A DNA stretch of 64,000 nucleotides from Betaproteobacteria bacterium (GTDB taxonomy: Bacteria; Pseudomonadota; Gammaproteobacteria; Burkholderiales; SG8-41), in the NCBI GenBank assembly GCA_029863175.1, contig JAOTVX010000015.1:1-64000 (forward strand), in the 5' to 3' direction. The notes under the pieces were generated by a model, which was not told the DNA's origin, did not search any database, and saw only the letters and a list, made by a program, of their open reading frames with translations. This document shows, one piece after another, positions 1-64,000 of this stretch; within the stretch, counting starts at the first letter, position 1; each line of letters begins with the position of its first letter. The position numbers were made by a program, and so were the translations under genes.

Positions 1-355
1 TCTCAGCCGCAACGGCGACGTCTCCGAGATGGAAATTCCTATGGGCGATGGCCTTGCCCCCCTTCATCTGAAGGCCGAAGGAGGCAAGGGTGCGTCGCGC
101 GGCCAGAGAATCATCCTCAGCCTGCGCCCCGAAGATATCTCGCTGCATCTACAGCGGCCGGAAGGCGATTCCAGCGTCAATCTGATGGAAGCGGAGGTGA
201 TCGACACGGTTTACCTCGGCAACTTCCTCGACTGTCAGGTGAAGGTGGGGATGCACGAGGTGGGCATCCAGATCGACCACTTCGAGCGCCTCGCTCCTGC
301 GCAGAAAGTGTTTCTCACTTTCCGACCCGAGCACGGTCTGTGTCTGACAGAATAA
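1..355 (+). CDS. ABC transporter ATP-binding protein, C-terminal fragment
   Basis: The gene enters from outside the window; only the last ~117 codons are present, read in the frame starting at base 2 and ending with TAA at 353. The segment LSLRPEDISL and the closing TFRPEHGL are typical of the TOBE domain that follows the nucleotide-binding domain in importer ATPases of the PotA/UgpC/MalK type. The Walker motifs would lie upstream. The substrate cannot be told from this part. The next gene, 39 bases on, is a soluble dehydrogenase, so this is probably the last transporter gene of an import operon. The domain class is fairly secure; the cargo is unknown. Confidence 0.7.
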   Translation, partial: LSRNGDVSEMEIPMGDGLAPLHLKAEGGKGASRGQRIILSLRPEDISLHLQRPEGDSSVNLMEAEVIDTVYLGNFLDCQVKVGMHEVGIQIDHFERLAPAQKVFLTFRPEHGLCLTE

Positions 356-394
356 GCTGGCACAGCTTTCCGCTTTTCCTGCCTCGGTACTCGG

Positions 395-1477
395 ATGGCA
401 CGAGGTAAAGAGATCAAGATAGCGGTACTCGCTGGTGACGGCATCGGGCCCGAGATTACCGCGGCGACCACCAAGGTACTACGGGCGGCGGCGGCAGCAG
501 CCCGGCTTTCGATTGTGCTCAAGCCTGCCCTGATCGGCTGGGTTCCGTACAAGCGCTACAAGACGACATTGCCCGACGCGACGCTGGCGGCAATGCGGAA
601 CTGCGACGGCTGGATCGTCGGCCCGACCTATGCCGGGGAATACCCGAAGGACGACCCCTATCGGGGGCACCCCAACGGCTTCATCCGCAGGCATTTCAAG
701 TTGTTTGCGAACGTCCGGCCCGTCGAGGCCTGGCCGCAACTCGATCCGCTGATCGAGGATCTCCGGATCACGGTGTTGCGAGAGAACACGGAAGGTTTCT
801 ACCCCGATCGTAACCTTGCCTGGGGATACGGGGAATTCAAGCCGCGCGACGACGTGGCGCTTGCGCTCCGCGTCATAACCGGGGAGGCGTGCCGTAGATT
901 CGCGCACTTCGCATTCGAGTATGCGCAAGCAACGGGCGAGCGCCGCCTCGCGGTGATCCACAAGCGTACCGCTCTGCCCCAGACGGAGGGATTGTTCATC
1001 GGTGCCTTCGAGGCCTTGCGTGGCCGCTTCAGGAAGGTTTCGCTCGAGCTGGTCAGAATCGACACGTTCAGCTCGTCGTTTCCTCGCGACCCCGGCCGCT
1101 ACCGTCTGGTCGCCACGACCAATCTGTTTGGCGACATCCTTTCGGATCAGGCATCGGGCCTGGCGGGGGGCGTCGGTCTGGCGCCGTCGTTGAACGCCGG
1201 GCGTGACCATGCCATGGCACAAGCCGTGCACGGAACTGCGCCGGACATTGCCGGCAAAGAAAGAGCCAATCCCGCCGCGTTGATACTCTCCACGGCGCTG
1301 CTGCTGCGCTGGGTCTATCAGAGGAGCCGGAACCGGGCGTGCAAAGACACGGCAGCGTTGATGGAGCGGGGTGTCAGGGCGGCCATTGCCGCGGGAACGG
1401 TCACACCCGACCTCGGGGGTAATGCATCAACGACGGCATTCGCCAATACCGTCATTTCCTCGTGCAAAAAGCGGTGA
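395..1477 (+). CDS. isocitrate/isopropylmalate dehydrogenase family protein
   Basis: A 360-residue NAD(P)-dependent decarboxylating dehydrogenase of the IDH/IPMDH/tartrate dehydrogenase superfamily. Visible motifs are GDGIGPE near residue 14, RENTEGFY near 130 (catalytic Tyr), HKRTALPQTEGLF near 188, TTNLFGDILSD near 241 (metal Asp residues) and HGTAPDIAGK near 279 (cofactor loop). The usual K-x-N of the lysine motif is K-R-T here, so the conserved Asn is replaced. That makes leuB or icd an unsafe name; a 2-hydroxy-diacid such as tartrate or malate is possible. It follows a transporter ATPase by 39 bases and may be co-transcribed. No clear ribosome binding site was seen at the ATG. Confidence 0.8.
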   Translation: MARGKEIKIAVLAGDGIGPEITAATTKVLRAAAAAARLSIVLKPALIGWVPYKRYKTTLPDATLAAMRNCDGWIVGPTYAGEYPKDDPYRGHPNGFIRRHFKLFANVRPVEAWPQLDPLIEDLRITVLRENTEGFYPDRNLAWGYGEFKPRDDVALALRVITGEACRRFAHFAFEYAQATGERRLAVIHKRTALPQTEGLFIGAFEALRGRFRKVSLELVRIDTFSSSFPRDPGRYRLVATTNLFGDILSDQASGLAGGVGLAPSLNAGRDHAMAQAVHGTAPDIAGKERANPAALILSTALLLRWVYQRSRNRACKDTAALMERGVRAAIAAGTVTPDLGGNASTTAFANTVISSCKKR

Positions 1478-1501
1478 GCGGCATCAAGGGCAGCGCCAGG
1501 T

Positions 1502-1515
1502 TTGATTTAGGTCAA
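1502..1515 (+). promoter_or_regulatory. FNR/Anr-like operator
   Basis: TTGAT-N4-GTCAA differs by one base from the FNR-type consensus TTGAT-N4-ATCAA. It lies 55 bases upstream of the GTG start of the CBS-domain gene, a position compatible with activation under low oxygen. The match is seen directly; control by an FNR-family regulator is inferred. No good -10 was pinned down. Confidence 0.45.
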
Positions 1516-1570
1516 GAAGCGGAGCGAATGTTGGCACTACGCTAACCTGAAAACGACAAGGAGTGCCCTC

Positions 1571-1966
1571 GTGTTGATACGGAACCATATGAGCACGCCC
1601 GCAGTGACCGTCCGGTCGGACGCGGATTACAAGGCTGCCCTGAAAGTCATGCAGGAAAACGCATTGCACCACTTGCCGGTCGTGGATGCGGACGGCAAAC
1701 TGGTCGGGATGGCCGCCGAGCGCGATCTTCTGCTCGCAGCGACACATTACCTGCAATCGGCGGTCGAAGTCGGAGACATCATGCATCGGGGCGTCGTGAC
1801 AGTGACGTCGGAGATGTCAGTCGCAGAGGCGGCGACCCTGATGGTCGAGAAGCGCATCGGTGGGCTGCCGGTCCTGGACGGCGGCAAGCAACTGATCGGC
1901 ATCATCACCGAGACGGACATGTTCAGGGCCCTCGTGAAATCACTGGACGAACCCAGAGCGGCCTGA
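1571..1966 (+). CDS. CBS-domain pair protein
   Basis: A 131-residue soluble protein made almost wholly of two CBS domains (about residues 7-58 and 75-127), the second with the typical GGLPVLD...LIGIITETDMFR core. Such stand-alone Bateman modules bind adenosine nucleotides and act as energy or stress sensors; no catalytic domain is attached. The GTG start is chosen because AAGGAG sits 8 bases upstream; the next in-frame ATG (1589) would cut into the first domain. The FNR-like box upstream suggests oxygen-responsive expression. The partner protein is unknown. Confidence 0.85.
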   Translation: MLIRNHMSTPAVTVRSDADYKAALKVMQENALHHLPVVDADGKLVGMAAERDLLLAATHYLQSAVEVGDIMHRGVVTVTSEMSVAEAATLMVEKRIGGLPVLDGGKQLIGIITETDMFRALVKSLDEPRAA

Positions 1967-2164
1967 GCGTACCGCAGGACGGCTGGCTGGCGGCGCGAAA
2001 ACGCGTAGCGGCACCGGCGCTCCCGGACTCGGATTGCAGTTCCAGCGGCAGCGCTCGACGTTGAAGTCAAGTAAGGCTAAGTGCAGCGCTAGTTCGTTTT
2101 CTCCGCACTACGTGGTCCCGGGGTGCTTTACACTTCCGGGAGCTCATCTTTCTTTTCTTTGGTT

Positions 2165-3085
2165 ATGAATCCACCAGTCATTGGAGTGATCGGCCTGGGC
2201 ATCATGGGCGGTGCCATGGCCGAGGCCCTGCTCGAAAAAGGGTATAAGGTCGTCGGCCACGATATCGTCCCGGCTGCGCGCAGGCGGCTGGGCAAGGCTG
2301 GCGGACGTCCGCTGGCGTCCGGCGCGGCGGTGGCGAGAAGCGCCGACATCGTGATTACGTCGCTTGCGACGGTCGAGGCGCTCGAAGACGTGATCGGACA
2401 GCTGGCGATGGCCGGGCGGCCGCGGCGTCGCGCGAGACCTGTCGTGATCGAGACCAGTACGCTTCCGCTCGCCGACAAGGAACAGGCGCGGCGGCGGTTG
2501 CAGGCCGCGCGTATCTCAGCACTCGATTGCCCCATCAGCGGCACGGCGGTGCGGCTTAAGGAGCGGGCCTGGACGATCTTCGGAAGCGGGCCAAAAGCTG
2601 CTTTTGATCGCGTGCGGCCCGTGCTCCAGGTTTTCACCGATAAGGTTCCTTATTGTGGCGCGTTTGGAAATGGCAGCAAGATGAAGTTCGCGGTGAATCA
2701 CCTGGTGGCGATCCTGAACGTAGCTACGGCCGAGTCGCTCGCCTTCGGGCGCAAGATGGGCCTCGACCCCCGTCAGCTCCTCGAGCTGTTCGGTCCCAGC
2801 CCGATCGTCGGCACCGGCGTCTACCGGCTGCGCGGAGCGATGATGGCGCGCCGCCGCTACCGGCCGCCAACGATGAAGGTCGAGGTGTGGCAGAAGGACA
2901 TGCAAGTCATCGGCGACATGGCCAAGTCGGTGGATTGTCCGACGCCGCTTTTTACGGCGTGCGCGCCGCTTTACAGCGCGGCGATGGCGCAGGGTTATGC
3001 CCAAGCGGACACGGCCTCCGTTCACGAGGTGCTCGCGGTGATGGCAGGTATCGCTCGCCCGAAGCGGGGCCACGTTAAACGGTGA
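2165..3085 (+). CDS. beta-hydroxyacid dehydrogenase family oxidoreductase
   Basis: A 306-residue NAD(P)-dependent oxidoreductase of the 3-hydroxyisobutyrate dehydrogenase/GLYR1 family. The Rossmann motif GLGIMGGAMA is near residue 9, the substrate loop DCPISGTA near 118, and the helix GNGSKMKFAVNHL near 175 carries the catalytic Lys in the spacing seen in glyoxylate/succinic-semialdehyde reductases. An upstream GTG at 2123 is in frame, but ATG 2165 gives the normal N-terminus directly before the first strand. It precedes an amidohydrolase and an alpha/beta hydrolase on the same strand, suggesting a small catabolic operon. The substrate is unknown. Confidence 0.85.
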   Translation: MNPPVIGVIGLGIMGGAMAEALLEKGYKVVGHDIVPAARRRLGKAGGRPLASGAAVARSADIVITSLATVEALEDVIGQLAMAGRPRRRARPVVIETSTLPLADKEQARRRLQAARISALDCPISGTAVRLKERAWTIFGSGPKAAFDRVRPVLQVFTDKVPYCGAFGNGSKMKFAVNHLVAILNVATAESLAFGRKMGLDPRQLLELFGPSPIVGTGVYRLRGAMMARRRYRPPTMKVEVWQKDMQVIGDMAKSVDCPTPLFTACAPLYSAAMAQGYAQADTASVHEVLAVMAGIARPKRGHVKR

Positions 3086-3126
3086 GCAGCCAGCGTTGAC
3101 CACAGAACAGTTAACGGTGAACGAAG

Positions 3127-4227
3127 ATGCATGACAATCTGAAGCTGGACATTTTCCCGCACATTTTCCCGAGGCCGTTCTTCGAGCGCGTGAAGGCGCA
3201 GGCCGAAGGCAACCCCGGCCTGGCATCGGTGTTGAAACGCTGGCTGGATATCCCGGTGCTCTGGGACCTCGATGCCCGGCTGCGCATGATGCGGCGCTTC
3301 AGGGGCTACAAGCAGGTCCTGACGCTGTCGTTACCGGCGATCGAATTTCTTGCCGGGCCCGAAGACTCACCAATGCTTGCGCGCCTCGCCAATGACGGCA
3401 TGGCCGAGATCGTTGCCGCGTACCCGGAGCAGTTTCCGGCATTCGTCGCGTCCCTGCCCATGAACAACGTGCCAGCGGCGCTGGAGGAGATGGACCGCGC
3501 GATCGGCACGCTGGGGGCAAAAGGCGTCCAGGTCTTCACGCATGTCAACGGCAGGCCGCTCGATGAGCCGGAGTTCTTCCCGGTGTTCGAGCGTTGCGTG
3601 ATGCAGTACGATTTGCCGATCTGGCTCCACCCGACGCGCACTTCAAAGTTCGCCGATTACGTCACCGAGAGCAAGTCTAAGTACGAGATCTGGTGGCTGT
3701 TCGGCTGGCCCTACGAGACCAGCGCGTGCATGGCCCGCATCGTTTTCTCCGGAATGCTCGACCGGCTGCCGCGGATGAAGGTCATTACCCATCACTGTGG
3801 CGCGATGGCGCCGTTTTTCGAGGGACGGCTCGGGCCGGGAATGGATCAGATGGGGGCGCGCACCTCCGATGAGGACTATGGTGGCCTCCTGAAGCGCATG
3901 TCAAAGCGCCCGATCGACTATTTTCGGATGTTCTATGCCGACACGTCTGTGAACGGATCGGCTTCGGCGATACGTTGCGGACTGGATTTCTTCGGCGCGA
4001 AACGGGTGCTGTTCGGTACCGATTGCCCCTTCGATCCGGAGGGTGGCCCCATGTTCATTCGCGAGACCATCCGCGCGATCGGGTCGCTGAAGCTGAAGCA
4101 GGCGGACGCCCGCAAGCTCTACTATGAGAACGCCCTGGGCATGATGCGGCTCGACTTGCCAATGTCGCGCCCGGCGAAATCCAGAAGCCGCCCGCATGCT
4201 CGCAGGAAACCGAAAGGCAGAACGTGA
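3127..4227 (+). CDS. amidohydrolase family 2 (ACMSD-like) protein
   Basis: A 366-residue metal-dependent TIM-barrel hydrolase or decarboxylase of the amidohydrolase-2 family, which includes ACMSD and gamma-resorcylate decarboxylase. Visible metal-site elements are IWLHPTRT (middle His), VITHHCGAMAPF (His pair) and LFGTDCPFDPEGGP (late Asp). The first motif, normally D-x-H-x-H, is here D-I-F-P-H-I-F-P near residue 9, so the first His is missing or moved. A basic tail of about 20 residues (many Arg, Lys, Ser) follows the barrel. It sits 41 bases after the beta-hydroxyacid dehydrogenase and 58 bases before the alpha/beta hydrolase. The reaction is unknown; C-C bond cleavage is an inference. Confidence 0.82.
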   Translation: MHDNLKLDIFPHIFPRPFFERVKAQAEGNPGLASVLKRWLDIPVLWDLDARLRMMRRFRGYKQVLTLSLPAIEFLAGPEDSPMLARLANDGMAEIVAAYPEQFPAFVASLPMNNVPAALEEMDRAIGTLGAKGVQVFTHVNGRPLDEPEFFPVFERCVMQYDLPIWLHPTRTSKFADYVTESKSKYEIWWLFGWPYETSACMARIVFSGMLDRLPRMKVITHHCGAMAPFFEGRLGPGMDQMGARTSDEDYGGLLKRMSKRPIDYFRMFYADTSVNGSASAIRCGLDFFGAKRVLFGTDCPFDPEGGPMFIRETIRAIGSLKLKQADARKLYYENALGMMRLDLPMSRPAKSRSRPHARRKPKGRT

Positions 4228-4285
4228 CGACGGGGCGGTTGAGCGACGAGCCTCGAACGTATCCGCTGCGGGGTGAGTAGGTGCC

Positions 4286-5434
4286 ATGGATGCCATTGAG
4301 AGCATAACGACAACGCCGGCGCTCACGTGCGTCACGTCGCTGGCGGACGGGCAGAAATTGCTCACGATGGACCGTTTCGTGCCCCATGTTTCCACGGTGC
4401 CGGCGAATCGCGGACGGGCCGTGGGTCTGCATTTGCGAGAAAAAGTCCTCGCTAGCACTCTCGATCGAAAGCGGGCAGCCAGTGCGCCGATCGTCCTCTT
4501 TATCCACGGCGGCTATTCGCCATCGGTGGTGGCCTACGACCTCGACTACCGGGACTACAGCTGGATGGGCCAGCTCGCGCGCGCCGGTTTCGACCTCTTT
4601 GCGATGACCCACACTGGCTACGGTGGTTCGCCGAAGCCGATGATGGACGATCCCTGCAACGTCGACCCGGCATATCAAGCGCAGCTCATTCCCAGGGTTC
4701 TGAACGATGCGTGTGCGCCGCGCTATCCATACAAGCTCATTTCCAGCCGCACGGAGTGGGATGAAATAGAGAGCGTCGTGGGATTTGTCATGGCCCTGCG
4801 GCAAGTGGACAGGATCAGCCTCGTCGGCTGGTCCACCGGGACGCCACGGGCGGGCGGATTTGCCGCTATGCATCCGGAGAAAGTGGACAAGCTCGTGCTG
4901 CTCGCTCCTAGCCCGTTCTTCCCGTCGGACACACCCCCCGACCCGATGCCGGAGCCGGGCGCGCCGGTGATCTTGCAAAGTCATGACATGCTCATGAATC
5001 AGCGCTGGCAGGACCATGTGCGCACAGCCGGCCAGGTCGAGCATCCGGAGATACGCGAGGTCATGTGGCGTGCGCTGATGGTCGAGGATGGACTGGGCGA
5101 GCAGTGGGGTCCCGACGGTGTGGGCGTCATGCGAGCGCCTAACCGGATGAATTACGGTTGGCGCGCCAACGCGGCGCGTCTCAGCGCGCCGACGCTTGTC
5201 ATGCTGGGCGAGCACGACAACTACGAAAAGCGGCGCGACGCATGGGGCGGCCTGGCATCGGTGCACAAAGTGTTCGTGAAGATTGAGGGCGCATCTCACT
5301 TCGTGCAGTACGAGCGCGGCCGGCATGTGGTGCACCGGTTTACGGAAGAGTGGTTAAAAAGCGGCTGTATCGCAGATACGACACGCGCCGAATTCGCGGC
5401 GGACTGGGACGGCAAGCTCCGACGCCTCGATTAA
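4286..5434 (+). CDS. alpha/beta hydrolase
   Basis: A 382-residue serine hydrolase with the canonical fold. The oxyanion segment LFIHGGYSP is near residue 71, the nucleophile elbow GWSTG near 180, and a late GASHFVQYE supplies the catalytic His. ATG at 4286 is the first start after the previous gene. No signal peptide is seen. The segment GYGGSPKPMMDDPCNVDP and the long cap region separate it from simple esterases, and it resembles hydrolases found with decarboxylases in catabolic loci. It is probably co-transcribed with the amidohydrolase 58 bases upstream. The substrate cannot be read from sequence. Confidence 0.85.
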   Translation: MDAIESITTTPALTCVTSLADGQKLLTMDRFVPHVSTVPANRGRAVGLHLREKVLASTLDRKRAASAPIVLFIHGGYSPSVVAYDLDYRDYSWMGQLARAGFDLFAMTHTGYGGSPKPMMDDPCNVDPAYQAQLIPRVLNDACAPRYPYKLISSRTEWDEIESVVGFVMALRQVDRISLVGWSTGTPRAGGFAAMHPEKVDKLVLLAPSPFFPSDTPPDPMPEPGAPVILQSHDMLMNQRWQDHVRTAGQVEHPEIREVMWRALMVEDGLGEQWGPDGVGVMRAPNRMNYGWRANAARLSAPTLVMLGEHDNYEKRRDAWGGLASVHKVFVKIEGASHFVQYERGRHVVHRFTEEWLKSGCIADTTRAEFAADWDGKLRRLD

Positions 5435-5514
5435 ACCGAGGTGCGCTGGGGCGAGCGGCGCCCAGAGGCTGTCCCGTCGGGGAGGCGAGAGCCGGCTGCC
5501 CGCGCGGCGACCTG

Positions 5515-6141
5515 TTAGGAAGCGCGGGATCTCTTGCCGGACATGCCGGCCGTCAGCGTGAACCGCAGGGCGTCCTCGATCGTCATGTCGAGCGGCTCGA
5601 TCCGCGACCTGGGCAGATAGATTGTGTAGCCGCCAATCTGGTAGCTCATCGGGAGATAGACTCCGACGAGCGAATCGGACGCTCCGGACTTTAAGGACGC
5701 GCCGCTGACATCCGTGACCGTCACGAACCCGACCAGCCGGATCTGGTCCGTGAGCGACACCGCGACGACCTGCTGGAAGCCCTTTTCAGAATCCTTCTTG
5801 GAGAGGAAACCGGCGATATCGCGGATGCTTCCGTAGATGCTTTTGACCAAAGGAATCCGGTCGAGCAACGCATCGATGCGGGCCAAGAGCCGCCGCGTGA
5901 TCCAGACGTTCATCAGGATCCCCGCGATGAAGATGAGCACAATGGCCAGCAAGATTCCCATCCCCGTCCAGTAATTCCCGTACGGGAACACGGATTGAAT
6001 AAGGCCACCCAGGAAATTCTCCGCCGTGGCGGCAAGCCAGTAAAGCATCGCCAGCGTCAACGTGATGGGCAACGTAATGGCTAACCCCTGCAGAAAGATG
6101 CTCGAGACCGTTCTGGCTCGCTTTCTGGTTTTATGGCTCAT
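5515..6141 (-). CDS. DUF502 family membrane protein
   Basis: A 208-residue inner-membrane protein. Two hydrophobic segments (about residues 15-35 and 55-78) are followed by a soluble region with RIPLVKSIYGSIRDI, the hallmark of the DUF502 family. The function is unknown. An in-frame upstream extension exists, but the ATG at 6141 has a strong GAGGAG 6 bases before it and gives a basic N-terminus (MSHKTRKRAR). It is divergent from the UbiD-family gene across ~240 bases, which show no further gene. Confidence 0.85.
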   Translation of the reverse strand: MSHKTRKRARTVSSIFLQGLAITLPITLTLAMLYWLAATAENFLGGLIQSVFPYGNYWTGMGILLAIVLIFIAGILMNVWITRRLLARIDALLDRIPLVKSIYGSIRDIAGFLSKKDSEKGFQQVVAVSLTDQIRLVGFVTVTDVSGASLKSGASDSLVGVYLPMSYQIGGYTIYLPRSRIEPLDMTIEDALRFTLTAGMSGKRSRAS

Positions 6142-6368
6142 GCCTGTCTCCTCTATATTCCTGTAGTACGCCGATCGAGCCGGCCATCTCGCTGCAACCA
6201 CGGAGCGCAACACCGGGCAGGCGCGTCGCCGGAAGCGTCAATCTACCGCAACAGCGCAGGCTTGCACTATGCACGATGTCTGCCCGTGGACCATTCTCCG
6301 CCGAGGGCGATCGGTTTTCGTGCGATTGCCGGGCGCTAATCGATGAGCTACGATCAGCCGACCCGGAT

Positions 6369-6396
6369 GAATGATGAATGGTAAATGGTGAATAAC
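6369..6396 (+). repeat. degenerate heptad tract at the 5' end of the UbiD-family gene
   Basis: Four 7-bp units (GAATGAT, GAATGGT, AAATGGT, GAATAAC) lie back to back. The first possible ATG of the downstream gene (6385) is inside the third unit, so its first codons may be repeat-derived. It is a short single-arm member of the dispersed 7-bp-period family in this window. Confidence 0.5.
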
Positions 6397-8076
6397 AAGC
6401 CTGAAACGTCGGCGCGAACCGAAAAAATGGAAGCAAGTCCTCCGCGGGATGCGAGGCGAGGCTATCCCGACCTGCACGAGCACCTCGAAGAGCTGAAGAA
6501 GCGAGGGCTGCTCTTGACCATCGAGCGGCCGATCGACAAGGACGCCGAGCTGCATCCGCTCGTCCGCTGGCAGTACGTGGGTGGTGTCGAGGAGCACGAA
6601 CGCAAGGCGTTTCTTTTCACCAACGTCGTGGACGGCCGCGGACGCCAATACCGTTTCCCGGTCGTGGTCGGCGCTTTCGCCGGCAATCGCGAGATCTATT
6701 GCATCGGCATGCGCACACCGGCCGAAGAGGTGCAGCACAAATGGGATCATGCGATCGCCAACCCGCTGCCGCCCCGAATCGTTGAAAGCGCCCCTTGCCA
6801 AGAGGTTGTCATCGTTGGCGAGGCGCTGAAGGGGGAGGGCAACGGGCTCGATTCCCTGCCGATTCCGATCTCGACCCCGGGCTACGACAGTGCGCCCACG
6901 CTGACCGCGACCAACGTCATTACCAAGGACCCTGACACGGGCGTGCAAAATCACGGCACTTACCGGGCCGGGCTGAAAGCGCCGGACCGTTGCGTGATCC
7001 GCATGGCGACCCGGGTGGGTGGTGCGGGCGGCTACCAGTATTACCTCAAGCATCAGAAGCGCGGCGACAAGACCATGCCGTGCGCGATCGTGCTCGGCGC
7101 GCCGCCGAGCGTCGCCTTCGTGGCGCCGATGAAGCTACCGATCGGGCTCGACGAAATCGGCGTGGCGGGCGCTGTCGTGGGCCAGCCGATCAACGTTGTG
7201 CGCGCGAAAAGCGTCGATCTGCTGGTGCCCGCGGAGGCGGAGATCGTGATCGAAGGCCTGATCGACACTGAGTACCTGGAACCCGAAGGCCCGTTCGGTG
7301 AATCTCACGGCCACATCGCGCTCGAAGAGTTCAACATGCCCATGCACGTGACGGCGATCACGCATCGCAAGAACGCCATCGTTGCTTCATACATCAGCCA
7401 GGTGACACCAAGTGAGTCGAGCGCCATTAAACGGGTGTCATATGAGCCGATGTTCCTGTCCCATTTGCGCAATACCCTGGGCGTGAGGGGCGTTAAACGC
7501 GTGACGCTGCACGAGCGTATGACCGCACTGCGCCGTATCGTTCTCGTCACGGTGGAAAAGGGCACCCCGCGCACGGAAATCTGGCGCGCTCTTACGGGTG
7601 CCGCGAGCTTCAAGGCGGATTGCGGGAAGATCTGCATCGCCATCAACGAGGACATTGACCCGGACAACTCGGATGCCGTGTTCTGGGCGATCGCCTTTCG
7701 CATGAATCCGGTGAACGACCTTCAAGTGCTGGACTATCGCAGCCCCGGTCACGGCCCCGAGCGGGAGCATGAGGCGGAGCGGGGAGATGCGACGTTGCTG
7801 ATGGACGCGACCATGAAGGAAGAACTGCCGCCGCTCGCGCTGCCGAGGCAGGAGTACATGGAGCGCGCCCGCAAAGTATGGGAAGAGCTCGGGTTGCCGA
7901 AGCTGCGTGCGCAATCTCCGTGGTTTGGCGCGTTGCAAGGCGACTGGCTTCCGCAGTGGGAGGAAGCAGCAAAGCGTGCCGCCGCAGGCGGCTATCTCGA
8001 GAACGGCCGGGCGAGCGAGAAGCTCAGGCGCAAAGGTCTCAAGCCCGAGACCAAGTTCCGGCCCGATGCAGAGTGA
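6385..8076 (+). CDS. UbiD family decarboxylase
   Basis: A 563-residue member of the prenylated-FMN-dependent UbiD family, which reversibly decarboxylates aromatic or alpha,beta-unsaturated acids. The segment EPEGPFGESHGH (about residues 298-309) carries the two glutamates of the active-site triad, and PIPISTPGYDSAPTLTA lies in the N-terminal prFMN-binding part. It is longer than classical UbiD (~490), with an extra C-terminal ~60 residues rich in Arg and Lys. Two starts are possible: ATG 6385, inside a repeat tract, or ATG 6427. No UbiX-type flavin prenyltransferase is in the window, so prFMN must come from elsewhere. The stop codon lies in the first unit of the following repeat. It is probably catabolic rather than for ubiquinone synthesis. 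Confidence 0.88.
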   Translation: MVNNKPETSARTEKMEASPPRDARRGYPDLHEHLEELKKRGLLLTIERPIDKDAELHPLVRWQYVGGVEEHERKAFLFTNVVDGRGRQYRFPVVVGAFAGNREIYCIGMRTPAEEVQHKWDHAIANPLPPRIVESAPCQEVVIVGEALKGEGNGLDSLPIPISTPGYDSAPTLTATNVITKDPDTGVQNHGTYRAGLKAPDRCVIRMATRVGGAGGYQYYLKHQKRGDKTMPCAIVLGAPPSVAFVAPMKLPIGLDEIGVAGAVVGQPINVVRAKSVDLLVPAEAEIVIEGLIDTEYLEPEGPFGESHGHIALEEFNMPMHVTAITHRKNAIVASYISQVTPSESSAIKRVSYEPMFLSHLRNTLGVRGVKRVTLHERMTALRRIVLVTVEKGTPRTEIWRALTGAASFKADCGKICIAINEDIDPDNSDAVFWAIAFRMNPVNDLQVLDYRSPGHGPEREHEAERGDATLLMDATMKEELPPLALPRQEYMERARKVWEELGLPKLRAQSPWFGALQGDWLPQWEEAAKRAAAGGYLENGRASEKLRRKGLKPETKFRPDAE

Positions 8077-8195
8077 TGAGAACTGGTGATGAGAACTGGT
8101 GATGGGAAATGGTGATGAAAGGCGCTAGCAACACGGAGGAATAAGCGTCGCCCCATCACCATTTTTCATCACCATTAATCATCACCATCTTTCAT
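8073..8195. repeat. converging 13-bp tandem repeat element
   Basis: The left arm (8073-8124) has four 13-bp units beginning GTGATG (GTGATGAGAACTG twice, then two variants). The right arm (8154-8192) has three units beginning CATCACCAT. The arms are near reverse complements, so the whole could fold into a long imperfect hairpin with a ~29-base centre. The TGA stop of the UbiD-family gene is part of the first unit, and the right arm ends just before the convergent sirtuin gene's stop. It has no T-run and is not a classical terminator. Confidence 0.8.
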
Positions 8196-8203
8196 TACTT
8201 CTA

Positions 8204-8950
8204 TCAGCCTGGAAGCTGTCGCAGCAACGCCATCATCGTCTCTCCGATTCTTTCCCGGATGACCAGGTCGGCAACATCATCCAGCGGCGTCTCCTGATTG
8301 TTCAAGATGACCAGCGGCGCGCCCGCCTGCTTGGCGAACCGCGGGAACGAAGCTGCCGGCTCGACCACCAGCGACGAGCCGATCGAAACGAAGAGATCCG
8401 CGTGCAGGGCTGCCTCCATCGCGAGGCGCATCTCGTTCTCCGGCATTCCCTGTCCGAACGAGATGGTGCTGGTCTTGATGGGGCCGCGGCACACATCGCA
8501 TTCCGGGGCCTCGTCTCCTTTTTCGACCCGCTCGACGATGGCCGAGGTCGGCCATTCCTTGCTGCAATGCTGGCAAGCTGAACGGCGGTTGGTGCCATGC
8601 AGCTCGATGACACTGCTACTGCCGGCGTCGTGGTGGATGCCGTCTATGTTCTGCGTAATGACGGTGGCGATGTGTCCGCGGCGTTCGAGCTCGGCGATAA
8701 CGAGATGTCCGTCGTTGGGACGGGCATCGGCGCAGCGACGGAACATCCGCGCGCCGCGCTCCCACGCTCGAACTCGTGCATCCCTGTCGGCCATGAATTC
8801 CTGATAGTAGACCGGCGTTTCCGTGGTCCAGACGCCCTGCGGTCCGCGAAAATCCGGAATGCCGCTCTCCGTGCTGATGCCGGCGCCGGTGAACGCCACG
8901 CCGCGCTGGGCCGAGCGCATGAGCTCCGCGAAACGGGTGAGTTCACTCAT
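8204..8950 (-). CDS. cobB: Sir2-family NAD-dependent protein deacylase
   Basis: A 248-residue sirtuin that removes acyl groups from lysines using NAD. GAGISTESGIPDFRG (NAD site) is near residue 20, TQNIDGIHHDAG (catalytic His region follows in ELHG) near 100, two Cys pairs (CQHC, CDVC) form the zinc site, and GSSLVVEPAASFP is the second NAD motif. ATG at 8950 is preferred over the TTG one codon upstream. It converges on the UbiD-family gene across a repeat element. The symbol is a family-level name. Confidence 0.92.
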   Translation of the reverse strand: MSELTRFAELMRSAQRGVAFTGAGISTESGIPDFRGPQGVWTTETPVYYQEFMADRDARVRAWERGARMFRRCADARPNDGHLVIAELERRGHIATVITQNIDGIHHDAGSSSVIELHGTNRRSACQHCSKEWPTSAIVERVEKGDEAPECDVCRGPIKTSTISFGQGMPENEMRLAMEAALHADLFVSIGSSLVVEPAASFPRFAKQAGAPLVILNNQETPLDDVADLVIRERIGETMMALLRQLPG

Positions 8951-8990
8951 CAATCACGAAGGTCGTTCAGAAATAAAAACACAATAGGAG

Positions 8991-9207
8991 CCGCAGATGA
9001 ACGCAGATAAACACAGATCCATATATACAAGAAACAGAACACCAAGAACAGAACCCTTAGCCGCCAATGCGCGCCGATCAATGATTGTGAATCGTGAATC
9101 GACCACTGTTTCGAGGATACTACTTCTCTTGGCGGCCTTGGCGTCTTGGCAGTTCAAATTGTGATCTTATCTGCGTTCATATGCGGCTAAGGGGTTCTTG
9201 GTGTTTG
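8991..9207. repeat. two parallel inverted-repeat pairs of ~10-bp-period sequence
   Basis: Pair one: GCCGCAGATGAACGCAGATAA at 8991 is nearly the reverse complement of 9167-9187. Pair two: ACACCAAGAAC...CCTTAGCCGC at 9039-9064 matches the complement of 9183-9207. Within the left copy CGCAGAT recurs every 10 bases. The core TTAGCCGCAGATAAACGCAG recurs at 10822-10841. No transposase is nearby. Confidence 0.7.
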
Positions 9208-9242
9208 TTATACCCAGCAGCCATGTCACGTGAGTCCCCGTG

Positions 9243-9329
9243 TCAACGCCGCTTGATTCCTGCGGCCTTGACGACTCGCGCCCATTTTGCGCGCTCAGAC
9301 CTGATCGTTTTACAAAACTGCACTGCCAT
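9243..9329 (-). pseudogene. relic of a Bug/TctC-type substrate-binding protein, C-terminus
   Basis: Reading the minus strand, the last codons before a TGA (rc of 9243-9245) give IRSERAKWARVVKAAGIKRR, which matches the very conserved C-terminal helix of Bug/TctC periplasmic solute-binding proteins (consensus like KWAKVVKDAGIK). Upstream of about 28 residues the match is lost and no start or body remains. It is therefore a truncated, dead gene. Function can be named at family level only. Confidence 0.55.
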
Positions 9330-9575
9330 CGTGCCTTCGCGCCGGTGGGGCCGCCGCGCTAGTGTAGTCGCATGTCTATGCAAAGCATTATATCGGACAG
9401 GATTGCGGCGAGAGCATGGTTGCGGCGCTCATCCTGATGATCTACGATCACTGCCCTGTTGGCGCTGGCATGGACCACGAGATGCGCTTCGTGTCTCAAG
9501 TGATCGGCAGTTTATCCGGAACACGAGGCGGGCGGTTACCCGTCACGGATCACCAATCATAAGGCACGAAACTCC

Positions 9576-10595
9576 ATGAAAATTCTGATCTTTGGCGCTG
9601 GCGCGATTGGCGGCTATCTCGGCGGCATAGTCACGATCGCACGCGCGGACGTCACGCTCGTGGCGCGCGGTGCGCAGTTGGAGGCTTTGGCAAGCGGGGA
9701 CCTCGTGCTCGAGAGTGCCAAGACTGGGCGCTCCATTTCTGCGCGCGTGCGCGTCTGCAAGCAAGGCGAGGAGAAGCCGCCCTATGATCTCATCTTCGTC
9801 GGGCTGAAGGCGCACCACCTGGCCGGCACCGCGAAGCACATCGCCGGGCTGTGCTCGTCGAGTGGAACGATCGTCCTGCCGCAGAACGGGATTCCCTGGT
9901 GGTATTTCGAGAAGCTCGATCATCCGTTGCGTGGCACAAGGCTTCCGTCCCTGGATCCCGATGGCGAACTCGCGAAGGCGTTTTCGATTGATTCTCTGGT
10001 CGGCGGTGTCGCGTACCGGCCCGCGGACCTGGTCAGGCCGGGGCACATCCGCTTCGCCGATCAGCCGACCGACCGCCTCGTCATCGGCGAGCTGGACAAC
10101 AAGCTCACTCCGCGCTTGCAGGAAATCGCATCCATTATCGAGCCGGCGGGCTGGCCAGTGGTGACGACCGACAATATCCGCGGCTTCAAGTGGAGCAAGC
10201 AGATGTCGAATGCCGTCTTCAACCCGCTTGGAGCGATTACCCAGTCAACGGCATTGGACGCTGTGTGCTACCCGCCGACGCGGCGTGTGGCGATCGATAT
10301 GTTGAACGAGGTCTTCGCGGTTGCCGGTTCGGTCGGCGTGGTGCCGGAGATGACGCCGGGGCGCATGCTCGACTACACCCAGAAGCGTGTGAGCATGGCG
10401 TCCTCGACGCTGCAGGACGTGCTCACCGGTCGCGAGCTCGAGCTCGACGCGCTCGTGACTGCGGTCATCGACATCGCCCGGCTGACGAAAACGCCGGTGC
10501 CCACGCTGGAGACAGTGGCCGCCTGCGCCGCGCTGCTTAATCGCCGGATCGTCGAAGACCGCGTGGCGATCGTGCCGCGGCCGGTGCAAGGCTAA
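9576..10595 (+). CDS. 2-dehydropantoate 2-reductase family protein
   Basis: A 339-residue NADPH-dependent reductase of the PanE/ApbA family. The N-terminal Rossmann motif GAGAIGGYLGG is at residues 7-17. The C-terminal helical domain keeps RGFKWSKQMSNAVFNPL (catalytic Lys region) and a late MASSTLQDVLTGRELELDAL, typical of the family. ATG follows a weak AAGGCA. Several paralogues of panE act on other 2-oxoacids, and this gene has no pantothenate-pathway neighbour, so the symbol is withheld. It stands alone between two repeat-rich intergenic regions. Confidence 0.85.
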   Translation: MKILIFGAGAIGGYLGGIVTIARADVTLVARGAQLEALASGDLVLESAKTGRSISARVRVCKQGEEKPPYDLIFVGLKAHHLAGTAKHIAGLCSSSGTIVLPQNGIPWWYFEKLDHPLRGTRLPSLDPDGELAKAFSIDSLVGGVAYRPADLVRPGHIRFADQPTDRLVIGELDNKLTPRLQEIASIIEPAGWPVVTTDNIRGFKWSKQMSNAVFNPLGAITQSTALDAVCYPPTRRVAIDMLNEVFAVAGSVGVVPEMTPGRMLDYTQKRVSMASSTLQDVLTGRELELDALVTAVIDIARLTKTPVPTLETVAACAALLNRRIVEDRVAIVPRPVQG

Positions 10596-10821
10596 CCGGG
10601 AAGCCGCGCACAGGGGGGTCTGGAATTGGCTACCTGTTGCATCGCTTCCGACCTGGAGATGGCAGCGGCTCATTCCCCACACGCGGTTGCTCGTGCTGCC
10701 GGGCGACTCCTATCACGTCGCGGCAAGCGATGCCGACCGGTGCGCGGGAGACGCTGGAATTCATCCGGCAAGTTGCGCCACCGGTTTAGGCCTTAGAGCG
10801 CGTAACAAGAACCAACAACTA

Positions 10822-10846
10822 TTAGCCGCAGATAAACGCAGACGAA
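10822..10846 (+). repeat. third copy of the CGCAGAT-type repeat
   Basis: TTAGCCGCAGATAAACGCAG followed by ACGAA repeats the core present in both orientations at 8991-9207. It ends 28 bases before the start of the small PII-like gene. It is single-armed here. Confidence 0.6.
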
Positions 10847-10874
10847 TCACCGTTCACGGAAGGGGAGCCAACCT

Positions 10875-11174
10875 ATGAAACTGGCCTTTATCGTTCACAA
10901 CGAGTATTTCACGCGCAGGGTAATGGGGCTGCTGAAGGATGCCGGTATCGATTACTACACGCGCTGGGACCATGCGCAGGGAAAAGGCCACGGCACAGAA
11001 CCGCATGTCGGCAGCGGAGGATTTTCCAGCATGAATGCCGTTTTGATGATCGGATTCCCGGAAGAGCCGCCGCTCTCGACGTTGATCAGGGGAATCACCG
11101 CGGCGAACGAGGAGATCACTCGCGATGCCGACAAGATCCGTCTTTTTCAGTTGCCGCTGGAACGCATCGTGTGA
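10875..11174 (+). CDS. small PII-like protein of unknown function
   Basis: A 99-residue soluble protein preceded by a good AGGGGAG site. The layout (N-terminal strand MKLAFIVHN, a helix, a flexible glycine/histidine-rich loop around residues 36-51, then a strand NAVLMIGFPEE and a C-terminal helix) resembles the ferredoxin-like fold of PII-related proteins, but no PII signature is strict. It stands alone between a repeat upstream and a minus-strand terminator downstream. A role as a small-molecule or metal-sensing trimer is only an inference. Confidence 0.6.
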   Translation: MKLAFIVHNEYFTRRVMGLLKDAGIDYYTRWDHAQGKGHGTEPHVGSGGFSSMNAVLMIGFPEEPPLSTLIRGITAANEEITRDADKIRLFQLPLERIV

Positions 11175-11222
11175 GGCGGCTGGCGTGCCCTGAGGGCGCA
11201 GGAAAATTCCGGGCAGGGAAAC

Positions 11223-11251
11223 AAAAAAAGGGCCTGCGATGTCGCAGGCCC
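11223..11251 (-). terminator. Rho-independent terminator, minus strand
   Basis: GGGCCTGCG (11230-11238) pairs perfectly with CGCAGGCCC (11243-11251) around a four-base loop, and on the minus strand it is followed at once by seven Ts (11223-11229). The orientation shows it ends a leftward transcript, although no protein gene on that strand lies upstream for 2.9 kb. Confidence 0.8.
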
Positions 11252-11356
11252 GAGACACATGAAGCGCTTCTGATTGTCATGTCCTTTGGTGACTTGAGCC
11301 CCCGGAGCTAAAGTCGTAACTCCACGTCCCCGCTTGTTCTTGCAGCGTTCGAGAGT
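11229..11356 (-). ncRNA. putative small RNA of unknown family
   Basis: The terminator above needs a leftward transcript, and no minus-strand coding frame with a ribosome site is seen. Reading leftward, TTACCA (-35-like) and TATCAAT (-10-like) are 16 bases apart at about 11363-11385, bracketing the palindrome at 11364-11376, which would put the start near 11356. The ~127-nt RNA can form a hairpin from GGAGTTA and TAGCTCC in its middle, plus the terminator. It matched neither SRP RNA nor tmRNA features that I know; 6S RNA cannot be excluded. Confidence 0.4.
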
Positions 11357-11664
11357 ATTGATACCACGGCCCGTGGAATTGGTAAGTGAAGCCCGTCACG
11401 TCGCGCGGCTCGCGAGCGGTCCGGGAACGGTGTAAAAAACTCTTTTTAAATCATAGGGATGATTTGCAGGTCCGAGGCGCCGGCGGGCGTGGCGCAGTGT
11501 CTGGTGGTGATAGGTCACAGGCCAATCGTCAAAGGCGTGGCTGCCGGCCAGGGCCGGCGTGCGCGGACGCCGTGGCCCGAGAGAGCGCGCGCCGGATAGA
11601 ATGGATCCGCGCGACCGGCGTTGGCGTTTTTCGCAAGATCGCTGATTTGATACGGAGGAGTGAG

Positions 11665-11754
11665 ATGGCTGAGAAATCGGGGCTCGTGCGCAACCCGGAG
11701 GGGGAGTTGGTCATCAAGGGCGGCGACCGCGTGAAACCTTATGGAGCTGCCTGA
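11665..11754 (+). CDS. 29-residue ORF coupled to the thioesterase gene
   Basis: An ATG placed 5 bases after a near-perfect ribosome site (CGGAGGAG) opens a 29-codon frame whose TGA lies 14 bases inside the next gene. This start has much the best translation signal in the area, whereas the thioesterase ATG has none. It may be a leader peptide that couples translation, or the original N-terminus of the thioesterase cut off by a frameshift. No family was recognised. Confidence 0.45.
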   Translation: MAEKSGLVRNPEGELVIKGGDRVKPYGAA

Positions 11755-12148
11755 GGAGCTGAAGCCGGGTCTGACTGGCCTCGCCGAGATTGTCGTGGGC
11801 ACGCGCGACACGGCGCCGCATGTTGGCAGCGGCAAGATCGGCGTGCTTGCCACGCCGATCATGGTCAATCTCATGGAGGCCGCCGCGCTGCAGGCGGTCG
11901 AGAAATTCATGCCGCCGGGCTATCAGACCGTCGGGACGCGTCTGGATGTGAAGCATTTTGCGGCGACACCCGTTGGCCTCCGGGTGCGGGCGGAGGCGAA
12001 GCTCGTCAAGGTGGACGGGCGCACGCTCACGTTCCGGATCCAGGCCGCGGACGAGCGCGAGCCGATCGGGGAAGGCGATCACGAGCGCCTCATCATCAAC
12101 GTCGAGCGCTTTGACCAGCGCATGCAGAAGAAGCTTTCAAAATCGTGA
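11741..12148 (+). CDS. hot-dog fold thioesterase (FlK-like)
   Basis: A 135-residue single-domain thioesterase. The pattern TRDTAPHVGSGKIGVLATPIM near residue 26, an early MVNLMEAAALQAVEKFMPPGYQTVGTRLDVKH-type core and the later LRVRAEAKLVKVDGRTLTF match the fluoroacetyl-CoA thioesterase-like branch of hot-dog proteins, which cleave acyl-CoA thioesters. The residues before 40 and around 50 hold the Thr, Glu and His expected at the active site. Its start overlaps a short upstream ORF and its stop codon lies within the first unit of a heptad repeat. The acyl substrate is unknown. Confidence 0.75.
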   Translation: MELPEELKPGLTGLAEIVVGTRDTAPHVGSGKIGVLATPIMVNLMEAAALQAVEKFMPPGYQTVGTRLDVKHFAATPVGLRVRAEAKLVKVDGRTLTFRIQAADEREPIGEGDHERLIINVERFDQRMQKKLSKS

Positions 12149-12175
12149 CGAGTGACGAGTGACAGGTGACCGGTG
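12145..12175 (+). repeat. GTGA-class heptad tract
   Basis: Four 7-bp units (GTGACGA twice, GTGACAG, GTGACCG) and a partial fifth. The thioesterase stop TGA is in unit one and the GTG that opens the next gene is the first base of unit three, so both gene ends are repeat-derived. Only one arm is present. Confidence 0.75.
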
Positions 12176-12635
12176 TAATTGGCTGTTGGCGGCGGTAATC
12201 GGCTGCGTTGCGTTGGTGGCGCTGGCGTGGGGCGCGGACGAGCCCGGCGCGCGGGCGCTGCACGAGCAGCAGATGATGCGGCAGCAGCAGCAGGACACCC
12301 TGCAGCTTCGCATGCAGCAGCAGCAACGCAGCCTGCAATCTCCGCCCGCTGGTGCGCGAGAGGGCGAGGCGCTCGAGCGGCTGCAGATCAACCAGCAGCA
12401 GCGGCAGCAGCAGCTCCATTACCGGCAGAACATCGAGCCGCCAACGGCCCATCCCGACGATGATGCGGGCGCGCGGCGCACGAAAGCGGAGCTGGAGCGA
12501 CAGCGGGCGCAACGGCAGGGCGAGCGGCAGCTGCAGCGTTTCGACTCCGAGCTGCAGCAACGCGTCGAGAGCGGGCGGGGGGAGAAAGCCCGCGGCGAAA
12601 TCCGTCCACCTGAGCCCCCTGCAACGCTGCAGTGA
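12159..12635 (+). CDS. secreted glutamine-rich hypothetical protein
   Basis: A frame of 158 codons with a hydrophobic segment near residues 8-25 followed by a likely signal-peptidase site, then an extremely Gln/Arg/Glu-rich mature part (several runs such as QQQQ and QRQQQL), predicted to be helical or coiled-coil and periplasmic. The only upstream start is a GTG inside the heptad tract, with a poor N-terminal charge pattern, so the real start may have been changed by the repeat. Codon use (GC-rich third positions) suggests a real gene. No function is known. Confidence 0.5.
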   Translation: MTGDRCNWLLAAVIGCVALVALAWGADEPGARALHEQQMMRQQQQDTLQLRMQQQQRSLQSPPAGAREGEALERLQINQQQRQQQLHYRQNIEPPTAHPDDDAGARRTKAELERQRAQRQGERQLQRFDSELQQRVESGRGEKARGEIRPPEPPATLQ

Positions 12636-12661
12636 TCGTCGAAGAGCAGCCGATGAGCGGC

Positions 12662-12715
12662 TAGGAGTTTGTCGGACTTGGCCCCGACAAACTCCTACGG
12701 ACTGTTAAGTCCGAC
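12662..12715. repeat. palindromic element, copy 1
   Basis: TAGGAGTTTGTCGG (12662-12675) and its exact complement (12684-12697) form a 14-bp stem with an 8-base loop. An alternative perfect pairing, GTCGGACTT with AAGTCCGAC (12671-12679 / 12707-12715), overlaps it. A second copy with the same stem but another loop is at 43119-43152. There is no T-run. Confidence 0.75.
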
Positions 12716-12790
12716 GGGCTGCTAGGCCTCGGATCTGCTGACGGCGGTAACGAGGCTGAGGGTGCGACGCCGCTGTTCAGCGCTGCTTAT

Positions 12791-13063
12791 TTATCGTCTA
12801 TCGGCATCAGGCGGCGACTCGGGCAGGGCCTCGCGTTCGATCACCTTGTATTCGGTAGTCACGAATTCACGGTCGGCTGCCTTTTTCAACTGCCGCTTGA
12901 ACCACCACAAGCGCAGCAATACCACGCCGGCAAGGATAGCACCCGCCACGGCTGCGGCAGCCAGGAAGAAGAAACCCAGCACCACGAGCGCGAGCGCCAA
13001 AATCGCATAAAGGATGCGCTCCAGCAGGCTGCGCTGACGAACGTTGAAGTGGACGGTGGGCAT
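12791..13063 (-). CDS. small inner-membrane protein
   Basis: A 90-residue protein with one long or two short hydrophobic stretches (about residues 16-55), flanked by basic residues (RLWWFKRQLKK) and a charged C-terminal tail, so probably anchored with the tail in the cytoplasm. The ATG at 13063 is preferred to upstream in-frame starts, which would add a low-complexity leader. It lies 55 bases behind the NYN-domain gene and is probably co-transcribed with it and endonuclease V. No family was recognised. Confidence 0.6.
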   Translation of the reverse strand: MPTVHFNVRQRSLLERILYAILALALVVLGFFFLAAAAVAGAILAGVVLLRLWWFKRQLKKAADREFVTTEYKVIEREALPESPPDADRR

Positions 13064-13118
13064 GTCGAGGTCGTGTCGGGGTGAAATCCTGGGTTGGACA
13101 AGATTCCCGGAGCCGGGT

Positions 13119-13931
13119 TCAGGATTCGACGCCGGAGCTTTTGATGACGACGCCGCCCGACTTTTCATCGTGCTCGAGCGTAAGCAGCTTGCGCGCCTCG
13201 GCTTCGTCGAGCAGCTTGCTGAAGGATCGAAAGCCATAGTAGGACTCGTTGAAGCCCGGCTTTCGGCGTTTGAGCGCCTGCTTGACCATCGAGCCCCAGA
13301 TCCGGTCCTCCGCGCCCCGTTCTGTAGATAGTGCTTCCACGGTTTCCATCACCAAGTCGAGCGCCTCCTGTTTCTTGTCGGCGCTGCCCGCTGGGGCCTT
13401 GGCGGATTCCGCGTGGCCAGCGGTTTCCTTCCGGCGGGCCTGCTTCTTCGGTTTCTCGCGGACGAGGTCGTCGTAGTAGATGAACTCGTCGCAGTTGGAG
13501 ACGAGCAGATCGGAGGAAGATTTCTTGACGCCGACGCCGATGACCGTCTTGTTGTTCTCGCGCAGTTTGCTCACGAGGGGGGAGAAATCGGAATCGCCGC
13601 TGATGATGACGAAGGTGTCGACGTGCGATTTGGTATAGCAGAGGTCGAGGGCATCTACCACCATGCGGATGTCGGCGGAGTTCTTGCCCGACAGGCGGCG
13701 GTGCGGGATCTCGATGAGCTCGAAGGCAGCCTCGTGCATGGCCTTCTTGAAGTCACGGTAACGGTCCCAGTCGCAATAGGCCTTCTTGACCACAATGTCG
13801 CCCTTGAGCAGCAAGCGCTCGAGCACCTTTCTGATGTCGAAGTCGGCGTAGCGCGCCTCGCGCACCCCGAGGGCAACGTTCTCGAAGTCGCAGAACAGCG
13901 CCATGTTCTCGGTATCCAGTTTGGCGGCCAT
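13119..13931 (-). CDS. NYN-domain and LOTUS/OST-HTH protein (LabA/DUF88 family)
   Basis: A 270-residue predicted RNase. The N-terminal NYN (PIN-like) domain, residues ~9-165, shows FCDFENV (first acidic residue), KNSADIRMVVDAL and ISGDSDFSPLV, the acidic cluster that binds metal. A Lys/Ala-rich linker leads to a C-terminal OST-HTH/LOTUS domain (~195-265) with WGSMVKQALKRRKPGFNESYYGF, which in known cases binds RNA. It is the middle gene of a leftward set: endonuclease V, this, small membrane protein. A role in RNA turnover or surveillance is inferred from the domains only. Confidence 0.88.
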   Translation of the reverse strand: MAAKLDTENMALFCDFENVALGVREARYADFDIRKVLERLLLKGDIVVKKAYCDWDRYRDFKKAMHEAAFELIEIPHRRLSGKNSADIRMVVDALDLCYTKSHVDTFVIISGDSDFSPLVSKLRENNKTVIGVGVKKSSSDLLVSNCDEFIYYDDLVREKPKKQARRKETAGHAESAKAPAGSADKKQEALDLVMETVEALSTERGAEDRIWGSMVKQALKRRKPGFNESYYGFRSFSKLLDEAEARKLLTLEHDEKSGGVVIKSSGVES

Positions 13932-14031
13932 GTTTCTTATCCCGTCAGTAATCGCGAACGAGTTATGAAGAATGAGGCACGAGCAGATGGGCCGGGCCTC
14001 GCCCGATGGCCGGCCGCAGCCTCAACTGCTT

Positions 14032-14730
14032 TCACCCGGCATTGTGACGCCGCGGCGGGGATCTGTCGATTTCCGGGCCGGATGCGAGGCGATGGGCCCA
14101 CCGCGTGGTCTCCGGCAGGCGATAGCGCGTCACGCACGCCAGGGTGCACGCCACCGCAGTGTCGAGGCTCACGCAGTGCCCGACTGATACGAAGATCGGC
14201 TTGACGTGTGCGCGCGAGCGCAGCACGGCGCCAATGATCTCGCCGTCGTCCCGGAGCGGCGTCCATGAACCCCGGCGCAGCGGTGGTTCGCGGGAGGTGC
14301 CGATGAGCCGGCTTTTGGCGACTCCGATCGTGGGAAAACCGGCCACAAGACCCAGATGGCTCGCTAGGCCGCAGCGGCGCGGGTGCGCGAGACCCTGCCC
14401 GTCGCAAAGCACGAGGTCGGGGCGCACCGTCAGCCGGGAGAGAGCAACGAGGAGCGCGGGAATTTCACGGAATGAGAGCAGGCCCGGTACATAGGGAAAG
14501 CGGGTGGGCTGCCGTATCACCGCCCAGTCGGCAAGCTCGAGCGCCGGGAATGTCAGCACGGCCACGGCGGCGCGTGTGACACGGCCCCCACCTTCAAATC
14601 CGACGTCGGTGCCGGCGACATGGTGCACGCGGCCCAGGCGATTTCTGGTGACGACCTTTGTTCGCAGACGCGACTGTAGGGCGATTGCTTCCCGCGGCGT
14701 AATTTCCCAGGAGTGAATGTGTTTTTCCAT
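14032..14730 (-). CDS. nfi: endonuclease V
   Basis: A 232-residue endonuclease V, which nicks DNA (or RNA) near deaminated purines such as inosine. GTDVGF near residue 40 (first metal Asp), [11 protein letters not shown] near 83 (with the wedge Tyr), [20 protein letters not shown] near 107 (second Asp and His region) and GVAKSRL near 136 are all intact. The length agrees with the family (~225). It is divergent from pcm with 57 bases between starts. The ~100 bases behind its end before the NYN gene show no gene. Confidence 0.93.
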
Positions 14731-14787
14731 CGGCTTGCAGGCGCCAAGACCTTGCGGTCTCCGTTGGTGGCAAGGATACTATGACCC

Positions 14788-15474
14788 ATGAGCGACGAGG
14801 TGTTCGAGAGCCTGCGCAACCGAATGATGGCGGAAATAGCGGCGGAGGCCGCGTTCACCGCGGAGCACACCGGAATCGCTGTCTTCAGCGAGCGCGTGAT
14901 GCGCGTGATTGGAAACATGCCTCGGCACGAGTTCATCCCGGTCGAGCTCCAGCCCTACGCTTACCTCAACCGCCCGCTCCCGATCGGTTACGAGAAGACG
15001 GTGTCGCAGCCGTTCATCGTGGCGTTGATGACCGATTTACTCGATCTTCAGGCTGACGACGTGGTCTTGGAGGTTGGCGCCGGCGCCGGCTACCAGGCGG
15101 CCATACTTGCCGAGCTTGCGCAGCGCGTCTATAGCGTGGATATCATCGAAGAGCTCGCGCTGGGCGCCGATCGCAGGCTCAAACGTCTGGGCTATGAGAA
15201 CGTGCAGATCAAGATCACGAATGGCTATTACGGCTGGCCGGAGCATGGGCCGTACGACAAGATCATGGTCACGGCTGCCACCGAGCTGATACCGCCGCCG
15301 CTGCTGGCGCAATTGAAACCAGGCGGCCGTCTGGTCGTTCCCACCGGCATCCCCGAAAAGCAGACACTGACGCTGGTCGAAAAATCGGCCACGCGCGGCC
15401 TCGCCGCGCGCGACATCCTGCCGGTTCGCTTCTCCGAGCTAGAGGATCCGGGGGAGACGGCCGGCGTCGCCTGA
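14788..15474 (+). CDS. pcm: protein-L-isoaspartate O-methyltransferase
   Basis: A 228-residue SAM-dependent methyltransferase that starts repair of isoaspartyl damage in proteins. PLPIGYEKTVSQPFIVALM near residue 71 is the family's substrate loop, VLEVGAGAGYQAA near 92 is SAM motif I, and LKPGGRLVVP near 177 is motif III. It is the usual length. In many betaproteobacteria pcm belongs to a surE-pcm-rpoS group; none of those neighbours is here, so this may be a second copy. Its end runs into a short heptad tract. Confidence 0.92.
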   Translation: MSDEVFESLRNRMMAEIAAEAAFTAEHTGIAVFSERVMRVIGNMPRHEFIPVELQPYAYLNRPLPIGYEKTVSQPFIVALMTDLLDLQADDVVLEVGAGAGYQAAILAELAQRVYSVDIIEELALGADRRLKRLGYENVQIKITNGYYGWPEHGPYDKIMVTAATELIPPPLLAQLKPGGRLVVPTGIPEKQTLTLVEKSATRGLAARDILPVRFSELEDPGETAGVA

Positions 15475-15478
15475 CTTC

Positions 15479-15507
15479 TGTGACCCGTCACCGGTCACTG
15501 ACTCATG
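15479..15507 (+). repeat. short GTCA-class heptad tract
   Basis: Units CCCGTCA, CCGGTCA and CTGACTC follow each other with 7-bp spacing in the 30 bases between pcm and the next gene. The ATG of that gene is the end of the tract (ACTCATG). It is the weakest of the listed tracts. Confidence 0.5.
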
Positions 15508-16023
15508 CCGTTCTCATACTACAATCGACTGACGGCGCGGCAACAGCTCATCTACCGCAAGAGCGACGCGATCGAATCGGTGAACCTGCCGCACGCCGCG
15601 CCGCTCGTGTCGGCGACCGTGCAGATCGCGCGAGCCCTTTCGGCGGCGGACCGTCTGGCGACGCAGGCCGCCTGTCAGGCATTGGTGGACGCGCTCACCT
15701 CACGACTCGGCGTGCCGGCAGTCTGCGTCTGGGTGCTCGCGAAGCGGCCGGAACTGCGGGACGGCGAGCTGCACGGTCTCTACGAGCCTGCGGAGCGCGG
15801 AACGCCAGTTCGCATCTCGGTATGGATGCGAACTGCCCGACGCAAACAGGTGGTCGCGTTCCGGACGTTTCTACGAACGCTGTTGCACGAGTTCTGCCAC
15901 CACCTCGACTATGAGTGCTACAAGCTTCACGACTCGTTTCACACGGAGGGCTTCTACAAGCGCGAGTCGAGCCTCCTCAAGCAGCTCCTGCCCCTTGACA
16001 GACTCGTGAGCGGTGACCCGTGA
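15505..16023 (+). CDS. putative zinc metallopeptidase (HEFCH motif)
   Basis: A 172-residue soluble protein. The motif LLHEFCHHLDYE near residue 128 is a zincin H-E-x-x-H signature inside an amphipathic helix, and TEGFYKRESSLLKQLL near the end could supply the third ligand (Glu). No signal peptide is seen. The last residues, VSGDP and the stop, are encoded by a heptad repeat tract, so the native C-terminus may have been replaced. It lies 30 bases after pcm. The family is usually annotated as hypothetical; activity is inferred from the motif only. Confidence 0.7.
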   Translation: MPFSYYNRLTARQQLIYRKSDAIESVNLPHAAPLVSATVQIARALSAADRLATQAACQALVDALTSRLGVPAVCVWVLAKRPELRDGELHGLYEPAERGTPVRISVWMRTARRKQVVAFRTFLRTLLHEFCHHLDYECYKLHDSFHTEGFYKRESSLLKQLLPLDRLVSGDP

Positions 16024-16074
16024 CCCGTGACGGGTCACAAGCGGCTCTCATTGCTCATTACTCATTACCCATCA
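16006..16074. repeat. converging heptad element
   Basis: The left arm (16006-16038) has GTGAGCG, GTGACCC twice, GTGACGG and a partial unit. The right arm (16047-16074) has CTCATTG, CTCATTA twice and CCCATCA. The left arm codes for the last four residues and stop of the upstream metallopeptidase. The cyclase gene starts 20 bases after the right arm. Confidence 0.75.
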
Positions 16075-16094
16075 GGGCCGTATAATCGGCTTCC

Positions 16095-17009
16095 GTGTCA
16101 AGACATACCCGGACATTGGCGGTGCTGTTCGCCGACATCACCGACAGCACCAGCCTCTACCAGAAACTCGGCGACGTCGCGGCGCGCAATATCGTCAACG
16201 CCTGCCTGGGCGCGATGAGTGGCGTGCTGTTGCGCCATGAGGGCCGGCTGGTCAAAACGATCGGTGACGAGGTCATGTGTGTATTCCCGAGCGCCGACCT
16301 CGCCGTGCTGGCGGCGAGCGAAATGCAGTCCCTGGTCGCATCGACCAAGCCGGGCAACTACCCGGTCAAAATCCATATCGGGCTTCACTTCGGATCCGTG
16401 CTGGTTGATGAGGGCGACGTCTTCGGCGACACCGTCAACGTCGCCGCCTATCTCACTGCGGTAGCAACGGCCGAGCAGATCCTGACCACGGCATCAACAG
16501 AGCAGTGCCTTTCGGCAGCCCTCAGGTCACTGGTAAGGCCGATTTTTCACACCGTGCTGAAGGGCAGCGACGAGGAGTCAACCGTGTACCAGGTGCTGTG
16601 GCGTACCGATAACCTGGAGCTCACCGACGTTAACCTGCATTCGAGCAAGACGATTCCCGGCGACACGGGAAGCCTGCTGCTGACCCTGGATGAGGAGCGC
16701 GTGCGGGTGGATCAATGGCGCCCTGGCATCGTCATAGGGCGCTCGCAGGAGTGCGACCTTGTGGTGACCGACCGGTTTGCCTCGCGCGAGCACCTGTCGA
16801 TCAAGCTGGTTCGTACGCATTTCTACCTTTTCGATCACAGCATCAATGGGTCGTTCGTGTCGCTCGAGAGCGGAGAGGAAGTGCACGTGCTGCGCCGCGA
16901 AATGCCGCTCGATGGCACGGGACAGATCTGCGTCGGGCGCAGCCGCGGCGAGCGCCCGGGCAAGCTGATTACGTTTGCGCGCGACCGGCGCTCGATGTTC
17001 AGAATCTAA
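16095..17009 (+). CDS. class III nucleotide cyclase with FHA domain
   Basis: A 304-residue cytosolic protein starting at GTG. Residues ~5-130 are a class III cyclase domain: first metal Asp in FADITDS (14), K54 and D58 in KTIGDEVM, D108 at the base-selecting position, and N115. The transition-state Arg expected four residues after N115 is Tyr119 (VNVAAY). Residues ~200-290 form an FHA phosphothreonine-binding domain with GRS (215-217), SREH (230-233) and NGS (251-253). The Lys/Asp pair predicts ATP as substrate, but the missing Arg suggests weak or no activity, so it may act mainly as a sensor. Confidence 0.85.
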   Translation: MSRHTRTLAVLFADITDSTSLYQKLGDVAARNIVNACLGAMSGVLLRHEGRLVKTIGDEVMCVFPSADLAVLAASEMQSLVASTKPGNYPVKIHIGLHFGSVLVDEGDVFGDTVNVAAYLTAVATAEQILTTASTEQCLSAALRSLVRPIFHTVLKGSDEESTVYQVLWRTDNLELTDVNLHSSKTIPGDTGSLLLTLDEERVRVDQWRPGIVIGRSQECDLVVTDRFASREHLSIKLVRTHFYLFDHSINGSFVSLESGEEVHVLRREMPLDGTGQICVGRSRGERPGKLITFARDRRSMFRI

Positions 17010-17060
17010 CCGTGTGTCTCCAGTCGGCCTGAAAAAACCCGCGCGCTCAGAAAGATCATT

Positions 17061-17149
17061 AACCACGGAATCACACGGAATTACACGGACGAAGATCTGA
17101 AGCGGAAGGTGCGGTTACGTGGAACAATAATTTCCGTGTGCTTCCGTGG
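17061..17149. repeat. inverted pair of 10-bp-period CACGGAA repeats
   Basis: The left arm, 17061-17090, has three 10-bp units with the core CACGGA. The right arm, 17128-17149, is the reverse complement of 17063-17083 apart from one mismatch and one extra base. The centre is ~45 bases. It fills the gap between the convergent cyclase and DUF1932 genes and could form a long hairpin, but without a T-run. Confidence 0.8.
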
Positions 17150-17190
17150 CCGTGTTGTTTTTGAAATAAGTTTTGGCGAATGGCGGCGGG

Positions 17191-18075
17191 TCAGTCCAAT
17201 CCCTCGGCCAACTCGCGCGTCACCTCCAGCCCGTTGCGCGCGGCCTTGCGCGCCTGTTCCGGACTTTCCTTGCCGAGCGGTTTTGCGGCGACATACTCGT
17301 ACATGTCGGTCGCCCCTTCGAAGATGCGCCGGGTCATGCCGAGCTCGCCGAAGGTCTTGGCAATTTCCTGCATTTCCGGAACCCAGCGATAGGCTTTGGG
17401 TGGCATGATCGCAATGTTTCTCAGTTGCCACTCGAAAACGTCGTTGCGGCTCTCGCGCAATTCCTTTTCCAGCGCTTGCTCGACCCCGAGCTTTCGTGCG
17501 GCCACGAGCAGTTCAATTGCCAGGGCGGTCGTGCCCTTGGTCATGGCGGCGTAGCACATCTTGGTCCCGGAAGCATCGCCGACCCGCTCGGACAGCACGC
17601 GAACCAGCAGGTTGGGATGCTGAATTTGATCGAACAGGGTGGCGTGCGGACCGGAGACGTAAAGGCGCGGGCGGTCTTTCTCGCCACGCGGGGGCGGACC
17701 AATGATGCCCCCGTCTATGAACATGCCGCCGGCCGCGCTTATGACGCCATCCATATCGCGCGCTGTCTGCGGTGAGACGGCATTCAGATCCGCGTACGCA
17801 ATCTTCCGCCCGGATGCCTTAATAGCGGCCCCGGCGTCGCGGGCGACAGAGAGGGCTTCACCGGGATTGAGGACCGAGATGATCATGTCGCACGTTGCCA
17901 CCAACTTTTCGAGCGAGCCGCAGTCGGTAAGTCCCGCCTCGCGCGCGAGCCGCTGTGTGCGCTCGCTGCGCCCCGCCAGGGCGGTATAGACCTCCAGCCC
18001 GCTTTCCTTAAGGCGCGTAGCGATTGCCTGCCCCATGTCGCCAGGGCTCACCACGCCAATCTTCCCGAGTTGCAT
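17191..18075 (-). CDS. NAD(P)-dependent oxidoreductase with DUF1932 domain
   Basis: A 294-residue member of the 6-phosphogluconate/hydroxyisobutyrate dehydrogenase superfamily. The N-terminal Rossmann motif is GVVSPGDMGQAIA, where a proline replaces the usual second Gly region. The C-terminal part, with KMCYAAMTKGTTALAIELL, is the DUF1932 domain that replaces the usual HIBADH helical domain. The catalytic Lys would be in that motif. The substrate is unknown. It stands alone, divergent from the MFS pair, with a 110-base gap. Confidence 0.85.
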   Translation of the reverse strand: MQLGKIGVVSPGDMGQAIATRLKESGLEVYTALAGRSERTQRLAREAGLTDCGSLEKLVATCDMIISVLNPGEALSVARDAGAAIKASGRKIAYADLNAVSPQTARDMDGVISAAGGMFIDGGIIGPPPRGEKDRPRLYVSGPHATLFDQIQHPNLLVRVLSERVGDASGTKMCYAAMTKGTTALAIELLVAARKLGVEQALEKELRESRNDVFEWQLRNIAIMPPKAYRWVPEMQEIAKTFGELGMTRRIFEGATDMYEYVAAKPLGKESPEQARKAARNGLEVTRELAEGLD

Positions 18076-18187
18076 GCGTCTGCTCCTTTCGCTGCGGCTC
18101 CGGCTGCCCAGAATGTGGGGACGTTCCGGATCGATAAGATAGAATACGCCGTTTTGCTCTGGCCCGCGCCACGATACTGCGACCCGA

Positions 18188-19330
18188 ATGGCAGTTTATC
18201 TTATCCTGTTTCTCGCGCTGCTCAATTTCACCGCGTTCATGGGTTGTCGCGTTCTGATGTCGTTGTTCGCGATCGAGCTGGGCGCGTCCACGGCGGCGAT
18301 CGGTGTGCTCATTTCTCTCTTCGCCTTGTTCCCGTTCCTGCTCTCGGTTTACGCGGGCAAGCTCATCGACCGCTTCGGCAGCCACCTTCCCGCGCAGCTG
18401 GGAACGGCGACGTCGGCTCTGGCCTTTTCAATCCCATGGCTTTTCCCCTCGCTGCCGGCGCTCTATCTCTCGGCCGCGGTTATCGGGCTTTCGTTTGTCT
18501 TTATCAGCCTCGCGATCCAGAACCTCTCGGCGACAGCGCGTGACCCCGACGTGCGCGCGCGCAACGTGAGCCTCGTGAGCCTCGGGTTCGCGCTGTCGGG
18601 CTTGTTCGGACCGCTGCTGACGGGTTACGTCATCGACCATCACGGGCACGTGTTTGCCTACTTCCTGCTGACCGTGCTCGCCATCGCGGCAACCATCGGG
18701 TGGTTGGCTAGCCGGCGTTTCGTCGCTGACTCGCATGCGCGGGGCGCGGCCGCAGCGCCGACCGATATGCGCGAGCTGCTCAAGCTTCCGCATCTGCGTC
18801 GCACAGTCGTCGTAAGCGGCCTGGTGGTGGCAGGAGTCGATCTTTACAACTTTTACATGCCGATCTACGGGCACTCGGTCGGCCTTTCGGCGACCATGAT
18901 CGGTGTTGTCTTTAGCGCGAACTCGCTGGCGGTTCTGATCGTGCGCGTGCTGCTCCCGTGGCTCACGCGGCGCCTCGGTGAAGATCGCGTCATGAGCTAT
19001 TCCATGTACCTCGCCGGAGCGGCGTTCCTGCTGATACCGATGTTCAAGGAGGTGCCTGCGCTGATGCTGCTCGCGTTCATGCTCGGTCTGGGGCTGGGCT
19101 GTGGCCAACCGCTGTCGATGCTCATGACCTACAACCGCGCGCCGGCGGGGCGCTCCGGCGAGGCGTTTGGTGTGCGATTCGCGGTGGTGAACTTCACGCA
19201 TATGGCGATTCCGCTTGCCTTCGGCACGCTCGGATCAGCGCTTGGCGTCATTGCGGTGTTCTTCTCGAACGCCGCGTTGATGTTCGGCGGCGGCTTTGTC
19301 AATGCCCGGGGAGCCAGGGCCAGGGGCTGA
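18188..19330 (+). CDS. MFS transporter, first of a tandem pair
   Basis: A 380-residue major facilitator superfamily permease with about 12 hydrophobic segments. The loop 2-3 motif is seen as GKLIDRFGSHLPAQ near residue 58. It starts at once with a membrane segment (MAVYLILFLALLN). Its stop is one base before the start of a clear paralogue: both share the opening AxYLILL, YAGK-S/L-DR-G near 55, a mid segment PIYGHS-GLSA and a late YNRAP-GRSGEA-G motif. The cargo is unknown. The pair is more likely a tandem duplication than a split gene, since each is full length. Confidence 0.88.
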   Translation: MAVYLILFLALLNFTAFMGCRVLMSLFAIELGASTAAIGVLISLFALFPFLLSVYAGKLIDRFGSHLPAQLGTATSALAFSIPWLFPSLPALYLSAAVIGLSFVFISLAIQNLSATARDPDVRARNVSLVSLGFALSGLFGPLLTGYVIDHHGHVFAYFLLTVLAIAATIGWLASRRFVADSHARGAAAAPTDMRELLKLPHLRRTVVVSGLVVAGVDLYNFYMPIYGHSVGLSATMIGVVFSANSLAVLIVRVLLPWLTRRLGEDRVMSYSMYLAGAAFLLIPMFKEVPALMLLAFMLGLGLGCGQPLSMLMTYNRAPAGRSGEAFGVRFAVVNFTHMAIPLAFGTLGSALGVIAVFFSNAALMFGGGFVNARGARARG

Positions 19331-19331
19331 C

Positions 19332-20504
19332 ATGGCGTTCTATCTCATCCTCCTGGTCACGCTGCTCAATCACATCAGCTTCAAGGGCAGCAAGATTCTG
19401 ATCACTCTGTTTGCGATCGACCTCGGGGCGACACCGATGACGATCGGAGTGCTGTTCGCGATGTATTCGGTCTTCCCGGTGTTTCTGTCCGTTTACGCCG
19501 GCAAGGTGTCCGACCGTCTCGGTTTCCGTCTGCCCATGATTTTTGGCTCCATAGGGCTGCTGTGCGGGCTGCTCCTGCCGTACTTCGTGCCCAATGTCAC
19601 CGCGCTGTTCTTTTCGGCGACGCTGATCGGGATGTGTTACATCTTCTACATCGTTTCCGTGCAGCACCTCATCGGCTCGATCGGGGAAGGGGTCGCCCGC
19701 ACGCGAAATTACAGCATCTTCAGCGTCTTCATCGGGTTGACTACGCTACTCGGGCCGACCACCGCCGGCTTTGCGATCGACGGCGTGGGACATCGCTCGA
19801 CGTATCTGCTGCTTTCCGTGTTTCCGCTGGTTCCAATCGTCGTATTGATGTTCCTCAGGCGTTATCTCCCGCAACCCAAGCACCACGACGAACCGCGGAC
19901 CGGCCATCGCGTGATCGATCTGCTGAGCAACGTGCCGCTGAGGCGGGTACTGGTGACGGCGGGGATTCTTGAGACGGGAAACGAGCTGGTCAACTTTCTG
20001 CTTCCGATCTACGGGCATTCGATCGGGCTGTCGGCCTCGCAGATCGGTCTGGTCATTGGTGCTTTCGCTTCTGCGCTGCTCCTGGTCCGAGCGCTCATGC
20101 CGGCGCTCGTGAGGCGCTGGAGTGAGGAGAGGGTACTGAGCGGCTCGATGCTGCTCGCCGGCTTCACCTGCCTCGCGTTTCCGTTCGTCGAGACCTTCAC
20201 GTTGCTGCTCGCTGTCTCGTTCGTGATGGGGTTGGGGCTGGGTTGCGGCGCTCCGCTTTCCCTGGTGCTCGCCTACAATCGCGCACCAGTCGGCCGATCG
20301 GGCGAGGCGATGGGATTGCGGCAGACCGTCAACAAGGGCACCGAAGTGCTGGTGCCCGTCATATTCGGGACCCTCAGCACGGCGCTGGGCATGTTGCCGG
20401 TGTTCTGGCTCGATGCGCTGATGCTGAGCATCGGCGGCTGGCTCATGCACCGCGAAGCGGGTGCGGCGGGGAAGCACGCACCGGCCAAGACCAGGGTGCG
20501 CTAG
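19332..20504 (+). CDS. MFS transporter, second of a tandem pair
   Basis: A 390-residue 12-segment permease, paralogous to the preceding gene. ATG 19332 is chosen over 19296 because it gives the same N-terminus as the paralogue (MAFYLILLVTLLN) and avoids a 35-base overlap. The shared late motif YNRAPVGRSGEAMG and the mid-protein PIYGHSIGLSASQIG are kept. The two genes are separated by one base, so they are translated from one message. They could form a heteromer or handle related solutes; this is inference. It converges on the thiamine-diphosphate enzyme gene with an 8-base gap. Confidence 0.88.
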   Translation: MAFYLILLVTLLNHISFKGSKILITLFAIDLGATPMTIGVLFAMYSVFPVFLSVYAGKVSDRLGFRLPMIFGSIGLLCGLLLPYFVPNVTALFFSATLIGMCYIFYIVSVQHLIGSIGEGVARTRNYSIFSVFIGLTTLLGPTTAGFAIDGVGHRSTYLLLSVFPLVPIVVLMFLRRYLPQPKHHDEPRTGHRVIDLLSNVPLRRVLVTAGILETGNELVNFLLPIYGHSIGLSASQIGLVIGAFASALLLVRALMPALVRRWSEERVLSGSMLLAGFTCLAFPFVETFTLLLAVSFVMGLGLGCGAPLSLVLAYNRAPVGRSGEAMGLRQTVNKGTEVLVPVIFGTLSTALGMLPVFWLDALMLSIGGWLMHREAGAAGKHAPAKTRVR

Positions 20505-20512
20505 AGCGAGAC

Positions 20513-22270
20513 CTACTCCGCGTCGTAGCCCGGCAGCACCCGCGCATCGATCACGCAGACCCCGCCCGCGCCTACTGCCTCTATGCCTTTCTCAAGCGCA
20601 GGTTGCACCTCGGCGGGGTGCGTTACGGGACCAATGCCGGTCGCGCCCTGCGCGCGCGCGATTGCTGCGATATCCACATCAGGGTTGCCGATGCGCTGGC
20701 CGATCCAGCGGTTCTCCACCGGCCGGTGGCGCGTGCGCGCCACACGCTCCTGGTGCATCTCATCGTTGAAGAACGAGCCGTTGTTGCAGATGATCAGAAG
20801 GCATGGGATCTCGTAGTGGACGGCGGTCCACACGGCGGTGTTTCCCATCAGGAAATCACCGTCGCCGAGCAGGCCGATCGGAAGCCGGCCGCTTCCTTTC
20901 AGCGCCAGTGCCGCGCCAACGCTGATTCCCGGACCCGAGCCCAAACCGCCACCGCCGTCATAGCCGATGTAGTCGAGCGGATGCCGGAAGTGCGTGTAGG
21001 CGCCATGCCAGCCCAGCGGAAACCGCGTGAAACACACATCGATGCCTTTGATCACGGCGTTGAGCGCATCGGCAACGCCGCGCAGTGTAACGGCGTCCGT
21101 TGCCGCTGCGGGCGGCTTCGCGGGCGCAACCGAAGGAACGGCCGCGGTTCGCGCCTTCACGGCCTCCAGCAGCAGGGGCACCGCCGTGTCGGCCTCGCAC
21201 ATCAGGTAAAAGTCCACGGGCGGCAGGCCCTGGTAATCCATGCTCCAGCCCCGATGCGAGTGCGCGTCGCACGAGACCTGAATAACTTTGGCGGTCACGG
21301 GCTTGTCTCCGAAGGCCTGCTTGAGCGTGCCGCCGAGATCGAGCCAGTCGAGCGAAAGAATGACATCAGCTTCGGCGACGAGCTTCTGGGCCTCAGACGA
21401 CAGGCGCACGAATGGCGGCGTAACATGCAGGCGATGGTCGGTTGGGAAAGCCGCTGCGACCTTGAGGTTGGTGAGCACGGGCGAGCTCAGCTTCTCCGCA
21501 AGTGCGATGCGTGCGTTCCACGCGTCGAGGCTGCGCGAGCTACGGCCTGCCAGCACGACCGGGTTTTTTGCGGCAGAAAGTATTTTCGCGGTGGCTACGA
21601 CGAGCTCTCTTGCAGGCTGCGCCGGCTCAGGCGCTCGGTAGCGGCTGACTTCCGGCGTGGGCGGCAGCGCGCTGATCTTGGCTTCCTGGACTGCGGAGTC
21701 GAGATTGACATATACCGGGCCGCGCGGTGCGGTCTGAGCGATCTGCGCGGCGCGCAGGATGGCTTCCATCGCAGCGGGGACGGAGCCTGGCTGGTTGTCC
21801 CATTTCGTGTAGTTGCGAATCATTCCGCCCTGATCGGAGCAGGTATGGATCCAGTCAATCCATGGGCGGCGCTTGGCGGCGTCCCAGGGGCCGGTAGCGC
21901 CGATGATCAACACCGGCGCTCGGTCGCACCAGCAGTTGAAGATCTGCATGGATGCATGCATGAGGCCGACGTTGGAGTGCAGCGCCGCCGCCATCATGCG
22001 TTCCGAGGCCTTCCAGTAACCGTGCGCAATGGACACTGCGTGCTCGTCATGGATCGTCAGCAGCATCTGGGGCGCGCGGTTGCCGAGGTAGTTGACGATG
22101 CTGTCGTGAAGTCCTCGATAGCTTGCGCCGGGGTTGAGCGCGACGTACTCGGTCTGCAAATCGCGCAGAACCCCGGCAATCGCGTCGCTGCCCCAGAACT
22201 CATCAGAGCGCTGGGCGGGCATCGGCGTGTCGTGGACGATGGAGCTCGGGGCGGTTTGCTTGTTGCTCAT
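20513..22270 (-). CDS. thiamine-diphosphate-dependent enzyme (acetolactate synthase-like)
   Basis: A 585-residue protein with the three-domain plan of the POX/AHAS family: N-terminal Pyr domain with IHDEHAVSIAHGYWKA (the catalytic Glu equivalent), a central domain (~215-370), and a C-terminal PP domain with GDGDFLMGNTAVWTAVHYEIP and NNGSFFND (metal and ThDP binding, GDG-x~25-NN). The N-terminal start is set at an internal ATG giving MSNKQTAP; an upstream TTG would add 25 unstructured residues. The unusual insert WCDRAPVLIIGATGPWDAAK suggests a decarboxylase or lyase acting on a 2-oxoacid rather than a true acetolactate synthase. No small regulatory subunit is nearby. Confidence 0.85.
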   Translation of the reverse strand: MSNKQTAPSSIVHDTPMPAQRSDEFWGSDAIAGVLRDLQTEYVALNPGASYRGLHDSIVNYLGNRAPQMLLTIHDEHAVSIAHGYWKASERMMAAALHSNVGLMHASMQIFNCWCDRAPVLIIGATGPWDAAKRRPWIDWIHTCSDQGGMIRNYTKWDNQPGSVPAAMEAILRAAQIAQTAPRGPVYVNLDSAVQEAKISALPPTPEVSRYRAPEPAQPARELVVATAKILSAAKNPVVLAGRSSRSLDAWNARIALAEKLSSPVLTNLKVAAAFPTDHRLHVTPPFVRLSSEAQKLVAEADVILSLDWLDLGGTLKQAFGDKPVTAKVIQVSCDAHSHRGWSMDYQGLPPVDFYLMCEADTAVPLLLEAVKARTAAVPSVAPAKPPAAATDAVTLRGVADALNAVIKGIDVCFTRFPLGWHGAYTHFRHPLDYIGYDGGGGLGSGPGISVGAALALKGSGRLPIGLLGDGDFLMGNTAVWTAVHYEIPCLLIICNNGSFFNDEMHQERVARTRHRPVENRWIGQRIGNPDVDIAAIARAQGATGIGPVTHPAEVQPALEKGIEAVGAGGVCVIDARVLPGYDAE

Positions 22271-22614
22271 GGGCGTTCGTCGTCCTTCTGCTTCGAATTG
22301 TCCGGAGTCGTCGCATCCGTTTGTTTCCCGGCCCGGGCGCCGCAACCACTTCGCGCGGGTCTCTTTGCCCGGGCGTCAGGGCGGCATGTTAGCGGATCAC
22401 GGCCGGTATCGCGAATCGGATATCGTGGAGCGCTCGGATTCAGGGGCTCGGGTCAGCTCGCGACGCCGCCCGACCATCATTCCAATGCTACTGTGCACGC
22501 GCCGCATGAGCTGGCGGTCCGAGAGCAGGAGAGACGCGAATTGCGTCCAGTCTGCGGCGTGCCCGCGTATTCCGGATGCTATGATAACGGCGTTTGTTCC
22601 GCGAGGGAGCGTCA
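22271..22614. other. 344-base divergent promoter region
   Basis: It separates the leftward thiamine-diphosphate enzyme from the rightward tartrate-dehydrogenase-like gene. A -10-like TATGAT lies at 22580-22585, 30 bases before the rightward start, without a convincing -35. No gene, repeat or operator was recognised in the rest. Confidence 0.4.
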
Positions 22615-23688
22615 ATGAAGCGTTTTGATATCGCGTTGATACCGGGCGATGGCATTGGCCGTGAAGTGGTGCCGGCTGGCCAGAAGATACTGGACGTCAC
22701 CGGCGAGGTGCACGGCGGATTCCAGTTCCGGTACAAATCTTATCCGTGGAGCTGCGCCTACTATCTCAAGCATGGCAGAATGATGCCCGATGACGGCTTG
22801 CAGCGCATCGGCGACTCAGATGCGATTTTTCTGGGCGCGGTCGGCTTTCCGGGGGTGGCGGATCATGTGTCGCTCTGGGGTTTGCTGATCCCGATCCGCC
22901 GCGGCTTCCAGCAGTACGCGTGCGTGCGTCCGGTAAAGCTGCTGCCGGGCGTGCGCTCTCCGCTCGCGGGCCGCGGGCCGGAAGACATTGATTTCATTGT
23001 CGTCCGCGAAAATAACGAAGGCGAGTATTCCAATATGGGCGGGCGCCTGCACACTGGCACGCCGCACGAGCTGGCGACGCAGTTGAATGTTTTCACGCGT
23101 CACGGTACCGAGCGCATCATCCGCTATGCATTCGAGCTCGCCCGGAAGAAACGCAAGAAGAAAGTGACCTCCGCGACCAAATCGAACGGCATCAACTTCA
23201 GCATGCCGTTCTGGGATGAGGTGTTCTGGCAGGTGGCGACGAAATATCCCGGCGTTGCGGCCGAGCAGATGCACATCGATGCGCTCGCGGCGCGCTTCGT
23301 GACCCATCCGCACAATTTCGGCGTGGTGGTGGGCAGCAATCTGTTCGGCGATATCCTCACCGATCTCGGCGCGGCCATCGCAGGGTCGATCGGGATTGGG
23401 GCATCGGCCAATCTCAATCCCGAAAAGCGTTACCCCTCCTGCTTCGAGCCGGTGCATGGCTCGGCGCCGGACATCGTCGGCAAGGGCATTGCCAATCCGC
23501 TGGGCCAGATCTGGAGCGGCGCGTTGATGCTCGAGCACCTTGGCTACACCGCTGCCCATGACGTGGTGCTGAAAGCCATGATTGCGGTGCTCAACGCCGG
23601 GATCAAGACGCCTGATCTCGGGGGAAGCGCGAAAACGACCGAGGTCACTCAGGCCGTCGTCAAAGAAATTCGCCGCCTCGCGAGCTGA
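22615..23688 (+). CDS. tartrate dehydrogenase family decarboxylating dehydrogenase
   Basis: A 357-residue enzyme of the IDH/IPMDH superfamily, tartrate dehydrogenase branch, oxidising D-malate or tartrate-type diacids with NAD. PGDGIGREVV is near residue 10, RENNEGEYSNMGGRLH near 128, SATKSNGINFSMPFWDEVF near 185 (intact K-x-N), GSNLFGDILTDLGAA near 239 and VHGSAPDIVGKGIANP near 280. The ATG at 22615 has GAGGGAG just upstream. It differs from the similar gene at 395-1477, whose K-x-N is changed. It may serve the same 2-oxoacid pathway as the divergent ThDP enzyme; this is inference. Confidence 0.9.
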   Translation: MKRFDIALIPGDGIGREVVPAGQKILDVTGEVHGGFQFRYKSYPWSCAYYLKHGRMMPDDGLQRIGDSDAIFLGAVGFPGVADHVSLWGLLIPIRRGFQQYACVRPVKLLPGVRSPLAGRGPEDIDFIVVRENNEGEYSNMGGRLHTGTPHELATQLNVFTRHGTERIIRYAFELARKKRKKKVTSATKSNGINFSMPFWDEVFWQVATKYPGVAAEQMHIDALAARFVTHPHNFGVVVGSNLFGDILTDLGAAIAGSIGIGASANLNPEKRYPSCFEPVHGSAPDIVGKGIANPLGQIWSGALMLEHLGYTAAHDVVLKAMIAVLNAGIKTPDLGGSAKTTEVTQAVVKEIRRLAS

Positions 23689-23805
23689 TTCTCCCGCGCT
23701 GGGAAACCCATGGCGCGCAGGTTGGTTGACCGGAGCTTGGGTGCGATGTTTGCCGGACAGACAGTGTGCGCAGGCATTCTCCGCAAGTCAGGGGTGGTGA
23801 GTCAC

Positions 23806-25527
23806 ATGCTCCGGATTGAGTTCAGCGGGTGGCTTAGAGCCCGTAGCACAGGATGTGCGGCGGTCATCTTTGCGCTCGCGCTCGTCTGGCCACAGATCGC
23901 CGTAGCGCAGACGCCGGCAGCCACAGAGCAAGCGGCGATTGCCTCGGCGCATCCGCTGGCAACCCGTGCCGGGCATGACGTTCTCAAACGCGGCGGGAAC
24001 GCCTTCGACGCGGCCATTGCTGTTGCAGCTGCCCTGGCGGTCGTTGAGCCCTATTCGTCAGGATTGGGCGGTGGCGGGTTCTGGCTGCTGCACCGAGCGC
24101 GTGATGGGCATCAGATAATGGTCGACAGCCGGGAGGTTGCGCCGAGCGCTGCGAGTCCCGGGCTGTTCTTCGACGCCGAGGGAAAGCCCGTTCCCGGTGC
24201 TACGCGACGTGGCGGCAAATCGGTGGCGGTGCCCGGCGTCCCCGCGGCGCTGGTTCACATTGCCGAGCATTACGGAAACCTGCCGTTGTCGGTTTCGCTC
24301 GGTCCGGCGATCCACTATGCGCGCGATGGCTTCGCAGTCGGGTCGCGTTACGCGCGCATCGCTGAACGACGTGAGGGGCTTCTGCAGAAAAGGCCGGCGA
24401 CCGCCCGCACCTTTCTCGACAACGACCGGGTGCCGCAGCCCGGTTTTCTGCTGCGCCAGCCAGCGCTGGCGCAAACGATGCAGGGTATTGCCACCGATGG
24501 TCGAGATGGCTTCTATCGCGGTGCGGTGGCGCAGGCCCTGGTCGAGGCGGTGAACCGGGCAGGCGGGGTCTGGCAGCTCGAGGATCTCGAGCGCTACCGC
24601 GTCGTCGAGCGCACACCGCTGCGCATCCGATATCACGGCGCGACGATTACCACCGTAACGCTGCCCTCGGCAGGCGGAATTGCCCTCGCGCAGGTGCTTC
24701 AGATGCTGGAGCGCTTCGAGCTCTCGGATGCCCGGGCCCCTCGTGACGCGCATCTGGTGATCGAGGCCCTGCGGCGCGCGTTTCAGGATCGTTCGCTCTA
24801 CCTGGGCGATGACGATTTTGTCGCTGTGCCGATGAGGAGGCTGCTGAGCAGGGAGTATGCAGCCCGACGCGCGGCGAATATCGATCCGATGAAGGCGACG
24901 AAAAGCGACGAGATGGGCAACAAGCAGTCGATTGCGCCGGCGAGCGGCAACACGACCCATTTGTCGGTGATCGATGGGGAGGGTAACCGGGTAGCTGCTA
25001 CGCTCAGCATCAACCTGTTGTTCGGTTCCGGCATCGTCGCCGCAGGTACCGGCGTGCTGCTCAATAACGAGATGGATGATTTTTCACTACAAGCGGACCT
25101 GCCGAATGCGTTCCGTCTGCGGGGTGGTGCGGCGAACGCGGTCGGCCCCGGCAAGCGGCCGCTATCGAGCATGACACCCGCGTTCGTCGAGGACGAGAAG
25201 GGCATTCTCATCATCGGGGCGCCGGGTGGGTCCCGCATCGTGAGCCAGCTGCTGCTCGCAGTACTGGATTATGTCGGGTCGACCACCGTGGACCTGGCGC
25301 AGATCGTAAGCGCGCCGCGCTATCACCATCAGTGGTGGCCTGACCGCGTCGAGATCGAGATGGACAGCTTCACGCCCGATTGGCGTGCGAGCCTGGAAGC
25401 GAAAGGCCATCGGCTGCGTATGGTCGGGCGTAAATGGGGCAACATGCAGGCCGTTCTCAAGTCGAAGACGGACGGCGCCGTGCAGGCAGCGAACGATCCG
25501 CGTGGTGCGGGTGTCGCTTGGTATTAG
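23806..25527 (+). CDS. ggt: gamma-glutamyltransferase
   Basis: A ~573-residue periplasmic Ntn-hydrolase precursor. A signal peptide ending near WPQIAVAQ precedes ASAHPLAT. The nucleophile Thr opens the small subunit in SGNTTHLSVID near residue 382, where the precursor would self-cleave. PLSSMTPAFVED and GAPGGSRIVSQ are the substrate-binding segments. It hydrolyses or transfers gamma-glutamyl groups from glutathione and related compounds. The start is set at 23806 so that the signal peptide is of normal length; in-frame starts up to 23710 exist. Its stop is 4 bases before a long heptad element. Confidence 0.92.
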   Translation: MLRIEFSGWLRARSTGCAAVIFALALVWPQIAVAQTPAATEQAAIASAHPLATRAGHDVLKRGGNAFDAAIAVAAALAVVEPYSSGLGGGGFWLLHRARDGHQIMVDSREVAPSAASPGLFFDAEGKPVPGATRRGGKSVAVPGVPAALVHIAEHYGNLPLSVSLGPAIHYARDGFAVGSRYARIAERREGLLQKRPATARTFLDNDRVPQPGFLLRQPALAQTMQGIATDGRDGFYRGAVAQALVEAVNRAGGVWQLEDLERYRVVERTPLRIRYHGATITTVTLPSAGGIALAQVLQMLERFELSDARAPRDAHLVIEALRRAFQDRSLYLGDDDFVAVPMRRLLSREYAARRAANIDPMKATKSDEMGNKQSIAPASGNTTHLSVIDGEGNRVAATLSINLLFGSGIVAAGTGVLLNNEMDDFSLQADLPNAFRLRGGAANAVGPGKRPLSSMTPAFVEDEKGILIIGAPGGSRIVSQLLLAVLDYVGSTTVDLAQIVSAPRYHHQWWPDRVEIEMDSFTPDWRASLEAKGHRLRMVGRKWGNMQAVLKSKTDGAVQAANDPRGAGVAWY

Positions 25528-25531
25528 GGAC

Positions 25532-25638
25532 GTGATGGGTGATGGGTGATGAGTGATGAGTGATGAGTGATGAGTGATCCGTGGCCGATTCTCCCGTTCT
25601 TGGCCCGTCACCCGTCACCCGTCAGTCGTCACCCGGCA
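25532..25638. repeat. converging heptad element (best example)
   Basis: The left arm (25532-25587) has eight 7-bp units: GTGATGG twice, GTGATGA four times, GTGATCC and GTGGCCG. The right arm (25604-25638) has CCCGTCA three times, GTCGTCA and CCCGGCA. Units point towards a 16-base centre. TGA occurs in all three forward frames and its complement in all three reverse frames. It lies between ggt and accA, ending 30 bases before the accA start. Confidence 0.85.
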
Positions 25639-25668
25639 CGGGGTCTGATCCGGTATTATTAGCGCTCG

Positions 25669-26637
25669 ATGAAGACGACGTTTCTGGATTTTGAGCAGCC
25701 TATCGCGGAGCTCGAGGCGAAGATCGACGAGTTGCGCTATGTACAGGACGATTCGGCGCTCGATATCTCCGAGGATATCGCGCGCCTGCAGAAGAAGAGC
25801 CAGACGCTCACCAAGAACATCTACGGCAAGCTCACCGCCTGGCAGATCGCGCAGGTGGCGCGCCACCCGCAACGGCCCTACACGCTGGACTATATCGCCG
25901 GGCTGTTCACCGGTTTCGAGGAGCTGCATGGCGATCGCAGCTTTGCTGATGACCCGGCGATCGTGGGCGGGCTCGCCCGGCTGAACGGCGAGCCGTGCAT
26001 GGTGATCGGGCAACAGAAAGGGCGTGATACCAAGGACAAGATCTTCCGCAACTTCGGCATGCCCAAGCCCGAAGGCTATCGTAAGGCAATGCGACTGATG
26101 AAGCTTGCGGAGCGGTTCGGCATCCCGGTGTTCAGCTTCATCGACACGCCGGGCGCCTACCCCGGCGTTGGCGCCGAGGAGCGCGGACAGTCCGAGGCGA
26201 TTGGCCGCAATCTCTACGCCATGACCGAGTTGCGGACCCCGATCATCTGCACTGTCATCGGGGAAGGCGGTTCGGGCGGCGCGCTCGCCATCGCGGTGGG
26301 GGACGCGCTGCTCATGCTGCAGTACGCCACGTATTCAGTCATCTCGCCAGAAGGCTGCGCGTCGATCCTGTGGAAGAGCGCCGATTACGCAGAGGCGGCG
26401 GCGGAAACGCTCGGTATCACGTCGACCCGGCTCAAAGCGCTGGGCCTGGTGGACAAGATCGTCAACGAGCCGCTCGGCGGCGCGCATCGCGACTACGAAA
26501 CGACGATGCAGAACCTCAAGAAGGCGCTGCAGGATACCTGGCGGCAGCTCAAGGACATTCCCCTCGACGAGCTGCTTGAGCGGCGCTTCGACCGTCTCGT
26601 CGATAATGGCAGATACAAGGAAGTCGAGCAGAAATAG
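25669..26637 (+). CDS. accA: acetyl-CoA carboxylase carboxyltransferase, alpha subunit
   Basis: A 322-residue cytosolic subunit that, with AccD, transfers the carboxyl group from biotin to acetyl-CoA in fatty-acid synthesis. The N-terminal coiled segment ([17 protein letters not shown]) and the crotonase-fold core with [37 protein letters not shown] and [14 protein letters not shown] are all typical. The length matches the family. Its 3' end overlaps tilS by 32 bases, an arrangement common in betaproteobacteria and implying translational coupling. The start is 30 bases downstream of a large heptad element, so any promoter must be inside or upstream of that element. Confidence 0.97.
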
Positions 26638-28024
26638 CCTACGTCCGCCGGACCTTGCTGCCCGCGTCGCGTCGCGGCTGGCGACCGTCGTTCGACCTGC
26701 CGATCGTCTTTTGGCCGGCGTAAGCGGTGGCGTCGATTCGGTCGTCCTGCTCGATTGCCTGCGGCGCGTGTCCCGCAAGTTGCGCGTCCGGGTGGCAGTC
26801 CTGCACATCAATCATAGGCTGAGTCCCAACGCGGGGCGGTGGGATGCCTTTTGCCGACGTCTTTGCCGGACGCAAGGCATTCCCTACTCGAGCGTCACGG
26901 TGAAAATTGCCCGCGGCGGAAATCTGGAAGCTGCGGCACGCGCTGCGCGTTACGCAGTGTTTGACCGGCAGCGGACCGACTACCTCGTGCTTGCCCAGCA
27001 TCGGGACGATCAGGTCGAGACGTTGTTGCTGCAGTTGTTGCGCGGGGCAGGCGTCAGGGGGCTCGCAGCCATGCCGCTGCTTCGCAAGGTAGAAGGCGGA
27101 AGGCGGAAGGCGGAAGTGAAGCGCGGAAGAACAGATCATCCCTCATCCTTCATCTCTCATCCTTCGATTCTCCGGCCCCTGCTCGACGTGACGCGTGCCG
27201 AGATCCTCGAATACGCCAGGAAGCGGCGTCTGGAATGGATCGAGGACGAAAGCAATGCCAGCGTCGACTTCCGCCGAAACTTCCTGCGCCACGAGGTGCT
27301 GCCGGTGATCGCCCGGCGCTTTCCGTCGTATCGCACTACAGTGGCGCGGAGCGCGCGCCATCTGGCCGAGGCCGGTGAGCTGCTGGATGAGCTGGCCGCA
27401 CAGGATGCAACGGGTTCATTCGACGGCGTAACGCTCGCGGTTGCGGCACTGGGTCGTTTGCCTAGCGCCCGCGCCCGCAACCTGCTGCGCTTTTTCCTGG
27501 CGCGCAGCGGCGTGGTCATGCCTAACGTCGAACGCCTGGAGGAAGCGCTGCGGCAGGCCCTCACCGCGCGGCAGGATGCCCGCGTCGCCGTTGCGCTGGA
27601 TGACAGCGTGCTTCGGCGCTACGCGGGCCGTCTCCACGTGGTCCCCGTCAGCCGACCGTTGCCCCGCGGGTATGTGCGGCGCTGGCACGGAGAGCTTGAG
27701 ATCGAGTTGCCCGAGTTCGGCGGCGTGCTACTTCTTCAGCGCACTCGCGATCACGGCATCAGCCTGGCGCGGCTGCGGGCGCAGCCTGTGACGATTCGCT
27801 CGCGACAGGGGGGAGAGCGGCTCCAGCCGGACCCGAGCCGGCCACGCCGCAGCCTCAAGAACCTGTTGCAGGAAGCGCATGTCGCACCGTGGCAGCGCGA
27901 TCGCTTGCCCCTGATCTATTGCGGCAATGCTCTGGTCTGGGTGCCTGAAGTCGGGGTGGATAGTGCCTTCCAGGCGCGGCCTGACGAAGTGGCGCTGCGC
28001 CCCGAATGGAAGGGCGCGGCGTAA
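26606..28024 (+). CDS. tilS: tRNA(Ile)-lysidine synthase, with repeat-encoded insert
   Basis: A 472-residue ATP-dependent enzyme that converts the wobble C of tRNA-Ile(CAU) to lysidine. The PP-loop SGGVDS is near residue 39, followed by the catalytic core with [14 protein letters not shown] and [20 protein letters not shown]. The C-terminal domain (~375-470) keeps the tRNA-binding [15 protein letters not shown] end. Between [12 protein letters not shown] and [16 protein letters not shown], where relatives have only a few residues, 28 residues (161-188) are encoded by an 84-bp heptad element in frame. As the element is a multiple of three and both sides are intact, the protein is probably functional with a surface loop. 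The start at ATG 26606 overlaps accA. Confidence 0.93.
27086..27169. repeat. heptad element inside tilS
   Basis: The left arm (27086-27120) has AAGGTAG, AAGGCGG three times and AAGTGAA. The right arm (27135-27169) has ATCATCC-like, CTCATCC, TTCATCT, CTCATCC and TTCGATT units. The total of 84 bases keeps the frame and none of the units creates an in-frame stop in tilS. It is the only member of the family found well inside a coding region. Confidence 0.75.
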
Positions 28025-28221
28025 TACCGCGCCCGTCGGGCCACACCGGCGGCCGCATGAGAGCCCACCGGTGGCGAAGCCCCCTCGACCCGCCCGCCTG
28101 AAATTCGCGGGATTGGGGGTCGTGTTGACGCCGAATATGGCGTGAAATCTCTTTATTTCAAAGCCTTACCGTGTTATCCTTCGCGCTTGACCTGAAGAAA
28201 ATAGTCGACCAGGGGAGCTTC

Positions 28222-28647
28222 ATGGCAGTGGAACGCACGTTGTCCATCATCAAGCCGGATGCCGTCGCGAAGAATGTCATTGGCAGCATTTACAGCCGAT
28301 TCGAGCAAGCTGGCCTCAAGATCGTGGCCGCGCGAATGAAGGGGTTGTCGCGCGCCGAGGCCGAGGGGTTCTATGTGGTGCACAAAGAACGGCCATTTTT
28401 CAAGGATCTCGTGGATTTCATGACATCGGGACCGGTGATGATCCAGGTGCTGGAAGGAGACGACGCGATTCAGAAAAATCGCGATCTCATGGGCGCCACC
28501 GACCCTCGGAAAGCCGAGAAGGGCACTATCCGCGCCGATTTTGCTCAAAACATAGATGCCAACGCGGTGCACGGCTCTGACTCGCCTGAGACGGCGGCAG
28601 CCGAAATCGCGTATTTTTTCCCCAAACAGGAAATCTATTCGCACTGA
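28222..28647 (+). CDS. ndk: nucleoside-diphosphate kinase
   Basis: A 141-residue enzyme that transfers the gamma phosphate between NTPs and NDPs. [15 protein letters not shown] opens the protein, and [12 protein letters not shown] near residue 113 holds the phosphorylated His. A strong AGGGGAG stands 5 bases before ATG 28222. It is first in the long run of core genes, 13 bases ahead of rlmN. The ~195 bases upstream, after tilS, have no gene but must hold the operon promoter; no convincing sigma-70 pair was seen. Confidence 0.97.
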
Positions 28648-28660
28648 ACGCGAGGCGGTG

Positions 28661-29749
28661 ATGACGGTGAATCTGCTCGGGCTTGATCAGGAAGGACTGA
28701 AGGCCTTCTGCGCTGACCTGGGCGAGAAGCCGTATCGCGCCCGGCAGTTGCTACGCTGGATTCATCAGGTCGGCGTCGACGATTTCGCTGCCATGACCGA
28801 TGTGTCAAAGGCGCTGCGCACCCGCCTGCAGGATTGCGCGCGCATTGTCGCGCCCAGCGTGATACGCGACACGACGGCCGGTGATGACACGCGCAAGTGG
28901 CTGCTCGACGTCGGCACGGGTAATGCCATCGAGACTGTCTTCATCCCGGAGGAAAACCGCGGCACGTTGTGCATATCGTCGCAGGCCGGGTGTGCGCTCG
29001 AGTGCTCGTTCTGCTCCACGGGGGCGCAGGGTTTCAATCGCAACCTGTCGACCGAGGAGATCATCGGCCAACTATGGTGGGCGAACCGGTGCCTGGGCCG
29101 CGGCGTCTCGGCCGATCGTCCCATCAGCAACGTCGTGATGATGGGCATGGGAGAGCCACTTGCGAATTTCGATAACGTGGTGGCGGCGCTGCAGATCATG
29201 CTCGACGACTTGGCCTACGGCCTCTCCCGACGGCGGGTGACGGTTTCGACGGCGGGGCTGGTGCCGGGCATCGATCGGCTGCGGGACGCGTGCCCGGTAG
29301 CGCTCGCGGTTTCGCTGCATGCGCCCAACGATGGGCTGCGCGATCGCCTGGTGCCGATCAACCGTAAGTATCCCATCAAGGAGCTGCTGGCTGCGTGCGT
29401 GCGCTACATCGACCAGGCGCCGCGTAATTACATCATGTTTGAGTACGTCATGCTGGGCGGTGTAAACGACAGCGTGGGCCAGGCGCGCGAGCTCGCGGCG
29501 CTGGTTAAGGACGTGCCTTGCAAGCTCAACCTGATCCCGTTCAATTCTTTTCCGGGCTCGAGCTACGTGCGCTCTGCGCCCGACGTCATTGCGCGTTTCC
29601 GCGACGTCCTGCTGCAGGCGGGACTGGTCGCCACGATCCGCAAGACACGCGGCGACGATATCGAGGCGGCTTGCGGGCAGCTGGCGGGGCAGGTCCAGGA
29701 CCGGACGAAGCGCCGGCAACGCCGCGACGAGGAGGAACTGACGCGATGA
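28661..29749 (+). CDS. rlmN: dual-specificity 23S rRNA/tRNA adenine-C2 methyltransferase
   Basis: A 362-residue radical-SAM enzyme that makes 2-methyladenosine in 23S rRNA (A2503) and tRNA (A37). The C-A-L-E-C-S-F-C cluster near residues 111-118 binds the [4Fe-4S] centre, [12 protein letters not shown] is near 163, and the late [13 protein letters not shown] carries the resolving Cys. The start ATG follows GCGAGGCGG. Its stop TGA overlaps the ATG of pilW. Order ndk-rlmN-pilW-rodZ-ispG is the standard betaproteobacterial one. Confidence 0.96.
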
Positions 29750-30540
29750 GCGTGAAATCGCTCGCGCCCGCGCTAGGCCTGGTATGCGCGCTCGTGGCGG
29801 GATGCGCGACGCAGCCGGCCTCCGATACGGAGCTGCAACCTAGAACGGCGACCAGCGGTGAAGAAAGCCAGGCTCGCGCTCGGGCGCGTATTCACACGGA
29901 GCTGGCAGCCAGCTATTACCAGCTGGGCAACATGGGGGTTGCGCTCGAGGAAGTGAGGGAGGCCCTGCAGAGCGATTCGACCTACGGTCCGGCTCACAAC
30001 GCTGCGGGGCTGGTCTACGGCGCGCTCAAGCGGGACAGCCAGGCCGAAGCGAGCTTCCAGCGCGCGTTGAGCATCAACGCGCTCGACTCCGACGCCAACA
30101 ACAATTACGGAGAATTCCTGTGCGCGCGCAAACGCGAGCAGGAAAGCATTCGGTATTTCATGACGGCTGTGGAAAATCCGCTTTACCAAAGGCCGGACCG
30201 CTCGTATGTCAATGCGGGAATCTGCGCGCGCCGGCAGGGCGATGTCGGAGCGGCGGAGAACTATTTCCGGCAGGCGCTGCGGGTGCGGCCGAACCAGCCC
30301 CAGGCGCTATACAACCTTGCCGAGCTGGAGTACGAAGGACGCAAATATGATGCAGCCAGGGACCACGTGGATCTTCTGATGCGCGTTGCTCAACCTAATG
30401 CGGAAGCGCTTTGGCTGGCGGTGCGCATCGAGCGCAAGCGGGGTGATGCTGCGTCAGCGGCAAGCTACGCCCAACAGCTGCAGAAGAATTTTCCCGGTTC
30501 CAAGGAGGCGCGCGCCCTGAGCGCAGGCCAGTTCGAATGA
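29746..30540 (+). CDS. pilW: type IV pilus biogenesis/stability lipoprotein
   Basis: A 264-residue lipoprotein: the signal peptide ends at the lipobox LVAGC near residue 22, then TPR repeats fill residues ~50-250 (e.g. [19 protein letters not shown] and the following units). PilW (PilF) assists the secretin PilQ in outer-membrane assembly. The ATG start overlaps the rlmN stop and its own stop overlaps the rodZ start (ATGA), so it is translationally coupled on both sides. No other pilus gene is in the window. Confidence 0.92.
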
Positions 30541-31571
30541 GCGAAACCGACGATCAAACAACGGAAGACGCGACCGGGGAATTTGGGGTCAAGCCTGGCG
30601 CGCGCCTGGCCGAGGCACGCGAGCACCTCAAGCTGAGCGCGACTGACGTCGCGCGTCAGCTCAAGCTTTCGGTAGGGCAGGTGGAGGCGCTGGAAACGGA
30701 CCAGTTCGAGCGTCTGCCCGGTTCTGTGTTCGTGCGCGGCTTCATCCGCAATTACGCGCGGCTGGTCAAACTTGATCCGGAAGATCTGCTCCAGGCGGCG
30801 GGCAACAGGCTGCCGCAGCAGGCATCACGGCCCGAAACGCCGCCGTCGAAGGACATACCGTTCCCGTCAGCCCGACCTCGCCGGTGGCCGAAATACGCCT
30901 GGATAGCGGGCGTGCTCGTTGTCGCGCTCGCGTGTTACGAATTTTTCGTCAGCAGTGAAGAGCCCGTGATCACTACGCATCCGACGGAGGTCGCACCTAC
31001 GCCGGTACCCGTGGCGATACCCAAGGAGGAGCAAACGCCTGCGCCGCTGGCCACTCCATCCGAGTCACAGGAGGTGCCAGCGACGCTTGCCGCCGCCGCG
31101 CCGAGCGAGCCGGTTGTCGAAAAAGCGGCAGCGCCGGAGCCCGTAGCAGAAGTTCCTGCGCCGGAGCCCGTATCGGTGGTTTCCGCGCCGGAGCCGGTGC
31201 AACCGCCTTCTACCGCAGCCCCGGAGTCCGTCGCGGTAGTTTCTGCACCTGAGCCGGTGCAGCCGCCTTCTACCTCAGCGCTTCCCTCGCCAGAACCGGA
31301 AACACCAGCCCAAGCGTCGAAACCGGCAAAACGGCAGGTAATGCTCGTGTTCGAGGATGAGTCCTGGGTCGAGATTCGCGATCGCGACGGCAAACTGATC
31401 CTGTTTCAGCTCAATCTGCCGGGCACGCGCCAAGTCGTGAGCGGGCCGCCGCCGCTGTCGTTCGTCATCGGCAACCCGCAGGGTGTGCGGCTTACATACG
31501 ACGAGCGTCCAGTGGATTTAACGCGCCACACGCCGCCGCAGACCGGAGTCGCTCGGATGACTCTGGAATGA
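30537..31571 (+). CDS. rodZ: cytoskeletal protein RodZ
   Basis: A 344-residue bitopic membrane protein linking MreB to the elongation machinery. Residues ~20-88 are an Xre-type helix-turn-helix ([20 protein letters not shown]), a membrane segment lies at ~122-138, a Pro/Ala/Glu/Val-rich periplasmic linker at ~140-262, and the C-terminal DUF4115 beta-domain at ~263-340 ([18 protein letters not shown]). The linker has tandem APEPV units; at DNA level 31135-31285 contains near-copies (GCGCCGGAGCC three times, plus a 60-bp unit ending CCGCCTTCTACC twice). It overlaps pilW and ispG by four bases each. Confidence 0.93.
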
Positions 31572-32848
31572 ATTGCTATCCCGATTACGGCCCTGCCGCG
31601 CGGCGCACAAGCGCCCGGGTTCAGGTCGCGCATGTCGCGATCGGTGGGGACGCGCCTATCGTCGTTCAGTCCATGACAAATACGGACACGGCGGATGTGG
31701 CGGCCACAGTGCATCAGGTGGCGGCGCTTGCGCGGGCGGGCTCGGAAATCGTGCGTATTACCGTCAATGACACTGCCGCCGCCGCGGCCGTTCCCCTGAT
31801 CCGCGAGCGGCTCGACGCAATGGGCGTGAATGTGCCGCTGGTGGGGGATTTTCATTTCAATGGGCATCGATTGCTGGCGCAGCATCCCGTGTGCGCCGAA
31901 GCCCTCGCTAAACTCCGTATCAATCCGGGCAACGTCGGGCGCGGCTCGCGGCGCGACGATCAGTTCGCGACGATGATCGAGTTTGCCTGTCGTTACGACA
32001 AGGCAGTGCGCATTGGCGTCAATTGGGGAAGCCTCGACCCGGAGCTGCTCGCGCGCATGATGGATGAGAATGCGCGCCAGGCACAGCCGGATGACGCCGC
32101 GGTCGTCACGCGCAAGGCGCTGGTGAGCTCTGCACTGGAAAGTGCGCGCCAGGCGGAGCACCTCGGCCTCGCGCATGACCGTATCGTGTTGTCCTGCAAG
32201 GTGAGCGGCGTGCAGGACTTGATTACCGTCTACCGGGATCTCGCTCGATGCGAGGACTTCGCATTGCACCTTGGTCTGACTGAAGCGGGCATGGGCTCGA
32301 AGGGAATAGTCGCCTCATCCACCGCGCTCGCCGTGCTGCTGCAAGAAGGCATCGGCGATACCATCCGCGTTTCGCTGACGCCGGAGCCGGGAGGCGACCG
32401 TACCCGCGAGGTCGTCGTGGCGCAGGAGATCCTTCAGACCATGGGCCTGCGCTCATTCGCTCCGCTCGTGATTGCCTGCCCCGGCTGCGGCCGCACGACC
32501 AGCACCTATTTCCAGGAGCTCGCCGACCGCATCCAGAGCTGGCTGCGCGCGCAAATGCCGTCGTGGCGCGGGCGTCATCCTGGCGTGGAGAACATGCATG
32601 TGGCAGTAATGGGCTGCGTCGTGAATGGTCCCGGGGAAAGCAAGCATTCGAATATTGGTATCAGCTTGCCGGGCTCGGGCGAGAATCCCGTGGCGCCGGT
32701 TTACGTGGACGGCGTCAAGACGGTTACGCTGAAAGGTGAGAATATCGCCGCCGAGTTTCAGCGGCTCGTCGAGGAATACGTGATTGCAAAGTACCCCGCT
32801 TCGGTCGATGAATCGCAGGAGAGGCGGCAGGACGCCGCGCACGCGTGA
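31568..32848 (+). CDS. ispG: 4-hydroxy-3-methylbut-2-enyl diphosphate synthase
   Basis: A 426-residue iron-sulfur enzyme of the MEP isoprenoid pathway. [16 protein letters not shown] near residue 35, [11 protein letters not shown] near 95 and the C-terminal [16 protein letters not shown] with a later [10 protein letters not shown] supply the three Cys and one Glu of the [4Fe-4S] centre. The length (~425) matches the proteobacterial form with an insert between barrel and cluster domain. The start overlaps the rodZ stop. hisS follows after 93 bases, as in most beta- and gammaproteobacteria. Confidence 0.97.
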
Positions 32849-32941
32849 GCGGCAGTGGAAGCGCTGGCGTTACGTACCAGCCATAAAAACATTTTCGCGG
32901 TTTGCACGTCGAGAGTAGCAAGTTTCCAGCCAGCTTTTGCC

Positions 32942-34201
32942 ATGAGCGCCAGAACCATACAGGCCATCCGCGGGATGAACGACATCTTGCCGGATGAGTC
33001 GCATCTGTGGGAGTTCTTCGAAGAGACCGTGCGCGATTGGCTGCGCGCGTACGGTTACCGCAACATCCGCACCCCCGTTCTCGAGCAGACCGACCTCTTC
33101 GTGCGCTCGATCGGTGCGGCCACTGACATTGTCGAGAAGGAGATGTACACCTTCGTCGATGAGCTGAACGGCGAGAACCTGGCGCTGCGGCCAGAGGGGA
33201 CCGCAGCCTGCGTGCGCGCGGTGATCGAGCACAACCTCCTGTATTCGGGTCCGCAACGCCTTTGGTATTGGGGGCCGATGTTCCGCCACGAGCGGCCCCA
33301 GAAGGGGCGCTATCGCCAGTTTTTCCAGGTCGGGGCGGAGGCGCTCGGCTTTGCCGGCCCGGATGTCGATGCGGAGCATCTCGTGATGTGCGCGCGCCTG
33401 TGGCGCACGCTGGGCCTCGACGGAATCGAGCTCGATCTCAATACGCTTGGTGACAGCGAGGCGCGCGTGCGCTATCGTGCGCGCCTCGTCAAATACTTGC
33501 AGCGGCACGATGTGCATCTTGACGGTGATTCCCGGCGCAGGCTGCATTCGAATCCCTTGCGGGTCCTGGATAGCAAGAACCCGGCGTTGCAGGAGCTCAT
33601 TGCAGGGGCACCCCGGCTCGCCGACGATCTCGACGAGAACTCGATCAAGGCGTTCGACGAGCTGCAGGCGCTGCTGCGCGACGCGGGCGTGAGCTTCCGC
33701 ATCAATCCGAGACTGGTTCGCGGGCTGGACTATTACAACGGCGCCGTATACGAATGGGTGAGCGGCCAGCTGGGTGCGCAAAATGCAGTATGCGCGGGGG
33801 GGCGCTACGACGGGTTGGTCGAGCAAATCGGTGGGAAGCCGGCCCCGGCGTGCGGGTTTGCGATGGGAGTCGAGCGGCTGCTGGTGCTCGTCAAGGACGG
33901 CGTTAAAGTAGGCTCGCGCGCCCCGGATGTCTACTTGGTGCGTCAGGGTGAGCTTGCGGAGCGCTTTGGCGCGCGCGTGGCGGAGGCATTGCGAGACGCG
34001 GGTCTCCATGTACTCCTGCACTGTGGGGGTGGAAGCTTCAAGTCGCAGATGAGGAAAGCGGACGCGAGCCAGGCGCGCTTCGCGGTGATCGTAGGTGACG
34101 ACGAGGCGGGCGCAGGCGTCGTGAGCCTGAAGCCGTTGCGCGAGGCCGCGCAACAAATGCGCGTCCGGATTGATGAGGCAGTGCGCCTCATCAAGAGGTG
34201 A
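32942..34201 (+). CDS. hisS: histidine-tRNA ligase
   Basis: A 419-residue class II aminoacyl-tRNA synthetase. Motif 1 is in the N-terminal [10 protein letters not shown] region, motif 2 as [16 protein letters not shown] near residue 113, the HisA loop as [13 protein letters not shown] near 259, and motif 3 as [10 protein letters not shown] near 303. The anticodon-binding domain closes the protein. ATG 32942 gives the standard N-terminus [12 protein letters not shown]; an in-frame upstream extension to 32855 is not used. The ~180 bases to the next gene show only a weakly periodic purine-rich stretch. Confidence 0.96.
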
Positions 34202-34380
34202 AGGGGCGAAGGCATTGAGGAGTGCAGGAGTGAAAGGGGTGTCGATTGACGTGCCTGCGCATGTCCGCGCCGGTGAACGCCCGGCGCGATACAGCGCGGC
34301 GGGCTGGAATGGAGCGTTACGCATTCACATGGTCATCGACTCAGTGAAATGAAAACCTATCTGATTGGCGAGCCGCGCTG

Positions 34381-35016
34381 ATGGCATACGATCATGAAGA
34401 CCAGGAACAGCTCGACGAGCTGAAAGCGTGGTGGAAGCAGCACGGCAAACTCGTGATACTGCTTGTTGCAGCCTTCTTTGCGAGCATTGCGGCGTTTCAG
34501 GGCTGGCGCTATTACCGCGATACTCAGGCGGTGGCTGCCGTCACGCTCTACGGGCAGCTGGAGCAGGCCGACCATGCCGGCGACGGGAAGAAGGCGCGGG
34601 CAATTGCGGCACAGATCGTGGACACGTACGGCTCGACCACGTATGCCGTTCTCGCGTCGCTTGTTGCCGCGCGGCACGCATTCGCCGGTGGCGATTTGGC
34701 CGAAGCCAAGGCCCGCCTGCAATGGGTCACCGAGCACGCGCGCGAAGAGGAAGTTCGCGACGTTGCGCGGCTGCGGCTGGCAGCGGTCCTGCTCGACGAG
34801 AAAAACTATGCAGATGCGTTGAAGCTGGTCGAAACAAAGCCGGGGGACGGCATGGCAGGCCTCTATGCGGACTTGAGGGGCGACATTCTCCTGGCTCAGG
34901 GCAAAACGCCCGAGGCGCGCAGTGCCTATCAATTTGCGCTCGATAAGAGCCAGGCAAACAATCCCTATCGCGCGACGCTTCAGCTCAAGCTCGACTCGCT
35001 GGGTGAGGCTCGGTGA
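34381..35016 (+). CDS. yfgM: YfgM-like ancillary translocon/TPR protein
   Basis: A 211-residue bitopic protein: short cytoplasmic part (HEDQEQLDELKAWWKQHG), a membrane segment at ~24-43, then a periplasmic tetratricopeptide domain. In E. coli YfgM associates with SecYEG and PpiD and assists periplasmic folding. The position between hisS and bamB is fully conserved. Its stop overlaps the GTG start of bamB. Confidence 0.92.
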   Translation: MAYDHEDQEQLDELKAWWKQHGKLVILLVAAFFASIAAFQGWRYYRDTQAVAAVTLYGQLEQADHAGDGKKARAIAAQIVDTYGSTTYAVLASLVAARHAFAGGDLAEAKARLQWVTEHAREEEVRDVARLRLAAVLLDEKNYADALKLVETKPGDGMAGLYADLRGDILLAQGKTPEARSAYQFALDKSQANNPYRATLQLKLDSLGEAR

Positions 35017-36170
35017 TACGGGTGCGCAATGCGCTCGTCACGGCTGCCATCGTCCTGCTAGGCGGTTGCCAGTGGATGGGAGACACGTACGACAGCGTCT
35101 TCGGCAGCTCCAAGCCGAAGATTCCGGAACTGGCACCGATCAAGCCGACGGCGACCGCGAGGATCCTGTGGCAGGCCAATGTCGGGGCCGCCGAGAAAAG
35201 CGTCTTTTTTCCGGCCGTGGTTCGCGGCGTGGTCTACGTAGCAGGCAGAGCAGGCCAGATTGCGGGTTTTGACCCGGCGACTGGAAATAGCGTCAGCCGT
35301 TTTGAGGCGGGGCAGCGCATCGCCGCCGGCGTTGGCGTCGGCAGCGGCTTGATACTGGTCGGGACGGACAAAGGGGAGGTGCTGGCCTTCAACAACCAGG
35401 GCCGGCCCGTTTGGCAAGCGCAAATCCTGGGCGAGTTGTTGGCTCCCCCGGTAGCCGACCAGGGCATCGTGGTCGTGCGCGCGGGTAACAATAAAATCTA
35501 CGGCCTGAATGCTGCCGATGGCAAACGGCGCTGGGTGTATCAGCGAGCGATACCCAGCCTGTCAGTGCGCACGCACGCGGGCCTGGTGCTGCACCGCGGG
35601 GGCGTCTTCGCCGGTTTCGCCGGAGGGCGCCTCATTGCGCTGGCGCTCCCCACCGGCGCCGTGGGGTGGGAAGGCGTTGTCGCGCTGCCCCGTGGCACGA
35701 CCGAGCTCGAGCGAGTCACCGATGTCACAAGCTTGCCCGCGATCGACGGGAGTCAGGTGTGCGCCGTCGCTTTTCAGGGCCGGATCGCCTGCTTCGACCT
35801 GATTCGTGGCACTCAGCGTTGGACACGCGATGTGTCCAGCGTAGTCGGGCTCACGGTTGCGGCGCGCTATCTCTACGTCACCGACGACAAAAGCGCGGTG
35901 CTGGCGCTGGACAAGACGAACGGCGCCAGCATCTGGCGCCAGGACAAGCTCGCCGGCCGCAGGCTGAGCGCGCCGCTGAACGTCGGCAGGCACGTGGTCG
36001 TGGGCGACGTTGAAGGTTACGTGCACGTTCTCTCGCGCGACAGTGGCGCGTTCGAGGCGCGTCTTCCGACGGATGGCAGCGCCATCATGGCGCCGCCGGT
36101 GGCGCTGGATCGGGCGAGCTTTCTGGTGCAGACGGAAGACGGCGGAGTTTTCGCGATCACCGTCCAGTAA
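35013..36170 (+). CDS. bamB: outer-membrane assembly lipoprotein BamB
   Basis: A 385-residue lipoprotein of the BAM complex that inserts beta-barrel proteins into the outer membrane. A signal peptide with lipobox LLGGC (near residue 15) is followed by an eight-bladed PQQ-type propeller (repeats such as [33 protein letters not shown]). It starts at GTG, overlapping yfgM by four bases (GTGA). The length matches E. coli BamB. der follows after ~109 bases. Confidence 0.95.
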
Positions 36171-36233
36171 CCGCGAAGGCAAATGGCGGCGTCAATCCTT
36201 GAGCGCTTTGCGAACAGCGAGGCGCCCCATCGC

Positions 36234-36275
36234 TTCTTCCTTCTGCATTCATCCTTCATGCTTCATACTCTGCTC
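36234..36275 (-). repeat. heptad tract upstream of der
   Basis: Units TTCTGCA, TTCATCC, TTCATGC, TTCATAC and TCTGCTC run from ~36241 to 36275, ending 4 bases before the der ATG, so it takes the place of a normal ribosome binding site. A left arm was not clear. The unit TTCATCC is the same as in the tilS element. Confidence 0.65.
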
Positions 36276-36279
36276 TACA

Positions 36280-37620
36280 ATGCTTCCCATCGTCGTCATC
36301 ATGGGCCGCCCGAACGTGGGCAAGTCCACGCTGTTCAACCGGCTCACGCGCAGCCGCGATGCCATCGTCGCGGATGTGGCCGGTTTGACGCGCGATCGTC
36401 ATTACGGGCGCGGCCGTGTCGGCGGAAAGCCTTATCTGGCGGTCGATACGGGCGGGTTCGAGCCGGTTGCAAGCGAGGGCATCTTCTATGAAATGGCGCG
36501 TCAGACCCGGCAGGCGCTGGACGAGGCTGACGCGGTATTGTTCGTGGTGGATGCGCGCGCCGGGCTGGTCGGGCAGGACCGGGCGATCGCGTCCGAGTTG
36601 CGCCGTAGCGGCCGGCCGGTATTTCTGGTGGTCAATAAAGCCGAGGGCATGAATCCGGCCATCGCCTGCGCCGAGTTCCATGCGCTCGCCATCGGCGAGC
36701 CAGTTTCAGTTTCGGCCGCGCATGGCGAGAATGTCACGGCGCTTATGGAGCACGTGCTGGCCGGGCTCCCGGATGCGGAGGAGGTGTCCCCGCGGGATGA
36801 AAGGCACCCCAAGATTGCGGTTGTGGGCCGGCCTAACGTTGGCAAGTCCACACTGGTGAACGCGCTTATTGGCGAAGAGCGCATGATCGTCTTCGATCAG
36901 CCGGGAACCACGCGGGACTCGATCTACATCGAGTTCGAGCGCGGGCCCCGCCGCTATACCCTGATCGACACTGCGGGGTTGCGCCGGCGCGGCCGGGTCA
37001 CCGAGGGGGCGGAGAAGTTCTCGATGGTGAAGACGATGCAGGCCATCGAGGACGCGAACGTCGTTATCCTGGTACTCGATGCGCGCCGGGATGTCGCCGA
37101 GCACGACGCACACATTGCCGGATACGTGCTGGAAGCGGGACGCGCCGTGGTGGTCGCGGTCAACAAGTGGGAGAAGCTGCCGGACGAGGATCGCGAACTT
37201 ACCAAGCGCGCGCTCGTGCGCAAGCTCAATTTTCTCGCTTTTGCACGGCTGCATTTCATTTCCGCACTGACCGGTCAAGGGATCCCGTCTCTCCTTAAAT
37301 CGGTCGACGAGGCATACGCGGCCGCGATGGCGTGCCTTTCCACGCCTCGGTTGAGCCGTGCGCTGGCGCAAGCCGTGGCGCAACAGGCCCCGCCCCGGGC
37401 GGGGGCCATCCGGCCCAAGCCGCGCTACGCCCACCAGGGGGGCGTCAACCCGCCCCGTGTCATCGTCCACGGCAACGCACTCGACCACGTGCCCGAGGCC
37501 TATCGCCGCTACCTGGAACGTTTCTTCCGGGAGGCTTTCCAATTGCAAGGTACTCCGCTGCAGATCGAGTTCAGAAGTGGCGCGAACCCCTACGCCCGGC
37601 GAGCGGCTTCGCGGCGATAA
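36280..37620 (+). CDS. der: ribosome biogenesis GTPase Der
   Basis: A 446-residue protein with two GTPase domains in tandem: the first P-loop GRPNVGKST near residue 8, the second near 185, each followed by DTGGFE/DTAGLR and NKAE/NKWE motifs, and a C-terminal KH-like domain (~360-440). It takes part in 50S subunit assembly. ATG 36280 gives the standard N-terminus [16 protein letters not shown]. No Shine-Dalgarno is visible because a heptad tract directly precedes the start, so initiation may depend on upstream translation. Confidence 0.97.
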
Positions 37621-37689
37621 CCCCATGGCGTAATTGCATAAAAGCGAGTAGAGTGGTACCCGCAAAAACACGATAACGACGAGGCTGAT

Positions 37690-37929
37690 ATGAGCAATAA
37701 GGGGCAGTTGCTACAAGACCCGTTTCTGAACACCCTGCGCAAGGAGCACATCCCGGTATCGATCTACCTGGTCAACGGCATCAAGCTGCAAGGGCAGATC
37801 GATGCCTTCGACCAATACGTGGTCCTGCTCAAGAACACGGTCACGCAGATGGTCTACAAGCACGCGATCTCGACCGTGGTGCCCGCGCGCGCCGTCAACT
37901 TTCAGACCGACCCGAGCTCCGACAGTTGA
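37690..37929 (+). CDS. hfq: RNA chaperone Hfq
   Basis: A 79-residue Sm-like protein. [19 protein letters not shown] (Sm1) and [10 protein letters not shown]...[11 protein letters not shown] (Sm2, with the YKHAIS signature) are intact. It forms a hexamer that pairs small RNAs with mRNAs. ACGAGG stands ahead of the start. hflX follows after 21 bases, with hflK and hflC, the conserved hfq-hflX-hflK-hflC group. Confidence 0.98.
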
Positions 37930-37950
37930 TGATTGCCCCCCCGCTGTTTG

Positions 37951-39078
37951 ATGTTTGACCGTCCCGGCAGCGGCACCGACGCGGTCTTGGTCGGCCTCGA
38001 CTTCGGCGCGGCCGATTACGCGGAAGGCCTGGAGGAAATTCAGCTGCTGGCTACCAGTGCTAGCGTGGTGGCGCGTGCGCTCGTGAAAGGCCGGCGCGCA
38101 CGCCCGGATGCGGCTCTCTTCGCTGGCACAGGCAAGGTCGAAGAGATCAAGCGCGTGGTGGCAGCAAGTGGCGCCCGGCTCGTGATCTTCAATCACGAGC
38201 TCTCTCCGGTGCAGGAGCGTAACCTCGAGCGCGCGCTCGATTGCCGGGTCGTCGACCGGGTCAGCCTGATCCTGGACATTTTCGCGCAGCGCGCGCGCAC
38301 CCATGAGGGCAAGCTTCAGGTCGAGCTCGCTCAACTCGAGCACCTGGCGACGCGTCTGGTGCGGGGATGGACCCACTTGGAGCGCCAGAGAGGGGGCATT
38401 GGCTTGAGAGGGCCGGGTGAAACCCAGCTCGAAACCGACCGTCGGCTCCTCGGCAAGCGTGTCAAAGTGCTAAAGGAGAAGTTGGCCAAAGTGCGGGCGC
38501 AGCGCGCAGTGCAGCGCCGTGCGCGCAAGCGGTCGAATCTCCGGCACGCCTCGCTCGTCGGCTATACGAACGCCGGCAAGTCCACGCTGTTCAACCGGAT
38601 CGCACGGGCCGATGTCTTCGCGATGGACCGCTTGTTCGCGACGCTCGACACGACCACGCGCCGTGTATACACCGAAAACGGCTCGGGCGTCGTGGTATCG
38701 GATACAGTGGGATTCATCCGGCGTCTGCCGCACACGCTAGTCGCCGCCTTTCGGGCCACGCTCGAAGAAACGACCGAAGCCGACGTGCTGCTGCACGTCG
38801 TGGACGCGAGTAGCGCCGACCGGGCAGCGCAGATTGCAGCGGTAAACGAGGTGCTGGCTGAAATCGGTGCGCAGGAAATTCCGCAGGTGCTCGTCATGAA
38901 TAAGATCGATCGGACCCGGCTCCCGGCGCGGGTCGAGCGGGATCAGTATGGTAGAATTGCGCGCGTGTGGGTCAGCGCGAAAACGGGTGAAGGCGTCGAC
39001 GGCGTGCGCCTTGCGCTCGAGGAGTATGCCGCTCCTGCGCTTGCACCCATCGAGACCAACCATTCAGCTGTCGCTTAG
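37951..39078 (+). CDS. hflX: GTPase HflX
   Basis: A 375-residue ribosome-associated GTPase that splits stalled 70S ribosomes. The N-terminal HflX domain (~20-180) has the coiled-coil with TRLVRGWTHLERQRGGIGLR and the glycine-rich GPGETQLE. The GTPase domain has GYTNAGKST near residue 205, DTVGFIRRLP near 252 and NKID near 317. ATG 37951 is preferred to the TTG 18 bases upstream. It ends 18 bases before the first possible hflK start. Confidence 0.96.
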   Translation: MFDRPGSGTDAVLVGLDFGAADYAEGLEEIQLLATSASVVARALVKGRRARPDAALFAGTGKVEEIKRVVAASGARLVIFNHELSPVQERNLERALDCRVVDRVSLILDIFAQRARTHEGKLQVELAQLEHLATRLVRGWTHLERQRGGIGLRGPGETQLETDRRLLGKRVKVLKEKLAKVRAQRAVQRRARKRSNLRHASLVGYTNAGKSTLFNRIARADVFAMDRLFATLDTTTRRVYTENGSGVVVSDTVGFIRRLPHTLVAAFRATLEETTEADVLLHVVDASSADRAAQIAAVNEVLAEIGAQEIPQVLVMNKIDRTRLPARVERDQYGRIARVWVSAKTGEGVDGVRLALEEYAAPALAPIETNHSAVA

Positions 39079-39165
39079 GATCAATCAGTTCTGAACATGC
39101 TGGCCAATTTGAAGGCATTTGGCGGAAACATTCGGGATCGCTCGCTGCGCCTGCTTGGCGCGCTC

Positions 39166-40335
39166 ATGTCGATGAACGATCCGCAGTGGGGCCGGCGCCC
39201 CAACCAGGGGCCGCCGGACCTCGATGAGCTCTTACGCGGGTTTAACCGCAAGCTTAATGATTTCTTCGGCCGGCGCGGCGGGGGCGGCGACGGGCCTTCC
39301 GGGGGCGGTAGCGTGAAACGTCTCGGTGGCGGGGCGGGGCTGCTGCTGGGGCTCATCGTTGTCGTGTGGCTCGCAAGCGGTTTCTACATCGTAAACGAAG
39401 GCCAGCGCGGGGTCGTGCTGCGCTACGGGAAGTATGTTGCAACCACGATGCCAGGGCCGCGCTGGCACTTGCCCTATCCCATCGAGTCGGCCGAGGTCGT
39501 GAACCTCGACCAGGTGCGAACGGTCGAGGTGGGCTATCGCAATAACGTCGGGAGCAAGGTGCTGAAGGAATCCCTGATGCTGACCGATGACGAGAACATC
39601 GTCGACGTGCAGTTTGCGGTGCAGTACGTGCTGAAGAGCCCTACCGACTACCTCTTCAACAGCCGGTCGCCGGATGAGGCCGTGTTGCAGGCGGCGGAAA
39701 CGGCGGTCCGGGAGATCGTGGGCAAGAGCAGCATGGACTTCGTGGTGTTCGAGGGCCGGGCCGAGGTTGCGGCGCGCGCACAGAAGCTGATGCAGGAAGT
39801 TCTCGACCGTTACGGCACCGGCATCAACATTAGCAAGGTGACGATGCAGAACGCGCAGCCGCCGCAGCAGGTGCAGGCCGCGTTCGACGACGCGGTCAAG
39901 GCGGGGCAGGACCGCGAGCGTCAGAAGAACGAAGGCCAGGCTTACGCCAACGACGTTATTCCGAGGGCGCGCGGGATGGCCGCGCGCTTGCAGCAGGAAG
40001 CCGAAGGCTATCGTCAGCGCGTGATCGAGCAATCGGAGGGTGACGCCGCCCGCTTCCGCCAGGTCCTGGTTGAGTACAACAAGGCGCCGCGGGTCACGCG
40101 TCAGCGGCTCTACATCGACGCGATGCAGCAAATCATGGGCAACACGACCAAAGTGCTGATCGACCAGAAAAGCGGGAGCAATCTGATCTATCTGCCCCTC
40201 GACAAGATCATGGATTTGTCACGCAGTGGCGCGGCTGATACGACGTCCAAGCCGGCGGAGCAGACGCCGGCGCCGGACGCGTCGACCGCGCGTTCGCGCG
40301 AGGCATTCCGCTCGCGCGCGCGGGAGGGACGCTGA
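39166..40335 (+). CDS. hflK: HflK protease-modulator subunit
   Basis: A ~389-residue bitopic protein of the stomatin/prohibitin (SPFH) family that with HflC controls FtsH. After a Gly-rich cytoplasmic stretch there is one membrane segment (LLLGLIVVVWLASGFYIV, ~65-85) and the band-7 domain (GQRGVVLRYGKY onwards), then a helical part with RQRVIEQSEGDAARF and a tail ending in SRAREGR. ATG 39166 (MSMNDPQWG) gives the typical start; ATG 39097 would add 23 residues and cannot be ruled out. The stop overlaps the hflC start. Confidence 0.94.
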   Translation: MSMNDPQWGRRPNQGPPDLDELLRGFNRKLNDFFGRRGGGGDGPSGGGSVKRLGGGAGLLLGLIVVVWLASGFYIVNEGQRGVVLRYGKYVATTMPGPRWHLPYPIESAEVVNLDQVRTVEVGYRNNVGSKVLKESLMLTDDENIVDVQFAVQYVLKSPTDYLFNSRSPDEAVLQAAETAVREIVGKSSMDFVVFEGRAEVAARAQKLMQEVLDRYGTGINISKVTMQNAQPPQQVQAAFDDAVKAGQDRERQKNEGQAYANDVIPRARGMAARLQQEAEGYRQRVIEQSEGDAARFRQVLVEYNKAPRVTRQRLYIDAMQQIMGNTTKVLIDQKSGSNLIYLPLDKIMDLSRSGAADTTSKPAEQTPAPDASTARSREAFRSRAREGR

Positions 40336-41213
40336 TGAGAGCCCATTTCGGCGCCCTGGTCATCGGTGCGGTGGTCGTACTGATCATCGCTTCCCTCAGC
40401 CTTTTCGTCGTCGACCAGAGGCAAAACGCCATCGTGTTCCGCCTGGGTGAGGTCATCGACATAAAGAAGGACCCAGGTCTCTATTTCAAGGTGCCGTTGT
40501 TGGACAACGTGCGGACATTCGACGTGCGCATTCTCACCATCGATACGCCCGAGCCGGAGCGATTCCTGACCTCCGAGAAAAAGAACGTGCTGGTCGACCT
40601 CTTCATCAAGTGGCGGATCATCGATGTGCGTCAGTTCTACGTCAGCGTGCAGGGAAATGAAAACCTTGCGCAGACGCGGCTGCTGCAGACCATCAACGAC
40701 GGTTTGCGCGCCGAGTTCGGCAATCGCACGGTCCACGAGGTGGTTTCCGGGGAACGCGACCAGATCATGGATCTGATGCGCAAAAAGGCCAACGAGGATG
40801 CGGTCAAGATCGGCGTGGAGGTGTACGACGTGCGGTTGAAGCGCGTCGATCTGCCGCAGGAAGTGAGCGAATCGGTCTATCGCCGGATGGAAGCGGAGCG
40901 CAAACGGGTCGCGAACGAGTTGCGGTCCACCGGTGCCGCCGAGTCGGAGAAGATCCGGGCTAACGCCGACCGGCAGCGCGAGGTGATCGTGGCGGAGGCT
41001 TACCGTGCAGCGGAGAATATCAAGGGCGAAGGCGATGCGAAGGCGACGGGGATCTACGCGCGCGCCTACGAGCCCAACCCCGAGTTCTACGCGTTCTACC
41101 GCAGCCTCGAAGCGTACAAATCGAGCTTCAAGGGAAAAAACGATCTACTGGTGCTTGACCCAAGTTCGGAGTTCTTCGACTACCTCAAATCACGCGGCAG
41201 CCCAGGCAAATAG
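40335..41213 (+). CDS. hflC: HflC protease-modulator subunit
   Basis: A 292-residue SPFH protein, the partner of HflK. One N-terminal membrane segment (~4-24), the band-7 domain (VDQRQNAIVFRLGEV onward), then a helical segment with RMEAERKRVANELRSTGA and the typical late YRSLEAYKSSF. ATGA overlap with hflK implies coupled synthesis in equal amounts. It is followed by a small DUF2065 gene. Confidence 0.96.
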   Translation: MRAHFGALVIGAVVVLIIASLSLFVVDQRQNAIVFRLGEVIDIKKDPGLYFKVPLLDNVRTFDVRILTIDTPEPERFLTSEKKNVLVDLFIKWRIIDVRQFYVSVQGNENLAQTRLLQTINDGLRAEFGNRTVHEVVSGERDQIMDLMRKKANEDAVKIGVEVYDVRLKRVDLPQEVSESVYRRMEAERKRVANELRSTGAAESEKIRANADRQREVIVAEAYRAAENIKGEGDAKATGIYARAYEPNPEFYAFYRSLEAYKSSFKGKNDLLVLDPSSEFFDYLKSRGSPGK

Positions 41214-41266
41214 CGGGTCGCCGGGCGGGTGGGGCCAGGACCCGAGCTGCTGTTGCGGAGATCTCG

Positions 41267-41455
41267 ATGGGCAGTATCCTGCTAACGGCTGTCGCCCTGA
41301 TGCTCATCATCGAAGGGGTGCTGCCCTTCCTGCTGCCTGTGCTGTGGCGCGAGACCTTTCGCAAGCTGATAGCCATGTCCGACGGGCAAATCCGCTTTGT
41401 GGGCCTGACCTCGATGCTGGCCGGTCTGCTTCTGCTGCTCATTGTGCGCCATTGA
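41267..41455 (+). CDS. DUF2065 small membrane protein
   Basis: A 62-residue protein with two membrane segments (about 4-24 and 44-60) and a short loop with RETFRKLIAMSDGQIR, the signature of the DUF2065 family. The function is unknown. In many betaproteobacteria the order is hflC-DUF2065-hisZ-purA; here hisZ is missing between this gene and purA. Upstream GGAGAT precedes its ATG. Confidence 0.85.
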   Translation: MGSILLTAVALMLIIEGVLPFLLPVLWRETFRKLIAMSDGQIRFVGLTSMLAGLLLLLIVRH

Positions 41456-41520
41456 CGCGCAGGAGCCAGGATCGAGGGCTCAGTGAGAGTCCCTACCGTT
41501 CTCCTCTATAAAGCGGGGCA

Positions 41521-42886
<1,366 letters not shown>

Positions 42887-42887
42887 G

Positions 42888-42987
42888 GTTCAACGTTCAA
42901 GGTTCAATGTTCAAAGTTCGATGCGCCAAGTCCGGCGCGGAACCGCCCGCCTTGAAAACCCTGAACCCTGAACCTGGAACTTGGAAC
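42888..42987. repeat. converging heptad element, GTTC class
   Basis: The left arm (42888-42922) has GTTCAAC, GTTCAAG, GTTCAAT, GTTCAAA and GTTCGAT. The right arm (42953-42987) has the reverse-complement class: TGAAAAC, CCTGAAC twice, CTGGAAC and TTGGAAC. The centre is ~30 bases. It starts one base after the purA stop and ends 5 bases before the 3' end of the convergent tRNA gene. Confidence 0.85.
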
Positions 42988-42992
42988 GTTTA

Positions 42993-43079
42993 TGGTGCCC
43001 AGGAAGGGACTCGAACCCCCACACCATTGCTGGCGCCAGGTCCTGAACCTGGTGCGTCTACCAATTCCGCCACCTGGGC
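42993..43079 (-). tRNA. tRNA-Leu (CAG anticodon)
   Basis: On the minus strand GCCCAGGTGGCGG...TGCCTGGGC-type acceptor ends pair, the anticodon loop reads CAG (43043-43045), a long variable arm typical of class II tRNA follows, the T loop is GGTTCGAGTCC, and CCA is encoded at the 3' end (42993-42995). It reads CUG codons, common in this GC-rich genome. It is the only tRNA in the window. Confidence 0.95.
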
Positions 43080-43081
43080 TC

Positions 43082-43152
43082 AGCAGCCTGACGGAGTGGG
43101 CCCTCGCCAGGCTGCTTAAGGAGTTTGTCGGCTAACAATCCGACAAACTCCT
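43082..43152. repeat. palindromic element, copy 2, with extra hairpin
   Basis: AGGAGTTTGTCGG (43119-43131) pairs with its exact complement (43140-43152), loop CTAACAAT: the same stem as at 12662-12697. Just beside it AGCAGCCTG (43082-43090) pairs with CAGGCTGCT (43108-43116). It lies between the 5' end of tRNA-Leu and the rnr start (43191), so promoters for both must be near or inside it. Confidence 0.75.
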
Positions 43153-43190
43153 AGGCGCGCGATTCTAGCTGAAGGCGCCCCATTTATCAA

Positions 43191-45362
43191 ATGAATCAAC
43201 GCAAAGAAAACAAAACTGCTCGCGCCCGAAAACGCATCGAGCGCACACCGCGTCATGCGTACGAGATGCCTAGCCGGGAGCTCATCCTCGAACGTCTGAC
43301 CGAGCGCGGCGTGCCCGTCCCGGAGCGGGAGCTTGAACGTCTGCTGCGCATCGGCCCACACCAGCGCGAGGGGTTCGAGCGACGCGTCGCCGCGATGGAG
43401 CGAGACGGGGAGATCATGCGCAATCGCCGCGGCGCAATCTGTGTGGTGGCGAAGCTCGACCTCGTCCGTGGACGGGTACAGGGCCACCCGGACGGCTTCG
43501 GGTTTCTCCTGCGAGATGACCGCGGTCCCGATCTCTTCCTCGGCCCGAAGGAGATGCACCAGCTCCTCCACGGCGACCGCGCCGTGTGCCGTATTGCCGG
43601 GACGGACCGGCGGGGGCGCCCGGAAGGCAAGGTCGTCGAGGTGCTGGAGCGCGGCCAGCAGCGGGTAGTCGGGCGGCTGCACCGAGAGCACGGCATCCTG
43701 TTCGTGACGGCCGAGGACAAGCGCCTGAGCCATGAACTTCTCGTACCGCCACATGAGGTGCGCGGCGCCGAGCCGGGCCAGGTGGTCACGGCCGAAATTG
43801 TCGCGCAACCATCCAAGCACGCGCAGCCGGTGGCCAGAATCGTCGAAGTGCTCGGTAACTACGCCGATCCGGGCATGGAGATCGAAATCGCCTTGCGCAA
43901 GCACACACTGCCATACCTGTTCCCGCGCCAGGTCGAGCGCCTGTGCGCGAAACTTCCGGATACAGTCATGACCGAGGACCGGGCGGGACGCACGGACCTC
44001 ACGCGGCTGCCGCTGGTTACCATCGACGGGGAAACCGCGAAGGATTTCGACGACGCAGTGTATTGTGAGCCCTTGGGGAAGGGCGCCGATGCCGGCTTCC
44101 GGCTGGTCGTCGCGATCGCGGACGTGAGCCACTACGTGAAGCACGGCGATGCCCTCGACCACGAGGCGAAGCTGCGGGGCAACTCCGTCTATTTTCCGCG
44201 GCGCGTGATCCCGATGTTGCCGGAGAAGCTCTCGAACGGCCTGTGCTCGCTCAATCCCAAAGTGCCGCGCCTGGCGATGGCGTGCGACATGCAGATCGAT
44301 GGCGACGGGGAAGTCGCGTCCTACCGCTTCTTCCCGGCAGTGATCCGCTCGCACGCACGGCTGACGTACACGGAAGTCGCAGCCATGCTGGAAAGCGACC
44401 GCAGCGAGGCGGCGCGCCATCACCGCGAGCTGCGGCCCCACATCGGGGCGCTCTACCGGCTTTACCAGAAGCTTGCGCAGGCGCGCGCGCGACGCGGCGC
44501 GATCGATTTCGAGACCATCGAGACCGAGATGATGTTCGACGATCGCGGCAAGATCGAGCGCATCGTGCCAGTCGTGCGCAACGACGCGCACCGTCTGATC
44601 GAGGAGTGCATGCTGGCGGCAAATGTGTGCACATCCGAGTTCTTGCACAGCCACCGGCAGGCGATGCTCTACCGTATTCACGAGGGACCGACGCCGGAAA
44701 AGCTCGCCGCGCTGCGCGAGTTCCTCGGCAGCTTCGGTTTGCAGATTGGCGGCGGTGAGGATCCCCGCGCTCATGATTACGCCCGGCTACTCGAGCGCGT
44801 CAAGGATCGGCCGGACGCGCAGCTGCTGCAGACCGTGATGCTGCGATCGTTGCGGCAGGCAGTGTACAGTCCCGACAACGTTGGCCATTTCGGGCTCGCA
44901 TACGAGTCGTATACTCATTTCACCTCGCCGATCCGGCGCTATCCCGATCTGCTGGTGCACCGGGCGATCAAGGCGGTATTGCACAAGCGGGGCTACGATC
45001 CCGGCAACTGGCACGATCTCGGAGCGCACTGCTCGATGACCGAGCGGCGGGCGGATGACGCGACACGGGACGTTGTGGCATGGCTCAAGTGCTATTCCAT
45101 GAAGGACCGGATTGGCGAGACGCTCAGCGGCACCATCAGCGGCGTGACCGCCTTCGGCGCGTTCGTCGCGCTCGACGAGGTCTATGTCGAGGGGCTGGTG
45201 CACGTCTCCGAACTCGGCAACGATTATTTTCACTACGATGCAGCCAAGCACCAGCTCATGGGAGAGCGCACGCGCAAGCGTTTTCGGCTCGGCGACCGTG
45301 TCCAGGTAACATTGGTGCGGGTGGACTTGGACACCAGCAAGATCGATTTCACGCTTGCGTGA
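43191..45362 (+). CDS. rnr: ribonuclease R
   Basis: A 723-residue 3'-5' exoribonuclease. An N-terminal winged-helix part (RELILERLTERGVPVPERELE), cold-shock domains (~80-220), the RNB catalytic domain with DGETAKDFDDAVYCE near residue 283 (metal-binding Asp cluster) and a C-terminal S1 domain (GETLSGTISGVTAFGAFV near 643). It ends right after S1 with KIDFTLA and lacks the Lys-rich tail of E. coli RNase R (813 residues). rlmB follows after 99 bases, the usual partner. Confidence 0.96.
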   Translation: MNQRKENKTARARKRIERTPRHAYEMPSRELILERLTERGVPVPERELERLLRIGPHQREGFERRVAAMERDGEIMRNRRGAICVVAKLDLVRGRVQGHPDGFGFLLRDDRGPDLFLGPKEMHQLLHGDRAVCRIAGTDRRGRPEGKVVEVLERGQQRVVGRLHREHGILFVTAEDKRLSHELLVPPHEVRGAEPGQVVTAEIVAQPSKHAQPVARIVEVLGNYADPGMEIEIALRKHTLPYLFPRQVERLCAKLPDTVMTEDRAGRTDLTRLPLVTIDGETAKDFDDAVYCEPLGKGADAGFRLVVAIADVSHYVKHGDALDHEAKLRGNSVYFPRRVIPMLPEKLSNGLCSLNPKVPRLAMACDMQIDGDGEVASYRFFPAVIRSHARLTYTEVAAMLESDRSEAARHHRELRPHIGALYRLYQKLAQARARRGAIDFETIETEMMFDDRGKIERIVPVVRNDAHRLIEECMLAANVCTSEFLHSHRQAMLYRIHEGPTPEKLAALREFLGSFGLQIGGGEDPRAHDYARLLERVKDRPDAQLLQTVMLRSLRQAVYSPDNVGHFGLAYESYTHFTSPIRRYPDLLVHRAIKAVLHKRGYDPGNWHDLGAHCSMTERRADDATRDVVAWLKCYSMKDRIGETLSGTISGVTAFGAFVALDEVYVEGLVHVSELGNDYFHYDAAKHQLMGERTRKRFRLGDRVQVTLVRVDLDTSKIDFTLA

Positions 45363-45461
45363 AATCGATGAACGAGAAGAACATGAGTTTCCTTGTTAAG
45401 CGCGCCTCTCCGGACGTGAGCAGGTACTCGGGCCTCATTCGAATCGGGGCGTCGGAGCTTC

Positions 45462-46208
45462 ATGGCTGAGGCGCGCTTCATCTACGGTTTCCACGCCGTC
45501 ACGAGCCGGCTGCGCCAGAACGCCGCCGGCGTAAAGGAAATCCTGCTCGACCAAAGGCGCGAGGATCGCCGCGCGCGCGAGCTCGAGCGGCTCGCGGGCG
45601 AACGTGGCGTGCGCATGATCCGGGTGGACAGCGCGCGGCTCGACGGCATGACGCAGCATGCCCGCCATCAGGGGGTGGCAGCGCGCGTCGAGATGGCGGG
45701 TCCCGCGCGGGATCTTGAGAGCGTGCTGGAGAATCTCCAGGAGCCGGCGCTGTTGCTGATCCTCGACGGTGTCACCGATCCGCACAATCTGGGCGCATGC
45801 CTGCGGGTGGCTGATGCCTTGGGCGTGCACGCGGTGATCACGCCGAAGGATCGGGCTGTCGGGATTAATGCGACGGTCGAGAAGGTTGCCAGTGGCGCGG
45901 CAGAAACCGTACCGTTTATTGTCGTAACCAACCTCGCGCGCACGATGCGTGACCTGAAGGAACGCGGGGTCTGGCTGATGGGTGCCGATCAGGACGGTGA
46001 GAACGAGCTTTATTCGGTCAAGCTTGAAGGGCCGCTGGCGTGGGTGCTCGGCGCGGAGGGCGAGGGCATGCGCCGGCTCACGCGCGAGAATTGCGACGAG
46101 CTCGTGCGCATTCCGATGATCGGCACGGTCGAGAGCTTGAACGTTTCGGTCTCGGCCGGCATCTGTCTCGCGGAAACGCGCCGTCAGCGCGCGCTGCCCG
46201 CTCGGTAA
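45462..46208 (+). CDS. rlmB: 23S rRNA (guanosine-2251-2'-O)-methyltransferase
   Basis: A 248-residue SpoU/TrmD-type knotted methyltransferase. The N-terminal substrate-binding domain ([18 protein letters not shown]) precedes the catalytic domain with [21 protein letters not shown] near residue 105, [18 protein letters not shown] near 190 and the final [18 protein letters not shown] knot motif. It methylates G2251 in the ribosomal P-site. The gene order rnr-rlmB is widespread in proteobacteria. Confidence 0.96.
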
Positions 46209-46394
46209 TATATTTTGCGCGCCACGCGGGTTCGCAGAAAGAATTCCGGGGCGTCGCGAGCAATTCGCTCACAAGAATTTGCAGGTTTTGAGAGCTTAGC
46301 CAGCATAACTCGTCAATCAGCTCGAAACCAGGTCCGCGTTATCGTGCTATCTGCAGGCTTACTGATTCTCGCTCGCTGTTTCCGGCTCTCTGAT

Positions 46395-46430
46395 GAGCTT
46401 TTGGCGAGGCTTTGACCTCGCCAAAAGCTC
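46395..46430. repeat. 15-bp perfect palindrome overlapping the rpsF promoter
   Basis: GAGCTTTTGGCGAGG (46395-46409) and its exact complement (46416-46430) enclose a six-base loop. In style (GAG followed by T-run and GG at the stem head) it resembles the palindromes at 12662 and 43119. The -35 box TTGACC sits in the loop and the top of the second arm. Confidence 0.8.
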
Positions 46431-46439
46431 CTGTATAAT
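46412..46439 (+). promoter_or_regulatory. sigma-70 promoter of the rpsF operon
   Basis: TTGACC (46412-46417), 16 bases, then TATAAT (46434-46439) with the extended TG just before it. This is the best sigma-70 match in the window and is placed ~100 bases before rpsF. The palindrome over the -35 and spacer could be a regulatory binding site or an obstacle that forms a cruciform. Confidence 0.8.
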
Positions 46440-46539
46440 CCGCGCCTTCTGTAGTTGGGGCCCTGTTCGGTCGGTGGCCTTGGCCCTTGCCTCACCGCGC
46501 ACGCATCACGGGAGGCTTTACCCATAAGGAGATATCAGG

Positions 46540-46983
46540 ATGCGTCACTACGAGATCGTTTTCATCGTCCATCCGGACCAGAGCGAGCAGGTCCCGGGCA
46601 TGATCGACCGCTATCGCCAGATGGTGACCGGGCGGAACGGCAAGATCCACCGTCTGGAAGACTGGGGCCGCCGCCAGCTTGCGTTTCCGCTGGAGAAGGT
46701 GCACAAGGCTCACTACGTGCTCATGAACGTGGAATGCGACGGCGAGACGCTGAGCGAATTCCAGCACGCATTCAAGTTCAATGACGCCGTGCTGCGGCAC
46801 CTTATCGTGAAAATGAATGAGGCCGTGACCGCGCCCTCGCCGATGATGAAGGAAGAGAAATCGCGGTCGCTAGGTGCGCCTGCTGCCGAAAGCGCCAGGC
46901 CCGCGCCAGCGCCGCCCGCTCTGGCTCCAGCGCCAGTTCTGGATCCAGCTCTGGCTCCAGCGCCAACAGAATTAGCCAGCTAG
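46540..46983 (+). CDS. rpsF: 30S ribosomal protein S6
   Basis: A 147-residue S6 protein. [34 protein letters not shown] and [16 protein letters not shown] are the family core (~95 residues). An Ala/Pro-rich tail of ~45 residues follows, in which the DNA repeats CTGGCTCCAGCGCC (46921 and 46951). S6 tails are naturally variable. AAGGAG stands 9 bases before the ATG. It is first in the rpsF-priB-rpsR-rplI operon. Confidence 0.97.
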
Positions 46984-46988
46984 CGGAT

Positions 46989-47324
46989 GTGAACGCGGTC
47001 GCGCTCCACGGTGAACTCACCGAGGTCGAGCCGCTCCGCCACACTCCGGCCGGGATTCCCCTCCTGCGCTTCAAGCTGCAACACCGCTCGCAACAGAACG
47101 AGGCCGGTTTCAAACGCCAGGTCGAGTGCGAGATGGGCGCCGTGGCGATGGGAGAGGTGGCGGTCAGGCTGGCCCGGCTCAAGGCGGGGCAGACGGTCAC
47201 GGTGAGCGGGTTTCTCAACCGCAGGAACCGAATGAGTAGACAGGTCATTTTGCACGCAACCGAAGCAGAGACAACAAAGGACGACAGTCATGGCGATGGC
47301 GAGACGGGGCAAGTCCGGCGGTAG
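46989..47324 (+). CDS. priB: primosomal replication protein N
   Basis: A 111-residue OB-fold single-stranded-DNA-binding protein used with PriA in replication restart. [21 protein letters not shown] and [20 protein letters not shown] fit the PriB family. The GTG start lies 5 bases after rpsF. Its 3' end overlaps rpsR by 35 bases, which lengthens its tail with charged residues; the family length is ~100. It marks beta/gammaproteobacteria. Confidence 0.93.
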
Positions 47325-47604
47325 AGGCGGCCGCAAAGGCGGGAAATTCAGCAAGGGCAAGGGGCGCGACAGCCGCGGGCGCGGCCAGCTTTTCCGGCGC
47401 CGCAAGTTCTGCCGCTTCACCGCGGAGGGCATCAAGTGGGTTGATTACAAGGACGTAAATCTTCTGAAGGACTTCATCAACGAGAACGGCAAGATCATTC
47501 CGGCCCGCATCACCGGCACGAAGGCCCGGTACCAGCGACAGCTCTCGGTGGCAATCAACCGCGCGCGCTACCTCGCGCTGCTGCCTTACACCGATCTTCA
47601 CTGA
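47290..47604 (+). CDS. rpsR: 30S ribosomal protein S18, long N-terminus
   Basis: A 104-residue S18; the conserved core begins at [21 protein letters not shown] near residue 35 and ends in LLPYTDLH. E. coli S18 has 75 residues. The extra N-terminus (residues 1-33) is Gly/Arg/Lys-rich with RGG-like units, likely to touch rRNA. Start ATG 47290; an ATG two codons later is equally possible. It overlaps priB, showing coupling. Confidence 0.95.
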
Positions 47605-47747
47605 AATTTACCAACCCGTTCCGGTAACGAGTACAACCGTGAAAATAAGATGAAATGACAAGGTGACCGGGCGAGATCCTGATGGTGTGAAGTAATCACT
47701 CGATGACTCAGTCACTTAGTCGTTTCATTACGCGAGGAAGTGCAAGC

Positions 47748-48197
47748 ATGCAAATCATACTGCTCGAAAAAATCGTAAACCTTGGTCAGCTCGGCGACGT
47801 CGTGAAGGTGAAAGACGGGTTCGCGCGCAACTACCTGATCCCGCACGGCAAAGCGAAGCGCGCGACGGCGAACAATCTCGCCGAGTTCGAAAAGCGCCGC
47901 GCCGAACTCGAAGGCGCGCAGGCCGAAGCCCTTGCGCAAGCTCAGGAAAAATCAGCGAAGCTCGACGGCATGATGGTTCAGATCACGCAAAAGGCCAGCG
48001 TGGACGGCAAACTGTTTGGCTCGGTGACGAACGTCGACATTTCCGATATGCTGAAGGTGCAAGGCGTTGAAGTTCCCCGTTCGATGATTCGCATGCCGCA
48101 GGGACCGCTCAAGACGGTCGGCGATCACTCGATCAAGGTTGCGCTGCATGCAGATGTCGTTGCTACTGTCACGGTCTCCGTGTTGGGCGAGCAATAA
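47748..48197 (+). CDS. rplI: 50S ribosomal protein L9
   Basis: A 149-residue L9: the N-terminal RNA-binding domain with [21 protein letters not shown] and [13 protein letters not shown], a long connecting helix (~42-75), and the C-terminal domain ending in [15 protein letters not shown] 47748 has GAGGAAG upstream; an in-frame start at 47703 would add 15 non-conserved residues. It is last in the operon, followed by a good terminator. Confidence 0.97.
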
Positions 48198-48231
48198 AAC
48201 CAATCGAAACAACGCAAAAATATTTTTGAAA

Positions 48232-48259
48232 AAAAGGGCTGGCGACAGCCCTTTTTTTT
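48232..48259 (+). terminator. Rho-independent terminator after rplI
   Basis: AAAAGGGCT (48232-48240) pairs with AGCCCTTTT (48247-48255) around loop GGCGAC, and T continues to 48259. It is placed 34 bases after the L9 stop and closes the ribosomal-protein operon; dnaB must then have its own promoter in the next ~95 bases. Confidence 0.9.
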
Positions 48260-48355
48260 CTGTAAATTCCCTGTTCGGTCGCGCACGACTCTGGCGCGCG
48301 GCGTTCCCCTTTAGAGCATACTGGATCGACAAGCGAGACAACGGCGGCACGCGTC

Positions 48356-49741
48356 ATGGCACTAGTTACCTCGATCGTCAAAGACGCGCAGGTCGAAGCC
48401 ACCCGAGTTCCGCCACAGTCGATCGAAGCCGAGCAATCGGTGCTTGGCGGGCTACTGCTCGATAACACGGCCTGGGACCGGATCGCGGACGTCATCACGG
48501 CAGCGGATTTTTACCGGGCAGACCATCGCCTCATTTTCGAGCATATCGGTCAGCTGATCGAGAACGCTCGGCCAGCCGACGCGCTGACGGTGGCCGAGAG
48601 CCTCGAGCGAAGCGGGCGGCTGGATGAGGTGGGCGGACACGCCTATCTGGGTGCGCTTGCGGCCAATACCCCCAGCGCGGCCAATATCCGGCGCTATGCG
48701 GAGATCGTTCGTGAGCGCTCGGTGATGCGCAGCCTCGCCGGAATCGGGACCGAGATTGCGGACGCCGCGTATAACCCCATGGGGCGCGACGCAAAGGCGC
48801 TCCTTGACGAGGCCGAGACCAAGATCTTCCGGATCGCGGAGGCTGGCTCGAAATCGCGGCAGGGCTTTGTCAAGATTGACCCGCTGCTGACCGAGACGGT
48901 CGAGCGGGTGGACGTCCTCTACAACCGTGAGAACAAGGACGACGTTATCGGGCTCGCGACCGGTTTCGTGGACCTTGACCGGATGACGTCGGGATTGCAG
49001 GAGGGTGAGCTCATCATCATCGCAGCCCGGCCTTCGATGGGCAAGACGGCGCTCGCCATGAACGTCGTCGAGCATGCCGCCCTGCACCTGAAGCAGGCGG
49101 TGGCAGTGTTCAGCATGGAAATGTCGGGCGCCCAGCTCGCCATGCGCATGATCGGCTCGGTCGGGCGCTTCGATCAGCACGAGTTGCGGACCGGAACGTT
49201 CAAGGAAGAGGACTGGTCGCGGCTGGTCGATGCGGTAGGCCGGCTCAACGAGACGCAGATCTTCATCGATGATACCGCCGGTCTCAACGCGCTCGAGGTG
49301 CGATCGCGGGCGCGCCGCCTGCACCGCCAGTGTGGCGGGCTCTCAATGATCGTGGTCGATTACCTCCAGCTCATGTCTTCGCACGGGCGGGAGGAGAACC
49401 GCGCGACCGAGATCGCCGAGATTTCGCGCTCGCTCAAGGGGCTGGCGAAGGAGCTCAAGGTGCCGGTCGTGGCGCTCTCGCAGCTCAACCGGAGCGTCGA
49501 ATCGCGCCAGGACAAGCGGCCGATGATGTCCGACCTGCGCGAATCGGGTGCGATCGAGCAAGATGCCGACGTGATCATCTTCATCTACCGCGACGAGGTC
49601 TACAACGCGGATTCGCCCAATCGGGGCATGGCGGAGATCATCGTCGCCAAGCAGCGCAACGGGCCGACGGGCAAGCTGAACCTCACCTTTCTTGGCAAGT
49701 ACACCCGTTTCGAGAATTACGCGGGGGGCGACCGCTTCTAA
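48356..49741 (+). CDS. dnaB: replicative DNA helicase
   Basis: A 461-residue hexameric helicase. The N-terminal primase-interacting domain (PPQSIEAEQSVLGGLLLD) leads by a linker to a RecA-type ATPase with Walker A ARPSMGKTA near residue 224, Walker B MIVVDYLQLM near 335, and the late QDADVIIFIYRDE. It is of normal length, without intein. The order rplI-dnaB is the usual one. No other replication gene is nearby besides priB. Confidence 0.97.
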   Translation: MALVTSIVKDAQVEATRVPPQSIEAEQSVLGGLLLDNTAWDRIADVITAADFYRADHRLIFEHIGQLIENARPADALTVAESLERSGRLDEVGGHAYLGALAANTPSAANIRRYAEIVRERSVMRSLAGIGTEIADAAYNPMGRDAKALLDEAETKIFRIAEAGSKSRQGFVKIDPLLTETVERVDVLYNRENKDDVIGLATGFVDLDRMTSGLQEGELIIIAARPSMGKTALAMNVVEHAALHLKQAVAVFSMEMSGAQLAMRMIGSVGRFDQHELRTGTFKEEDWSRLVDAVGRLNETQIFIDDTAGLNALEVRSRARRLHRQCGGLSMIVVDYLQLMSSHGREENRATEIAEISRSLKGLAKELKVPVVALSQLNRSVESRQDKRPMMSDLRESGAIEQDADVIIFIYRDEVYNADSPNRGMAEIIVAKQRNGPTGKLNLTFLGKYTRFENYAGGDRF

Positions 49742-49763
49742 CTGCCGTGACTGGTCACCGCTT

Positions 49764-51191
49764 TTAGAGGGCTTCGGCGGCGTGGTCCGCCAGGCGCGAG
49801 CGCTCGCCGCGCGTCAGCGTGACGTGCGCGCTGTGAGCCCAGCCCTTCATGCGATCCACCACGAAGGTCAGGCCCGAGCTGCCCTCGGTCAGATAGGGCG
49901 TATCGATCTGGGATATGTTGCCGAGGCAGACTACCTTCGTGCCCGGGCCGGCGCGCGTGATCAGCGTCTTCATCTGCTTGGGCGTCAGGTTCTGCGCCTC
50001 GTCGATGATGAGGTATTTGTGAATGAAGGTGCGCCCGCGCATGAAATTGAGCGATTTCACCTTAATACGCGAGCGGATGAGATCGCGCGTTGCGGCCCGC
50101 CCCCATTCGCCAGCCTCGTCGTCGGTCTTGTTGAGAACGTCGAGATTGTCCTCGAGCGCCCCCATCCAAGGGTTCATCTTTTCTTCCTCGGTTCCCGGCA
50201 GAAAGCCGATGTCCTCGCCGACCGGGACGGTCACGCGGGTCATGATGATCTCGGTGTAGACCTTGTGCTCCAGCGTGTGCATCAGGCCCGCGGCGAGGGT
50301 AAGAAGCGTTTTCCCCGTGCCGGCCTGGCCGAGCAGGGTCACGAAATCGATCTGGGGATTCATGAGCGCGTTCAACGCGAAAATCTGCTCCCGGTTGCGC
50401 GCGGTGATGCCCCACACGTTGTGGCGCTGCTGCGCGTAATCACGCAGGGTCTGCAGGATCGCCGTCTTGCCATTCGCCTCCTTGACCTGGGCGTAGAACG
50501 GGCGGTCTCCTTCGAGGTAGACGAACTCGTTCACGAGCAGCTTGGAGCATAACGGCCCGCGGACGCGATAGAAGGTCTGGCCGCTTTGTTGCCAGGACTC
50601 CATGTCGCGCCCGTGCCGGTCCCAGAAATCGCCTGGCAGCTCGCGTGTCCCGGAGTAGAGGAGATCGGTGTCCTCCAGGACCTTGTCGTTGAAGTAATCC
50701 TCGGCCGCGAGACCCAGCGCATGCGCCTTGATGCGCATGTTGATGTCCTTCGAGACAAGGATCACCTCGCGCGCGGGGTGGGTCTCCTGGAGATGTCTCA
50801 CGACGGCGAGTATCTGGTTGTCGGTCTTGCCGCTCGCTAGCCGCGCCGGCAACTCGCTGTTGACCGCCTCGGTCTGCAGGAATACCCGCCCGGTGGCGGT
50901 CTTGTCGCCATGGAGCGCGAGCGCGATGCCGTCGGCGATCTTGGCCCCGGACTGGCTGATCAGCTCGTCGAGAAAGCGGCTGGCCTGCCGCGCGTTGCGG
51001 GAGACTTCAGACATGCCCTTCTTGTTGTTGTCGAGCTCCTCGAGGATGGCCATCGGGATGTAGAGATCGTGCTCCTGGAAGCGGAACAGGCACGTGGGGT
51101 CGTGCATGAGCACGTTGGTATCGAGCACGAAGAGTCGGGTTGCAACGGATGGAAGACGGGTGACGACGGCACTGGTTTTGCGATGAATCAT
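49764..51191 (-). CDS. PhoH family protein with N-terminal PIN domain
   Basis: A 475-residue protein of the PhoH2 type. Residues ~18-150 form a PIN RNase domain (FVLDTNVLMHDP with its Asp; later VSKDINMRIKA), residues ~250-470 a PhoH ATPase with GQAGTGKTLLTLAAG near 287 and FMRGRTFIHKYLIIDEAQN near 380. It is thought to be an ATP-driven RNA helicase/nuclease. It converges with dnaB across 22 bases. Its start side faces a GTTC-class heptad element and bcp lies behind, in the same direction. Confidence 0.92.
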   Translation of the reverse strand: MIHRKTSAVVTRLPSVATRLFVLDTNVLMHDPTCLFRFQEHDLYIPMAILEELDNNKKGMSEVSRNARQASRFLDELISQSGAKIADGIALALHGDKTATGRVFLQTEAVNSELPARLASGKTDNQILAVVRHLQETHPAREVILVSKDINMRIKAHALGLAAEDYFNDKVLEDTDLLYSGTRELPGDFWDRHGRDMESWQQSGQTFYRVRGPLCSKLLVNEFVYLEGDRPFYAQVKEANGKTAILQTLRDYAQQRHNVWGITARNREQIFALNALMNPQIDFVTLLGQAGTGKTLLTLAAGLMHTLEHKVYTEIIMTRVTVPVGEDIGFLPGTEEEKMNPWMGALEDNLDVLNKTDDEAGEWGRAATRDLIRSRIKVKSLNFMRGRTFIHKYLIIDEAQNLTPKQMKTLITRAGPGTKVVCLGNISQIDTPYLTEGSSGLTFVVDRMKGWAHSAHVTLTRGERSRLADHAAEAL

Positions 51192-51207
51192 GAATCTCCC
51201 TAATCAG

Positions 51208-51295
51208 GTTTCAGGTTCAAAGTTCCGAGTTCAAGGTTCCATGTTCCCTGTTCCATGCGAGGAACTTGGCGCACCACGGTCATCCAACCTTGAAC
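51208..51295. repeat. GTTC-class heptad element
   Basis: The left arm (51208-51256) has seven units, GTTTCAG, GTTCAAA, GTTCCGA, GTTCAAG, GTTCCAT, GTTCCCT and GTTCCAT. The right side is partial: GAGGAAC (51259-51265) and CCTTGAAC (51288-51295) in the reverse-complement class. It lies between the phoH-type start and the end of bcp. Confidence 0.8.
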
Positions 51296-51302
51296 CTGTT
51301 GC

Positions 51303-51761
51303 TCACTTGAGCGTCTTGACGAACTCAAGGACTTCCTGCGCGTGCCCCGGGACCTTGACCCCGCGCCATGTGCGGCGCACGAGACCCCAAGCGTCGATGA
51401 CGAATGTGCTGCGCTCGATGCCGCGCACCTTTCTGCCATACATGTTCTTCATCTTGATGACGGCGAACGCCTTGCACGCGGTTTCCTTAGTGTCGGAGAG
51501 CAGGTCGAACGGGAAGCCCATCTTGGCTTTGAAGTTCTCGTGCGACTTCAGGCTGTCGCGTGATATCCCGTAGACCGCGCACCCGAGCTGCACAAACTCG
51601 GGATGGAGGTCTCGAAACTGCTGGCCCTCGGTCGTGCAGCCGGGGGTGTGGTCTTTCGGGTAGAAGTAGAGGACGAGCGGCTTGCCTTTGGCGCTGGAGA
51701 GGCGGAACGTCTCGCCGCCGGTGGCGGGTAGTTCGAAGTCAGGCGCAGGCTTATCTAGCAT
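51303..51761 (-). CDS. bcp: thioredoxin-dependent peroxiredoxin BCP
   Basis: A 152-residue atypical peroxiredoxin that reduces hydroperoxides. PKDHTPGCTTE near residue 41 holds the peroxidatic Cys; the second Cys expected five residues on (PGCTxxxC) is absent, so it is of the one-Cys or distal-Cys sort. FDLLSDTKETACKAFAV and RSTFVIDAWG follow the family pattern. The start is set at ATG 51761; GTG 51785 is an alternative adding 8 residues. It is in the same direction as the phoH-type gene upstream of the repeat. Confidence 0.93.
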   Translation of the reverse strand: MLDKPAPDFELPATGGETFRLSSAKGKPLVLYFYPKDHTPGCTTEGQQFRDLHPEFVQLGCAVYGISRDSLKSHENFKAKMGFPFDLLSDTKETACKAFAVIKMKNMYGRKVRGIERSTFVIDAWGLVRRTWRGVKVPGHAQEVLEFVKTLK

Positions 51762-51860
51762 TCGGTGAGGCGACACCTTTACCACTCACGTCTACGGGGA
51801 ATACTGAACGAAAGAACCGCATTTCGCAAGCAGAGACGATCGGCGGGAAGGCGGGTGCTT

Positions 51861-52784
51861 TCACGCCAGAAATTCCGGGCCCTGGACCGTGAGAGTTCCG
51901 GTGCGTCCAGGGATGCTTGCCTCGCGCAACACGCAGCGGGGCAAGCTCGAGATGTCGAGTCCATCCGCGTAGTCGTTGAGGGTTATGAGCGAGTAGCCCT
52001 GGGCCTGCCAGCCCGTCAGCAGTTCTTCGAAGATGCCCGTCAGCCTGTTGCCCTCGAGTTCGGCGTGCAAGGTGTACACGTGCCCCGTTGGCACGGGGCC
52101 TTCGGTCAGGGAGAGGAGGTGCCGGGCGACGTTCTCAACGGTCACGCCGTCGGTTCCGATCAGTTCGTCCAGCGTGGGTAGCGTCGTCGGAAGCTGAGGG
52201 CAGGCAACGATTTCCGCATCATAGATCGGCACAAATGGGCACGTGCCCCGCGTATCGGAACAGAAACGGAACCCGAGCCTCTGCGTAAGCCGAAAGGCGT
52301 ATCGGTTCATCTGCCAGCCGGCGGCGCCGTGCACCCGTGCCGGCTCCCCGAAGATTTCCTGGAATCGTTCGCAGGCCAGTCGCATTTCGCGCAGCGTCCA
52401 ATCGTAGTCGGCGCGCGCCACACCATCCTGCCATTTCACGTGGTCGTAGGTGTGGATACCGACATCATGTCCCGCAGCCTGGGCCGCACGCATGACGTCC
52501 GCGCATCGCCGGCCGATGTCGGGACCGGGAAGCAGCGTGCCGTAGAGAAGGGTAGTGATGCCATAGCTCGAAACTACCGAGCTGCGCGACACTTTGCTCA
52601 GAAAACCGGGCCGAAACACACGGCGGATGGCGCGGCCGGTATGGTCTGGGCCGAGGCTGAATAGGAACGTCGCCCGGACCCCATGCCTGTCGAGCAGTTG
52701 GAGGAGGCGCGGCACGCTGTCGCGAGTGCCGCGGTAGGTGTCAACGTCGATTTTTAGCGCGAGCTCCACGCCAAGCCTAAGCAA
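51861..52784 (-). CDS. arnD: polysaccharide deacetylase, ArnD type
   Basis: A ~307-residue enzyme with the NodB fold. KIDVDTYRGTRDSVPRLLQLL near residue 11, the metal motif VGIHTYDHVKWQ near 133 (His-x3-His as H-T-Y-D-H) and GAAGWQMNRYAF near 173 match ArnD, which removes the formyl group from undecaprenyl-phosphate-formyl-Ara4N during lipid A modification. The start is TTG (52784) or GTG (52769). The rest of the arn pathway is not present intact: only relics of arnA, arnT and ugd lie just upstream. The gene may be dying or used in another context. Confidence 0.85.
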   Translation of the reverse strand: MLRLGVELALKIDVDTYRGTRDSVPRLLQLLDRHGVRATFLFSLGPDHTGRAIRRVFRPGFLSKVSRSSVVSSYGITTLLYGTLLPGPDIGRRCADVMRAAQAAGHDVGIHTYDHVKWQDGVARADYDWTLREMRLACERFQEIFGEPARVHGAAGWQMNRYAFRLTQRLGFRFCSDTRGTCPFVPIYDAEIVACPQLPTTLPTLDELIGTDGVTVENVARHLLSLTEGPVPTGHVYTLHAELEGNRLTGIFEELLTGWQAQGYSLITLNDYADGLDISSLPRCVLREASIPGRTGTLTVQGPEFLA

Positions 52785-52866
52785 TGCTGCCGCTTGATAT
52801 CATTCGGGCTTTTCGGGGCGCCGCGGCAAGCTTCTGCGGGGCGCCATCATGGTTGGGAGATCTCGC

Positions 52867-52986
52867 GTGAAGATTTGCGTGGTAAGAACCGGGCATGTCG
52901 GCTTAATAACCGGTGCAGGCTTGGCGGAGGTCGGGCGTTCAGTGACGCGCATCGATCGAGATTCTACTAAAGTCCGGCGCCTCACG
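52867..52986 (+). pseudogene. ugd: relic of UDP-glucose 6-dehydrogenase N-terminus
   Basis: From a GTG with GGGAGA upstream, about 40 codons read VKICVVRTGHVGLITGAGLA and continue EVGRSVTRID...STKVRRL, a clear match to the Rossmann start of Ugd (typically MKICVVGTGYVGLVTGACLA). The first Gly of G-x-G-x-x-G is Arg and the Tyr is His, so the nucleotide-binding site is broken, and the match stops after ~40 of the expected ~440 residues. Ugd makes UDP-glucuronate, the first step of the aminoarabinose pathway, which fits arnD and the arnA/arnT relics next to it. Confidence 0.75.
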
Positions 52987-53020
52987 ATACGAGGCGGCGG
53001 GCGTCGGGTATATGTTGGCG

Positions 53021-53338
53021 TTAGGCGTCGTAGATGCGCCTTAGGGCCACCTGCATGTCTACGACCGGCCGCCATCCGAAGTCGCGGGTCGTCGCCTCGA
53101 TCTTGGGAACCCGATGCTGCATGTCCTGGTAGCCGGTGCCATTCAGGCGCGGCGTTATCCAGTTTCCCGTGGCAGCCATTTCGCGGGCGATCTCCGCGTA
53201 ACGCCCTTCGTCGGGACGAACAAGTTTGCGGTAGTCGAGATTGCTGAACCAGACGGCTCCCACCAACAGAATCAGAATGATTGGCCAGCTCGACTTCGGT
53301 TGGGGCGCCTCTTCCACGATCGCGACACGGTCCGTCAA
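53021..53338 (-). pseudogene. in-frame fusion relic: ArnT N-terminus joined to ArnA C-terminus
   Basis: A 105-codon frame. Residues ~1-67 (with NLDYRKLVRPDEGRYAEIAR and a hydrophobic segment at 19-31) are the start of the Ara4N transferase ArnT; residues ~69-105 (GYQDMQHRVPKIEATTRDFG and the following helix) are the C-terminal end of the decarboxylase domain of ArnA. The joint is after TPRLNG. Each parent gene is several hundred codons, so ~500 residues of ArnT and ~600 of ArnA are missing. The TTG start overlaps the mnmH stop by two bases, so it may still be translated as a small membrane peptide. Confidence 0.8.
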
Positions 53339-54408
53339 TGCCGAGTTCCAGGCCGAGGACCTTCTGCCTGCATCGCTTGCCGAGCAAGATCCTGGAAATG
53401 CGCTTCGCTGACCTGGTTGATCTCAAATTTCCTGGCGCGTGGCAGTGCCGGGTAGTGGCTGGTGATCGCGCGCGTGTAGGCCGGATCGTAATGGCTGACC
53501 AGGAGATCGGCAGTGAACTCGTCCCAGCGACGCGCCAGTGCCAGCTCGCGCCAACGGTCGATCACGGCGTGCCCGTGCAAGGCGGTAAGGGCTTCAAGCT
53601 TCGCGATGAGGTTTTCCGGTTGCTCGAGGAAATGCGCGTACTCCTCCTTGAGCAATGCAACTCGCACCGGCAAGGGCGCTTCGATCACCACGCACTCGCT
53701 TTCCCACATGCGCGCGACCAGCGCCTCGGGCACGCGCAGGTTTCCGACCTTCTTGCTCTCGGCCTCAATGTAAACGGGGTGCCTGGCGTCGAATCCGTGG
53801 AGTGTGCTCCAGATGCGGCTCTCGAAGAGTTTCTGCGGTGGTTGAGCTTCCTCGGGGAGGCTGCCCAGCACGGACCCGCGATGGGCAGCGAAGGCCTCCA
53901 GATCGAGCACCTGACAGCCCGCATCACGCAGCGCGCGCAGCAGGCGGCTCTTGCCGGTACCCGTGAGGCCGCATACGACGCGCCAGCCGAACTTGCGCGG
54001 CAGGGTTTCAAGTTCGCTCACCACGGCGCGGCGATAGGCTTTGTAGCCCCCATCGAGACGGCCGACGGGCCAGCCGACCTGGGCAAGCACGTGCGCAAAG
54101 GCGCCGCTGCGCTCACCGCCGCGCCAGCAATAGAGCAAGGGATGCCACTCGCGCGGGCGGTCGAGAAAACGCGCCTGAATGTGGCGTGAAATGTTCGCGC
54201 TGACGAGCGCCGCGCCGATCTTCTTGGCGTCGAAGGGGGAGACCTGCTTGTAGAGCGTGCCGACGCGGGCGCGCTCGGCGTCATCGAGGACCGGGCAGTT
54301 CACCGCGCCCGGAATGTGGTCTACCGCGAACTCGGACTCGGAGCGAACGTCGATCAACTCGTCAAATTCGGGCAATTGTGCTACGGTAACGATCGCTGGT
54401 CCACGCAC
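53335..54408 (-). CDS. mnmH: tRNA 2-selenouridine synthase
   Basis: A 357-residue enzyme (SelU/YbbB) that replaces sulfur by selenium in wobble 2-thiouridine of tRNAs, using selenophosphate. The N-terminal rhodanese domain (~8-125) has the catalytic Cys in LLYCWRGGERS near residue 93, and the second domain has a P-loop GLTGTGKSRLL near 147. The length matches the family. It is divergent from selD, which supplies selenophosphate; the 92 bases between the starts must hold both promoters. Confidence 0.95.
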   Translation of the reverse strand: MRGPAIVTVAQLPEFDELIDVRSESEFAVDHIPGAVNCPVLDDAERARVGTLYKQVSPFDAKKIGAALVSANISRHIQARFLDRPREWHPLLYCWRGGERSGAFAHVLAQVGWPVGRLDGGYKAYRRAVVSELETLPRKFGWRVVCGLTGTGKSRLLRALRDAGCQVLDLEAFAAHRGSVLGSLPEEAQPPQKLFESRIWSTLHGFDARHPVYIEAESKKVGNLRVPEALVARMWESECVVIEAPLPVRVALLKEEYAHFLEQPENLIAKLEALTALHGHAVIDRWRELALARRWDEFTADLLVSHYDPAYTRAITSHYPALPRARKFEINQVSEAHFQDLARQAMQAEGPRPGTRH

Positions 54409-54500
54409 GGTATTTCCTGTTGCATCGCGCTTTTTCGGTACGCTTGGTGGCTCGGTGGTTCACTTTGCGTGCGTCAACGTCGAATTAAAGGTAAATCTCC

Positions 54501-55559
54501 ATGAACAAGCCTTCTGACGTCGCACCCGTCCGCCTGACGCAACTGTCGCATGGCGGCGGGTGAGGGTGCAAGCTCACGCCAGCGTTGCTGAGCGAGGTCC
54601 TGGCAGGAACGCCGGTCGGCAAGGTTTATCCGAACCTGCTCGTCGGCAACGAGTCGAGCGACGACGCGGCTGTGTATCGCCTGAACGATACGCAGGCAGT
54701 GGTCGCGACCACCGATTTCTTCATGCCGATCGTGGACGATCCCTACGATTTCGGCAGCATTGCCGCCACCAATGCGATCTCCGACATCTACGCGATGGGC
54801 GGCAAGCCCTTTCTCGCGCTGGCATTGCTCGGTGTCCCGGTCGGCAAGCTTCCCGTGGAGGCGGTGCAGCGCATCATCTCGGGCGGTCACGATGTCTGTG
54901 CCCGGGTGGGTGTGCCGATCGCGGGCGGGCATTCGATCGATTCGCCCGAGCCCATGTACGGGCTGGTCGTGCTCGGTCTGGTGCATCCGGACCAGGTCAA
55001 GCGCAACGACCGGGCCCAGGCTGACGACGTGCTGATACTCGGCAAGGGGCTTGGCATCGGCATTCTCAGCGCCGCGCTCAAGAAGGGCGAGCTCAAGGAC
55101 AAGGCCTACCAGCAGATGCGCGAATCGGCGACCCAGCTCAACACGCCCGGTCCCGATCTGTCCACGATGGAAGGCGTGCATGCCCTGACTGATATCACGG
55201 GCTTCGGGCTGCTCGGCCACCTGCTCGAAATCTGCCGCGGCTCTAAGCTTGAAGCACGCCTGGATCTCGAGGCCGTGCCATTGCTGTCGGCGGCTCGGCA
55301 TCTCGCGGAGGCGGGTTACAGCACTGGCGCGGCTGATCGCAACTGGTCGAGCTATGGCGGATCGGTCGAGCTGCCGGCGGGCGCGCCAGCCTGGCACCGG
55401 AACATCCTCGCCGATCCCCAAACCAGCGGCGGGCTCCTGGTCGCCTGCGACCCCGCGAGCGCGCCGGCGGTGCTGGAAATCTTCCGCAAGCAGGGATTCA
55501 GCCACGCGAGCCAAATCGGGACGCTGGCCGCGGGCGCGGCGCGGGTCATCGTCACCTAG
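54501..55559 (+). CDS. selD: selenide, water dikinase, selenocysteine-containing
   Basis: A 352-residue enzyme making selenophosphate from selenide and ATP. From ATG 54501 the frame reads VRLTQLSHGGG, then TGA (54561-54563), then GCKLTPALL. In Cys-type SelD this position is Cys (motif GCGCK), so the TGA stands exactly for Sec: G-U-G-C-K. After it the frame is open to TAG at 55559, with DDAAVYRL, ATTDFFMPIVDDPYDFG, AGGHSIDSPEP and ITGFGLLGHL as in the family. A simple gene finder would start at a later TTG/CTG and miss ~28 residues with the active site. It needs SelA, SelB and tRNA-Sec elsewhere in the genome. Confidence 0.93.
54561..54593 (+). promoter_or_regulatory. candidate SECIS element after the selD UGA
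   Basis: Directly after the UGA, GCUCACG (54572-54578) can pair with CGU (54583-54585) and GAGC (54590-54593) around loop CCAG, with an unpaired UGCU on the 3' side. The loop is ~19-22 nt after the UGA, the distance used by SelB. An alternative pairing of UGAG with CUCA, including the UGA itself, exists. The fold was done by eye. Confidence 0.5.
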
Positions 55560-55564
55560 AGACG

Positions 55565-55652
55565 GTGATCAGTGAACAGTGATCAGTGAACTGTTACCTG
55601 CAGGAAAAGCCGCGCGTCTTGCGCGGTGGGCCGCCACCGTTCACCGTTTACC
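55565..55652. repeat. converging heptad element, GTGA class
   Basis: The left arm (55565-55599) has GTGATCA, GTGAACA, GTGATCA, GTGAACT and GTTACCT. The right arm (55631-55652) has CACCGTT-type units, reverse complement of GGTGAAC/GGTAAAC. The stop codon of the convergent tesA-like gene is built from the right arm, and the left arm begins six bases after the selD stop. Confidence 0.75.
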
Positions 55653-56256
55653 TGCGTTTGAGCAGGGGCTCCAGCGTCGGCCAGATATTCTCGAGTATCT
55701 GCGGCTGGGCGGCGGCGGTTGGATGAATGTTGTCCCGCTGCATCAGCTTGCGGTGCTCGCCGATTCCTTCCAGCATGTAGGGGACTAGCGGTACGCGGTG
55801 GCGCTCCGCAAGCTCGGTGAAGACTGCCTTGAACTCGCCAACGTAGCGCGGCCCATAATTGGGCGGGACCCGCACGCCCACCAGCAGTACACGGGCACCG
55901 CGGCTTTTCGCCGCTACGATGATTCGCGACAGGTTGGCATTCATCTGGGCGGCCGACAGACCCCGCAGGCCATCGTTGCCGCCCAGGGCGACGATGACCA
56001 CGGCGGGGCGCGCGCGTTGGAGCGCCTCACCGATCCGGGTTGCGCCGCCACTGGTGGTTTCACCCGAAATACTGGCGTTCACGACGCTATAATCGAACCT
56101 TTTTCGCTGCAGGCGCTCTTCTAACAAGGTTACCCAGCCTTCGCGTGCACCAATGCCGTAGGCGGAGGAGAGGCTGTCGCCGAAGACGAGCAGCGTCGCA
56201 CCGTGGCCGGCGGTACTGATAATCCACAACAAGGCAATAGACAGAAGCGTTTTCAT
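55648..56256 (-). CDS. tesA: periplasmic SGNH-family esterase (TesA-like)
   Basis: A 202-residue secreted GDSL hydrolase. A signal peptide (MKTLLSIALLWIISTAGHGA) is followed by LLVFGDSLSSAYG near residue 22 (nucleophile Ser), ALGGNDGLRG near 91 (Gly, Asn of the oxyanion hole) and DNIHPTAAAQ near 175 (Asp, His). E. coli TesA is a multifunctional thioesterase/lysophospholipase of this type. Its ATG and the ATG of the divergent ybbA share the palindrome CATG (56254-56257). The tesA/ybbA-ybbP arrangement is the same as in E. coli. Confidence 0.92.
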   Translation of the reverse strand: MKTLLSIALLWIISTAGHGATLLVFGDSLSSAYGIGAREGWVTLLEERLQRKRFDYSVVNASISGETTSGGATRIGEALQRARPAVVIVALGGNDGLRGLSAAQMNANLSRIIVAAKSRGARVLLVGVRVPPNYGPRYVGEFKAVFTELAERHRVPLVPYMLEGIGEHRKLMQRDNIHPTAAAQPQILENIWPTLEPLLKRR

Positions 56257-56947
56257 GAGTAAGCGCCATGACGAGCCAATTGTCCGCGCGTCGGGACTGA
56301 CGAAGATCGTCCCGAACGGTGATGCCACACTGACGATTTTGCAGGATATTGATCTCGCGGTCATGCCTGGAGAAGCGGTGGCGGTCGTTGGTGCTTCGGG
56401 CTCCGGGAAGTCCACGCTCCTGGGACTGCTCGCTGGGCTCGACACGCCGTCGCTGGGTTCTGTTCGCCTCGATGAGACCGAACTCTTCGCGCTCGACGAG
56501 GACGGACGCGCGGCGCTGCGCAAGCGCCTCGTTGGTTTCGTGTTCCAGTCGTTTCAGCTGCTGGCGCCGTTGACCGCGCTCGAGAACGTGATGTTGCCAC
56601 TTGAGCTTGCCGAGCGCGGCGATGCGCAGCGCGTGGCGCGCGCGATGCTCGAGCGGGTTGGGTTGGGCGATCGGTTAAACCATTACCCCAGGTATCTCTC
56701 CGGCGGCGAGCAGCAGCGAGTTGCCCTGGCGCGCGCGTTTGTCATCCGGCCCAAGGTGCTGTTTGCCGATGAGCCGACCGGCAATCTCGACGGAGCGACG
56801 GGCGAGGGGATCATCGATCTTCTCTTCGAGTTGAACTCCGAGCATGGCACGACGCTGGTGCTAGTCACGCACGACGAGATGGTGGCGAGCCGCTGCGCGC
56901 GCCAGATCCGCCTTGCCGGCGGGCGTATCGTTGACGGAGAACGCTGA
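56255..56947 (+). CDS. ybbA: ABC transporter ATP-binding protein (LolD/YbbA type)
   Basis: A 230-residue ATPase of the MacB/LolD family. Walker A VVGASGSGKSTLLGLLAG near residue 45, Q-loop VFQSFQLLAPLTALENV near 98, signature LSGGEQQRVALARA near 149 and Walker B VLFADEPTGNLD near 170 are intact. It powers the permease encoded by the next gene, whose ATG overlaps its stop. Divergent from tesA, as in E. coli, where the operon's substrate is unknown. Confidence 0.93.
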   Translation: MSKRHDEPIVRASGLTKIVPNGDATLTILQDIDLAVMPGEAVAVVGASGSGKSTLLGLLAGLDTPSLGSVRLDETELFALDEDGRAALRKRLVGFVFQSFQLLAPLTALENVMLPLELAERGDAQRVARAMLERVGLGDRLNHYPRYLSGGEQQRVALARAFVIRPKVLFADEPTGNLDGATGEGIIDLLFELNSEHGTTLVLVTHDEMVASRCARQIRLAGGRIVDGER

Positions 56948-59439
56948 TGGGGCGCGTGGCCATTGCACTGCGCATGCTGGCGCGCGACTGGCGGGCGGGC
57001 GAGCTGAAGCTCCTTGGCCTCGCCCTCGTCGTCGCCGTGACCAGCGTGACGAGTGTGTCCTTCTTCGCGGACCGCGTGCGCCAGGCGCTGATCCGCGACG
57101 CGAACCAGTTGCTCGGGGGCGATCTCCTGATTACGGCGGATCATCCGCTCGACCGTGCATTTGCGGACGAGGCCCAGCGACGGGGCCTGGCCGTGGCCTC
57201 CCGCATCCGCTTCATCAGCATGTCCCGGCGCGGCGACGCTGCCCAATTGACCGGCGTCAAGGCGGTGGCGGACGGCTACCCGCTGCGGGGAAAGCTGCGT
57301 ATCGCGCCGGCGCCCAACGCGTCGGACGCCGAGGCGCGGGGCGTGCCGCCGCCCGGAAGCGTGTGGATCGATGAGCGGCTCGCCAGCGCGCTGGATGTGC
57401 CGGTGGGAGCGCGCCTCGAACTCGGTGCCGCGGAGCTGACAGTGGCTGCGATCCTCACGCTCGAACCCGATCGCGGCGTGAGTTTCTTCAATCTCGCGCC
57501 ACGGCTCATCATGAACGTGGCCAATTTGCCGCAGACGGAACTGATCCAAGTCGGAAGCCGCGTGCGCTACGGCTTACTCGTCGCGGGCGAGCGCGAAAGC
57601 GTCGACCAGTACGAGCGCTGGGCCAAAACCCGCCTCGGGCGCGGAGAGCGCGTGCAGGGCCTCGAGTCGGCGCGTCCGGAAATCAGGGTGGGACTGGAGC
57701 GCGCGCAGCAGTTCCTCGGGCTGACGACATTGCTGGCCGTGATGCTGGCCGCTGTCGCGATCGGGCTTGCGACGCGCCGCTATGGCCGGCGCCATCTCGA
57801 TAACTACGCCGTGATGCGTTGTCTCGGCGCGAGCCAGTGGCAACTGTTCGCGCTCTTTGCGTGGGAGTTCATCGCGCTCGGGGTCATTGCCGCTGCGCTC
57901 GGTTGCGCGCTCGGCTTCGCCACGCAGCAGCTGCTCGCGGGGGGGCTTACGGAATTCGTCGCCGTGGTATTGCCGCCCCCGTCATGGGTGCCCGCGGCCC
58001 AGGGCGTGCTGCTCGCCTTCGTGCTGCTGCTTGGCTTCGCCCTGCCGCCGCTCATGCAGCTCAAGGATGTGCCGGCGCTGCGGGTGCTCCGCCGCGATAT
58101 CGGGCGCCCGCGCGAGCGCCAGTTGGTCTCCTACGCCGCGGGGTTTGCGGTGCTGACGGCGCTCGTCCTGTGGCAGGCGGGTGATGCGAAGCTCGGGGCC
58201 TACGTGCTCGGCGGGTTCGTGGGAGCGGCGATCGCGTTCGCGGCCATCAGCTATGGCAGCTTGCGGCTCGTGGCCAGCGCCGGCGGGCTGGGCGGTATTG
58301 CCTGGCGCTACGGGCTTGCGAACCTGCGGCGGCGGGCACGCGCCAGCACGGTGCAGATTCTCGCGCTCGCGCTGGGACTGACCGCGATCCTGTTGCTGAC
58401 GGTGACGCGCGCCGACCTGCTCGCGGCGTGGCGCGCGAAAACACCCCCTGATGCGCCGAATCGTTTCATCCTCAACATCCAGCCCGAGCAGCGCGCGCTG
58501 CTCGCCCGCTTTTTCCAGAATCACGGCCTGCCGCCGGTGACGGTCTATCCCATGGTGCGCGGTCGCCTGGTTGCGATCGACGGAGCCGAGGTCAGTGCCG
58601 AGCGCTACGAAGAGCTGCGCACCAAGCGCCTGGTTGAGCGTGAGTTCAACCTGTCATTCATGGACCAGCTGCCTCCCCACAACCGCATCAGCGCTGGGCG
58701 CTGGTTCGCGGCGGCGGACCGTGCTAATGGCGCCTTCTCGGTGGAAGAGGGCATCGCGCGCACCCTTGGAATCAAGCTGGGCGACCGCCTCACCTGGTCG
58801 GTGGGCGGGCGCTCTTTTACCGCGCCGGTCGCCAATATCCGGCGCCTCGATTGGGACTCGATGCAGGTCAACTTCTTCGTGATCGCGACGCCGCCGCTGC
58901 TCGAGCGCTACCCGACCAGCTACGTCACGAGCTTTCATCTGCCCGGCTCCTATGCTCCAGTCATGAACAAGCTGTCGCGAACGTTCCCGAACCTGACGGT
59001 CGTGGACATGAGCATCATCGTGCGGCAGGTGCTGGGCGTGATCGAGCGCGTGGTGCAGGCGGTCCAGGTAGTGTTCCTGTTTGCGCTGGCGGCGGGCCTG
59101 CTCGTGCTCTACGCTGCCTTGCTCGCGACCGAGGACGAGCGCGTGCGCGAGGCCGCGCTGCTGCGGGCGCTCGGCGCGAGCCGCGCGCAGGTGGCCGCCG
59201 CCCAGCGCGTGGAGTTCGTCGCCATCGGCCTCGCCGCGGGAATCCTGTCAGCAGGGGGCGCGGCCGCGATCGGCGCATTGATCGCCGAGCGGGTGTTGAA
59301 TCTTCCGTACACGCCGAGTCCCTGGCTATGGTTGTGGGGTCCGGCGTTGGGCGCCGCGTGCGTTGCGGTCAACGCGCTGGCCGGCGCGCGAGCCGCGCTG
59401 TCGCGGCCACCGATAACCGCACTGCGGGAGGCCGAGTAG
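56947..59439 (+). CDS. ybbP: ABC transporter permease (FtsX-like, YbbP type)
   Basis: An 830-residue inner-membrane protein with the ten-segment duplicated FtsX layout: one membrane segment near residue 20, a large periplasmic domain (~45-255), then segments at ~260-480 around the first FtsX domain, a second periplasmic part (~495-695), and the last FtsX domain (~700-815). The final helix carries ARAALSRPPITALREAE. It works with the preceding ATPase, probably in export or lipoprotein/lipid handling; no MacA-type adaptor is near. Overlap ATGA with ybbA. Confidence 0.92.
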   Translation: MGRVAIALRMLARDWRAGELKLLGLALVVAVTSVTSVSFFADRVRQALIRDANQLLGGDLLITADHPLDRAFADEAQRRGLAVASRIRFISMSRRGDAAQLTGVKAVADGYPLRGKLRIAPAPNASDAEARGVPPPGSVWIDERLASALDVPVGARLELGAAELTVAAILTLEPDRGVSFFNLAPRLIMNVANLPQTELIQVGSRVRYGLLVAGERESVDQYERWAKTRLGRGERVQGLESARPEIRVGLERAQQFLGLTTLLAVMLAAVAIGLATRRYGRRHLDNYAVMRCLGASQWQLFALFAWEFIALGVIAAALGCALGFATQQLLAGGLTEFVAVVLPPPSWVPAAQGVLLAFVLLLGFALPPLMQLKDVPALRVLRRDIGRPRERQLVSYAAGFAVLTALVLWQAGDAKLGAYVLGGFVGAAIAFAAISYGSLRLVASAGGLGGIAWRYGLANLRRRARASTVQILALALGLTAILLLTVTRADLLAAWRAKTPPDAPNRFILNIQPEQRALLARFFQNHGLPPVTVYPMVRGRLVAIDGAEVSAERYEELRTKRLVEREFNLSFMDQLPPHNRISAGRWFAAADRANGAFSVEEGIARTLGIKLGDRLTWSVGGRSFTAPVANIRRLDWDSMQVNFFVIATPPLLERYPTSYVTSFHLPGSYAPVMNKLSRTFPNLTVVDMSIIVRQVLGVIERVVQAVQVVFLFALAAGLLVLYAALLATEDERVREAALLRALGASRAQVAAAQRVEFVAIGLAAGILSAGGAAAIGALIAERVLNLPYTPSPWLWLWGPALGAACVAVNALAGARAALSRPPITALREAE

Positions 59440-59458
59440 CGCATCCAAGCGGGTATAC

Positions 59459-60745
59459 TTGGGCAACTTGGAACCCGCGTTTGAAATCGTTATCGCGCTC
59501 GGCCTCTTGGTTCTGCTGGGGCTGGTGGTGGCCCTCTACCTGAAGCTTACAGCGCTCGAGCGCACGCAAGCGACGCAGCAGGGCGAGCTCCTCGAGGAGA
59601 AGCACCGGGCGATGCTCCTCGATCTGCACGAAGGCCTCGCGAAGCAGTCCGACCGCATGGGCTCGGTCCTGGGCGATAGCTCTGAGCGGCTGCGCACACG
59701 GGTGGCGGAAGAGCTGACGCAGACCCGCGAGTCCGTCCACACGCTGCAGCTTGCCCTGTCTCGGAGCCTCTCGGAGAACCGCGAAGCGATGCTGGGGCGG
59801 CTGGCGGAAACGACCCAGTCGCTTACCGGGAAGATCGATGAACGCCTGGAGCAGATCTCGGGCAAAGTCAACGAGCGGCTCGATGAAGGCTTCCGGAAAA
59901 CCAACGAGACTTTCGTGAGCGTGATGGTGCGGCTCGCGACCATCGATGAGGCGCAAAAGAAGATCGAGACCCTCACGGGTAGCGTCGTCAGCCTGCAGGA
60001 GCTGCTCGGGGACAAACGCTCGCGCGGGGCCTTTGGCGAGGTCCAGCTCGAGGCGCTGGTGCGCAACGTGATGCCGGCGGCGGCGTTCGAGATGCAGTAC
60101 ACGCTCTCGAACGGCCTGCGCGTCGATTGCGTGCTGAAGCTGCCGGATCCGACCGGGCTGGTGTGCGTGGACTCCAAATTCCCGCTCGAAAACTATCACC
60201 GGATGCTTACCCCCGGAACGAACGACGTCGACCGCTCCCTAGCGCAGCGCCAGTTTCGCACTGATGTGAAAAAGCACGTGGATGACATTGCGCGGAAGTA
60301 CATTCTGACCAACGAGACCTCGGACGGGGCGGTCATGTTCGTGCCGGCGGAGGCAGTATTCGCGGAAATCCATGCCTACCACGCAGAGGTGGTGGATTAT
60401 GCCAACGGCAAGCGGGTGTGGATCGTTTCGCCGACGACGCTGATGGCGGTCCTTAACACGGCGCGGGCGGTCCTGAAGGACGTCGAGACGCGCAAGCAGA
60501 TTCACGTCATCCGGGAGGCGCTGACGCGCCTGGCGGTCGAGTTCAACCGTTTCGACGACCGGCTTAAGGAGCTTGCCCGCCACATCCGGCAGGCTAACGA
60601 GGACGTCGAGAAGATACAGGTCACGGGGGGGAAAATCACGCAACAGTTCCTGCGCATCGAGTCGGCCGAGCTCGACCAGCCGGAGGCGAAGCCCCCCAAC
60701 GTGGTCGAGCTGCGGGAGGAAAACAAGGGTAGCAAGAACTCCTAA
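59459..60745 (+). CDS. rmuC: DNA recombination protein RmuC
   Basis: A ~428-residue protein: an N-terminal membrane anchor (IVIALGLLVLLGLVVALYLKL, ~8-30), a long coiled coil (~32-170) and a nuclease-like RmuC domain with LGDKRSRGAFGEVQLEALV, VDCVLKLPD and VDSKFPLENY, then TPTTLMAVLNTA-like segment. It limits inversions at short repeats in E. coli, which is of interest in this repeat-rich genome. Starts TTG 59459 and TTG 59468 are possible; no ATG is near. It ends at an inverted repeat. Confidence 0.92.
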   Translation: MGNLEPAFEIVIALGLLVLLGLVVALYLKLTALERTQATQQGELLEEKHRAMLLDLHEGLAKQSDRMGSVLGDSSERLRTRVAEELTQTRESVHTLQLALSRSLSENREAMLGRLAETTQSLTGKIDERLEQISGKVNERLDEGFRKTNETFVSVMVRLATIDEAQKKIETLTGSVVSLQELLGDKRSRGAFGEVQLEALVRNVMPAAAFEMQYTLSNGLRVDCVLKLPDPTGLVCVDSKFPLENYHRMLTPGTNDVDRSLAQRQFRTDVKKHVDDIARKYILTNETSDGAVMFVPAEAVFAEIHAYHAEVVDYANGKRVWIVSPTTLMAVLNTARAVLKDVETRKQIHVIREALTRLAVEFNRFDDRLKELARHIRQANEDVEKIQVTGGKITQQFLRIESAELDQPEAKPPNVVELREENKGSKNS

Positions 60746-60813
60746 CATGATGAAACGCGCGTGCGTTGCGAGCCAAATTCGTGACAGCGCAGCGTGTGTT
60801 TCATTATGTTAGG
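60741..60813. repeat. 21-bp imperfect inverted repeat after rmuC
   Basis: CCTAACATGATGAAACGCGCG (60741-60761) matches the reverse complement of 60793-60813 at 18 of 21 positions, around a 31-base centre. The rmuC stop codon lies inside the left arm. It may act as a terminator without T-run or as a mobile mini-element; one copy was seen. Confidence 0.65.
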
Positions 60814-60842
60814 GCTCTAGGTGAGCTCTTGCGCGAAGAAGA

Positions 60843-61643
60843 ATGCAGTGGATAAAAAACTGGTGCCGCAAGCGGATACTCAGGCATGCCACGCTCGACG
60901 AGAGGCTGTGGCACTCGGTTCTCGCCCGTTATCCGTTCACGCGCGTGCTTTCGGCAGCGGAGCGCGAGCGGCTGCGCGAGTCTGCGATCCTGTTTCTGGA
61001 CGAGAAATCCATTACCGGCGCGGGCGGGCTCGTAGTGCGTGACGAAATACGCATGTGTGTTGCCGCGCAGGCCTGTATGCTCCTGCTCAACCTGGATCTC
61101 GAGTTTTTCCGGGGGTGGGTGGAGGTGATCGTTTATCCGGACGAGTTCCTTGTCGATTACGAGTACGTTGACGAAGACGGCATCGCGCACCGCGTCAGAG
61201 CCCCGACGTCGGGTGAATCGTGGCTGGAGGGGCCGGTGATCCTCTCCTGGGCGGATGCCGAGCGGGGCGGCGACGGCTACAACGTCGTGATTCACGAGTT
61301 CGCACACAAGCTCGACATGCTCAACGGGAACGCGAACGGCTTTCCGCCGCTGCACGCCGAGATGAACCGGGCGCGCTGGTCGGATACTTTCGGTGCAGCC
61401 TACGAGGATTTTTGCAGACGAATAGAACGGCGTGAGGAGACCGTGATTGATCCCTATGCCGCAGAAAACCCGGCGGAATTCTTTGCGGTGCTGAGCGAGG
61501 CTTTTTTCGAGACCCCGGACGCGGTGCAAGGCGCGTACCCGGCGGTCTATGGCGAGCTCGCCTCGTTCTACCGCCAGGATCCGGCGCTGCGCCTGTCACG
61601 GGCATTGCAGTCTCAAGAAACGGCCATCCGGCCCCACCCATGA
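60843..61643 (+). CDS. mtfA: M90 family metallopeptidase MtfA
   Basis: A 266-residue zinc peptidase. VIHEFAHKLDMLNG near residue 148 holds the H-E-x-x-H motif, and ENPAEFFAVLSEAFFE near 212 supplies the further Glu ligands. WADAERGGDGYN just before is the family's conserved approach to the helix. In E. coli MtfA interacts with the Mlc repressor and so affects glucose uptake. Its stop overlaps the start of the next gene (ATGA). Confidence 0.93.
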   Translation: MQWIKNWCRKRILRHATLDERLWHSVLARYPFTRVLSAAERERLRESAILFLDEKSITGAGGLVVRDEIRMCVAAQACMLLLNLDLEFFRGWVEVIVYPDEFLVDYEYVDEDGIAHRVRAPTSGESWLEGPVILSWADAERGGDGYNVVIHEFAHKLDMLNGNANGFPPLHAEMNRARWSDTFGAAYEDFCRRIERREETVIDPYAAENPAEFFAVLSEAFFETPDAVQGAYPAVYGELASFYRQDPALRLSRALQSQETAIRPHP

Positions 61644-64000
61644 ATCCGCCGAAGCCTCGATCGCAGTACCTGCTGGTGTTCAGTTTTGGACTGCTGCTGT
61701 TGGTGCTGACTGTGCTGATGGCGCTGGGAATGACGCGGATCGAGTCGTTCAACAGCCAGCTGAACGAGGTGACGGACTCGCAGAGCCGCGACATCGGGAC
61801 CATTTCCGAGCTCTTCCTCAGCAATGGTCGGCGCGTCGCGGCCATAGACGGCATGTTCGCGGCCACGACCCCGGAGGAACGCGCGGCAGTCCATGCCCAG
61901 TATCGCGTGACGATTGAAATTTATAACCATGCGGTCGCGAGGCTGCGCGAGCTGCCGGTTTCCGCTGCGAGCCGCGCGGCGCGCGACGATGCGATCAAGG
62001 CAGCCGCGCGTGCGCAAAATGTCGGAGAGGAAGTTGCCCAGTTCCTGCTTAGAGGCCAGATCGCACCCGCCTCCGAGCTCAATCTTACGCAGGCGGTACT
62101 GACGGACAGCCGGTTGCAGGAGACCCTCTACCGGCTGCTCGAGGCCAACCACAGCGCCACGGCGCAGGCGGTGGCCATTGCGAACCAGGGCATGCGAAAC
62201 GGCTTTTTGCTGATTGGCGCCGGAGGGCTGTTCGCGCTGCTGGCGGGCGCAGTGATTGCGCTGCTGGTGATCCGGGTGGTCGCCAGCACCGAGGCGAACC
62301 TCGAGCGCGAGATAGAGCTCGCGGAGGTGACGCTGCACTCGATCGTGGACGGGGTAATCACGACCGACACTTCGGGGCGCGTTGATTACCTCAATCCGGT
62401 CGCCGAGCGCTATCTGGGATGGACCACCCAGGATGCGCACGGAAAGCCGCTCGGCGAGGTCTACCGCGTCATCGGCGAGCGCAGCGGGAGCGTCGTCGAT
62501 CCGCTTACCGGCGGGCCGGATGCGGCGCCTGGCGACGAGCCCATTGCTGTGCGCCTAGTTGACCGCAAGGGGCGCGAGTGCCCGATCCGCTACTCGCACG
62601 CACCGATACGCGGGCGCGATGGCACGGTGCACGGAATAATCGTGGTGTTCCACGACGTAAGCCAGGTCCGCGCGATGGCCCAGCAGCTGATCTGGCAGGC
62701 GAGCCACGACGCGCTCACGGGGCTCGTCAACCGGCGCGAATTCGAGCGGCGCCTGTCGGATCTCATCGACACGGCCAAGACCCAGGGCAAGGAGCACGCG
62801 CTGCTGTTCCTCGACCTGGACAATTTCAAGGCGGTAAACGACACCTGCGGGCATGCCGCCGGCGACGAGCTGCTGCGGCAACTGACGTCGGTGATGCAGA
62901 CACGTATGCGCGGCAGCGATACGCTCGCGCGGCTCGGCGGCGACGAGTTCGGGGCGCTGCTGGAGTCGTGCCTTACCGAACAGGCGGTACGCGTCGCGAA
63001 CGGCCTGCGTGAAACCATCCGCGAATTCCGCTTCGTGTGGCAGGACAAGACCTTCAGCGTCGGGGTGAGCATCGGGCTGGTGCCGCTCAATGTGGAGAGC
63101 CGGGATGCAAACAGCGTGCTCACGCTTGCCGACGTGTGCTGCTACGAGGCAAAGAACCGGGGGCGCGATCGCGTGCAGGTCTACCGCCCGCAGGATCGCG
63201 ACTACACCGGCCGGCACAGCGATCTCCAGGTGGTGTCGCAGATCAACCGCGCGTTCGAGCTGGGCCAGTTCCGGCTGTACCGCCAGTTCATCATGCCGGT
63301 CAATCCGGCGCGGGGAATGCCGCCGCATCACGAGGTGCTCGTGCGCATGCTCGACCGCGCGGGCAATCTCATTCCGCCGACCGGGTTCATGCCGGCGGCT
63401 GAGCGCTACAACCTGCTCACGTCGATCGAGCGCTGGGTGGTGAGCACGCTGGTCGAGTATCTGCACCGGCAATGGCTGAGCGGGAGCATTCCGCGCGAGC
63501 CGGACGCGCGTGGCGAGCGGGGTAACTACTCGGTCAATATCTCTGGCGCGAGCATCAACGACAAGAGCTTCCCGGATTTTCTTCGCAACCTGCTGACGCG
63601 CTATGAGCTGCCGCACGGGCTGCTGTGCTTCGAGATCACCGAGACCACCGCCATCTCGAACCTCACCAAGGCGGCCGAGCTGATGCACGAGTTGAAGGGC
63701 ATGGGCTGCCGCTTCGCGCTCGATGATTTCGGCACAGGCATGTCGTCCTTCGCCTATCTCAAATATCTGCCGGTGGACTACCTCAAGATTGCGGGCATGT
63801 TCATCAAGGACATGGAGACCGACCCCATGGACCACGCGATCGCGGATTCGGTGAACCGAATTGGCCATATTCTTGGCATGCAGACGGTGGCCGAGTCAGT
63901 GGAGGACGCGGCGACACTTTCGCGGTTAAAGGAGATGGGTGTGGACTACGCGCAGGGCTTCTTCATCGCCGAGCCGGAGGCGCTCGGCGCCGAGCCCGAC
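61640..64000 (+). CDS. membrane sensor protein with PAS, GGDEF and EAL domains (3' truncated by window)
   Basis: 787 codons are present and the gene continues past the end. Two membrane segments (~11-31, ~187-212) enclose a periplasmic helical sensor domain. A PAS domain (~222-340) is followed by a GGDEF domain with intact GGDEF near 433 and an RxxD inhibitory site (RGSD) five residues before it. The EAL domain starts near 564 as E-V-L-V-R and keeps NISG, ITET, LDDFGTGMSSF, LKI, AESVE and AQGFF, all the metal and catalytic residues; only the Asp after LKI is Ala. It should make and break cyclic di-GMP. It is translationally coupled to mtfA. Confidence 0.93.
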   Translation, partial: MNPPKPRSQYLLVFSFGLLLLVLTVLMALGMTRIESFNSQLNEVTDSQSRDIGTISELFLSNGRRVAAIDGMFAATTPEERAAVHAQYRVTIEIYNHAVARLRELPVSAASRAARDDAIKAAARAQNVGEEVAQFLLRGQIAPASELNLTQAVLTDSRLQETLYRLLEANHSATAQAVAIANQGMRNGFLLIGAGGLFALLAGAVIALLVIRVVASTEANLEREIELAEVTLHSIVDGVITTDTSGRVDYLNPVAERYLGWTTQDAHGKPLGEVYRVIGERSGSVVDPLTGGPDAAPGDEPIAVRLVDRKGRECPIRYSHAPIRGRDGTVHGIIVVFHDVSQVRAMAQQLIWQASHDALTGLVNRREFERRLSDLIDTAKTQGKEHALLFLDLDNFKAVNDTCGHAAGDELLRQLTSVMQTRMRGSDTLARLGGDEFGALLESCLTEQAVRVANGLRETIREFRFVWQDKTFSVGVSIGLVPLNVESRDANSVLTLADVCCYEAKNRGRDRVQVYRPQDRDYTGRHSDLQVVSQINRAFELGQFRLYRQFIMPVNPARGMPPHHEVLVRMLDRAGNLIPPTGFMPAAERYNLLTSIERWVVSTLVEYLHRQWLSGSIPREPDARGERGNYSVNISGASINDKSFPDFLRNLLTRYELPHGLLCFEITETTAISNLTKAAELMHELKGMGCRFALDDFGTGMSSFAYLKYLPVDYLKIAGMFIKDMETDPMDHAIADSVNRIGHILGMQTVAESVEDAATLSRLKEMGVDYAQGFFIAEPEALGAEPD

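What the first reader, a model, noticed from the sequence alone, without database searches (positions are those of the whole stretch)
54501..54593. selD is itself a selenoprotein gene, hidden by an in-frame TGA
The frame from ATG 54501 is open except for one TGA at codon 21, which falls exactly on the catalytic residue (Cys in Cys-type SelD, motif G-C/U-G-C-K). Both sides are well conserved, so a chance stop or sequencing error is unlikely. Any routine annotation would start the gene after the active site. It predicts that the organism decodes UGA as Sec and has at least one selenoprotein, with mnmH using the same selenophosphate pool next door.
Basis: partly seen in the sequence, partly recalled or inferred. 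Interest (0 to 1): 0.8.

Follow-up and report, generated by a model that had tools for sequence, protein, structure and literature searches.

The report
Selenium-containing SelD, a real selenoprotein gene
The gene for the enzyme that activates selenium carries an internal UGA that is almost certainly read as selenocysteine, a known trick that here is shared by a whole family of little-known bacteria.

Summary
ATG 54501 to TAG 55559 encodes a 352-residue SelD, broken only by TGA at 54561-54563, on the catalytic residue (SHGGG-U-GCK). The window's genome is not held, so the Sec machinery was tested in relatives. In a GTDB family of 74 held genomes that includes the nearest relative, 70 genomes have an orthologous selD covering codon 21, each with one TGA (position checked in 46). 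The nearest (82% identical, same gene order) has selA, selB and tRNA-Sec; SelB is found in 66 of 74 and tRNA-Sec in 67 of 74. Just after the UGA lies the strongest synonymous-codon conservation of the gene in Sec-SelDs, absent from Cys-SelDs; it can form a hairpin with a GUU loop that meets the published bacterial SECIS rules. Sec insertion itself is inferred.

Sec-SelD is a known selenoprotein, so this is a new member of a known kind. Beyond the finding: 59 of 74 genomes show no formate dehydrogenase alpha hit, and 65 of 74 carry a second selenoprotein candidate, apparently uncatalogued: glutaredoxin fused to a DinB-type domain (UxxC), often in the selA-selB cluster, with a CGAAAGA-GUU-UCUUUCG hairpin after its UGA.

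The parts
54501..55559 (+). selD, selenide water dikinase (selenophosphate synthetase), 352 residues with Sec (inferred) at residue 21
   Evidence: NF002098 510 bits, TIGR00476 424 bits
54561..54563 (+). in-frame TGA at the catalytic Cys/Sec codon (codon 21)
   Evidence: among 156 SelD sequences mapped codon by codon, window and some duplicates included, TGA in 62 and TGC/TGT in 94
54577..54594 (+). candidate bacterial SECIS hairpin: 7 pairs, one bulged A, GUU apical loop at 54584-54586, 20 nt after the UGA
   Evidence: -7.5 kcal/mol, z -2.45, 3 of 200 shuffles as good; 6 or 7 of 7 pairs possible in 58 of 62 Sec and 6 of 94 Cys sequences; codon conservation
54585..55559 (+). 324-aa ORF from TTG that a routine call gives; lacks the active site
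   Evidence: close to the length of most nearest database entries listed
54487..54491 (+). AAAGG, Shine-Dalgarno-like, 9 nt before ATG 54501
   Evidence: read from the sequence
53335..54408 (-). mnmH (selU/ybbB), tRNA 2-selenouridine synthase, divergent from selD; also uses selenophosphate
   Evidence: NF008752 485 bits; divergent in 53 of 53 Sec-SelD loci with mnmH in the flank
54409..54500 (.). 92-bp intergenic region between the divergent mnmH and selD
   Evidence: coordinates

Best explanation
This is selD encoding a selenocysteine-type selenophosphate synthetase. SelB bound to Sec-tRNA(Sec) reads UGA 54561-54563 as Sec with the help of the hairpin at 54577-54594; Sec-21 is the selenium-handling residue of the enzyme; its product selenophosphate feeds both Sec-tRNA synthesis (hence its own synthesis) and MnmH next door. 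Shown by sequence: the open frame, the position of the TGA, the RNA-level constraint, the family-wide TGA, the machinery in relatives. Inferred: that this very genome has SelA, SelB and tRNA-Sec, that Sec is inserted, and the enzyme activity.
For: (1) Single in-frame TGA on the catalytic codon of a SelD otherwise intact on both sides. (2) In the GTDB family of G110 (74 genomes), 70 genomes have a SelD ortholog (65-82% identical) covering codon 21, 71 genes in all, and each shows exactly one TGA; the other 4 are one 3' fragment and three without a selD-grade hit. The TGA is at codon 21 in the 46 of these 70 genomes whose locus was fetched. (3) SelB in 66 of 74, tRNA-Sec in 67 of 74, at least one of the two in 71 of 74. 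In a sample of 300 genomes of the order, 21 TGA-selD genomes were listed (list cut off): tRNA-Sec in 21 of 21, SelB in 20 of 21. Of 20 Cys-SelD genomes (high-ranking hits of the same list), 7 have both; with G246 it is 8 of 21. (4) Nearest held genome G363: SelD 82%, mnmH 84%, tesA 76%, lolD 90%, same order; selA, selB and tRNA-Sec on contig C114. (5) In 60 Sec-SelDs the 7-codon window with the highest synonymous-codon conservation is codons 25-31 (0.95, scored on its five codons whose amino acid is at least 80% conserved; rest of gene 0.65, s.d. 0.14). Over codons 27-33 it is 0.88 in Sec-SelDs and 0.54 in 45 Cys-SelDs. (6) The hairpin meets the bSECIS rules quoted in PMC13188914: loop 3-9 nt, stem 4-16 bp, G in the first two loop positions, 16-37 nt spacing, -7.5 kcal/mol or lower.
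Against: The window's own genome is not held, so selA, selB and selC are untested there; none was found in the window. With more flank, the region is no more stable than shuffles (z about 0), and the window's 42-nt minimum-energy fold is another structure. Covariation is weak: 3 cells changed on both sides, 2 of 7 pairs never vary; RNAalifold keeps only the upper 4 pairs. One TGA-selD locus outside the family (L047, genome G003) lies in a MAG with neither SelB nor tRNA-Sec; 3 of 74 family genomes also show neither (G352, G356, G365). Two family genomes (G351, G367) hold, besides the TGA selD, a distant unbroken Cys-type SelD domain (32-34% identical).
Confidence: 0.95

Rival explanations
1. 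Sequencing or assembly error in a Cys codon (TGC/TGT read as TGA).
For: The Cys form is common in the relatives first compared (75 of 79).
Against: The orthologous selD has one TGA in all 70 family genomes that cover the codon (position checked in 46), and the hairpin sequence that accompanies TGA and not TGC/TGT is intact in the window.
Confidence: 0.01
2. Pseudogene, or a true stop with re-initiation at TTG 54585 giving a shortened SelD.
For: Mechanical ORF calls give the 324-aa form, as do most database entries listed.
Against: Such a product lacks the catalytic residue; residues upstream of the TGA are conserved (His17 and Gly18-20 in 60 of 60 Sec-SelDs); one stop in 352 codons; no Shine-Dalgarno-like site suitably placed before TTG 54585 (read).
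Confidence: 0.02
3. UGA read as another amino acid (Trp in a recoded genome, or suppression) rather than Sec.
For: A frame open under another code is not itself evidence for Sec.
Against: TGA occurs once in this frame, at the catalytic position; its counterpart elsewhere is Cys; the neighbours mnmH and the FtsX-like permease are full length under table 11; relatives hold tRNA-Sec and SelB.
Confidence: 0.01
4. In this genome SelD is the only selenoprotein and the Sec machinery is kept only for SelD (a self-serving loop that also supplies MnmH), as PMC1794560 proposed for some YbbB species.
For: 59 of 74 family genomes, the closest relative G363 included, show no formate dehydrogenase alpha hit at E <= 1e-70; mnmH is next door.
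Against: 65 of 74 family genomes, G363 included, carry a glutaredoxin-DinB gene with one TGA, at its UxxC motif in all 46 distinct genes examined, so SelD is very probably not alone.
Confidence: 0.07

Closest known systems
[quoted passage not shown]
   Same: Same enzyme family, UGA at the same catalytic residue, SECIS-type hairpin after it, SelB and tRNA-Sec in the relatives.
   Different: Nothing in mechanism. Host lineage: PMC1794560 (passages) described Betaproteobacteria of 2006 as having FdhA beside selABC as their only selenoprotein; here Sec-SelD is family-wide and FdhA mostly not found.
SelD/YbbB (MnmH) selenouridine trait with SelD as single selenoprotein (PMC1794560, passages)
   Same: selD beside mnmH, Sec-SelD without detected FdhA in most relatives; the paper states that all Sec-decoding organisms lacking FdhA have Sec-SelD.
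   Different: Most relatives here carry a second selenoprotein candidate, a glutaredoxin-DinB fusion, so SelD is not single.
Sec glutaredoxin (PF00462, UxxC; table of PMC13188914, passages) - for the companion protein in relatives
   Same: Glutaredoxin domain over the Pfam cut-off, UxxC.
   Different: Carries a C-terminal DinB-type helical domain and reaches no NCBIfam cut-off; 'DinB' does not occur in the review's text.
UXX-star / HUGP-GUXX-star selenoprotein families (NCBIfam NF041114, NF041211, NF041212, NF045501)
   Same: Weak glutaredoxin-like similarity around the Sec motif.
   Different: All far below cut-off (for example 28.6 bits against 66 for P0242).
Oxidoreductase-SelD fusions (NADH-SPS, named in PMC4561486, passages)
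   Same: G351 and G367 also hold a Cys-type SelD domain; in G367 it follows an oxidoreductase-like part in an 844-aa ORF.
   Different: A distant paralog (32-34% identical to the window's SelD), not the gene of this finding.

Membership tests
Sec-containing SelD | SelD family membership over curated cut-off | tested here: met
   NF002098 510 bits (cut-off 299), TIGR00476 424 bits (125)
Sec-containing SelD | In-frame UGA at the catalytic Cys position | tested here: met
   Codon 21, SHGGG-U-GCK
Sec-containing SelD | UGA conserved in relatives | tested here: met
   One TGA in the ortholog of 70 of the 70 family genomes that cover the codon; position checked in 46
Bacterial SECIS (model quoted in PMC13188914) | 3-9 nt loop, 4-16 bp stem, G in first two loop positions, 16-37 nt from UGA, MFE -7.5 or lower | tested here: met
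   GUU loop, 7 pairs with a one-base bulge (4 pairs above it), 20 nt, -7.5 kcal/mol for the 18-nt hairpin; borderline on energy, and not the minimum-energy fold of the 42-nt stretch
Bacterial SECIS | Covariation of paired bases | tested here: inconclusive
   95.0% of cells paired but only 3 cells with both sides changed
Sec-decoding trait (SelA, SelB, tRNA-Sec) | Present in the window's own genome | not testable with these tools
   No whole genome held; none found in the 64-kb window
Sec-decoding trait (SelA, SelB, tRNA-Sec) | Present in closest relatives | tested here: met
   SelB 66 of 74, tRNA-Sec 67 of 74; G363 has selA, selB and tRNA-Sec
Selenoprotein | Sec physically inserted at the UGA | not tested
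   Needs 75Se labelling or mass spectrometry
Selenouridine (SelD/MnmH) trait | mnmH present | tested here: met
   53335-54408 minus strand, NF008752 485 bits (cut-off 266)
Sec glutaredoxin (companion protein of relatives) | Glutaredoxin domain with UxxC | tested here: met
   PF00462 39.9-44.3 bits (cut-off 22.9) in 3 of 3 proteins; TGA at that residue in 46 of 46 distinct genes among the loci fetched by then

The most novel reading that the evidence does not exclude
The selenium trait of this betaproteobacterial lineage rests on a pair that is not in the catalogue: a Sec-type SelD (next to mnmH) and a Sec glutaredoxin-DinB fusion that often lies in the sel cluster (grx-DinB, selA, selB, a thioredoxin-reductase-like flavoprotein, selC). 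The two co-occur almost perfectly (TGA-form Grx-DinB in 20 of the 21 genomes listed with TGA-selD and in 2 of the other 279 genomes of the order sample), with or without formate dehydrogenase, and both have a hairpin with a G-first loop after the UGA. The fusion would be a selenium-dependent thiol transferase or detoxifying enzyme reduced by the clustered flavoprotein. In addition, SelD may have gained Sec from Cys here, an event that PMC1794560 did not find in this family.
Probability: 0.5. Interest if true: 0.6.

Novelty: new member of a known kind. Interest (0 to 1): 0.42.

Why it matters
For annotation: most of the nearest SelD entries listed lack the active site, so selenium use in this lineage is easily under-called. 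For biology: the case suggests that Sec decoding can be kept without formate dehydrogenase, by SelD together with a glutaredoxin-DinB selenoprotein; that is testable by 75Se labelling and by deleting either gene. The companion gene gives a second, very strongly conserved SECIS-type hairpin with a GUU loop (CGAAAGA-GUU-UCUUUCG), useful for defining what SelB of this lineage recognises.

Tried and rejected
Tried without gain: the window's own genome (not held); viral contigs (2 pattern matches, none a relative); thermodynamic folding of the longer region alone (z about 0); a first all-against-all scan for other UGA genes, swamped by antisense shadow frames; a first codon-usage scan with too strict a threshold, which missed all controls. 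The second codon-usage scan does not flag SelD itself in the window and flagged 3 of 9 control loci, so its sensitivity is low; its other flags in the sel neighbourhoods were not followed up. It nevertheless flagged the glutaredoxin-DinB gene in three genomes. Its four window flags (54187 +, 57984 -, 49345 -, 36708 -) were not followed up; the first three lie opposite called genes (mnmH, the FtsX-like permease, and an ORF that I take by eye for dnaB).

Rejected: sequencing error, pseudogene, re-initiation, other recoding (see rivals). Considered and rejected as sole reading: 'SelD is the only selenoprotein', because. Not settled: direction of the Cys/Sec change. FastTree on 154 rows needs 4 changes; IQ-TREE on 72 chosen rows of 155 needs 2, with the window's 23-row Sec clade at 99/97, a second Sec clade at 100/99 and L047 inside Cys rows at 97/96, but an unresolved backbone. 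L074 was left out of the second tree and of the codon statistics; L080 was left out of both trees because its motif did not fit the mask; the other rows missing from the 72 were left out to save time.

Dropped rows and limits: L072 does not cover codon 21. The 62 TGA sequences include duplicates (L001 and L100 are one gene); for the codon statistics duplicates and L074 were removed (60 left) and the 45 nearest of 94 Cys sequences were used. The genome tables give the kind and number of stops, not the codon position; that was checked only in fetched loci. The list is cut off, so 21 TGA genomes is a lower bound; the codon of genomes below the cut (for example G090) is unknown. The Cys controls are 20 high-ranking hits, not a random draw; G246, searched with them, was kept apart because its hit showed 2 TAA in the table, but residue 21 is Cys and it has SelB, tRNA-Sec and Sec-FdhA. 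The genomes are MAG-like and their completeness is not given, so absences are weak.

Full report
Observation. The frame from ATG 54501 is open to TAG 55557-55559 except for TGA 54561-54563, codon 21. Read through, it is a 352-residue SelD: NF002098 510 bits, TIGR00476 424 bits, both over cut-off and aligned across the TGA. The motif is SHGGG-U-GCK. A mechanical ORF call starts at TTG 54585 and gives 324 aa; most of the 120 nearest proteins listed from the 5.8-billion database have about that length, up to 94% identical apart from the window's own. Of five full-length hits aligned, four have Cys at residue 21 and one, P0021, has Arg. The divergent neighbour 53335-54408 (minus) is mnmH, 485 bits.

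Relatives, first set. Codon 21 is TGC in 64, TGT in 11, TGA in 4, not covered in 1. Of 20 of these genomes searched (4 TGA, 16 Cys), tRNA-Sec over 60 bits and SelB over cut-off occur together in 3 of 4 TGA genomes and 5 of 16 Cys genomes. The exception is L047/G003, a groundwater MAG with TGA-selD and neither; it may be incomplete or a counterexample.

Relatives, second set. In 300 genomes sampled from the order of L001's genome, 21 listed selD hits contain one TGA (list cut off). Their genomes have tRNA-Sec in 21 of 21 and SelB in 20 of 21; of 20 Cys-SelD genomes searched in the same searches have both, or 8 of 21 with G246. In the GTDB family of G110 (74 genomes returned), 70 genomes have a SelD ortholog covering codon 21 (71 genes, 65-82% identical) and each has exactly one TGA; the other 4 are a 3' fragment and three genomes without a selD-grade hit. 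The table does not give the codon; in the 46 of these 70 genomes whose locus was fetched, the TGA is at codon 21. Two genomes, G351 and G367, hold in addition a distant SelD domain with Cys (motif SRCGGCGAK, 32-34% identical); in G367 it is the C-terminal part of an 844-aa ORF with an oxidoreductase-like first part. tRNA-Sec is found in 67 of 74 and SelB in 66 of 74; three genomes show neither (G352, G356, G365, the last only 1.7 Mb). The closest, G363, matches the window's selD at 82% with mnmH, tesA and lolD in the same order (tesA and lolD named by eye); its contig C114 holds selA, selB, a thioredoxin-reductase-like gene and tRNA-Sec.

RNA level. In 60 distinct Sec-SelDs, the 7-codon window with the highest synonymous-codon conservation in the whole gene is codons 25-31, directly after the UGA: 0.95 (on its five codons whose amino acid is conserved in at least 80%), against 0.65 (s.d. 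0.14) for the rest. Over codons 27-33 the mean is 0.88 in Sec-SelDs and 0.54 in the 45 nearest Cys-SelDs, whose own background is 0.61. The stretch can form a 7-pair hairpin with a GUU (or GGU) loop: 6 or 7 pairs are possible in 58 of 62 Sec and 6 of 94 Cys sequences. The window's 18-nt hairpin has -7.5 kcal/mol, z -2.45. It meets the rules of the bacterial SECIS model quoted in PMC13188914 (passages read), the energy rule just so. Against this: covariation is weak, RNAalifold keeps only the upper 4 pairs, and with longer flanks the window's stretch folds no better than shuffles or into another structure. I read it as a SECIS element on the strength of codon conservation and position, not of energy.

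History. With residue 21 masked, the window lies in a clade made of Sec-SelDs only (51 of 154 rows, support 98; 23 of 72 rows, 99/97). A second Sec clade and the singletons L047 and L074 lie elsewhere in the first tree; the fewest changes are 4 and 2 in the two trees (L074 was left out of the second). PMC1794560 (passages) reported Sec-to-Cys but no Cys-to-Sec changes in SelD; here, with Cys outgroups, a gain from Cys is the shorter account, but the backbone is unresolved and the direction stays open.

What the machinery is for. PMC1794560 (passages) states that FdhA or SelD was present in every selenoproteome and that Sec-decoding organisms without FdhA have Sec-SelD. Here the Cys-SelD genomes with SelB all have Sec-FdhA (7 of 7, 8 of 8 with G246), while 6 of 21 Sec-SelD genomes do. 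In the family, FdhA is found in 15 of 74 (14 show the TGA, one is a fragment without it). A codon-usage scan of fetched sel clusters then flagged a gene with the motif PGUSSC or PGUTSC in three genomes. It encodes about 250-264 residues with a glutaredoxin domain over the Pfam cut-off in 3 of 3; the C-terminal part matches DinB_2, over cut-off in 1 of 3 (37.2 bits) and below it in two (22.7 and 17.7 against 24.8). AlphaFold gives mean pLDDT 93; Foldseek's best hit is a DinB/YfiT protein (6iz2, E 2.8e-4, TM 0.83 by target), with glutaredoxins and glutathione transferases further down. His134, His218 and His222 are invariant and His133 nearly so in 32 aligned sequences; recalled, not tested: DinB proteins bind metal through histidines.

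The gene is found in 66 of 74 family genomes, with one TGA in 65 and a fragment that lacks the residue in one. In the 300-genome sample it is found in 28: 22 with TGA, namely 20 of the 21 listed TGA-selD genomes plus G022 and G072, and 6 without a stop, in genomes not listed with TGA-selD. In 46 distinct genes the TGA is at the UxxC motif; after it, codons 23-27 (AAA GAG TTT CTT TCG) are invariant and codon 22 is GCG in 38, another residue's codon in 8. They form CGAAAGA-GUU-UCUUUCG (z -2.86 for one). FdhA of relatives has a stem with a GUC loop at about the same distance. Grx-DinB lies near selA-selB in 27 of 40 stretches fetched around sel genes, some of them short or from the same genome; the order is grx-DinB, selA, selB, in many also a thioredoxin-reductase-like gene, then tRNA-Sec, with further genes between grx-DinB and selA in some. 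Four database entries of the fusion that I opened begin after the UGA (P0304, P0332, P0359, P0290). No paper in the held library has both 'selenoprotein' and 'DinB' as whole words, and the text of the 2026 review has no 'DinB'. The gene was not found in the window, where no sel cluster lies, so its presence in this organism is inferred from kinship.

Conclusion. The finding is right and its mechanism is the known one: SelD as a selenoprotein that makes the selenium donor for its own synthesis and, through MnmH next door, for tRNA selenouridine. It is a new member of a known kind. What may be new lies beside it: a Sec glutaredoxin-DinB selenoprotein as the steady companion of Sec-SelD.

Noticed in passing
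L241:4287-5057 (+), L249:5631-6377 (+), L256:5891-6658 (+), L318:5058-5816 (-) and others: A glutaredoxin-DinB fusion with one TGA in 65 of 74 family genomes, at its UxxC motif in 46 of 46 distinct genes examined, with invariant hairpin codons after it; apparently an uncatalogued selenoprotein.
   Followed up: yes
L089:459-1364 (-); also L131-L136, L142-L145 and most of L278-L302: A thioredoxin-reductase-like flavoprotein gene (TIGR01292 244 bits, below its cut-off of 343) lies between selB and tRNA-Sec in many Sec-SelD genomes; not found in the Cys-SelD selB loci L123-L130 (1.5-kb flanks) nor in the stretches of G032, G002, G291, G080, G124.
   Followed up: partly
L373:2221-4755 (-), genome G367; L372:2018-3022 (-), genome G351: A second, distant Cys-type SelD domain (SRCGGCGAK) beside the TGA selD of these genomes; in G367 fused behind an oxidoreductase-like part.
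   Followed up: partly
P0021 (protein of the database, 352 aa): A full-length SelD with Arg in place of Sec/Cys at residue 21 (HGGGRGCK); TGA to CGA is one base. Error, or a SelD that lost the catalytic residue.
   Followed up: no
L047:4600-4641 (+), genome G003: TGA-selD in a Rhodocyclales groundwater MAG without SelB or tRNA-Sec; in the tree it sits among Cys-SelDs.
   Followed up: partly
G022:C195:431-1201 (L371) and G072:C153:875-1642 (L370): Genomes with a TGA glutaredoxin-DinB gene but no good selD hit in the same sample; incomplete MAGs or a different SelD.
   Followed up: no
L151 and L143 (G120), L137 (G201): G120 shows two SelB genes and two tRNA-Sec genes on different contigs, and G201 two SelB genes: a duplicated Sec system or mixed MAGs.
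   Followed up: no
window 36708 (-): A codon-usage scan flags an in-frame TGA with coding-like sequence on both sides; not examined, may be a shadow frame.
   Followed up: no
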